A stretch of 29,855 nt of DNA, from the IMG/VR virus record IMGVR_UViG_3300028800_000255, positions 1-29,855 of that record; one strand, written 5' to 3'. Positions 1 to 29,855 of the stretch are shown one piece after another (within the stretch, counting starts at the first letter, position 1; the number at the start of each line of letters is the position of its first letter). The position numbers were made by a program, and so were the translations under genes. Below the pieces are notes generated by a model. It worked only from the letters and a program-made list of their open reading frames with translations. It ran no database searches and was not told the DNA's origin. The stretch comes from a virus.

Positions 1-845
1 CCCACACCGCCGCCATAGCAGAAGTTACTACCGCCAACTCCGCCCCCACCGTTGCCACCAAAATGTCCGCCGCCGCCACCACCACCACCACCGCTTACAC
101 CTTTACTTGTAAAGGAACTATCAGGTGCACCGCCGCCGCCACTGCCCGCCCCTGAAGTAGCACCACTAGTTCCGCCGCCTCCGCCACCGCCTGCTCCTGA
201 TGGATTTGTTGCGTCATTACCGTTATTCCCTGCTCCTGTGCTAAACGCACCGCCAGTACCTTGCCCCGAACCTGCTGTGCCTTGACCGCCGTTTCCACCT
301 GTACCACTGCTACCTATGGAGCCAGCGGTTGCAGACCCACCATTCGCGCCGCCTCCGCCACCGCCGCCGCCATTCGTAGCCGCTTCACCGGCACCACCAT
401 TTTTACCGGCACCAGTTGGGCCACCCGCCCCACCGCCGCCGCCGCCGCCAAAAGTAGCTCCATTCCCACCCGCGCCGCCTGTGCCGCCTGCAAAACCGGT
501 ACTGACAGGGATATTATTCGCTATAGCCCCACCTGCGCCCGCCGAATTACTTGAACCATTGCGCCCATAATCAGCAACAAGCGTAGACCCGTTCTTGAAC
601 TGGGTAACAGCCGCACCACCGCCCGCCGGAATAACGAATGCCTCCGAAGTATTGGCGGCATCAGAGAAATTAGTTATCTTGCAGTATGCACCGCCGCCAG
701 CACCGCCGCCTCCGACCGAAGTAGTCCCGCCCGCTCCGGTTCCACCGCAGCCTACCGCTTCAACCGTGTTATTCCCGGTATTCCAGTCCGACGGGAGGTT
801 TTGAGGAGAAGAAGTTGAGTGTAACCAGAATACTTGTGTGGTCAT
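1..845 (-). CDS. Glycine-rich phage tail/fibre protein (3' end outside window)
   Basis: The reading frame is open from the ATG at 845 to the window edge, so at least 281 residues are present and the C-terminus is missing. The first ~35 residues (TQVFWLHS, then PSDWNTGNNTVEAVGCGG) match the usual entry segment of phage glycine-rich domain proteins: a short Trp-containing strand, a P-x-D-W motif, then glycine. The rest is runs of Gly broken by Ala, Thr, Asn and Ser, with at least seven runs of five or more small residues. Such proteins form glycine-helix sandwich tips or adhesins on tail fibres, so host-surface binding is likely but inferred. The start overlaps the stop of the upstream gene as ATGA, implying coupled translation at the distal end of the virion operon. 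Confidence 0.85.
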   Translation of the reverse strand, partial: MTTQVFWLHSTSSPQNLPSDWNTGNNTVEAVGCGGTGAGGTTSVGGGGAGGGAYCKITNFSDAANTSEAFVIPAGGGAAVTQFKNGSTLVADYGRNGSSNSAGAGGAIANNIPVSTGFAGGTGGAGGNGATFGGGGGGGAGGPTGAGKNGGAGEAATNGGGGGGGGANGGSATAGSIGSSGTGGNGGQGTAGSGQGTGGAFSTGAGNNGNDATNPSGAGGGGGGGTSGATSGAGSGGGGAPDSSFTSKGVSGGGGGGGGGHFGGNGGGGVGGSNFCYGGGV

Positions 846-1087
846 GAAGCGGCCCTGGCCAGAGCGATCTTATTGCTGATATGCTCAAATATCTCGCTAT
901 GATTCTTGAATGTAGCGAGAATATCAGAATCCACATTAATCCAGCCCTCGCCTCGCTCGGCGGCATGTAACTTGTGGGGATTTAAGTGGATAGGATGACC
1001 AAAGCCATCGTCATCAGTAATTACTATGTAAGCCTGAACATCACCCGATGCTCTATCATATCTCGCGCCTGCCGCTATGACTGTCAT
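842..1087 (-). CDS. Small hypothetical protein of the virion operon
   Basis: An 81-residue protein I do not recognise. It is mixed in composition (several His and Asp, TDDDGFGHP near residue 25), with no membrane segment or Cys cluster. A TTAGGG ribosome binding site sits nine bases before the ATG and contains the stop of the upstream gene. Its own stop overlaps the start of the glycine-rich fibre gene as ATGA. The position just upstream of the fibre gene suggests a tail-associated or fibre-assembly role, but nothing in the sequence proves it. Confidence 0.75.
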   Translation of the reverse strand: MTVIAAGARYDRASGDVQAYIVITDDDGFGHPIHLNPHKLHAAERGEGWINVDSDILATFKNHSEIFEHISNKIALARAAS

Positions 1088-1098
1088 CGCGCATAACC

Positions 1099-1593
1099 CT
1101 AATTCACCTGATTAAAGCTCTGCATCTGGCTCATCTTGCCCTTCCACCCGGCAGATGCCGAACGTACAACGGTAAGAATCGGAATACCATGAGCCTGCAA
1201 ATTATCATTCAGAGACTCAAAGAACTTAGGTTCCATCTCAGAGGTCTTCAGCATCCCCAGCGCTACCATTTGATGCGCTATACGAGCAGACTTAGCCAGA
1301 GTTTCTGGATAAACGATAATAACATTCGGCACCTTCCCCGGACTCATCACCCTGAGCGGAGTGTAGGGCTCGCAGGAGAGAGATAGAAAAACTTCGCCAT
1401 CGCCCTCTTCTTCGGAGCCAATGGCTATGTGGGTCATGATGAGATTAGTGTCCTCCTCTACTGCCGGGAAGGCCACGCGCATCATCAGAGCGCCAATTTC
1501 GCACTCTACTGATACACGGGCATAGCCCTTATATACGCCTTCACAGTCAGACTGAGAAATCGGCTTAGTGGTGTGAACTGAGGCCCATGCCAT
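1099..1593 (-). CDS. Hypothetical virion-operon protein, 164 aa
   Basis: No family recognised. The N-terminal half alternates hydrophobic strands (YARVSVECEIGALMMRVAF, near residues 24-42) with an acidic segment (IGSEEEGDGEVF), suggesting a beta-rich domain. The C-terminal half looks helical and ends in a Ser/Gln/Asn-rich tail. Start is supported by GGAG about nine bases upstream; the ATG shares one base with the stop of the Tad2-like gene (TAATG), so the two are translationally coupled. It lies between the Tad2-like gene and the small gene before the glycine-rich fibre. A role with either neighbour is possible but unproven. Confidence 0.75.
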   Translation of the reverse strand: MAWASVHTTKPISQSDCEGVYKGYARVSVECEIGALMMRVAFPAVEEDTNLIMTHIAIGSEEEGDGEVFLSLSCEPYTPLRVMSPGKVPNVIIVYPETLAKSARIAHQMVALGMLKTSEMEPKFFESLNDNLQAHGIPILTVVRSASAGWKGKMSQMQSFNQVN

Positions 1594-1781
1594 TATGCTT
1601 CACTCCAGTCATCGGCAAATATATCACCGCACATAGCATGAAAATGCTGAGGCATATGGTCGATAGAACCCCACACCAAATCCATGTCGCTAAAGGCAAC
1701 ATACCCGCCATTGGATGACCATGCGGTTCTTGTCACCATCTTACCATTTCTTGCTGCAGTCATTGCTTCGAGAAAGTTCAT
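1593..1781 (-). CDS. Tad2-like (DUF2829-like) protein, candidate Thoeris anti-defence factor
   Basis: A 62-residue protein with the family's hallmark layout: an N-terminal MNFLEAMTAARNGKMV helix, then R18-T-A-W21, a central beta region containing W37, and a terminal A-D-D-W at 56-59. Pfam DUF2829 proteins have this order (MnF-x-EAl..GkkV-x-R..W ... ADDW); members shown to be Tad2 bind and sequester the cyclic ADP-ribose signal of Thoeris immunity. At 62 residues it is a little shorter than most members. It has an AGGT ribosome binding site and one-base overlap with the next gene. It sits among virion genes rather than early genes, so a structural or unrelated role for the fold cannot be excluded. 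Family placement is from memory of the motif, not a search. Confidence 0.65.
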   Translation of the reverse strand: MNFLEAMTAARNGKMVTRTAWSSNGGYVAFSDMDLVWGSIDHMPQHFHAMCGDIFADDWSEA

Positions 1782-1792
1782 CTTTTTACCTA

Positions 1793-2218
1793 CTATGAAA
1801 GCGTCAAAATGCTCGCCGTTGTAAGGGAGGGTGTGACACCCGAGCTCACAGCAATAGTCGGACTTATCGAGCCTGCAAAATACAGAAGCCCATTGCCGCT
1901 TGATGCAGAGCCAATGCCTGCATATGACTCAGTTTCACTACCGCCTGTCGCCGCAGGGAAGGAGATGTTGGCTACAGGCACGGTCGTATTGGTGCTCACC
2001 GTCCAGCCGCCGGAACTACGCGCCACTGCCACGCGAGTATAACTCGTATATACAGCCTCGCTGGTGCTCTGCGTGCCGGAAGTCGGGTCAGCCGTATGCA
2101 GCGAGCAATAAAGGTTGGGAATAGGAGCAGAAGCATTCTGTGCTACGCCAGCGATTGAGGTGCCTTGAAATATCAGAAGCAATAAATCATTGGCAAAGGT
2201 TGTGTTTGTACCAGTCAT
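1793..2218 (-). CDS. Virion structural protein, tail-fibre-associated type
   Basis: A 141-residue protein rich in Ser, Thr, Ala and Gly with the pattern LLLLIFQGTSIAGVA, then LYCSLHTADPTSG, then YTSYTRVAVARSSGGW, and a Gly/Ser-rich C-terminus predicted to be beta structure. The L-H-T-A-D-P and Y-x-R-V-x-V-x-R-S motifs recur in a family of short phage tail/fibre structural proteins. AGGAGGG precedes the start. Its ATG shares one base with the stop of the upstream gene (TAATG). It is part of the late operon downstream of the capsid genes. The exact location on the virion is inferred. Confidence 0.7.
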   Translation of the reverse strand: MTGTNTTFANDLLLLIFQGTSIAGVAQNASAPIPNLYCSLHTADPTSGTQSTSEAVYTSYTRVAVARSSGGWTVSTNTTVPVANISFPAATGGSETESYAGIGSASSGNGLLYFAGSISPTIAVSSGVTPSLTTASILTLS

Positions 2219-2553
2219 TATGTTAACCCTCCTGGGCTACCTGCTTGAATCGCTGTTAATGTTACCGTGCCGTTCCCGGAATTGAGAAAGATACGAGATG
2301 CCGTAACCGGGAATGCAAAATTATCATTCTGGTTGGTGGTTGCATTCACCAAGTCTGTATTGTCATGCGAATACCAAGTGCAGTTTGCTGGCAGCGTATT
2401 AAAAATATCGTCACCTGTATGCTGCACGGTATAATTCACCGTCCCGCTCACCGCGCAAAATAAGCTTACGTTAAACGGAGCGTGGAAATAATCATAGGCA
2501 ATGGGCAGACTTGCCCCAGAGGTAAGACTTACACTGGTGATTTGTCTTTGCAT
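2218..2553 (-). CDS. Small virion structural protein, beta-rich
   Basis: A 111-residue product starting MQRQITSVSL. The start chosen has AAAGGTGG just upstream; a longer in-frame extension runs through the neighbouring 404-residue gene and is not credible. The body is beta-rich with the segments NVSLFCAVSGTVNYTVQHTGDD and ASRIFLNSGNGTVTLTAIQAG, a pattern of small phage proteins encoded beside capsid genes. Function is probably decoration or head-tail/fibre attachment; this is inference from position and composition. Confidence 0.75.
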   Translation of the reverse strand: MQRQITSVSLTSGASLPIAYDYFHAPFNVSLFCAVSGTVNYTVQHTGDDIFNTLPANCTWYSHDNTDLVNATTNQNDNFAFPVTASRIFLNSGNGTVTLTAIQAGSPGGLT

Positions 2554-2564
2554 AAACCACCTTT

Positions 2565-3779
2565 CTAGACTGGGGTCACGCCATATAGGAATTGAGGGGC
2601 GTCCGGTGTAGCGCGCCCAATATTCAGGAATGGCAGGCTCTGATAGATAACCAGCCTGTTGATGCCCTGCGATGCAGTCTGCAAAGAATATGTGCCGCGA
2701 GGATCGCCAGTCGATGTCGTGGCCGGACTCGTCTGGTCTGCCGCTGTCCAGCCGGTGGAAGCAGTCTTTATGACGCCAGCGAAATAAATATCCAGAGTTT
2801 CCCACAAATCGTTGCGAAGCGGGAATCCGTAAAGGTCCGCCGTAATGACGGAATAGGTATGCGTGCTATCAGCAAAGCCCGGTGTAATTGAATTAATAAT
2901 CTTATAGCACTTCTTAGAAGTAACCGTGCTGGCACCGGAAACCAAGGTCATCACCTCGCTCTGGGTCTGCCCATAAATATCAGCGCCTTTCAGCGTGAAA
3001 GTGCCGCCGGTAGCGATAGCGGTTCCCACAATAGAAACACCGCGCTCAATGGCCTGTGTTTCGTCAAAGATAAGCGCAGCACCGCCAGCAATATAAGGGG
3101 CGTAGAATGTCGGGCGGATGGGACCTGCGCCATTAATATTTGCCCAGCCGGGTAATCCGGAGCAAATGCGGGTTGTGGTGGAATTCGTAGCCAGCGGCTT
3201 ATCGGCAACGGTAATTGTCGTCGCAGTGGCCAGCGTAGCTACATAGGTATAGAGATGAGTTGTGCCAGCAGAATTACCAACATTGGTTATGATAATCGGC
3301 TGTCCGACACGATATATAGCACTATTGGCGACAGTAATCGTGGTAGAGCCAGAGGTAACTGCCGGCGTTTCGATACCCAGATCAAGCGCCAAAGCACCGG
3401 TAACGAGATTGCCAGTAGCAAAATTGCGATAAGGAATATTCAGTGAAATACCAACAGAAGCGTTGGTCGCGAGGCTCATCGCCACACCGCTTATTGCAGG
3501 CTGCGGGCTGGCTACGTTGGCAGAGCCGCCGGAAGTGCCGAGTGTAGACGGAACGGCGTTTACAACCAGTATCTGCGGGTTGGAATAAACAGACGGAATA
3601 ACACCGGGATTATCCAGCGCATCCTTCGGCATGGGATAGTAACGCACGTCAGGGAAGGCATTCCCATGATAAGTAATGTTAGGACCGGCTACGGGGTCAG
3701 TCTTCTGACCGCTCGTAGAAATAGCGTCCATCATATTGCCGGAGGTAATAAGCGGTCCTGAGTTTACTGTAGCCGACAT
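2565..3779 (-). CDS. Virion structural protein, 404 aa, Ala/Thr/Ser-rich
   Basis: Acidic-neutral, Cys-poor protein with long stretches of Ala, Thr, Ser, Gly and Val, typical of virion surface proteins. Residues ~135-200 contain a beta-strand alternation (TTITVANSAIYRVGQPIIITN) resembling an inserted immunoglobulin-like or fibre-type domain. The C-terminal ~90 residues carry LWETLDIYFAG and DPRGTYSL. AAGGA precedes the ATG. It follows the capsid gene by 46 bases in the same direction, so a major capsid-associated or tail structural protein is likely. I cannot assign it to a named family. Confidence 0.75.
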   Translation of the reverse strand: MSATVNSGPLITSGNMMDAISTSGQKTDPVAGPNITYHGNAFPDVRYYPMPKDALDNPGVIPSVYSNPQILVVNAVPSTLGTSGGSANVASPQPAISGVAMSLATNASVGISLNIPYRNFATGNLVTGALALDLGIETPAVTSGSTTITVANSAIYRVGQPIIITNVGNSAGTTHLYTYVATLATATTITVADKPLATNSTTTRICSGLPGWANINGAGPIRPTFYAPYIAGGAALIFDETQAIERGVSIVGTAIATGGTFTLKGADIYGQTQSEVMTLVSGASTVTSKKCYKIINSITPGFADSTHTYSVITADLYGFPLRNDLWETLDIYFAGVIKTASTGWTAADQTSPATTSTGDPRGTYSLQTASQGINRLVIYQSLPFLNIGRATPDAPQFLYGVTPV

Positions 3780-3825
3780 GATTATTTCCTTAGTCTGATT
3801 TTATACACAATAACCCTTGTTAACT

Positions 3826-4734
3826 CTACAGAAGCGGGACAGTTCCCCAGAGTGCTCTCCAGTCGTTAACACCAAAGCTATAGCGCTCATATCCTTTGAC
3901 CAGCACGTTATCAGTCGTGTCATCTGTCCAAATCGTAGTTTCAAACGGAATACGCTCAAGATAGATAAGGCCCTTAATGTTGGTAAGAACAAACCATGCG
4001 TAGTTGGACGAAAAGAAGTCCATCACCTCGTAACCTTCCGGCAGCTGGCCGGTGGAAATCAAGGCATTCACATCGTTGTCTGCCGTGCCGGGGCGAAGCT
4101 CAGTCTTGGTGAGGCGATTAGCCACATATTCCAGCGAGGGCGGAACAAGCAGCTTGCGACCGCGAGCAAAGATTTTCAGATTTGCGTTGTTGCGGAATGC
4201 GCGAATCGCGATAAGAGCGTTGTAGAGCGAAGTTTCGTTCAAATCCACATCGGTCGTCGGTTGGTTGGCAACCGTGCCGCCGTCTACCGGATGCGCGGTA
4301 TTAACATACGATACACCATCGCCGCCCACCTGCGTCTGGTAGGTGGTGGCAGTATTAAACACGTTCGCGCCCAGAATTTCCTTACCCTGCTGGAAAGACT
4401 CCAGAAGGCCGAGGTTCATAGGGTCAAATGCGGTTTTGTACAGGTTATCGTCAATGGATTTGCGCGTCAGTGCGTAACCGAGTGCAATTTCCAGATGTTC
4501 CTGAGTCCATACATAACGCTGGCCGGAGTTGTTATCAAATGTGGTAGCCTGACCTTCCGCCTTGATATAGGGGAGTCCGACATACCGCATGCTGACTGAG
4601 CGCTCAACCGCCATCTGCGAAGTACCCTTGCTGTAGACTTTCGACCACTGCATCGGGATTTGTTCGTACATACCCGGAAGTTCCATGACACCGGGGAGGA
4701 GTAGGTCTTTAATATATGCAAGACTAATAGCCAT
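3826..4734 (-). CDS. Major capsid protein (Mu gpT-like, HK97 fold candidate)
   Basis: A 302-residue protein close in length to Mu gpT-type major heads (~305). It has an N-terminal helical segment, MQWSKVYSKGTS at ~28-39, a central AHPVDGG loop near 147-153, the FARGRKLLVPPSLEYVA segment at ~189-205 that matches the 'LvPP.le..A' hallmark of this capsid group, then an N/D-rich ETELRPG..DNDVNALIST-type region and DFFSSNYAWFVLTN, a typical capsid axial-domain strand. AGGAG lies eight bases upstream. It is preceded by a 205-residue decoration-like protein and scaffold candidates and followed by virion proteins, the expected head cluster order. Assignment by motif and context. Confidence 0.85.
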   Translation of the reverse strand: MAISLAYIKDLLLPGVMELPGMYEQIPMQWSKVYSKGTSQMAVERSVSMRYVGLPYIKAEGQATTFDNNSGQRYVWTQEHLEIALGYALTRKSIDDNLYKTAFDPMNLGLLESFQQGKEILGANVFNTATTYQTQVGGDGVSYVNTAHPVDGGTVANQPTTDVDLNETSLYNALIAIRAFRNNANLKIFARGRKLLVPPSLEYVANRLTKTELRPGTADNDVNALISTGQLPEGYEVMDFFSSNYAWFVLTNIKGLIYLERIPFETTIWTDDTTDNVLVKGYERYSFGVNDWRALWGTVPLL

Positions 4735-4745
4735 CTATTTAACTC

Positions 4746-5363
4746 CTATATTCCGGTTGCGCTAGTGCCTAACCATGCACCAGGGTTTGCCATGACTTCG
4801 ATAATATTGTTAGCGAGCGTGTTGTCGTAACCGGAGTTACCGATTGGCCCAAGATAGTTGTTATACCCAAGACCCAGAACGCGGAACGGATAAGCACTGG
4901 CAGTTGATACCGTGCCAAAATCCGCATAAGCAGTGCTAAGCCCAGTCGTGGTATTGGGAGCCGCGTTAGCAGCAAAGTTAATATTGAGGCCGACGTTCGC
5001 CTGAACAACAGGACCGCCATTGCCGGACTGCACCGCAAACACAGCCTGTGTGTCCGTGATTACGCTTGCATATACACTGCCCGCCAGCGCTGTTGACGGA
5101 GCAAGCCATGCAAGGGTACGAACCTTCTTCAGCTGAACGGTGTCATAATATTCCACCCAATCCATAACACCCAATACCACCGTGTCGGTGGTAAGAGCGC
5201 GGTCAATATAACCGCTGCTGAGAAGCTTTACGACATCGCCCTTACCAAAAGAATTGGCATTGGTGGACGCTATCTCTTGTATGGTTGTTTGATAAGTGGG
5301 CGCGCCACTCAGATTGTTACGAATGAAGCTAAAGCCATTCGGGGACGATGTGTTAGATGCCAT
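4746..5363 (-). CDS. Head decoration-like virion protein
   Basis: A 205-residue protein immediately upstream of the capsid gene with 11 bases between them. It begins with a Ser/Asn-rich tail and FSFIRNNLSGAP, then KGDVVKLLSSGYIDRA, VLGVMDWVEY and TLAWLAPSTALAGSVYASV: a 'high-copy surface protein' pattern in which 'GDVV' and 'vlGv..g' strands resemble phage head decoration/stabilisation proteins. The rest is Ala/Asn/Gly-rich. No strong ribosome binding site is visible (GGGTTTAAG). An unusual 8-bp GC hairpin lies about 65 bases upstream. Function is inferred from order next to the capsid gene. Confidence 0.7.
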   Translation of the reverse strand: MASNTSSPNGFSFIRNNLSGAPTYQTTIQEIASTNANSFGKGDVVKLLSSGYIDRALTTDTVVLGVMDWVEYYDTVQLKKVRTLAWLAPSTALAGSVYASVITDTQAVFAVQSGNGGPVVQANVGLNINFAANAAPNTTTGLSTAYADFGTVSTASAYPFRVLGLGYNNYLGPIGNSGYDNTLANNIIEVMANPGAWLGTSATGI

Positions 5364-5426
5364 TGACTTAAACCCAAAGTCAGGAGCAACACATCCGGCG
5401 CGGAAGGTTAGACTCGTTTAATTCAC

Positions 5427-5445
5427 CCTCTGCGGCGCGCAGAGG
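5427..5445 (-). promoter_or_regulatory. GC-rich hairpin in the capsid operon leader
   Basis: CCTCTGCG and CGCAGAGG form a perfect 8-bp stem with a 3-base loop in the 132-base gap between the 199-residue capsid-region gene and the decoration-like gene. Neither strand has a T-run after the stem, so it is not a classic intrinsic terminator. It could protect or process the highly expressed capsid message, or weaken read-through. Confidence 0.5.
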
Positions 5446-5495
5446 AACTTCATTAAAAGTATATTATCACATTTTTTAACGAATACAAACAGAAA

Positions 5496-6095
5496 TTATT
5501 CAGGAACGCTTACAGCAGCCGGATTACCGCCGGGAAGCTTCTCTTCAAATCCGCGCTCCACCTTAAATCTCTTGGCGTCGATATCGTTGTACGGTGTAGC
5601 CATTCCTATCTCTTCAAATTTATCCTTGACCGTTGCATTCGCCTTACGCGCTTCTTCTTTTTTCGCAGCTTCATTCATGGAAACAGGGCGGTAGTGAAGC
5701 ACCAGACCTTCATACTCAATGATATCGCCCTTGATGAAAGAGGCGAAGTGTTCTGCAAATCCATCGGCATTGCTGGGAAGCGGACGCCAGCCAGCGCGAA
5801 GGACTTCTGCATTATGCTTTGGGTCAGGCTTGTTCAATACGCTATGGCGTTTCCACTCTACCGCAATACCATCGGGGATTAGCTCCTTTGGCACGTAGAG
5901 AAAGTCCTTATCCTCATCTACCTCGCGCTTTATACCAGCGAAGTCACCAAGTGATATAGCCTTGCGCGGCACAGATGCCGTCGTGATTTCTCTCTCCGGG
6001 CGGTCAGCAGCGCGATGAACGGCAAGGGCCTCTACAGCCTGTGTCTGCGCCGGGTTCCATTGCTTAGCCTCAGTCTTCTGTGGAATCTCTACCAT
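5496..6095 (-). CDS. Capsid-region protein, possible scaffold/assembly factor
   Basis: A 199-residue product starting MVEIPQ; this start has GAAAGGA six bases upstream, better than the in-frame ATG five codons earlier. It opens with the same MVEIP-K/Q-x-E-x-K-x-x-x-P-A pattern as the next gene upstream, suggesting a shared N-terminal tag. The central part (FLYVPKELIPDGIAVEWKRH, then AGWRPLP) recalls unnamed proteins encoded near capsid genes in alphaproteobacterial phages. The C-terminal third is Lys/Glu-rich and probably helical. A capsid assembly or internal head role fits the position. Confidence 0.65.
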   Translation of the reverse strand: MVEIPQKTEAKQWNPAQTQAVEALAVHRAADRPEREITTASVPRKAISLGDFAGIKREVDEDKDFLYVPKELIPDGIAVEWKRHSVLNKPDPKHNAEVLRAGWRPLPSNADGFAEHFASFIKGDIIEYEGLVLHYRPVSMNEAAKKEEARKANATVKDKFEEIGMATPYNDIDAKRFKVERGFEEKLPGGNPAAVSVPE

Positions 6096-6096
6096 A

Positions 6097-7110
6097 TTAA
6101 ATCCTTTCACCGTTTGCGCGTTTATCTCTTATCTCAAGCTGACGCTGTGCATAACGCTTATATGCTTCGTCATCTGATAATTTAAAGCTCGAATTCTTTC
6201 CATACTGCTGAAGAGCCCGATGACGCATATTATCATCGAGCGTGAATGTTCTGCGCCCTGTGCGCTTCTCTTCAGCGGCAGTGCCACCGCTTGCACCAAC
6301 TCCGGTCGAATCATGACTGGCGGGAGCAGCAGTAGAGGTGGCAGAAGATGTCTTGCGTACAGAACCTGCGGCAGGTGAGGAATCTTTTTCAAAGTCCGCG
6401 ACCGCTGCATTTATGCGCCTGAAATATTCATCGCTACCTTCCTCAATATTATCCACAAGTGCATCAGCATGCGCGGCAATCGCAGCCCGCTTATAATCCT
6501 TATCGCTATTGAAGCGCGGGTGGTCCTTAATCCACCTCTCACCTCTGGTCATCTCCTCTTTTGGCGCGGCAACCTGCTTATTCTTCTCACGCTCTTTCCA
6601 GTTGTCGAAATGCACCTTCGCGCCTTCCGCGCCTTTCAGTTTATAGACTGATTCGGCAAGCATTTTCTGGAGTCTTATCTGCTCTTTTGCAGGTTTACCG
6701 GTGTCGATGGCCTCTTCAAGCGCTCGCTCTGCATTTTCCACCTCGGCCTTGGCAGTCTCAATTTTAGTGGCCACCGCCTGCTCTTGCGCGACTACCTTTT
6801 CAGACTCAGATTTAGCCAGATTAGCGCGAGTAGCGTCAACGGCGACCCGCGCGGTATCACGCTCACGCTCTGCAGACTGCCTGAGTTCCCGTTCCTGCAC
6901 CAAAGCTCTCTCAGCCGATTCCTGTCTTTCTCGAATCTCAGCAATGGGATCACTTTTCGGCTTTCTGACAACAGCAGCCGTATCAGCAGATTTGCCTTCG
7001 TCCGTATCAAGCTCAACAATGACATCTTCCGGCTTTACCTGCGGGGATGACATCAAAACCGATGGCGCTGGCTCATACTTCTTTTCTTCAATTTTCGGGA
7101 TTTCTACCAT
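6097..7110 (-). CDS. Scaffolding protein candidate, long coiled coil
   Basis: A 337-residue highly charged protein. Residues ~55-180 are a heptad-rich helix of Glu, Arg, Ala, Lys and Gln (EIRERQESAERALVQERE and onward), followed by a Lys/Asp-rich stretch with WIKDHPRFNSDKDYK, a Ser/Thr/Ala/Gly-rich linker (~255-290), and a basic helical C-terminus (MRHRALQQYGKN onward). Head scaffolds of portal/capsid clusters share this order: acidic linker, long coiled coil, basic capsid-binding tail. GGAG precedes the ATG. It lies just downstream of the GroES-like gene and upstream of the capsid gene. No protease motif is visible. Confidence 0.7.
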   Translation of the reverse strand: MVEIPKIEEKKYEPAPSVLMSSPQVKPEDVIVELDTDEGKSADTAAVVRKPKSDPIAEIRERQESAERALVQERELRQSAERERDTARVAVDATRANLAKSESEKVVAQEQAVATKIETAKAEVENAERALEEAIDTGKPAKEQIRLQKMLAESVYKLKGAEGAKVHFDNWKEREKNKQVAAPKEEMTRGERWIKDHPRFNSDKDYKRAAIAAHADALVDNIEEGSDEYFRRINAAVADFEKDSSPAAGSVRKTSSATSTAAPASHDSTGVGASGGTAAEEKRTGRRTFTLDDNMRHRALQQYGKNSSFKLSDDEAYKRYAQRQLEIRDKRANGERI

Positions 7111-7119
7111 TTTTTACTC

Positions 7120-7560
7120 CTACCAAACTAAGGTTGGGTCTTCGATTACGGCATCAATATGCAGGTCCTGAAGGAACCGGCAATGAAGGCCGCATATTTC
7201 ACGTGCAGAACCATGCACAGGGCGGAATGTTACCCATTCCAGCGGTTCAGCCTTAAATCCCGCGAAACTTGTAGTCGGGTCGTCCTTAAAACAAGCCTCT
7301 CCTAATTTTAATACTAAACCGGCGGCGCTCTGAAATTTATCCTCATCAAGACTGCTCTCCGTGAGATACAAGCCGCCTTCTGTGCGCTCAGGCTGACGAT
7401 AAGTAGCTACCAATAACTTATCCGCAGACAATCGGATGCTCCCAAGATACGGGGCAATGAAATCCAGAATGGCTTTATGCGGATTACCAGCATACTCATC
7501 CGTTTTATGAATGGTCTTACCATAGGCATTGCGCTCGCGACGACTTCCAAAATCAGCCAT
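7120..7560 (-). CDS. GroES-like co-chaperonin
   Basis: A 146-residue protein with the co-chaperonin barrel pattern. SADKLLVATYRQPERTEGG (~45-63) matches the strand and mobile loop of GroES (D-x-V-L-V..... K-T-x-G-G-I); LYLTES follows the loop; GLVLKLGEACFKDD at 81-94 is the 'G.VvavG.g' strand; EWVTFRP-x-HG at 109-117 matches 'GD.V.f....G'; and CRFLQDLHIDAVIE at 127-140 matches the C-terminal strand. There is a 40-residue N-terminal extension and a D-P-x-L-V-W end, as in phage co-chaperonin-like proteins. It probably works with host GroEL in folding capsid proteins. It starts eight bases inside the upstream small gene, with GAAGGA upstream. Confidence 0.75.
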   Translation of the reverse strand: MADFGSRRERNAYGKTIHKTDEYAGNPHKAILDFIAPYLGSIRLSADKLLVATYRQPERTEGGLYLTESSLDEDKFQSAAGLVLKLGEACFKDDPTTSFAGFKAEPLEWVTFRPVHGSAREICGLHCRFLQDLHIDAVIEDPTLVW

Positions 7561-7738
7561 TATTCAAGTCCTTCTCTATTTCCTGTGACCAAGTTAAAAC
7601 ATCCTTTATGGCAGCTAAATAACCACGCTGCGCCCCATTCCAATGGGGGTCGCTATTCTGACTTTCGACAAACGTAGTAACACGGTCAAGAGTTTCCTCA
7701 TTGATGCGGGTTTCAAGTCTATCTCGGAATCTACTCAT
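7553..7738 (-). CDS. Small hypothetical protein, helical
   Basis: A 61-residue, Arg/Glu-rich protein whose second half (GAQRGYLAAIKDVLTWSQEIEKDL) looks like a single amphipathic helix. Similar short proteins occur next to portal and capsid genes in many phages. It overlaps the GroES-like gene by eight bases at its 3' end and shares ATGA with a short upstream open frame. I cannot assign a function. Confidence 0.65.
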   Translation of the reverse strand: MSRFRDRLETRINEETLDRVTTFVESQNSDPHWNGAQRGYLAAIKDVLTWSQEIEKDLNNG

Positions 7739-7866
7739 CTATCTCCAATCGGAGATATTAAAATCTGGCAGCGTTGCACTGACAGAACCGGCTTATACCG
7801 GGCGACCATCGCTTTAATATCTTCCACTTTATGCTTTGTAGTATGCAGTTCGTAGAAAATCTTAAT
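7735..7866 (-). CDS. Candidate 43-aa protein with a non-standard start codon
   Basis: From the in-frame stop at 7869 an open frame of 43 codons ends with a TGA that overlaps the next gene's ATG (ATGA), the same coupling used throughout this operon. The product (residues like KHKVEDIKAMVARYKPVLSV) looks like a real protein. No ATG lies near the 5' end; the best starts are an ATT at 7866 followed by KIFYELH, or an internal ATG at codon 18. No clear ribosome binding site. Alternatively it is a 3' remnant of a decayed gene. The gap would otherwise be 136 bases of non-coding DNA in a very compact operon. Confidence 0.35.
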   Translation of the reverse strand: MKIFYELHTTKHKVEDIKAMVARYKPVLSVQRCQILISPIGDR

Positions 7867-7874
7867 TTAGGCAC

Positions 7875-8519
7875 TTAATTCTTGGCGGGTTTGCCGTAAA
7901 GTTCTTTTTTCTCAAGTCTACCCTTACCACCGCCGGCACCAAATTCCATCTTCGGCACCTTACCGGTGACTTTTCCACCCTTGGCGCGCATCGGCATTCC
8001 GGCGGGTGGCATACCGGCACCAGGGGGAGGCATTGCACCTGGAGGTGGGCCACCTTGCGGCGGCATCATTGGAGGACGCGGAGGCGGCATAGCAGGGCCA
8101 GCAGCCGGAACAGGCATGGGAGCCGGTTGACCGGATTGCGGCTGACCGTGACCTACAATTACATTTACCTGAGTTTTTCCGCCCTTACCCTTAACCTTGC
8201 CGCCGGCAGCAAACTTTTCTTTGCCGGGAGGAAATGGCTGGGTGGTATTAGCATCGCCCTTAGCGGTCTGGCGAGAAATTTTATCAAGACGCTTCTTGGG
8301 CATTCCGCCGTGGACGAAACCACCCTCAGCCTTCTTTTCCTTCAGGTCTTTTTTTTTAACCATTTTCTTGATAAGGGCCTTATCCTCGGCCTCATCTTCA
8401 TGAACCGCACCGCCCTTGGCGTAAGCGCCGATTTTGGTCGAATAACCTGCCTGCGTTAAAATACGTTTGGCATTTTCATTTTTCTGCTCATTGCGTTTCG
8501 GAACCATTGGAGATTTCAT
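7875..8519 (-). CDS. Low-complexity Gly/Pro/Lys-rich protein with KGG motifs
   Basis: A 214-residue protein, beginning MKSPMVPKR; this ATG has AAAAGG eight bases upstream and overlaps the preceding stop as ATGA. It contains several G-G-x-V motifs in a basic setting (AKGGAV, EGGFVHGG, AAGGKV, AKGGKV) and a central Pro/Gly/Met/Ala-rich segment (~125-185) with repeats of P-P-G-x-M-P-P. Such 'KGG' proteins are often encoded by the portal in T7-like and marine phages, but their role is unknown. Disordered; possibly internal virion or nucleic-acid binding. Confidence 0.75.
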   Translation of the reverse strand: MKSPMVPKRNEQKNENAKRILTQAGYSTKIGAYAKGGAVHEDEAEDKALIKKMVKKKDLKEKKAEGGFVHGGMPKKRLDKISRQTAKGDANTTQPFPPGKEKFAAGGKVKGKGGKTQVNVIVGHGQPQSGQPAPMPVPAAGPAMPPPRPPMMPPQGGPPPGAMPPPGAGMPPAGMPMRAKGGKVTGKVPKMEFGAGGGKGRLEKKELYGKPAKN

Positions 8520-8932
8520 AAACACAGCCTTTTAATAATGATTTTCATCTTTTCGGCGTATTGCGTGCAGATATCCACCAGCTCCTTATTGTCATTCTTG
8601 GAGCCATAATTGGCCGCGAGAACAAGAACCGAATTGGCAATCTGAATCTTGTCACGAATCTGATGCTCTTTCTGACCGCGCAATCCATCTACGGTTTGCA
8701 GCGGCGGCAAGTCAGCAAGTTCAAGAAGCGCAATCGAACTGTCAATCGCCCACGACAGAAAAGAAGCTCCGTCAGCCTTAAGGCCAGTTAAGGCATTAGA
8801 AACCGACGGAACAGGCGGAGCTACATCTTGAACAGAGGAGGCGGATAAAATTTCGGCGGCAGAAAATTCAGCGATTTCGCGCTGGATTTGCTCTTCTTCG
8901 CCATCATTCAGAACAACGAGGGATTCTTCCAT
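8516..8932 (-). CDS. Hypothetical protein between portal and KGG protein
   Basis: A 138-residue, mostly acidic protein with an N-terminal Glu/Gln helix (EEEQIQREIAEF), a Pro/Val/Ser linker and a hydrophobic helical second half (SFLSWAIDSSIALLELADLP, then VLVLAANYG). The C-terminus is basic. AGGAT lies directly before the ATG. Its stop overlaps the next start. I see no named domain; position suggests a connector or head-completion partner of the portal. Confidence 0.65.
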   Translation of the reverse strand: MEESLVVLNDGEEEQIQREIAEFSAAEILSASSVQDVAPPVPSVSNALTGLKADGASFLSWAIDSSIALLELADLPPLQTVDGLRGQKEHQIRDKIQIANSVLVLAANYGSKNDNKELVDICTQYAEKMKIIIKRLCL

Positions 8933-8949
8933 ATCCTATGAATATATCA

Positions 8950-11043
8950 TTATTCTGCTTGTGGCTCAAGAGGCTTTTGCGATTTTATTCGCGCCTCTTC
9001 CAATCTCATCTGCTCAATACGCTCCTGCGACTCGCGGTCTGCCTGCGAATTCTGATCTTCCATTTCCTGCTCATGCTCACGCGCCTGAGTTTCCATAATC
9101 GCGGTCGCGGCCTCACGCTTTTCCTGATTTGCCTTGACCTGTACAGCCGCCATCTTAGATGGGTCTGGCGGGGGAGGTGGAGGCAATTGAGGCGGCGGCG
9201 CCGGAGGATTAATCATGCCCTGCGTCGGATAATTGAGCGTGGTCAAAATAATTTCAAGTACTTGCTGGCGATTCAGCTCAGGGAAGATATTGATGAGCTG
9301 CGATAGGGCGGTTGCCATCATCATACGGTGTGTGCTAGACGGCACATTGGGGTCAGATACCGGCACCAAATCCAAATCCTGAAATTCCTCGGCGGCTTCC
9401 CACTGCCTGCGCGGATTCTTCGAGAACTTTGACAATGCTTGCGGGTCTTCCGCAAATAATTCTTTGAGTTTTTCAAATTCCTCCTGCTGCGAGGAATGGT
9501 TCTGCTTATGCAGAGCCGCCATTGGTTTGGTGGCCTGTTCAATGAGCGCCATCATCGTGCCAACAGGCACATCGGCGCGTCCTTCGCCCACCTGCACCTG
9601 AGCTGTCATAGCAAGACGACGGGCATTATCCGAAACATTCTTAGCCAGTGTCATCAGAACCTGGCTCGGCTCCTTATAGGGTAATGCCATCACGACATCC
9701 GTGATTTTCATGCCGCCGGTCTTGATGGTTTTCATTCCGCCGGGATTAACTCTTATTTGAGTGCTTTCTTGGCGTCCTCCGATATCGGAAGAAAGCAACC
9801 CAGGGAAGTTTGCGAATTGGCCAGCATCAAGGAGTTGACGTCCGAGAGCAGTAAGCGCGCGAGCCGTATTCCCCAAAATGTGGATGAATCCATAGTGGTA
9901 AAAACCGAGGCCAGGGATGAACCCAAAGTGGACGAAACGGATAATTGGCATGAAATTTTCATCATCTTCTCTCCAGTTTCTGCGAATTTCCAAGATTTCA
10001 CGGCTATCTTTGTCGATGGTCACGCGGTAGGGCAGCGGCAAGCCTTCCGGAGCGCCTTTTTCCTCAAATCCGAACTCCGCCATGTCAATTTCGACATAAC
10101 TTTCATAAACAGTGTGGCGCTCATCCTGATAACGGGGCTGCGGCTGAATACCTTCAATCTTTTTTATCTTCCGCTCGGTCGTCGATGGCTGCTCATGCGG
10201 ATGGGCAAGGGAAACATCGCGATAAACACCGGCAATCATCATGCGTTTCATCGTGGATTTACGCAATTTCGTCTGGTGCGTCATGCGTCCGCAATTGCTC
10301 AGCGAAACCGTGTCGTTTGACACGATAAAATCCTGCATGGAGACATAATCTGACACCGGAGCCTGTCGAATCGGACAGCGGTATATCTTTTTAAACCCAT
10401 TTCCGCAGAACCCCTGGGCAAAAAGCATGCGGCGCGTGTCAGGATAGTACTCCTTGCGCACGGAAGTCAGGTAATAATTCATGTCACTTTCAAGGTCATC
10501 CGCCAATCTCATGCGATTTGCATCAGGTTCGCGAGAATAATCCTTAACCTTGACCGGACCAGCCGCAGGAAGCATCTCGGCGCTGGTGGTACACTGATAA
10601 TTAATAACAGCCTCAAGTAAGGTGGGGTCGTAGGTCTTGGAGACAGTGCCTTCGGCGGTTGCCTCACTCGATGCCTCCTCCAGTGTCAGCCCTAAAAGGT
10701 CGATTCCCCTGTCGTAGGTCTTATCCAGCTGCGCGCGGCTTTCAATATCGCTCTGAATACCACGAAGGACATCATCGCAAAGACCGCCTAAATCCCAGTC
10801 GTTGATTTTTTCAGCCAGGTTAGCGGAGAACGAGGTATCTTTTTCCGCCATCGTCTTTTTAGCGTCAAAATCTATCTCCACATCGCCATTTTCAGCAACG
10901 GTGATGCTTACGCCGGTAAGGGGGTCGTAGCTGGTTTTGTCAGCATCAGCAGGCGGGGTATCGTCAATAACAATATCGACGCTGCCTGACGGCGCTGCGG
11001 GCGTCTCTTCATTGTCAGAAATTACGGAGGGAGCGATTGACAT
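8950..11043 (-). CDS. Portal (head-tail connector) protein
   Basis: A ~697-residue protein (start MSIAPSV; a 5-codon longer ATG at 11058 is also in frame). After a 90-residue acidic N-terminus comes a portal core: LGLTLEEASSEATAEG, YDPTLLEAVINYQ, KEYYPDTRRMLFAQGFCGNGFKKIY, DYVSMQDFIVSN, EIRRNWREDDENFMPIIRF, GLGFYHYGFIHILGNTARALTALGRQLLDAGQFANFPG and QVGEGRADVPVGTMMALIEQ. These order and motifs resemble large P22-type or N4-type podoviral portals. A Pro-rich linker (~610-630) and a long Gln/Glu coiled coil form the C-terminal barrel or crown. The start is chosen because the promoter TATAAT lies six bases upstream of this ATG; there is no ribosome binding site for either ATG. Confidence 0.9.
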   Translation of the reverse strand: MSIAPSVISDNEETPAAPSGSVDIVIDDTPPADADKTSYDPLTGVSITVAENGDVEIDFDAKKTMAEKDTSFSANLAEKINDWDLGGLCDDVLRGIQSDIESRAQLDKTYDRGIDLLGLTLEEASSEATAEGTVSKTYDPTLLEAVINYQCTTSAEMLPAAGPVKVKDYSREPDANRMRLADDLESDMNYYLTSVRKEYYPDTRRMLFAQGFCGNGFKKIYRCPIRQAPVSDYVSMQDFIVSNDTVSLSNCGRMTHQTKLRKSTMKRMMIAGVYRDVSLAHPHEQPSTTERKIKKIEGIQPQPRYQDERHTVYESYVEIDMAEFGFEEKGAPEGLPLPYRVTIDKDSREILEIRRNWREDDENFMPIIRFVHFGFIPGLGFYHYGFIHILGNTARALTALGRQLLDAGQFANFPGLLSSDIGGRQESTQIRVNPGGMKTIKTGGMKITDVVMALPYKEPSQVLMTLAKNVSDNARRLAMTAQVQVGEGRADVPVGTMMALIEQATKPMAALHKQNHSSQQEEFEKLKELFAEDPQALSKFSKNPRRQWEAAEEFQDLDLVPVSDPNVPSSTHRMMMATALSQLINIFPELNRQQVLEIILTTLNYPTQGMINPPAPPPQLPPPPPPDPSKMAAVQVKANQEKREAATAIMETQAREHEQEMEDQNSQADRESQERIEQMRLEEARIKSQKPLEPQAE

Positions 11044-11049
11044 CGCACC

Positions 11050-11077
11050 ATTATACATGATTTATGGATTTTTCCAA
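11050..11077 (-). promoter_or_regulatory. Leftward promoter for the virion operon, predicted leaderless
   Basis: On the minus strand TTGGAA (11077-11072), a 16-base spacer and a perfect TATAAT (11055-11050) are present. Initiation seven bases past the -10 box falls on the A of the ATG at 11043, so the portal message should be leaderless. No SD-like purine run precedes either possible ATG. A rightward TATAAT at 11088-11093 faces the fibre cassette, making this 64-base gap a divergent promoter region. Confidence 0.6.
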
Positions 11078-11122
11078 TAAAAGGATATATAATTACCGCT
11101 TAACAAGCAGCAAGAGCATAAC

Positions 11123-11728
11123 ATGGTTCAGACGGCAATATGGATTCCACCTTCATTGTGCGGCTGTCAATTATCCATGACTGCCGAATGGACCGATGGG
11201 TCTGTAGTCAACGGAATTTCCTATCGACATCCTAAAGACCCGGTGAAGGACACATCAATACCGGCAATAACAAATCTTCAAATCGTTAGCGTTTGCCCGA
11301 CTCATCAACCTCAAACGCTTTCCATGATAGATACAAGCATATTCTTCGATACTCAGTCTCCTCAAGACCCGCTATCGTTAGCTCTTTCCGCTCAGTACCC
11401 GCATATACCACCGGCAGCGGTAAAAATTCAGAACAGGGGGTATCTGCATTACCCTATAGCTAACCCCACACCGGCAGAATGTCTTTATACATTTCTGACT
11501 CAGTACAGGGGGCAATCTCATCACCTGCCATGTGGATGCAAGGGATTCCAGTGGGTAGATGAAAAAGGCAATGCAAGTTACATGAATCACCCGCTCCATA
11601 AGCCCGTTAAATGTAATTTCCACACTGCTGACGACATAAATATGGCGCAAGCGCATATTGATTGCAGCACTATCATGAAAAAAATAGATATCGCGTCTAC
11701 ATCCCCTCAACCAGCGCCAGCAGGTTAG
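11123..11728 (+). CDS. Hypothetical protein with duplicated Cys/His motif
   Basis: A 201-residue protein that contains the same arrangement twice: C-x-C at 13/15, His-Pro at 36-37 and C-x2-H at 58/61; then C-x-C at 137/139, His-Pro at 156-157 and C-x2-H at 164/167. This suggests two metal-binding repeats joined by a ~70-residue linker (DPLSLALSAQYPHIPPAA). I do not recognise the family. It is the first gene of the rightward two-gene cassette, ends three bases before the fibre-like gene, and may be a fibre chaperone, attachment or zinc-binding protein; this is inference. Confidence 0.75.
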   Translation: MVQTAIWIPPSLCGCQLSMTAEWTDGSVVNGISYRHPKDPVKDTSIPAITNLQIVSVCPTHQPQTLSMIDTSIFFDTQSPQDPLSLALSAQYPHIPPAAVKIQNRGYLHYPIANPTPAECLYTFLTQYRGQSHHLPCGCKGFQWVDEKGNASYMNHPLHKPVKCNFHTADDINMAQAHIDCSTIMKKIDIASTSPQPAPAG

Positions 11729-11731
11729 TCA

Positions 11732-13864
11732 ATGACTAACATACTGCTCCCATCAGGCGGCGGTATAACCGGACAGCTGGCATCTGCTGCCACCGGATAT
11801 ATTGCTATAGGAACTGCGGGGATGCCGCTAAGCTCTGCTGTAGCCAATGAATCGCAGGCGCAGACAACGTGGAGGACCGCCGGCAGTTTTTCCAATATGT
11901 ATTGTCGGGTATCGGTAAACGCCGCGACTTCCGCCTCAACTATAAATTATCGGGCGGGAGGAGTTAGCGGCAATCAAGCAATATCAATAACCGGGAGCAC
12001 AACAGGTGAGTTTAGCGATGCTACGCACACAGACTCGGCTTCTTCCGGAGATCAAATAGACTATCAGTTTGTTAATGGTGGAGGCGGTTCAATATCCCTT
12101 ACATACTGCGCAGAACAATTCGCCCCGACAACCACCTCAAACACCATCAATAGATTGACGTGTACAGGGGCGATAACGGACACCTCCGCCACTACATCTT
12201 ATTTTAATACTATTGTAGGGACGCTATCAAAAAACACAACGGAAGCTCCATCGCAGTTTACTAACGGGGCAACCGCCACCCTGCAGAATCTTTATATCTA
12301 TATATCGGCGAACACAGCATCAGTGGCAACGGTTACGAGTAGAATTGGCGGAGTAAACGGGAACCTCAGCGCTAGTATTGGCAGCGGGGTAACCGGAGCT
12401 ATAGAGGACACAACGCATACAGATTCTATTATTGCGGGCAATCTGATAAATACGGTGTTTAACTCAACAGTCACCACGTCCCTCACTCTCAACTCTATTT
12501 CCATTGAATACTTAAATACATCGGGGATCACGCACTATCTCTGCGGCAATAATCCAGGCCAGACAAATGTAAGCTCAGGAACCACTGGTTTTTTCTGTAC
12601 AGCCGGTAATACTCTCGCACCGATCACCAACGCTCAGAAGATTAAGTCGGGAATAGGATTTACAGCCTCCGGGCTTCAGACTTATATCAAAGGTAATACT
12701 ATCGCAGCTAATTCAACTATTAATTTTCAAAGCGGTGGAGTAAATGGCAATCAATCAGTAACGATTGGATCATCTACCACGGGCTTCTTTCAGGATGCTG
12801 TCAATACAGATACCGTAGGGGCGTCTGCGGAAATTAACTATGCCTGTACCGCTGGCACCTCTGGCGCGCACATAATAGCACCTTCATTAATTGGAGTACT
12901 GGCCACCTACTCTTCCAGTAAGGGTATAGCCACATGGGCCGCAGCATTCTCCCTTTCCGCATTAGGCTCGGCCTTAGCAAGGAGCAAGGCAACGCAAAGC
13001 GCGTCAACCTCATTCTCTGCCGCCGGCAATGGCTTGGTTAGGAGCAAACTCACCATCTCACCGAGCGCATCAGTAAGTTTCAAAAAGGGGGCGCAAATCA
13101 CCGTAACCGGAAACGCTACGTGGTCATCATCTATATCATTCTTGGCGAAAGGAAAGTCGCTGGCAAAGGGCTCTGTTATATATTCGCCAAACACCTCACT
13201 GTCGCTAATAGGGAAATCGTCAGCAAAAAGCATAGTAACATACTCACCTCACTCCTCACTTTCCCCACATGGGGCCTCCCTGCTTTCTTCATTGGCCACA
13301 TGGGCGCCATCCGCTTCGTTTTCTGCGAAGGGGAAATCAACCGCCGCCTCCGTTATCACTATAACCCCGCATTCCGCGCTGTCGTTTGGCGCGAAGTCAG
13401 CGACAAGAGGTAAGGCAACATGGTCGCCGACCATTTCCCTGACAGCGGCAGGCAAAGCGACAACAATAAGCGGAAAGGGCATCGCCACCTTCTCGCCATC
13501 AGCCAATTTTTCTCCCATAGGTATATCTACCGCAAAATCCAAGGGTACATGGAGCGCCAGTTCAGTATTCTCGCCAAAGAGCATCGCCTACGTTTTCTCT
13601 TCTGGAGCGTGGAACGCATCCTCCGGCTTGCAATTTCATCAAACCTCTAAGGCGGCAAGCAAGGCAATATGGAATGCGTCATCCAATCTATCGTCTTTCA
13701 CCAAGGGAAGCGTGACATTCTACGCTTCTGCCGCATGGATGAGCTCAGTTATATTCAATGTGGGTGGAAAGGGGCAGATTATCCCCTACAAATACCCGAC
13801 CAAGCATTTAATAGGCGACCCGTTTCCGCAAAGGCTGCGAGTGGGCGTCACTTATCAGTTTTGA
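11732..13864 (+). CDS. Modular repeat fibre/adhesin-like protein
   Basis: A 710-residue Ser/Thr/Ala/Gly-rich protein. Three modules of 130 residues repeat a core that begins G-G-V-S/N-G-N (residues 76, 206 and 336), then IGS-x-T-T-G-x-F/I-x-D-x-x-x-T-D. Residues ~396-640 are about a dozen copies of a 20-22 residue unit near A-T-W-S-P-S-A-S-F-S-A-K-G-K-S-x-A-K-S. The end (PYKYPTKHLIGDPFPQ) is unlike the repeats. CAGG gives a ribosome binding site, three bases after the upstream stop. A surface fibre is likely from composition and repeats; it is unusual in lying opposite to the virion operon. The 3' end overlaps the convergent 72-residue gene by ten bases. Confidence 0.8.
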   Translation: MTNILLPSGGGITGQLASAATGYIAIGTAGMPLSSAVANESQAQTTWRTAGSFSNMYCRVSVNAATSASTINYRAGGVSGNQAISITGSTTGEFSDATHTDSASSGDQIDYQFVNGGGGSISLTYCAEQFAPTTTSNTINRLTCTGAITDTSATTSYFNTIVGTLSKNTTEAPSQFTNGATATLQNLYIYISANTASVATVTSRIGGVNGNLSASIGSGVTGAIEDTTHTDSIIAGNLINTVFNSTVTTSLTLNSISIEYLNTSGITHYLCGNNPGQTNVSSGTTGFFCTAGNTLAPITNAQKIKSGIGFTASGLQTYIKGNTIAANSTINFQSGGVNGNQSVTIGSSTTGFFQDAVNTDTVGASAEINYACTAGTSGAHIIAPSLIGVLATYSSSKGIATWAAAFSLSALGSALARSKATQSASTSFSAAGNGLVRSKLTISPSASVSFKKGAQITVTGNATWSSSISFLAKGKSLAKGSVIYSPNTSLSLIGKSSAKSIVTYSPHSSLSPHGASLLSSLATWAPSASFSAKGKSTAASVITITPHSALSFGAKSATRGKATWSPTISLTAAGKATTISGKGIATFSPSANFSPIGISTAKSKGTWSASSVFSPKSIAYVFSSGAWNASSGLQFHQTSKAASKAIWNASSNLSSFTKGSVTFYASAAWMSSVIFNVGGKGQIIPYKYPTKHLIGDPFPQRLRVGVTYQF
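12922..13650 (+). repeat. Tandem ~60-66 bp coding repeats in the fibre-like gene
   Basis: About twelve degenerate copies of a 20-22 codon unit, each with the scheme A-T-W/Y-S-P-x-x-S-x-S-x-x-G-K-S-x-A-K. The copies vary at the DNA level, so this is an old, diverged array rather than a recent expansion. It could allow length variation by recombination or slippage. Confidence 0.6.
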
Positions 13865-14073
13865 TAGGGAGCAAGCATCCTGCGAAGGAAATTTCGCTGC
13901 ACTTTGCTCGTACTACAGCGATTTTCATCATGCTTCAGCAATTCTTCCAGCTCAGCGAGGCGTTTTTTACACGCAACCACCTGCTCCGGGTAATTCTGGA
14001 GCAAATTGCCCAGCTCTTTTTCTGCCGCAGGCGTCGTGAGATAGAATTCTTTGTATAAATTCGGCTCTACCAT
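13855..14073 (-). CDS. Small helical hypothetical protein
   Basis: A 72-residue protein starting MVEPNLYKEFYLTTPAAEKEL, then a Lys/Leu/Glu helix (KKRLAELEELLKH). GGGG lies just before the ATG and it overlaps the upstream gene's stop by seven bases. It ends convergently inside the last ten bases of the fibre gene. Similar small helical proteins occur beside terminase genes; function unknown. Confidence 0.65.
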   Translation of the reverse strand: MVEPNLYKEFYLTTPAAEKELGNLLQNYPEQVVACKKRLAELEELLKHDENRCSTSKVQRNFLRRMLAPYQN

Positions 14074-14363
14074 TTTACCCCACTCCGTATAAATGCAAGC
14101 GGTTCACAGCTTTTTCTACAATAAGACACTATCATCCATTCATAAGGATGAAAATTTTCCTCCCTAAGAAGAAGAATGTCACAATGAGATTTGTCAAAAA
14201 AATCTTTCATCTCCTTAAAGGAAATTATGCTGGTAGATGGAAGATGGACAGTAAAAAACATATCTCTCACACCCCCATTGCAATCTACCTTCATAGCGGA
14301 GATAGATATCTCGATAGCTGATATAGAATAATCCATATCTACGGGTAGTTTAATTTCTCGCAT
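14067..14363 (-). CDS. Hypothetical protein, 98 aa
   Basis: Mixed alpha/beta protein, KLPVDMDYSISAIEISISAM at the start and two Cys at the end of the chain (YCRKSCEPL). Strong AGAGGGGGG ribosome binding site. It sits 17 bases after the terminase stop in the same direction and overlaps the next small gene. No domain recognised. Confidence 0.65.
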   Translation of the reverse strand: MREIKLPVDMDYSISAIEISISAMKVDCNGGVRDMFFTVHLPSTSIISFKEMKDFFDKSHCDILLLREENFHPYEWMIVSYCRKSCEPLAFIRSGVKW

Positions 14364-14380
14364 TCTCGCCCCCCTCTTCT

Positions 14381-16015
14381 CTACACGTCATAAATTGCCC
14401 CTTCCCTGCCTTTAAATTCCTTCACCTCAATTTCCTCTTCGTATTCGTTAGTGCGGAGTGCCCAACCAGTATCGCGAAGGAACTTCACACCCTGGATTAG
14501 CGCGTCCACCATGTCGTCATGTTTTCCGCGCGGAAAAATGGATGTTTCATCGATGCACAGTTGTGCCCACCACCTATCCGGTGCCGCTATTATACCATTT
14601 TCAAACAAATTTGAAACAGCATGTGCGCGAGCAATCTTATCGCCCTTGGGAGTTATGCCCTGTACACCAAATTTCTCATAGCTATAAAGGCGAATAAGCT
14701 CCTGAATCAGCGGTATGCCAGAAGCCGTCTTCTCAACAACCACCTTATCGCAATGCATTTCATGCGCAGTATAGGCCACAAGCTCCACAAGGCCCCATTC
14801 ATCACGGTCCATATAGTCTTTGCGCAATTCACCCTTGCGTCTTTCCGGTACAGTGCCATGGAACTTTAACCGCTTTTGCCACGCATCCATTAGAAGTATG
14901 CGTGGTTGACCATCCTCCCGGTAAAGACCAAGAACCACACAGGCGCAATAGTCGTTTGTCTTCTTTTCAGTGAATGCAGGGTCAACCGAAGCGATGATAA
15001 AATCCATTACCGGATATTCCAAAGCACGAAGCGGCTGCCCATTCTCGTCAAAAGACTCACCCTGTTTAGGCCACATCTTCCACCATGCCGATTTTATAAT
15101 TCCACCGCCTCTTGGAGCAGGCATTTGCTGATATTGTCCGGCGTATGCATAGCTCGAAATCTCTTTATTGGATTTCATTTTATCCACAACTTCCTGATTA
15201 TAAACTTCAGGCCATAGCAACTCCCCCTCTTCCTCTCTCCAATCTTCCCAACCTATAGATGTTATGCATTTGCGCTGAGAATCAAATTCCTGTGGGAGAC
15301 AAAGATGCTCGTAACCCATGTCCCGCGAAATAATAAGACCTGAAACATCATCTTCATTCGAGCGCTGCTGAATGCATATAAAAGCAGATTCAGTGGGGTC
15401 AGTTACACGGGACGGGAGAACCTCAGTGTACCAACGGTTGGTTTCATCGCGCGTTACCTTGGATTCCACATCTTTGATGTTATTGGCGTCGTCGATCACA
15501 AGCCGACTTCCACGCTCGCCAGTGCCTGTGCCACCCACGGAACTTGCAATCTTCCATCCGGTTTTATCGTTCTCAACTTTTATCTGATTATCCTTAATAA
15601 GTTTAAATCTATCACCCCATAATGATTGATATAGGTCCGACATAATAACCGCACGAAATCTTCCGTTATCTCTCTCAGTCAGACTCGATGCATAAGAAAA
15701 CGTCAGATAACGCAGGTGCGGTTTCGTTATCCACTCCCACGCAGGCCAAAAAACAGATACAGTTATGGATTTTCCATATCCCGGAGGGATATTTATCAAA
15801 AGTTTTTTAATATCCCCGTCGGATATTGCCTGAAGATGCTCGCAAATAGCCTGTAAATGACGTGCGTTCTTAAATTTTATCCCCGGCTCAATATATTCCC
15901 ACATGAGTTTGATAAACTCATAAAGACTCCCCTCCGCCGCCCGCTGATAGACAAGGCCCTTGGCCAGCATCGGGTTCTGCTTTAAGAGGGCTACGATAGC
16001 ACTCTGCTGCGCCAT
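14381..16015 (-). CDS. terL: Terminase large subunit
   Basis: A 544-residue DNA-packaging motor. The ATPase domain has Walker A NIPPGYGKS at ~75-83, adenine-binding ERDNGRF at ~114, Walker B RLVIDD at 171-176 and the coupling segment FICIQQRSNEDD at ~212-223. The nuclease domain has D345 (SVDPAFTEK), E428 (VVVEKTASG) and D500/D501 (GKHDDMVDAL), the three acidic clusters of the RNase H-like fold. Length and motifs are normal and complete. Its ATG shares one base with the stop of the glycosyltransferase upstream (TAATG), with GGGAG before it, so it is the distal part of the leftward operon beginning at 20359. Confidence 0.95.
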   Translation of the reverse strand: MAQQSAIVALLKQNPMLAKGLVYQRAAEGSLYEFIKLMWEYIEPGIKFKNARHLQAICEHLQAISDGDIKKLLINIPPGYGKSITVSVFWPAWEWITKPHLRYLTFSYASSLTERDNGRFRAVIMSDLYQSLWGDRFKLIKDNQIKVENDKTGWKIASSVGGTGTGERGSRLVIDDANNIKDVESKVTRDETNRWYTEVLPSRVTDPTESAFICIQQRSNEDDVSGLIISRDMGYEHLCLPQEFDSQRKCITSIGWEDWREEEGELLWPEVYNQEVVDKMKSNKEISSYAYAGQYQQMPAPRGGGIIKSAWWKMWPKQGESFDENGQPLRALEYPVMDFIIASVDPAFTEKKTNDYCACVVLGLYREDGQPRILLMDAWQKRLKFHGTVPERRKGELRKDYMDRDEWGLVELVAYTAHEMHCDKVVVEKTASGIPLIQELIRLYSYEKFGVQGITPKGDKIARAHAVSNLFENGIIAAPDRWWAQLCIDETSIFPRGKHDDMVDALIQGVKFLRDTGWALRTNEYEEEIEVKEFKGREGAIYDV

Positions 16016-16827
16016 TATTTTGGCTCCCAGTTCTCCACTGCGTATTTCTTCGCTTCAAAGTAGATGTCGTCCGGCTCGGATTTATCCCCCATCACCTCCT
16101 GCCACTTCTCCCCGTCACGCGCCCACATCGCATCATTCTGGCTGAACCACTCTTCAATGGGCTTCATATCGGGTGCCGGCAATCCGAGCTTCTCGCGAAT
16201 TCTTGCGGCATGCGCAACGCGTTCGGGCCGCTTGGCGATAAAGAAGTCCATCCAGAAGCGTAAATCACGCATGCGCTTCGTCATCGGGCTCTTCTTCACT
16301 ATAAAGCAGGCAGCCTGCACCATATAGTTCGGCAGGCCATGTACCATAGCAGAAATTTCATGCAGCCATGTATCGTCAAACCAGAAGGGGAAGTAGCTGG
16401 TGTAAATCTGGCCCGCAGCTTGCCGCCATACTTCCGGCACAATGGGAATAACCGGGCCTGCATTGGTCGTCCACCACGTCACGCGCTTTGCGTCCTTACT
16501 CACTGCGTCGGCAATGAAGGTGTCCCAGAAGGGGGTGACGCACAGCGCGCGGTCGGTCACAATCACGTACACATCGGCAGGTGCAGAGTCAGCCGCCTCG
16601 TTCCATACCGCGCCTAAAAAGGAGTTTTGCTTTTTGCAATGGCTGAGTGCCGGAATCGCCTCCTGATACATTCTCTCCGCCGCGCTTTGCGTCGCCCCAT
16701 CGTCCCAATCGCACGCCACCACATACCGGATTTCATGCTTACCGCTTTTGAGCATATCCAGAGCGCCGATGACCGTGCGCATATTGGAGTGATTGGAGCG
16801 AGAGGCGCAGAGGACGGATATTTTCAT
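16015..16827 (-). CDS. Glycosyltransferase-like protein (GT-A type), first of three in map order
   Basis: A 270-residue soluble protein. It starts MKISVLCASRSN, has YVVACDWDDG at ~35-44 and VYVIVTDRAL at ~86-95 in the position of the acidic metal-binding motif, WFDDTWLHEI in the acceptor region and a basic C-terminus. This is the N-terminal nucleotide-sugar fold of GT-A enzymes, but I see no clean DxD. Function may be transfer of a sugar to DNA, virion protein or host polymer; substrate cannot be read. AAGGA precedes the start, which overlaps the previous gene by four bases (ATGA). Confidence 0.65.
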   Translation of the reverse strand: MKISVLCASRSNHSNMRTVIGALDMLKSGKHEIRYVVACDWDDGATQSAAERMYQEAIPALSHCKKQNSFLGAVWNEAADSAPADVYVIVTDRALCVTPFWDTFIADAVSKDAKRVTWWTTNAGPVIPIVPEVWRQAAGQIYTSYFPFWFDDTWLHEISAMVHGLPNYMVQAACFIVKKSPMTKRMRDLRFWMDFFIAKRPERVAHAARIREKLGLPAPDMKPIEEWFSQNDAMWARDGEKWQEVMGDKSEPDDIYFEAKKYAVENWEPK

Positions 16828-17735
16828 GCTTGTGCTTCCTTATATAGAATCTCTCTTAGGAATGGGACATCGCACTTACCGGCAGCACGCATTGCCTGCA
16901 CCTCACGCATCATGCGGTCGAACTTTGGCTTCTCAGCGCTATAATGATAAAATCCGCCCTCGCCAACCCAGACATCGACACCGTTGTGATGATAGCACCA
17001 TGCGCGCGGGCACAAACGCATCTTACCGCCCATCGCCTCGCTCTGAAAATAAAGGAAGCTCTCGGTGAAGCAATTTCGGAAAGCCGTCATATAGCCACCG
17101 TAGGCTTTTAAAAAGTCCATACGGAAGATGGCGGCATACATATTCAGGCATGGCGCTTTCGCCGCAGCCATACCCAGGCACTCCATATGGTCGGCAGGGT
17201 CAACCAGGTCAATGTCCTTCGGCCCCGGCGCCAGCTGAATCGGAATAGCCACGTCACCGGAATTTACAGTAGGAAATAAAATCTGCAGCGAGGGGTCCTT
17301 GTCAAACTCCCGGATGCATTCCTCAACCCAGTCCATACACCAGATAATATCCGAGGAGGTGTACACAACATATTTTGTGTCATCCGTCGCATGACGTGCA
17401 AGGATATCGTTGAATAATGCCCATTGAGACATCTTACCAGGATAAAAGGCGAGCTGGTAGCCGCCGGACTGCTTATGATGTGCTGACAGCCCCTCGCGCA
17501 CGATATCGGAGCTGCGCGCATCCGCTACCACCAGGTCAACATCCGGACGCGTGTTAACCACGGAGTCAATGCAGTCCATATATATAAAGGGACGGGCGCG
17601 ACTTTTATTCCCCAGCGTATTAATACGATTGGCTATCTGCTCGTTGGATAGTCGAATAAGCGGGCGTCCGCAACCGTCTTCGACGCCAGCATCAGGCGAA
17701 TACGTCGGCATGTAGGCAAGAATCGATTTTGCCAT
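16824..17735 (-). CDS. Glycosyltransferase-like protein, second of three
   Basis: A 303-residue protein with KYVVYTSSDIIWCMDWVEEC at ~121-140, where S-S-D-I takes the place of the DxD metal site, preceded by VDLVVADARSSD at ~66-77 and YPGKMSQWALFNDIL. Later YGGYMTAFRNCFTESFLYFQSEAMGG and YHHNG look like the acceptor-side GT2 signature. GGGG lies upstream. Overlap by four bases with the 270-residue glycosyltransferase indicates joint translation. No membrane segment. Confidence 0.7.
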   Translation of the reverse strand: MAKSILAYMPTYSPDAGVEDGCGRPLIRLSNEQIANRINTLGNKSRARPFIYMDCIDSVVNTRPDVDLVVADARSSDIVREGLSAHHKQSGGYQLAFYPGKMSQWALFNDILARHATDDTKYVVYTSSDIIWCMDWVEECIREFDKDPSLQILFPTVNSGDVAIPIQLAPGPKDIDLVDPADHMECLGMAAAKAPCLNMYAAIFRMDFLKAYGGYMTAFRNCFTESFLYFQSEAMGGKMRLCPRAWCYHHNGVDVWVGEGGFYHYSAEKPKFDRMMREVQAMRAAGKCDVPFLREILYKEAQA

Positions 17736-17737
17736 AC

Positions 17738-18502
17738 TTATTCCCCGTGCCCATCATGTTCTCTGCTGTGCTGCTCATCCGTCATCGCGTCCGGCATTTT
17801 CGGGTATTGCATCGGCTGCCTTGGCTGGAACATCCGGAAGTTATACCCAAGGTCGCCCCAATGCTGAGTGAAGTTGGAAATCCCGTGGTCTACGAAGATG
17901 CGCATGCCATGCTCGCGAATCTTGCGGGTAAAGTAGCGGTCCTCGCCGATATACTTATTATACTGTGGCATCCACGTCACCTCAAAGTGCGGAGCCGGGA
18001 TGGCGCGCAGCTTCTCCATCTTCACCATCATCAGGCCCATACCCACCTTATCCGCTTCCTCAACGCCAATCTTACCGAAGGACTCAATCATCTTGTAATT
18101 TAAATCTTCCGCCGTATACATCAGCGAATCCTGCTTGCGGCAATAATTCGCCGCCAGAACATCAATCTCAGGATTGTTATGCATCGCCTGCAGCATGCGC
18201 AGCGGCGCATCATGCGGAGGCTCGATATCATCATCCCACCAGAGCTGATGTGTGCATTCGTCCGCCAATGCCTCGTTGAGACAATCCTGCCGCGACTGCG
18301 GCAATACCGATGCCTGCATGCGCGAGATAATGGAAAAGGGAATGCCTGCGGCTGTCAGACAATGAATCATCATCGCAAAGCCCATGGCAGGGCGCGCCAG
18401 CATAGGGCGATTACAGCATACCGATATCGCAAGCTTTATGGAGGGGATGTTATGGTTCTGCGGTGAGGGGAGCGTGGCGATGGCGGGGGAGGAAGTGTTC
18501 AT
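17738..18502 (-). CDS. Glycosyltransferase-like protein with DxD motif, third of three
   Basis: A 254-residue product starting MNTSSPAIA. The frame is open further upstream but only through the neighbouring Cys4 gene. Residues 88-96, WWDDDIEPP, give an exemplary DxD metal-binding site; VGMGLMMVKMEKL, the phenylalanine-anchored PHFEVTW, then GEDRYFTRKIREHG at 186-199 and DHGISNFTQHWG at ~205-216 match GT-A/GT2-like glycosyltransferases of phages. No good ribosome binding site (a weak GAG). The leader holds two copies of a CCTCCTTTTAT block on this strand. It is two bases from the next gene in the operon. Confidence 0.75.
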   Translation of the reverse strand: MNTSSPAIATLPSPQNHNIPSIKLAISVCCNRPMLARPAMGFAMMIHCLTAAGIPFSIISRMQASVLPQSRQDCLNEALADECTHQLWWDDDIEPPHDAPLRMLQAMHNNPEIDVLAANYCRKQDSLMYTAEDLNYKMIESFGKIGVEEADKVGMGLMMVKMEKLRAIPAPHFEVTWMPQYNKYIGEDRYFTRKIREHGMRIFVDHGISNFTQHWGDLGYNFRMFQPRQPMQYPKMPDAMTDEQHSREHDGHGE

Positions 18503-18515
18503 TGTACAACTCGCG

Positions 18516-18539
18516 ATAAAAGGAGGAATAAAAGGAGGA
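18516..18539. repeat. Perfect tandem 12-bp repeat
   Basis: ATAAAAGGAGGA occurs twice back to back. On the minus (transcribed) strand it reads as two CCTCCTTTTAT anti-SD-like blocks within the 67-base leader of the DxD glycosyltransferase. On the plus strand it looks like two ribosome binding sites, but no gene follows. Confidence 0.6.
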
Positions 18540-18569
18540 AGTAGAGAATAACAAGAAGTAGAAATATCA

Positions 18570-18779
18570 TCATAGCAACGCCAGCTTACCCTTCCACTCC
18601 CCACACCAGTCCTTATGGTCCATGTTGGGGAAGGTGGCAATCGGAGCCGCCTGTACGCCGTTCGGGGTTCGCACCTGCGCCACCACCACCTGGGCATGCG
18701 CCACATGGCAGAACCCGGTATTTATATCTTTGAGATTCCGGCGAAAGAACTTGCAGGTTCCGCACGATTCATCATTCAT
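18570..18779 (-). CDS. Small four-cysteine protein, likely metal-binding
   Basis: A 69-residue protein with Cys at 6, 9, 24 and 59 (CGTCKFFRR...GFCH...DWCGEW), the pattern of a phage Cys4 protein that may hold zinc or an iron-sulfur cluster. It overlaps the stop of the BrnA-like gene as ATGA. Function unknown. Confidence 0.7.
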   Translation of the reverse strand: MNDESCGTCKFFRRNLKDINTGFCHVAHAQVVVAQVRTPNGVQAAPIATFPNMDHKDWCGEWKGKLALL

Positions 18780-18934
18780 TTCCGTCGCTCCACATACTGC
18801 CGCAGGATATCGTTAATCCGCGACTGCCATTTGGGGCCAGACTCCCGGAAGAAGTCCAGCACCCTCTGGTCCAGTCGTATTGAAATAGCCCGCTTGCCGA
18901 ACAAGACAGGCTTATCAGCAAGCTTCTTGCCCAT
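18776..18934 (-). CDS. BrnA-like orphan antitoxin / DNA-binding protein
   Basis: A 52-residue protein. Its core, AISIRLDQRVLDFFRESG then WQSRINDILRQYV, follows the pattern of the BrnA/CopG-like ribbon-helix-helix antitoxin C-terminal domain (V-x-L-R-L-D-x-V-L-x-F-F-R..G..wQ.RiN..Lr.yv). The N-terminus is only 15 residues, so it consists of just the DNA-binding domain. No BrnT toxin is encoded beside it. It is flanked by the Lys-rich peptide (one-base TAATG overlap) and the Cys4 protein (ATGA overlap). It is likely a transcription regulator or an orphan antitoxin neutralising a host BrnT-like toxin. Confidence 0.65.
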   Translation of the reverse strand: MGKKLADKPVLFGKRAISIRLDQRVLDFFRESGPKWQSRINDILRQYVERRK

Positions 18935-19041
18935 TACTTCTTCTTCGCAACCACTTTCAGAACTTTATTCACCGCTTTCTTCGCCACTTTCTTCACTGCT
19001 TTTTTCACCACCTTCTTGGCGGTCGATTTTGATTTAGCCAT
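18934..19041 (-). CDS. Lys/Ala/Val-rich histone-like peptide, 35 aa
   Basis: The product is MAKSKSTAKK followed by repeats of V-V-K-K-A-V-K-K, ending VAKKK: 15 lysines in 35 residues and no acidic residue. An almost perfect AAAGGAG site sits seven bases before the ATG, so it is probably well expressed. The K-K-A/V-x pattern resembles histone H1 C-terminal tails and bacterial histone-like peptides; it likely binds DNA or RNA, for example during packaging. Stop and next ATG overlap (TAATG). Confidence 0.7.
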   Translation of the reverse strand: MAKSKSTAKKVVKKAVKKVAKKAVNKVLKVVAKKK

Positions 19042-19053
19042 AACAAGTCTCCT

Positions 19054-19197
19054 TTATTGAATCCCGGTTAACGTTAACGGCACGCCACTTAAGTAATCCA
19101 CGGCAGGATGCAATATTCGCCACAGCACCCGATACCGGTGATAGACCTCCTGCAAGTCCGCATGGTATTTTAGCAGCATCGCAGAGGCTTTTGTCAT
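19054..19197 (-). CDS. Small hypothetical protein, 47 aa
   Basis: MTKASAMLLKYHADLQEV at the start, one helical segment, then a short hydrophobic tail (YLSGVPLTLTG). The stop is 12 bases from the start of the histone-like peptide. GAAAGT lies next to the ATG, a poorly spaced binding site. Coding status rests on the open frame in a fully compact operon. Confidence 0.5.
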   Translation of the reverse strand: MTKASAMLLKYHADLQEVYHRYRVLWRILHPAVDYLSGVPLTLTGIQ

Positions 19198-19221
19198 ACT
19201 TTCAAACCACCACCCCACTCT

Positions 19222-19425
19222 TTAAAACTTCACAATTCTGTACCCGGCAGCCGCTATAGACTCAAACGCCGCCTTCATAGCATCAAGTCTGTAATTCACA
19301 ACGCGCTTGCGCACCAACTTCTTCTCCACCTCCGCATACGCCTGCAGCATATCGTCTATCAAGGAAGACTGCTGCCGGGGAGTTAACCCGGAGGGGGCCA
19401 TCAGCGATAAGTTGCTCGTGTCCAT
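19222..19425 (-). CDS. Hypothetical protein, 67 aa
   Basis: Helix-rich and basic, with QQSSLIDDMLQAYAEVEKKLVRKR and a C-terminal AAGYRIVKF strand. Its start shares one base with the stop of the previous gene. No recognisable domain. Confidence 0.65.
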   Translation of the reverse strand: MDTSNLSLMAPSGLTPRQQSSLIDDMLQAYAEVEKKLVRKRVVNYRLDAMKAAFESIAAAGYRIVKF

Positions 19426-19655
19426 CAGACCTTCTTCAACTCCTCCATCGCAGCCTTCGCAATCTTCACCGCCAGCTCCGCCGTCTTCTGCACATTAAAG
19501 TCATGGCGAAACACCCCAGCCGCCGCCGAGCCTGACAACGCGCCCTTGGTCAGCTCAATCAGCAGATTATTCTCCAACGCCTCAATCTCGCCGGGGTCCA
19601 CATACTCATAGTCGGGGTGCTGGAGAACAATCTCCTTCGATTCACGCTCAGCCAT
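19425..19655 (-). CDS. Hypothetical protein, 76 aa
   Basis: Acidic N-terminus (HPDYEYVDPGEIEALENN) and a helical C-terminal half ending KIAKAAMEELKKV. AGAGGA lies six bases upstream. The palindrome at 19691-19709 is 36 bases before the start and may control this gene. Function unknown. Confidence 0.65.
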   Translation of the reverse strand: MAERESKEIVLQHPDYEYVDPGEIEALENNLLIELTKGALSGSAAAGVFRHDFNVQKTAELAVKIAKAAMEELKKV

Positions 19656-19690
19656 AATATTTCCTCTTAATAGTTAGTGTTTAGTTTTTT

Positions 19691-19709
19691 GTATATACTT
19701 AGTATATAC
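19691..19709. promoter_or_regulatory. Perfect GTATATACT palindrome, operator candidate
   Basis: GTATATACT-T-AGTATATAC, nine-base arms with a one-base centre, between the 64-residue and 76-residue leftward genes. Its half site GTATATAC recurs at 20365, 20427 and 20717, which suggests a shared regulator. TATACT within it could serve as a -10 box. Confidence 0.55.
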
Positions 19710-19903
19710 TATTCCTTCACCCCATGCCACCCCTTTTCCTCCAGGGCCGAGATTATGCACTCCGCGATATGCTCCGGGTACAAACCCTCCGGCGCGTAAC
19801 TCGCTTTGGGCTGATGGGGAAAGGAGGAGAGATAGTCGGACAATATCGCCGTCATGTCATGCAGCAGGTCGTTACGAATCTGCGGGTCGCGCTTTGGGAC
19901 CAT
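19709..19903 (-). CDS. Hypothetical protein, 64 aa
   Basis: Starts MVPKRDPQIRNDLLHDM, with GAGGGA six bases upstream that lies over the end of the previous gene; a longer frame through that gene has no support. It has a helical body and a SALEEKGWHGVKE end. Short phage proteins of the form 'aia..ii.aLe..Gw' occur often, with unknown role. Confidence 0.65.
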   Translation of the reverse strand: MVPKRDPQIRNDLLHDMTAILSDYLSSFPHQPKASYAPEGLYPEHIAECIISALEEKGWHGVKE

Positions 19904-19905
19904 AC

Positions 19906-20097
19906 TCAATCCCTCACATCCATATTCTGGTCCACGCAATATGCCTTGCGCTGTGGCCAGCTCGCCAGCTGTTTCTCCCTGTGCGGCTTCGTGCACAGCG
20001 CCTCCCCGATATTCTCATAGCTGCAGTTCCGGCGCATCGCACGGCGCTTCCTGCTTCTGGCGGAGGTCGCCACTTCAAAGTCAATGTTCTGTGCCAC
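19906..20097 (-). CDS. Hypothetical basic protein, 63 aa, GTG start
   Basis: Starts at GTG with GGGGA upstream over the end of the 86-residue gene. Arg-rich (SARSRKRRAMRRN) then three Cys at 25, 35 and 54 with CVDQNMD at the end. It could be a small nucleic-acid-binding protein. No domain recognised. Confidence 0.55.
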   Translation of the reverse strand: MAQNIDFEVATSARSRKRRAMRRNCSYENIGEALCTKPHREKQLASWPQRKAYCVDQNMDVRD

Positions 20098-20098
20098 C

Positions 20099-20359
20099 TC
20101 AGAATCCCCTTATCTTCGTCTCGTCAAAGATTGAAATTCCCATAGCTTCATACTTATGAGCTGTAACGCGAGGACCGTGAACATGATGCAATGGCAGACC
20201 AGCCAAATCACGCTCATCAAACTGAACAGCAATATCACCGCTAAACACATGAAAGCCCGCCCCAGTCTTCCCCATATACTCATACGCACTCTCAGGATTT
20301 GCAAAATAATAGTGATGGCCAACCATCAGCAGCGAGGGCAAGATTGATTCAATGTCCAT
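20099..20359 (-). CDS. Hypothetical protein, first gene of the leftward packaging operon
   Basis: An 86-residue soluble protein (MDIESILPSLLMVGHH, then SAYEYMGKTGAGFHVF, AVQFDERDLAG, HVHGPRVTA) with several His and no Cys. It has no ribosome binding site; a promoter ends six bases before its ATG, so its message should be leaderless. It heads a run of leftward genes ending with terminase. I do not recognise it. Confidence 0.7.
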   Translation of the reverse strand: MDIESILPSLLMVGHHYYFANPESAYEYMGKTGAGFHVFSGDIAVQFDERDLAGLPLHHVHGPRVTAHKYEAMGISIFDETKIRGF

Positions 20360-20365
20360 ATACTG

Positions 20366-20394
20366 TATATACGCGATTTATTGGCTTTTTGCAA
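20366..20394 (-). promoter_or_regulatory. Leftward promoter overlapping a GTATATAC operator, predicted leaderless
   Basis: On the minus strand TTGCAA (20394-20389), a 17-base spacer and TATATA (20371-20366). Initiation seven bases past the -10 falls on the A of the ATG at 20359. The -10 is embedded in ATATAC-T-GTATAT (20358-20370), so a dimer bound there would block the promoter. Confidence 0.6.
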
Positions 20395-20426
20395 GATTTA
20401 AAATTTATGCGTTCCTTATAACTATC

Positions 20427-20434
20427 GTATATAC
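20427..20434. promoter_or_regulatory. GTATATAC motif copy
   Basis: One 8-base self-complementary copy of the motif seen at 19691 and 20365, lying ahead of the small rightward gene at 20517. Confidence 0.4.
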
Positions 20435-20488
20435 AAGCATGCGAAACAATATTCTGTGTGTGACACGCTCTCCTCTCAAGCTATCCCA

Positions 20489-20498
20489 GGTTATAACC
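20489..20498. promoter_or_regulatory. GGTTATAACC palindrome
   Basis: A perfect 10-base palindrome 18 bases before the ATG of the small rightward gene, immediately upstream of its ribosome binding site; possible operator. It contains the ATAAC core also found in the rightward promoter blocks. Confidence 0.35.
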
Positions 20499-20516
20499 CA
20501 CATAAGGGAGGACCAC

Positions 20517-20666
20517 ATGCAATATACCGTACCCATCACCGACACTCCGCTCGACTCCATCGAATTTGAAATAGAGCGCTATCGACGCAGACGCGACCGT
20601 CAGGTTAAATACTGGGGATGGCGTCCACCTCAGCGCACCGTGCAGGAAAATAATCCGGATGATTAA
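20517..20666 (+). CDS. Small basic hypothetical protein, 49 aa
   Basis: MQYTVPITDTPLDSIEFE, then an Arg cluster (YRRRRDRQVKYWGWRPP). AGGGAGGA lies four bases before the ATG, an excellent site; a longer in-frame upstream ATG has none. It is alone on the plus strand, divergent from the leftward operon, so an early regulator or DNA-binding peptide is plausible. Confidence 0.65.
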   Translation: MQYTVPITDTPLDSIEFEIERYRRRRDRQVKYWGWRPPQRTVQENNPDD

Positions 20667-20716
20667 AAATTTTTTAGCGACGTGCACTTTTAAAACGAAG
20701 GGGGGGGTGCCTCCCT

Positions 20717-20724
20717 GTATATAC
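20717..20724. promoter_or_regulatory. GTATATAC motif copy
   Basis: Further copy of the 8-base palindromic motif, in the gap after the 49-residue rightward gene. Confidence 0.4.
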
Positions 20725-20792
20725 AAAGTCAATTTTTTGCATATTTTGGTGGGGGAGCATTAGGCCAAATCCACCCGCCGGCCCAAACTTAG

Positions 20793-20835
20793 CCCCCACC
20801 CCTCCCCCGTACCCCCTCTTACCCCTACTACCCCC
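20793..20835 (-). other. G-quadruplex-forming stretch
   Basis: On the minus strand six runs of 4-5 G are separated by one to five bases, easily satisfying the four-run quadruplex pattern. It lies in non-coding DNA between the leftward operon and the early genes. Confidence 0.7.
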
Positions 20836-20901
20836 TGCTGCCTATCACACACACGCCACACACCACACGCGCCGCGCTCATTGATGTCATTCATTTTGTT
20901 A

Positions 20902-20930
20902 TTGACTGTTCATAACTAGTGGGCTAGTGT
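20902..20930 (+). promoter_or_regulatory. Rightward promoter, shared block copy 1
   Basis: TTGACT, 17 bases, TAGTGT. The block TTATTGACTGTTCATAAC matches three other sites. It precedes the 222-residue gene with a leader of ~40 bases. GTGTATACAC overlaps the -10 region and may be an operator. Confidence 0.55.
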
Positions 20931-20962
20931 ATACACATGCAAGGCAATGACGCCTTGTTAAT

Positions 20963-20973
20963 CTCAGGGGATT
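20963..20973. repeat. 11-base inverted repeat, left arm
   Basis: CTCAGGGGATT contains the ribosome binding site of the 222-residue gene and is the exact reverse complement of 21647-21657 just after that gene's stop. Confidence 0.6.
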
Positions 20974-20977
20974 AGTT

Positions 20978-21646
20978 ATGAATGCATTAAAGGAACTAGA
21001 AAACGATACAAGCCACTTTGCGCCTAGTGTGTCGCAAGCCTTGCGCGGCAAGATGTTTGAGGTGGCCGAAGCAATCAAAGAGGACTTTATAAGCGATTGC
21101 GGACGTGAGGCGCACGGGTGCAACAGAATAGAGCCCATATACGGCAAGTCTTATGATGGCTTTATACCCTTTCAAGATGGTGGCTATGAGATAAGCGAAT
21201 TTTATCGGAACGATATTGATAGCTCCTACCACTTCACCAAAGCACAAAGTGAGAGTATGGAAAGGAGCAAAAAGGATATGTATGAATCTTTTTATCATGA
21301 CCATATTAAAGGCAATGATAAGCGTGCTGCGGATGTAAAGCTAGACAAGGATTTTAGCTATAGTGATTTGCCGGAAAAGCTGCAAAGCGTATTCTCTGAT
21401 TATGAAAATGAATGGTTTGAATCTGCCTTGCTACGTTGTGAGCTATGGGTAAGCGATGGCTACCACGATGACAAGGCGGATACTATCTACTATCGGGTGT
21501 CCCTTGGCTACAAAGACGCGCCGTATTATCGCAGCAAGTATGACGAAACACTATTTGAGGGCAACGTGTCAATCAAGGCATTTATGAAAGCCAAGCCAGA
21601 GGCATTTGTAGCCATGCTCAAAAAGAAAATGGATAAGGTATCTTAG
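20978..21646 (+). CDS. Hypothetical early protein, 222 aa
   Basis: Soluble, strongly charged protein rich in Asp, Glu, Lys, Tyr and Phe (DGGYEISEFYRNDIDSSY, SYSDLPEKLQSVFSDYENEWF, RVSLGYKDAPYYRSKYD). Two Cys near residues 41 and 48 only. No domain I recognise. AGGGGA provides the ribosome binding site within an inverted repeat arm. Promoter at 20902. It is the largest product of its transcription unit; such isolated, promoter-proximal phage genes are often host-takeover or anti-defence factors, but this is speculation. Confidence 0.75.
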   Translation: MNALKELENDTSHFAPSVSQALRGKMFEVAEAIKEDFISDCGREAHGCNRIEPIYGKSYDGFIPFQDGGYEISEFYRNDIDSSYHFTKAQSESMERSKKDMYESFYHDHIKGNDKRAADVKLDKDFSYSDLPEKLQSVFSDYENEWFESALLRCELWVSDGYHDDKADTIYYRVSLGYKDAPYYRSKYDETLFEGNVSIKAFMKAKPEAFVAMLKKKMDKVS

Positions 21647-21657
21647 AATCCCCTGAG
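21647..21657. repeat. 11-base inverted repeat, right arm
   Basis: AATCCCCTGAG starts directly after the stop of the 222-residue gene and can pair with its ribosome binding site (20963-20973). Confidence 0.6.
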
Positions 21658-21710
21658 GATCGCCCTCGGCATGGCGCTAAACTGCCCATAACATTTAAGG
21701 AGCGCACACC

Positions 21711-21860
21711 ATGCAACGCTTTATCATATACCAGCTGCACAACTGCTGGCATTACTTTGATGTCACACGACCGCGTCAGCCGGCGGGGCCATTCATTAAT
21801 CTTGACAGCTGCCTTGCATCTGTCAGCAACGCAAGAGAGGGCCGTAAGTATGTCATATGA
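21711..21860 (+). CDS. Small hypothetical protein, 49 aa
   Basis: MQRFIIYQLHNCWHYFDVTR, then Pro/Gly and INLDSCLASVSNAREGRKYVI. AAGGAG lies eight bases upstream. Its last codons overlap the next gene by 11 bases. No known family. Confidence 0.65.
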   Translation: MQRFIIYQLHNCWHYFDVTRPRQPAGPFINLDSCLASVSNAREGRKYVI

Positions 21861-22167
21861 ACACTCTATCTATTGGAGACATGGCTTTGCCGATGCAGTC
21901 ATGCAGCGCCCATGCAAGAGCCCGTTGCCTCAAGACTATAAACACATTAGAATGAATGCGGAATATATCGCGGGGTTCATGGAAGGTGAAAGCAGAATGT
22001 GTTTACGATGCAATCATTGTGGGCTACCAGTCAATCTGGCATTAGAGCCGCAAGCCAATAGACGCGACATGGTACTCATTATATGTGATATGTGCGCGGC
22101 TATTCCCGACACTAAGCTTGCAGCACTTCCCGTCATGCTGTACCAGGCACCGGAGATAAGCCAGTGA
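21850..22167 (+). CDS. Zinc-ribbon-like hypothetical protein, 105 aa
   Basis: Start MSYEHSIYW has GAGAGG upstream. Residues 13-45 resemble a short helix motif (YWRHGFADAV, MNAEYIAGFMEG, as in small phage proteins that begin with 'G..dA..g'). Cys at 51, 54, 57, 79 and 82 (CLRCNHCG, ICDMCA) suggest a zinc ribbon. Stop overlaps the next small gene as ATGA. Confidence 0.7.
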   Translation: MSYEHSIYWRHGFADAVMQRPCKSPLPQDYKHIRMNAEYIAGFMEGESRMCLRCNHCGLPVNLALEPQANRRDMVLIICDMCAAIPDTKLAALPVMLYQAPEISQ

Positions 22168-22250
22168 TGGAATTTATTATCGGCACAATAATCTGTTATA
22201 TCATTATAACGTGCGTATGCATCCTGCTTGCGCTTTGCGGTATGCGCTAG
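22167..22250 (+). CDS. 27-aa single-span membrane peptide
   Basis: MEFIIGTIICYIIITCVCILLALCGMR: one continuous hydrophobic segment with an acidic start and a basic end, four Cys. GGAGAT upstream and ATGA overlap with the previous gene support it. It ends four bases inside the convergent leftward gene. A role as a membrane-perturbing or lysis-related peptide is possible. Confidence 0.55.
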   Translation: MEFIIGTIICYIIITCVCILLALCGMR

Positions 22251-22705
22251 TCTTTTGGCGTTACATCAACCGCCGAGCCCTCAATAATCTGTTTAATGCG
22301 CATGATATCTTCGTGGGAAGATTCCCGCAATTCTTTCATGGCGTTTTGCAGCACCACGTTAACGGTGCTTGTCGTTTCATTGCGTACGAACTGATCCGGC
22401 TTGCCAAGCAGTCTGTCGAGGATACTATCCATTGACTTACAGCCGCCATATTGTGACGCTTCATTAAAGCGCTGCATTATCATTGCGTCAAAAACCGACA
22501 GTTTTCCCAATGCTTTCGGGTCTTTGCATATTGCCATAGTCTGCTCTAAGCTATAGCGTGAAGCCAGGAAAGCCGCGCGGTCTACAAAGTTTTGATACCC
22601 AGGCTTGCGGCCTTTTGGATTCGCCACCTGCCCTTTGACAAATGGGCGGCCTTTGACTTTAGCAGGGCTAACCTCTTGTAATTCCACATTGCTACCAAAA
22701 TGCAT
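22247..22705 (-). CDS. Candidate small terminase subunit (DUF5681-like)
   Basis: A 152-residue basic protein. Residues 18-36 (KGRPFVKGQVANPKGRKPG) are the 'G-x-F-x-K-G-x-x-x-N-P-x-G-R-x-x-G' signature of DUF5681-type proteins, which occur next to or fused near phage terminase genes; residues 96-107 (LDRLLGKPDQFV) are the second typical motif, followed by a helical C-terminus. It lies 6 kb from the large subunit on the same strand, separated by promoters. It has its own promoter at 22725-22753 with a ~13-base leader and no ribosome binding site. A terminase role is inferred. Confidence 0.6.
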   Translation of the reverse strand: MHFGSNVELQEVSPAKVKGRPFVKGQVANPKGRKPGYQNFVDRAAFLASRYSLEQTMAICKDPKALGKLSVFDAMIMQRFNEASQYGGCKSMDSILDRLLGKPDQFVRNETTSTVNVVLQNAMKELRESSHEDIMRIKQIIEGSAVDVTPKD

Positions 22706-22724
22706 TAACTAATTGTTTAGAATC

Positions 22725-22753
22725 AATGTACCATTAAACTTTGCCCGCGTCAA
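22725..22753 (-). promoter_or_regulatory. Leftward promoter for the DUF5681-like gene
   Basis: On the minus strand TTGACG (22753-22748), a 17-base spacer and TACATT (22730-22725). Predicted initiation near 22718, 13 bases before the start codon. Confidence 0.55.
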
Positions 22754-22879
22754 ATTATACCGTTTAAAACCCATTAGAATACCCACGCAGACACGCTTCA
22801 GACTTTTTGATACTCCGGCACCTCAAAGCCATAAGGTGCGTTATAGCCAATATAATATAATATTCTCGTGTCCCTAAAA

Positions 22880-23215
22880 GTGTGACGCGAGTTATTAATA
22901 CAATACAACGGCTTAACCAATACCAAAAGACAGGTGTGACATAAGGAAGTAAATTTGTGACGCGGTTTATGGTTATAATACATAAGCTTAAACAGTAAAA
23001 TGATTTACGTCACACCTTGACCCTATACACACACAAAAACAGAAATACAAAAATACAAATATAGAAAACTATACAAATACTATATTAAAGTAAGAGGTAT
23101 GTATAAGGAAGGACATATATTTAAAGGACATTGCTATTCAATGATAGGATAGCAGGCGCTTTGAGATGTCCAAGAGTTAGAAAAAAAAGCGTGACGTGTC
23201 CGCAATGTGTGACAC
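22880..23215. repeat. Six-copy GTGTGACG iteron-like motif
   Basis: Copies at 22880 (GTGTGACGCG), 22934 (GTGTGACAT), 22957 (GTGACGCG), 23007-23016 (reverse; GGTGTGACGT), 23189 (GCGTGACGTG) and 23207 (GTGTGACAC), spaced 18-180 bases. One more is at 20458 (GTGTGACAC) near the leftward promoter. Likely binding sites for a phage protein. Confidence 0.6.
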
Positions 23216-23246
23216 TGGAATAATCATACACCATGTATTTTTGATA

Positions 23247-23275
23247 TTGACGCTATGAACATACAATATTAGAGT
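23247..23275 (+). promoter_or_regulatory. Rightward promoter for the regulator pair
   Basis: TTGACG (23247-23252), 17 bases, TAGAGT (23270-23275). It lies ~25 bases upstream of the AAGGA site and ATG of the ribbon-helix-helix gene. Confidence 0.45.
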
Positions 23276-23307
23276 TATATAACTATTAACACAAATAAGG
23301 ATAATAT

Positions 23308-23469
23308 ATGAAAATGATAAACTTTAAATTATCAGATGAAACTCTTCATAAAAGAATAAAGATAGCATGTGCTGTTAATGGGATAACAATCACTGAATTT
23401 TTAAACACTTCTATTATTATGGCTCTTAAAATATTTGAGCCTGCACAGCCTAAAAACGGGGCTGAATAA
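23308..23469 (+). CDS. Ribbon-helix-helix (CopG/Arc-type) regulator, 53 aa
   Basis: INFKLSD strand, then a helix (ETLHKRIKIACAVNG), then ITITEFLNTSIIMALKIF: the strand-helix-helix order of a CopG/Arc regulator that binds DNA as a dimer. AAGGA sits six bases upstream. It is encoded directly beside the six-repeat region, the obvious candidate operator; this link is inferred. Stop shares a base with the next start (TAATG). Confidence 0.7.
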   Translation: MKMINFKLSDETLHKRIKIACAVNGITITEFLNTSIIMALKIFEPAQPKNGAE

Positions 23470-23966
23470 TGGAGGCTCAGACAATACCCTATGAATGGCT
23501 GGAAAATAAAAAGTTTCATCCTGAACCCCTCCATAATCTGATTCTCCTTTTGCTGGAAAAGCACCACAAGCTTACATGCGAGCAAGTGGTGGAATTACTG
23601 GGGAAAGCTGCGATTAAAGCTTATATCGACCTTATTAAAGACAGAATGCTGCTTGATTGGGGCGATGGTGTTCACTCCTTTGACAGTCATTTGCCCGTAT
23701 GCGGTGAATTTACCAATAGCGGGCCTGTGAAAGTGGAAAAACCTGAGCCGGAGGGATGGAACAAGCAAATATTCCAGCTTCTGCACAGTAAGAAAGGAAG
23801 CGCCGGAAGGCGTGAAATAATGCGCTTCTTTCGCGTGCTCAAAAAACAAAAGCTTGACGCCATTATAGAGGAGATGCTGCAGAAGGGTTTAATAACATGT
23901 GAAAGAGAAACGCAAGGGAAAGGCAGGCCGAAAACAGTATATAAAATAGTTATTGACAGTCCATAA
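23469..23966 (+). CDS. Winged-helix DNA-binding protein
   Basis: A 165-residue basic protein with two helix-turn-helix-like parts: residues ~22-70 (LHNLILLLLEKHHKLTCEQV onward) and ~100-162, the latter a winged-helix pattern (QIFQLLHSKKGSAGRREIM, then LDAIIEEMLQKGLITCE and the wing KGRPKTVYKIV). Coupled to the regulator gene upstream. It may be a replication initiator or accessory factor, or a repressor; position next to the repeats favours origin or operator binding. No catalytic motif. Confidence 0.65.
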   Translation: MEAQTIPYEWLENKKFHPEPLHNLILLLLEKHHKLTCEQVVELLGKAAIKAYIDLIKDRMLLDWGDGVHSFDSHLPVCGEFTNSGPVKVEKPEPEGWNKQIFQLLHSKKGSAGRREIMRFFRVLKKQKLDAIIEEMLQKGLITCERETQGKGRPKTVYKIVIDSP

Positions 23967-23980
23967 CTTTAGTCTATGAT
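23953..23980 (+). promoter_or_regulatory. Rightward promoter, shared block copy 2
   Basis: TTGACA, 16 bases, TATGAT, a near-consensus sigma70 promoter with the common TTATTGACAG..NATAAC block. It begins inside the last codons of the winged-helix gene and precedes the 53-residue gene by ~27 bases. Confidence 0.65.
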
Positions 23981-24013
23981 GGCTTTAAGATTAACCAGCT
24001 AGGAGTTCGGATA

Positions 24014-24175
24014 ATGACACAGCCAACATATGAAAAATTGGAAAACGCCTTTCGTGATGCGATGGCTGTTGTAAATTCTTTAGGCTATACTCCTTCCGGG
24101 GAGTACGAAGAGATATTTGAAGATGCGAAAGCTGTGCTTTCTCAACTTAACGGGGAATATGAAGAAGTAGCCTAA
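24014..24175 (+). CDS. Small hypothetical protein, 53 aa
   Basis: MTQPTYEKLENAFRDAMAVV and then an acidic helical body. AGGAG upstream. Its leader (AGGAGTTCGGATAATGAC) is nearly identical to that of the next gene (AGGAGTTCGAATAATGAC), suggesting a copied translation-start block. Confidence 0.65.
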   Translation: MTQPTYEKLENAFRDAMAVVNSLGYTPSGEYEEIFEDAKAVLSQLNGEYEEVA

Positions 24176-24207
24176 AACATCCATCAACACTAAAAGGAGT
24201 TCGAATA

Positions 24208-24543
24208 ATGACCTACACAACACAGATTGCAAAGAACTACTACGGCTTAGAGGCAGTTACGGAAATACCATTAAACAAGCGTACGGAAGAGGGTGAAATG
24301 GCGTTGCGAGTCACAAGCAGCAAGCGTCATAGCGGCACTGTTAGCACATGCGCAAGCGTTATATACCGCAAGGATGACAGTTCCTACTCTACTGTGATTT
24401 TTCAGGATTACAGCAAAACCATTGCGCAGGGCAAAGTTGCGCGAATCACTGAAAAGTCACTTGCGGAGTTTCATGCAAAGGCGCTGGAAGCTGTACCGGC
24501 GGCGCTTGTGGAAGTCGCTGCACAATATAGCTTAGCTGCATAG
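24208..24543 (+). CDS. Hypothetical protein, 111 aa
   Basis: Beta-rich first part (LRVTSSKRHSGTVSTCASVIY, then YSTVIFQDYSKTI) and helical end (KSLAEFHAKALEAVPAALVE). It belongs with the next two genes to a cluster of proteins of a kind found on plasmids and prophages; I cannot name a family confidently. AGGAG upstream. Confidence 0.65.
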   Translation: MTYTTQIAKNYYGLEAVTEIPLNKRTEEGEMALRVTSSKRHSGTVSTCASVIYRKDDSSYSTVIFQDYSKTIAQGKVARITEKSLAEFHAKALEAVPAALVEVAAQYSLAA

Positions 24544-24551
24544 GGGGAGTT

Positions 24552-25121
24552 ATGGAAAAGCATAAATACTATGATCTAGCTTATCGCGCTCACAGCGGCA
24601 CAAGCTTCTCACCAGAGAAACGAGCAGAGTCAGAATGCAACTACTATGACGCTATCGTGACGGAATTTACACAAGCTAGCAAAGAGTGGGCAATAGAGAA
24701 GTTTACGCGCCTCTGGCTAAAAAGCATGGCCGCCAAGTCACGTTGCTATAGCTCCATGATTTCCGGCCCCGCTCGCTTCCCCGTTGCGCGTATGCAAAAA
24801 TACAATCAATGGGAGCATAACGCCAGCAAGGCAATGCTTGATTTTATCGACAAGGTACGCAAACCACCGGCAGAACCGCGCACGGAGCTAGATTATAACA
24901 TCCAAGCCAAGGAATACGAAGTTAATGGCGTGAAGGTGCTGCATAATGTGGAGCAAAACCGCTTGCAATTACTCTTTGACGGCAAGCCAGACGCCGACAT
25001 GATAACCAAGCTTAAAAGCCGTGGGTTTAAATGGTCGCCCCGCAATATGGCTTGGCAACGTCAGCTTACACCAAACGCAATTAATGTTGTGCCGTACATT
25101 CTTGAACAACAAACCGCATAA
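24552..25121 (+). CDS. Hypothetical protein with GFKWSP / WQRQLT motif
   Basis: A 189-residue protein. The N-terminal part is helical (KEWAIEKFTRLWLKSMAAKSRCYSSM), the middle has KYNQWEHNASKAMLDFIDKV, and the C-terminal ~75 residues carry NRLQLLFDGKPDADMITKLKS, GFKWSPRNMAWQRQLTPNA, a motif I associate with C-terminal parts of large mobile-element proteins near antirestriction and methylase genes. No catalytic residues visible. GGGAG upstream. Confidence 0.65.
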   Translation: MEKHKYYDLAYRAHSGTSFSPEKRAESECNYYDAIVTEFTQASKEWAIEKFTRLWLKSMAAKSRCYSSMISGPARFPVARMQKYNQWEHNASKAMLDFIDKVRKPPAEPRTELDYNIQAKEYEVNGVKVLHNVEQNRLQLLFDGKPDADMITKLKSRGFKWSPRNMAWQRQLTPNAINVVPYILEQQTA

Positions 25122-25133
25122 GGAGTTTTTAAC

Positions 25134-25619
25134 ATGCAAACTCAAAAATATATAATCACAGAGCCCTTTAAAGGTAGCACTGATTCCATTATCTATCAGG
25201 ATGCTGACGGAGTTGAGCGCGTACAATATAGCGGCTATTTATACGCCGAAAGCATTGGACTGCCGAAAGACATGGATTTGACCTTAGAGCAGTATTTACA
25301 GGCAAAGGGTAAAAGCGCGGATTCGGTCAAGGTGCTGTCATGGGCAGAATTAGAGCCGCTTTGTATTGCCCATGATAACAGTATGAAAACCAATGTGGAG
25401 CCTATTACAGCCGAGCAATACAATTATGCCTTAGACGTTCTGCCCCCTTGTCGCTGGCATAGGGTAGCGGGTTATTCGGTGTTTCATGTATCTGAACGCA
25501 TAACCGCTAACCTTGTCAACTGGTACGCAAAACACATGGGGGAATATTTAACCTTTGTGGATGATGCATCAATTACTGATGCACAGATTGCCAAAAAATT
25601 ACAAACGAAAGGGCTTTAA
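25134..25619 (+). CDS. Hypothetical protein (possibly DUF1419-like), 161 aa
   Basis: Residues ~95-150 (YNYALDVLPPCRWHR, VFHVSERITANLVNWYAKH) resemble a conserved phage/plasmid segment with L-P-P-C-R-W and S-E-R-I-T; I think of DUF1419 but cannot confirm it. AAGGAG lies nine bases upstream. Part of the 24208-25619 gene trio. Confidence 0.65.
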   Translation: MQTQKYIITEPFKGSTDSIIYQDADGVERVQYSGYLYAESIGLPKDMDLTLEQYLQAKGKSADSVKVLSWAELEPLCIAHDNSMKTNVEPITAEQYNYALDVLPPCRWHRVAGYSVFHVSERITANLVNWYAKHMGEYLTFVDDASITDAQIAKKLQTKGL

Positions 25620-25620
25620 A

Positions 25621-25683
25621 ATGGTCCTGATAATTCTGATACTGATACTGATACTTCTCTTTTTTATATGGATAGAATTATGA
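25621..25683 (+). CDS. 20-aa membrane peptide
   Basis: MVLIILILILILLFFIWIEL is a single hydrophobic stretch, two bases after the previous stop, with AAAGGG upstream and ATGA overlap with the next gene. The region contains a CTGATA triple repeat. It may be a membrane toxin/lysis-type peptide or only a translational coupler. Confidence 0.4.
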   Translation: MVLIILILILILLFFIWIEL

Positions 25684-26039
25684 ACTATATCCCAAACACC
25701 CCCTTAGATATGCACTCTCCGCTACCCTGGAAAGTCACTAGCAGCGAGGCTATAAAGATCGCTGACGGCAAAGGCAACACGCTAGCCTTGATCGCAAACC
25801 TGCGCCTGACTGGCAGGCGGGAATGGCCGGAGGTAGAAGCCAACGCCGCGCTTATTGTTAAGGCGGTTAATCTTCATCAAAAGCTTATAAATCAGATTAT
25901 CCAGATGGAAGATTGCCTCGGTAGTTTATTTGAAGCGGGCCGTATTGTTTACACTGATAGTCTTCAAGATGCGCCTTATATCGCAGGACACCTAGAAGAG
26001 GCCCGCGCAATATTAGAAGAAGCGGGAGTCGAATCATGA
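25680..26039 (+). CDS. Phage/plasmid accessory protein, 119 aa
   Basis: The start is MNYIPNTP. It has the widespread pattern S-P-L-P-W-K-V, IKIADGKGNTLALI, EANAALIVKAVNLHQKLINQI and then a leucine-rich helix (LEEARAILEEAG). The family is common in prophages and plasmids; its function is unknown. Stop overlaps the next frame (ATGA). Confidence 0.7.
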   Translation: MNYIPNTPLDMHSPLPWKVTSSEAIKIADGKGNTLALIANLRLTGRREWPEVEANAALIVKAVNLHQKLINQIIQMEDCLGSLFEAGRIVYTDSLQDAPYIAGHLEEARAILEEAGVES

Positions 26040-26188
26040 CCTATATCTCAAGCGAAACTTACAATGCCCTTGCCGAGGCACTGGAACGCCGCAAGCAATT
26101 ATTGAAGTGCATAGGGTTCACACTTCAAGACTTCTTAATGCGTCATTTAAGGATAAGCTATTCTTCGTACTGCTGCGCGATGGACTAA
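26036..26188 (+). CDS. Short frame, possible 5' half of a frameshifted gene
   Basis: MTYISSETYNALAEALERRKQLLK is a natural-looking helical start; from codon 25 on the sequence (CIGFTLQDFLMRHLRISYSSYCC) looks unlike a protein. An open frame in the other phase (26107-26253) carries a plausible continuation. ATGA overlap with the gene before supports the start. Confidence 0.45.
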   Translation: MTYISSETYNALAEALERRKQLLKCIGFTLQDFLMRHLRISYSSYCCAMD

Positions 26189-26253
26189 GGCATACGGTAG
26201 AATCAAGCAAGGCTTTAATTATGGCAATCCAGGGAGAAATTTATGACTTATGA
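26107..26253 (+). CDS. Candidate continuation or separate 48-aa gene, GTG start
   Basis: In the phase shifted relative to the upstream frame, from GTG, the sequence reads MHRVHTSRLLNASFKDKLFF, then VLLRDGLRHTVESSKALIMA, ending EIYDL. This is the better coding phase in this stretch. It has no clear ribosome binding site. Either two overlapping genes or one gene broken or joined by a frameshift. Confidence 0.45.
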   Translation: MHRVHTSRLLNASFKDKLFFVLLRDGLRHTVESSKALIMAIQGEIYDL

Positions 26254-26314
26254 TTTTATGGACATAATGGTGGTACTGATAACCATGTACGTGCTTGCAG
26301 CTAATTCCTACTAG
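26243..26314 (+). CDS. 23-aa membrane peptide
   Basis: MTYDFMDIMVVLITMYVLAANSY has a hydrophobic centre. GGGAGA precedes the ATG. It overlaps the previous open frame and stops 16 bases before the next start. A third tiny membrane peptide in this region. Confidence 0.45.
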   Translation: MTYDFMDIMVVLITMYVLAANSY

Positions 26315-26330
26315 CCGGAGGATTCTTAAT

Positions 26331-26525
26331 ATGACCATGCCAGAACAAGCAGGCACAAGCACCATATACTTGACGAGCATGGCCGCGCCCAATGGATTTA
26401 ACTTTCATACGGGCTTTTTATCGTCACGAAATGAATATGGAGTGAGTATTAATTCCAGTAGGGACTTTACAGGCAAGGAAACTTTTTACCCATGGCAATC
26501 AGTACAGAGAATAGAGAGAGGATAA
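26331..26525 (+). CDS. Small hypothetical protein, 64 aa
   Basis: MTMPEQAGTSTIYLTSMAAP, then beta-like NGFNFHTGFLSSRNEYGVSI, and a C-terminal FYPWQSVQRIERG. GGAGGA nine bases upstream fixes the start; an upstream in-frame ATG lacks a binding site. No domain recognised. Confidence 0.65.
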   Translation: MTMPEQAGTSTIYLTSMAAPNGFNFHTGFLSSRNEYGVSINSSRDFTGKETFYPWQSVQRIERG

Positions 26526-26542
26526 GAGCCTGTAAATAATTA

Positions 26543-26570
26543 TTGACAGTTAATAACTTTCTGCTATCCT
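26543..26570 (+). promoter_or_regulatory. Rightward promoter, shared block copy 3
   Basis: TTGACA, 16 bases, TATCCT, with TTATTGACAGTTAATAAC. Precedes the 102-residue gene with an ~31-base leader. Confidence 0.6.
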
Positions 26571-26607
26571 GAAACTACAAACCGACCACATACAAGGAAA
26601 TCTGCGT

Positions 26608-26916
26608 ATGGCAACACTCCCCTTCTACTTTATCCCGAAATGGGAAGGCGGCAAAGACGGCAACCCCGTTTTATTCCTGCCTGATATGTCAGCAAATAGG
26701 GGTTACATCGCCTGTTATGCCCATATGGGCCAGCATAGCGAAGCTTCAATGGATTACTATCGCCGCTGCAGGCGTGTGGCGCCTGATAAAAAAGAGCGCC
26801 TTGCTCTGGCCGCCTTAATCCGTGAATATTCCGGCTTTCTGCATAGCTCTGAACATATGGAGCTAGTGCGCCGCGACACAAAGAGGTTTCAGCGCGTGAG
26901 GCGGGTAAGAGTATGA
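26608..26916 (+). CDS. Basic hypothetical protein, 102 aa
   Basis: MATLPFYFIPKWEGGKDG, then an aromatic, Arg-rich chain (YYRRCRRVAPDKKERLALAAL, ending RFQRVRRVRV). AAGGA upstream. It is the first gene after promoter copy 3 and overlaps the next start by four bases (ATGA). Nucleic-acid binding is possible from charge alone. Confidence 0.65.
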   Translation: MATLPFYFIPKWEGGKDGNPVLFLPDMSANRGYIACYAHMGQHSEASMDYYRRCRRVAPDKKERLALAALIREYSGFLHSSEHMELVRRDTKRFQRVRRVRV

Positions 26917-27137
26917 CCTATTTCAATGGAACGCTACACGGTTATAACAATCCTGTAACAAGGAAATATGAACCGCCGATAAAAACCACTGCCATTTATT
27001 GCGACAATTGCGCTGTTGATTCTATACCGCTGGATAAAAGCAAGCCGGAGGGCAGACAACACTGGGATACTGACTTTAGGTGGTGCCCCGTATTCGGCGG
27101 CAATGAAAAATGCCATAAATGCGGGGTTGCTGTATGA
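26913..27137 (+). CDS. Zinc-ribbon-like protein, 74 aa
   Basis: Cys at 30/33 (CDNC), 58 and 67/70 (CHKC) around a WDTDFRWCP core: a four/five-cysteine zinc ribbon. Aromatic N-terminal tail. Coupled by ATGA at both ends. Confidence 0.65.
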   Translation: MTYFNGTLHGYNNPVTRKYEPPIKTTAIYCDNCAVDSIPLDKSKPEGRQHWDTDFRWCPVFGGNEKCHKCGVAV

Positions 27138-27358
27138 GCGCCACCTATAAGCATCAAGGCGAATTCGCCCTGACATTGGCCCGCGACTGGCTACATGGCG
27201 GCACACGTCCCGAAGTCCGCAAGAAGATACGCGGGCTTAAAAACAAGGCTCAGGCCGCTTATATCGCCGCGCGCATTGTCTACCTGCTTATGCAAGAGCT
27301 GGGGCATGTGGAGGCCCAAAGCTTTCTCTACTTCATACATCCCGATAGAAAGGATTGA
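27134..27358 (+). CDS. Hypothetical helical protein, 74 aa
   Basis: Start MSATYKHQGE chosen because of ATGA overlap; helices LALTLARDWLHG-like and KAQAAYIAARIVYLLMQELG. No domain recognised. Confidence 0.65.
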   Translation: MSATYKHQGEFALTLARDWLHGGTRPEVRKKIRGLKNKAQAAYIAARIVYLLMQELGHVEAQSFLYFIHPDRKD

Positions 27359-27360
27359 TT

Positions 27361-27564
27361 ATGCCACATACAGCCCATGCCCCGCTGCGTGCTGCCCGTG
27401 TGGCCCGTGGAATGACACAAAAGCAACTGGCCTACAGCATTGGAGTAATGCCAAGCCATATCGGAGAAATGGAAGCGGGCAAGAGAAGTGTAAGTAAGCG
27501 GATTGCGCACCTTATGGCCTCCATCCTTTTAACAACCCCTGAAAAACTAAGGAGAAAGATATGA
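27361..27564 (+). CDS. XRE-family helix-turn-helix protein, 67 aa
   Basis: LRAARVARGMTQKQLAYSIGVMPSHIGEMEAGKRSV (~9-44) is the Cro/C1-type helix-turn-helix with the usual G-M-T-Q-x-x-L-A and S-x-I-x-x-x-E-x-G. AAAGGA precedes the ATG. It may set expression timing in the early region; target site unknown. Confidence 0.8.
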   Translation: MPHTAHAPLRAARVARGMTQKQLAYSIGVMPSHIGEMEAGKRSVSKRIAHLMASILLTTPEKLRRKI

Positions 27565-27734
27565 CTGAGAAGCAAGCCATACAAGCCGCAATCGAAGCTG
27601 GTATATTGAGCAACACCAATCTCATCGCCTTTGACTTTGCAGGCAACTACCGCGTGCATGATATTAAGGCGGGGGAAGTGGTATTCCGGCATATTGTGGA
27701 CGGACGCCTATTGCATTGGATTGTTGCAGCATGA
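27561..27734 (+). CDS. Small hypothetical protein, 57 aa
   Basis: MTEKQAIQAAIEAGILSNTN, then beta pattern (FDFAGNYRVHDIKAGEVVF). Starts and ends with ATGA overlaps. Unknown function. Confidence 0.6.
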   Translation: MTEKQAIQAAIEAGILSNTNLIAFDFAGNYRVHDIKAGEVVFRHIVDGRLLHWIVAA

Positions 27735-27994
27735 GAACGCTCATCTTATTCCCGCCGCATGACCTATATAAGAAATGGGGAATCCTGGCGCATGTTGACG
27801 ACACGGAGCGCAAGCGTATTTTAGACGTGCCGCACGGTCAGTTTAAGGGTGAGATTGCGAGGCTGACAAAAGAAGTGCATTTACTCAGATTTCCGCCGCG
27901 TAAGAAGTCCATCGTTTCAGAAAGCTGGTATAACTCAAACAAACCCAAACCATACAAGGAGCCAAGCCATGACGACACAACAACAGACGAATGA
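27731..27994 (+). CDS. Hypothetical protein, 87 aa
   Basis: Start MRTLILFPPHDLYKKWGIL follows an ATGA overlap; later EVHLLRFPPRKKSIVSESW and a Lys/Asp/Thr tail. Overlaps the next gene by 26 bases. No family known. Confidence 0.6.
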   Translation: MRTLILFPPHDLYKKWGILAHVDDTERKRILDVPHGQFKGEIARLTKEVHLLRFPPRKKSIVSESWYNSNKPKPYKEPSHDDTTTDE

Positions 27995-28103
27995 ATCCAT
28001 ATTCCCCACCTTTGAGGAAATGGCGGAAATATTAATCGATGATATTATAAGGGAATTGCCCGGAATGTTTCATCGTTTTGAGAGTCCGGATAAAGAGGTT
28101 TAA
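27969..28103 (+). CDS. Small acidic hypothetical protein, 44 aa
   Basis: MTTQQQTNESIFPTFEEMAE, then an acidic helix (ILIDDIIRELP). AAGGAG at 27956 lies before the ATG. Overlap of 26 bases with the previous gene is long, so confidence is moderate. Confidence 0.55.
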   Translation: MTTQQQTNESIFPTFEEMAEILIDDIIRELPGMFHRFESPDKEV

Positions 28104-28117
28104 TAGTGGAGGAAGTT

Positions 28118-28318
28118 ATGGAAATACCGGAAATAGTAATAAAGGCTCTTAGGGATTCTCGCAATTCTCATACCTATGAGTCACAGACTGCAATCCAGAG
28201 AGCGCAAAGGGCAGAAAATAAGCGAGACGTGAATGTATTATACTTGAGGGCCAAGAGCTTTGAAAGGCTGCAAGATGAATGCCTAGATGCATTACACGCA
28301 TTAGGCCAAGATGTTTAA
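28118..28318 (+). CDS. Hypothetical helical protein, 66 aa
   Basis: Start MEIPEIVIKALRDSRN has GGAGGA five bases upstream; a GTG four codons earlier is less likely. Two helices and a charged end. Unknown. Confidence 0.65.
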   Translation: MEIPEIVIKALRDSRNSHTYESQTAIQRAQRAENKRDVNVLYLRAKSFERLQDECLDALHALGQDV

Positions 28319-28348
28319 CAGCATAACAATTTAATGAAGGAGAAGATT

Positions 28349-28756
28349 ATGAATATAGAGCAAGCAATGTTTAGGCTTTACGAAAGCGAAATAAACTGCG
28401 GAATAGCGTCTTTCTGGGATGGTGGCGTTACAGCTTGGATCGGTGATGAATTTAATGGCCGTAAGGTAGAGCAAAATTTTGATCCTGAAAATATAAATAA
28501 AATTGGTGCTTGGATGATAAGCGAAGCAAAAAAAATATATCCGTTGGCATTTTCCGATGATCTCCTAATTAAATATGAAGACCAACAAAAAAATACTCAG
28601 GGAGATACTCTGATTGATAAAATATCCAGCATCATCGAGAATAAGCTTGAGATACGCCGCGTGAACGACGGTGATGGCCGTTATGATACTTGGATAGAAA
28701 ACTCCATCGAAGTCGCGGAGATTATTGTTAGTATTCTTCCTCAGATACCTCAATAA
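28349..28756 (+). CDS. Phage hypothetical protein, 135 aa
   Basis: The N-terminal half (INCGIASFWDGGVTAWIGDEF, FDPENINKIGAWMISEAKKIYP) resembles a common small phage protein of unknown function; the C-terminal half has RYDTWIENSIEVAEIIVSIL. AAGGAG seven bases before the ATG; an earlier in-frame ATG lies within that site. Confidence 0.65.
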   Translation: MNIEQAMFRLYESEINCGIASFWDGGVTAWIGDEFNGRKVEQNFDPENINKIGAWMISEAKKIYPLAFSDDLLIKYEDQQKNTQGDTLIDKISSIIENKLEIRRVNDGDGRYDTWIENSIEVAEIIVSILPQIPQ

Positions 28757-28774
28757 AGGGTGAATAAATTGTTA

Positions 28775-28801
28775 TTGACATTTAATAACCAGCTTGATAG
28801 G
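28775..28801 (+). promoter_or_regulatory. Rightward promoter, shared block copy 4 (weaker -10)
   Basis: TTATTGACATTTAATAAC with TTGACA and a poor GATAGG about 15 bases on. Predicted initiation is within a few bases of the ATG at 28810, so a very short leader. Confidence 0.45.
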
Positions 28802-28809
28802 AATGCACC

Positions 28810-29034
28810 ATGAAAACAGCGCGTGAGATAGAAAGGTTTACCGAAAAAGTAACATATGAGTGTCTTTATCTTATTACGCTACTGGCTGAGGAATTTAACA
28901 AGGATGAGGAAAAGCCGCTGAAGAAGCTGGACATTGATTTTACGGAAAGCTGCATACGGCAATCTATAACCGAATTATTCTGGCTGCATTTATGCGAGGC
29001 TGAGGATAGGGAGAAAAATAACCATGACGAATAA
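28810..29034 (+). CDS. Acidic helical hypothetical protein, 74 aa
   Basis: Mostly helical (REIERFTEKVTYECLYLITLLAEEF, then CIRQSITELFWLHLCEAED). First gene after promoter copy 4. Overlaps the next gene by 11 bases. Unknown function. Confidence 0.65.
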   Translation: MKTAREIERFTEKVTYECLYLITLLAEEFNKDEEKPLKKLDIDFTESCIRQSITELFWLHLCEAEDREKNNHDE

Positions 29035-29191
29035 AACAGCAGGTATATTCTACGAGGAAATGCGGCAGAAATATCGTGAGTTCTGCGAGGAATGTAAGAA
29101 GGATTTAGACCCTATCGAAGCCGAGTACGGCGGGCTCATCTCCTTTGAGGAATTTGTTGAATCAGAAAGGGGTAATTATGCCGAATCGTGA
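29024..29191 (+). CDS. Small hypothetical protein, 55 aa
   Basis: MTNKTAGIFYEEMRQKYREF, then CEECKKDLDPIEAEYGG and a charged end. Translationally coupled to both neighbours by overlap. Confidence 0.6.
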   Translation: MTNKTAGIFYEEMRQKYREFCEECKKDLDPIEAEYGGLISFEEFVESERGNYAES

Positions 29192-29351
29192 ACGACTCTA
29201 TATCTTCCTGCTTGGTATTCTCTTTGCCAATGCAATCTTGTCGGTTGCTCTGTTTAGCGGCTACCTGGTCAAGCCCTCGTGGGTAGTACCGGAAAACGCA
29301 ATGGTAGTGGCCAAGGACTTTATCACCGCCATTCAGGACAAACATAAATAA
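29178..29351 (+). CDS. Small membrane protein, 57 aa
   Basis: MPNRERLYIFLLGILFANAI begins a single transmembrane helix (~7-28) after a basic cytoplasmic tip; the remaining ~30 residues should be periplasmic. AAAGGGG lies five bases upstream. It could be an anchor or a lysis/superinfection-related protein; not recognisable as holin or spanin. Confidence 0.6.
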   Translation: MPNRERLYIFLLGILFANAILSVALFSGYLVKPSWVVPENAMVVAKDFITAIQDKHK

Positions 29352-29740
29352 TGGAAATTAGAAAGGCTAAATCTATGCAAGTCAACGCTTCTTTATCACT
29401 ATTGCAGTCAGCTGTTGCCGTGACGCCGGTGAGTCTAGGCACACCGCCTAATACCACCGGAGCGCAGACTGAAAACACAGCCCCACCAAAGAACCCTATG
29501 ACTGGTAGCAGTATCAACATGCTGGCTGCTAATACGCTGGAAGGCATACTACAATCGCAAGAAACACTTGTAAATCCCTCCAATGATGCCAGTGGGCAGA
29601 CGCAAGCATACTCCAATGAGATAGGGCAGGTGTCGCAGGCTTATGAGGCGGTGGCTGCTAACAACGCTCAGAACATAGTTGCGACTGATGTAAAACAGGC
29701 GCAGGTAACAACGCCATCGCAGCTTAGTATTTTAGCATAG
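29351..29740 (+). CDS. Low-complexity Ala/Thr/Asn/Gln-rich protein, 129 aa
   Basis: Few charged residues, many Ala, Thr, Asn, Gln and Ser, no Cys or His; predicted disordered or a virion-type coiled segment (LEGILQSQETLV, VSQAYEAVAANNAQN). TAATG overlap with the membrane protein. Composition is unlike the early genes and may mark the start of another late/virion module. Confidence 0.6.
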   Translation: MEIRKAKSMQVNASLSLLQSAVAVTPVSLGTPPNTTGAQTENTAPPKNPMTGSSINMLAANTLEGILQSQETLVNPSNDASGQTQAYSNEIGQVSQAYEAVAANNAQNIVATDVKQAQVTTPSQLSILA

Positions 29741-29754
29741 AAGGAGGGTAAATA

Positions 29755-29855
29755 ATGCCGATTGAAACATTAGCGCATGACATTGCAGGTGGCATTGCCG
29801 AAACCTTCGGGATGAGTGCTAAGAAGCGCGAATGGATGTATAGGTTTATTAAGGC
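29755..29855 (+). CDS. Partial gene at window end
   Basis: ATG with AAGGAGGG upstream; reads MPIETLAHDIAGGIAETFGM and then SAKKREWMYRFIK before the edge. Only 33 codons are visible; no family recognised. Confidence 0.55.
   Translation, partial: MPIETLAHDIAGGIAETFGMSAKKREWMYRFIK

Follow-up and report, generated by a model that had tools for sequence, protein, structure and literature searches.

Members of the Tad2-like family (Pfam PF11195, DUF2829) that have been solved or tested are either signal sponges (PMC12043709, PMC13299392, PMC11722364) or proteins reported as AcrIIA7. The sponges include SPO1 gp34.65, ModTad2, SptTad2 and HgmTad2, and the Tad2 proteins are about 88–104 residues long. 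The Tad2 pocket is made up of the β1–β2 loop, the β3–β4 loop, β4, the β4–α3 loop and α3, contributed by different protomers (PMC12043709). The V-shaped dimer uses α2 and β2, and the α2/β3 segment is reported to build the dimer along with part of the pocket, while binding of cyclic dinucleotides by SptTad2 and HgmTad2 requires a long insertion between β2 and β5 (PMC12043709). On the side of the host, recognition of the major head protein has been described for a Thoeris sensor (PMC12043709).

Here we consider a protein of only 62 residues, P0001, encoded within a 29,855-base IMG/VR virus record (hereafter the window). The original prediction placed it in the Tad2/DUF2829 family and proposed that it could be a Thoeris signal sponge. 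We find the family assignment to be sound and the anti-Thoeris function rather doubtful.

A mini member of the Tad2-like family

The open reading frame (MNFLEAMTAARNGKMVTRTAWSSNGGYVAFSDMDLVWGSIDHMPQHFHAMCGDIFADDWSEA) carries the signature first quoted for it, MnF..EAm..GkmvtR..W followed by a terminal ADDW. In Pfam it matches the PF11195 Tad2-like profile with 33.4 bits (E 6.9e-8), residues 1–60 aligning with positions 1–71 of 73. The curated cut-off is 25 bits, and homologues from two related phages, L002 (35.6 bits) and L006 (31.3 bits), each exceed it independently. The absence of a profile hit, put forward in the original prediction as grounds for discarding the family assignment, is thus not what the search returned. 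No match was found in PADLOC or NCBIfam, PHROGs gave only weak matches, and the window contains no second PF11195 match.

Structure prediction, the other check suggested at the outset, leads to the same family. The AlphaFold2 model of P0001 has a pLDDT of 97 and, in a Foldseek search of the PDB, matched 21 Tad2 chains (ModTad2, SPO1 Tad2 and SptTad2) with probability 1.00 and TM-scores of 0.83–0.87 by query length, a result to be read with the caveat that the model was built from a 30-sequence alignment of mostly Tad2-type sequences. The next match had a probability of 0.51, leaving the Tad2 chains as the only ones above noise. The core of the Tad2 fold is therefore predicted to be present in P0001.

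P0001 is, as originally remarked, shorter than most members, its 62 residues comparing with 80–154 (median 90) in 80 Tad2-type viral loci. The size is small yet not unique, since DUF2829 members of 58–67 residues occur among predicted viral structures. One of these, the 60-residue A0A2K9VAK2 of Klebsiella phage KpS110, lies near P0001 in both size and fold (TM-score 0.86/0.88, rmsd 1.5) at 24% sequence identity. We conclude that the gene truly belongs to the Tad2-like fold family, as one of its mini members.

Conservation and selection

The gene occurs at the same place in two related phages (L002/L008, 57% identity, and L006/L007, 51%; L006 is a 66,105-base contig). Pairwise dN/dS values among the three syntenic phages are about 0.14–0.23, ratios that are rough given the high synonymous divergence (dS 1.7–2.9) and that indicate purifying selection. 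In the three-sequence alignment of this clade 28 of the 62 positions are invariant, and the open reading frame is a real gene. Its product is the fastest diverging among the operon genes compared, with 50–62% identity versus 93–97% for the major capsid protein (MCP). A scan with the three-sequence alignment found no further member of the clade, nor did a scan of genome contigs with short PF11195 members as queries give any match.

Loss of the pocket motifs

Two motifs recur in the Tad2-type proteins: a W-N-G in the β1–β2 loop and a W..S..D stretch before the last helix. Among the 80 viral loci, WNG is present in all 48 with the W..S..D pattern, and a W..S..D stretch with a DW end in 69 of the 72 bearing WNG; the loci had been selected for either pattern, hence conditional counts alone are used. 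Judging from the loop descriptions in a review (PMC12043709), both motifs probably line the pocket.

Like Tad2, P0001 has an N-terminal MxFxxAxxxxxxGxxVxRxxW and a C-terminal D..A.DW, retaining α1, R18, W21 and the ADDW end of the Tad2-type members. Unlike Tad2, it has WSSNG at the position of the W-N-G loop and FHAMCGD at that of the W..S..D stretch. Where Tad2-type members approach the last helix through W..S..D, the P0001 clade instead has a conserved loop of its own, SxDHxxQHxHxM (Table 1). The α2/β3 segment also appears to be gone, as strands 27–31 and 34–38 are joined by just two residues in the AlphaFold2 model, and the long β2–β5 insertion of the SptTad2/HgmTad2 type is absent from both alignment and model. 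A predicted structure lacking the Tad2 pocket had been named as evidence against the original prediction, and this is in part what is seen: the fold core is there, while the W-N-G loop, the W..S..D approach and α2/β3 are not. Membership of P0001 in the functional Tad2 sponge group is not supported.

We considered whether short length alone accounts for the loss of the motifs and rejected the idea, because the proteins of Ahp1, MalagasyRose, PP99 and L041 are short and keep both. In Ahp1 (Aeromonas phage Ahp1_CNU-2021, L132:3983-5911) a nicotinamide phosphoribosyltransferase gene immediately follows the gene for the 78-residue Tad2-like protein, a combination that would be sensible against defences that deplete NAD.

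AcrIIA7 (PDB 9kzr; also 8kbi, going by its deposited name) belongs to the same Pfam family, and its N-terminal half aligns with P0001 in the profile search; P0001 differs in having neither the sponge motifs nor the long middle region.

The virion operon and its accessory cassette

The gene was originally described as lying downstream of capsid genes, and this is correct: those for the MCP, a 404-residue protein, a 111-residue protein and a gp80-like protein precede it on the same strand (Table 1). The MCP is related to HTVC023P-type pelagiphage capsids, and the gp80-like protein is 86% identical in L006.

Table 1. Features of the window in and around the gene for P0001.
Feature	Positions	Strand	Evidence or remark
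Glycine-rich fibre-like ORF	3-845	minus	cut by contig end
81-aa protein	842-1087	minus	no known family; downstream of p164; seen in window only
p164, 164-aa protein	1099-1593	minus	N-terminal part paralogous to gp80 (blastp, junction sequence)
P0001, Tad2-like (PF11195) mini protein, 62 aa	1593-1781	minus	Pfam; AlphaFold2 and Foldseek; syntenic homologues L002 and L006
Clade-specific conserved loop SxDHxxQHxHxM, residues 39-50 of P0001	1632-1667	minus	three-sequence alignment
gp80-like protein	1793-2218	minus	PF23140 'Podophage GP4 fiber I protein gp80'; phrog_240 head protein
111-aa protein	2218-2553	minus	shared by every close relative; marks upstream edge of variable cassette
404-aa virion-region protein	2565-3779	minus	conserved beside MCP in related loci
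Major capsid protein (MCP), Mu gpT-like	3826-4734	minus	PF10124; phrog_371

Only 11 bases separate the gp80-like gene from the Tad2-like gene, whose stop codon shares one base with the ATG of p164 (TAATG); across the phages carrying these genes the overlap is of one base or four. With this spacing, a separate promoter immediately in front of the Tad2-like gene would not fit. Scans for promoters and terminators found sites no more numerous than in shuffled sequence.

A stretch of about 85 residues shows p164 and the gp80-like protein to be paralogues (blastp E 7e-9). The Tad2-like gene thus has a copy of a fibre-type gene on either side, a position that it always occupies in carriers. In addition, p164 has a C-terminal part of about 75 residues that belongs to no known family and is absent from the gp80-like protein. 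It is known only from phages carrying the Tad2-like gene and had no match among annotated phages, and its AlphaFold model has a pLDDT of 50.6; no solved relative of gp80 was found by sequence.

In two relatives, L009 (MCP 92% identical) and L010 (88%), all three genes (gp80, Tad2-like and p164) are missing together, and other large genes stand between the 111-residue protein and the next shared gene. Some related contigs are fragments; in these two the sequence runs unbroken across the region concerned. The three genes form a single accessory cassette, gained and lost as a unit, within a variable fibre region. At the corresponding site, L009 has a gene with a GDSL lipase/acylhydrolase domain (L009:10484-12172), and the arrangement is in line with a site at which fibre or enzyme genes are swapped.

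PF11195 genes in other phages

The location of the gene downstream of capsid genes rather than early genes had been singled out in the original prediction; the SPO1 tad2 gene lies in a block of small genes. The late placement is real but not special, and we do not regard it as exceptional, since PF11195 genes are found in the virion or packaging modules of several other phages. In Koot the gene lies between internal virion proteins, in PP99 after the tail spike, in SpaA1 between minor head and scaffold genes (PMC3398947), and in L022 directly after the portal gene, which it overlaps. Elsewhere the family is seen in an early or small-gene block (Lenus), near lysis and terminase genes (IME10 and CBW1004C-Prop1) and adjoining the virion RNA polymerase (PhAPEC5).

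The members from L022 (78 residues) and L005 (66 residues, flanked by a tail-fibre/reverse-transcriptase block and an endolysin) resemble P0001 in being short, ending in GDIFA[DE]DW, having no WNG and lying in a late context; they differ from it in their sequence (about 31% identity) and in having no gp80/p164 cassette. Together with the window clade they suggest a trend, as yet small, for short motif-less members to occur in late modules.

Two of the loci have features of their own. L005 contains two 140-base copies (3375-3514 and 4123-4262) with 16 differences between them; at each of these sites the downstream copy, the template, has A. With the adjoining PF00078 reverse transcriptase (4689-5825) they constitute a diversity-generating retroelement; the upstream copy is located at the end of a 292-residue gene, and the Tad2-like gene follows close behind the element. 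In the 179-kb viral contig L020, two tandem genes (L020:6001-7572) have an N-terminal Tad2-like domain with about 95 and 290 more residues, respectively, and a glycosyltransferase family 8 gene lies downstream.

Possible functions

Our first choice, held tentatively, is that P0001 is a divergent mini Tad2-fold protein that is made late and acts in counter-defence by binding a ligand, with changed specificity. Its gene, the central one of the cassette, would be translated as part of the virion operon, the late timing being suggested by gene order. The protein would oligomerise, and a pocket remodelled by the SxDHxxQHxHxM loop would hold a nucleotide, or some comparable small molecule, that serves the host as a signal and is not among the known Tad2 ligands. 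Made alongside the capsid protein, it would be in place when capsid-triggered defences begin signalling. We rank counter-defence first because it fits the fold, the pattern of selection, the activity of the tested family members and the accessory distribution, three phages having the gene while relatives whose MCP is 88–92% identical do not. A sponge role would be compatible with late synthesis: if the major head protein triggers Thoeris (PMC12043709), a late sponge would be sensibly timed. Against ligand binding stand the missing WNG, W..S..D and α2/β3, and inheritance with two fibre-like genes also fits a structural role.

Such a role, with the Tad2 fold exapted as a small assembly factor or structural part that works with the paralogous gp80 and p164 in the particle's variable fibre region, comes close behind and is nearly as likely, though it too is no better than possible. 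The constant position between the mutual paralogues argues for it, as does the gain and loss of all three genes as a block, at a site where relatives have different large genes, including one that encodes a GDSL lipase domain. The overlap with p164 suggests translational coupling, and loss of the signal-pocket motifs points the same way. However, the gp80-like records L013, L014 and L015 were searched and none of the three has a PF11195 gene, and strong divergence typifies counter-defence more than assembly. Moreover, to our knowledge there is no virion-associated PF11195 protein.

It is improbable that P0001 is an anti-defence factor aimed at a protein, AcrIIA7-like or other, with the fold binding a host protein rather than a nucleotide. 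The family does include AcrIIA7, reported as a Cas9 inhibitor and carrying DUF2829, and the gene is accessory and fast-evolving. The similarity of P0001 to AcrIIA7 is nevertheless limited to the family profile, and no regulator or other anti-defence gene was recognised among its neighbours.

A shade less probable again is the canonical Tad2 sponge of the original prediction, blocking Thoeris by sequestering gcADPR or His-ADPR. That proposal keeps its foundation in the shared family and fold core and in the conserved α1, R18, W21 and ADDW end. It is weakened by three departures from Tad2: W-S-S-N replaces the W-N-G loop, FHAMCGD replaces W..S..D, and α2/β3 is deleted. In contrast, candidate sponges that are also short, from Ahp1 (78 residues) and MalagasyRose (71 residues), keep both motifs.

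Finally, a decaying, functionless Tad2 gene carried as a passenger would account for the lost motifs and middle segment, but is very improbable given a frame kept open in three divergent phages despite high synonymous change, and invariant positions and low dN/dS (see above) that together disfavour decay.

Implications

PF11195 genes are often labelled 'Thoeris anti-defense 2-like' from a profile match alone. In the present case the pocket motifs have been lost despite a strong match to both profile and fold, and such a label should accordingly not be taken to state a function. A broader reading, which we consider rather doubtful, is that the known signal pocket was lost in one clade of mini Tad2-fold members and that these became part of the virion module, either working together with gp80-type fibre proteins or as a component carried within the particle. 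If that is true, the motif-less mini members of L022 and L005 would fall in a late, non-sponge branch of PF11195. Should P0001 bind a signal after all, the altered loop would lead one to expect a different ligand, and would point to a defence signal not yet paired with a sponge. In either event, P0001 is a divergent representative of a known family, ordinary overall yet instructive.
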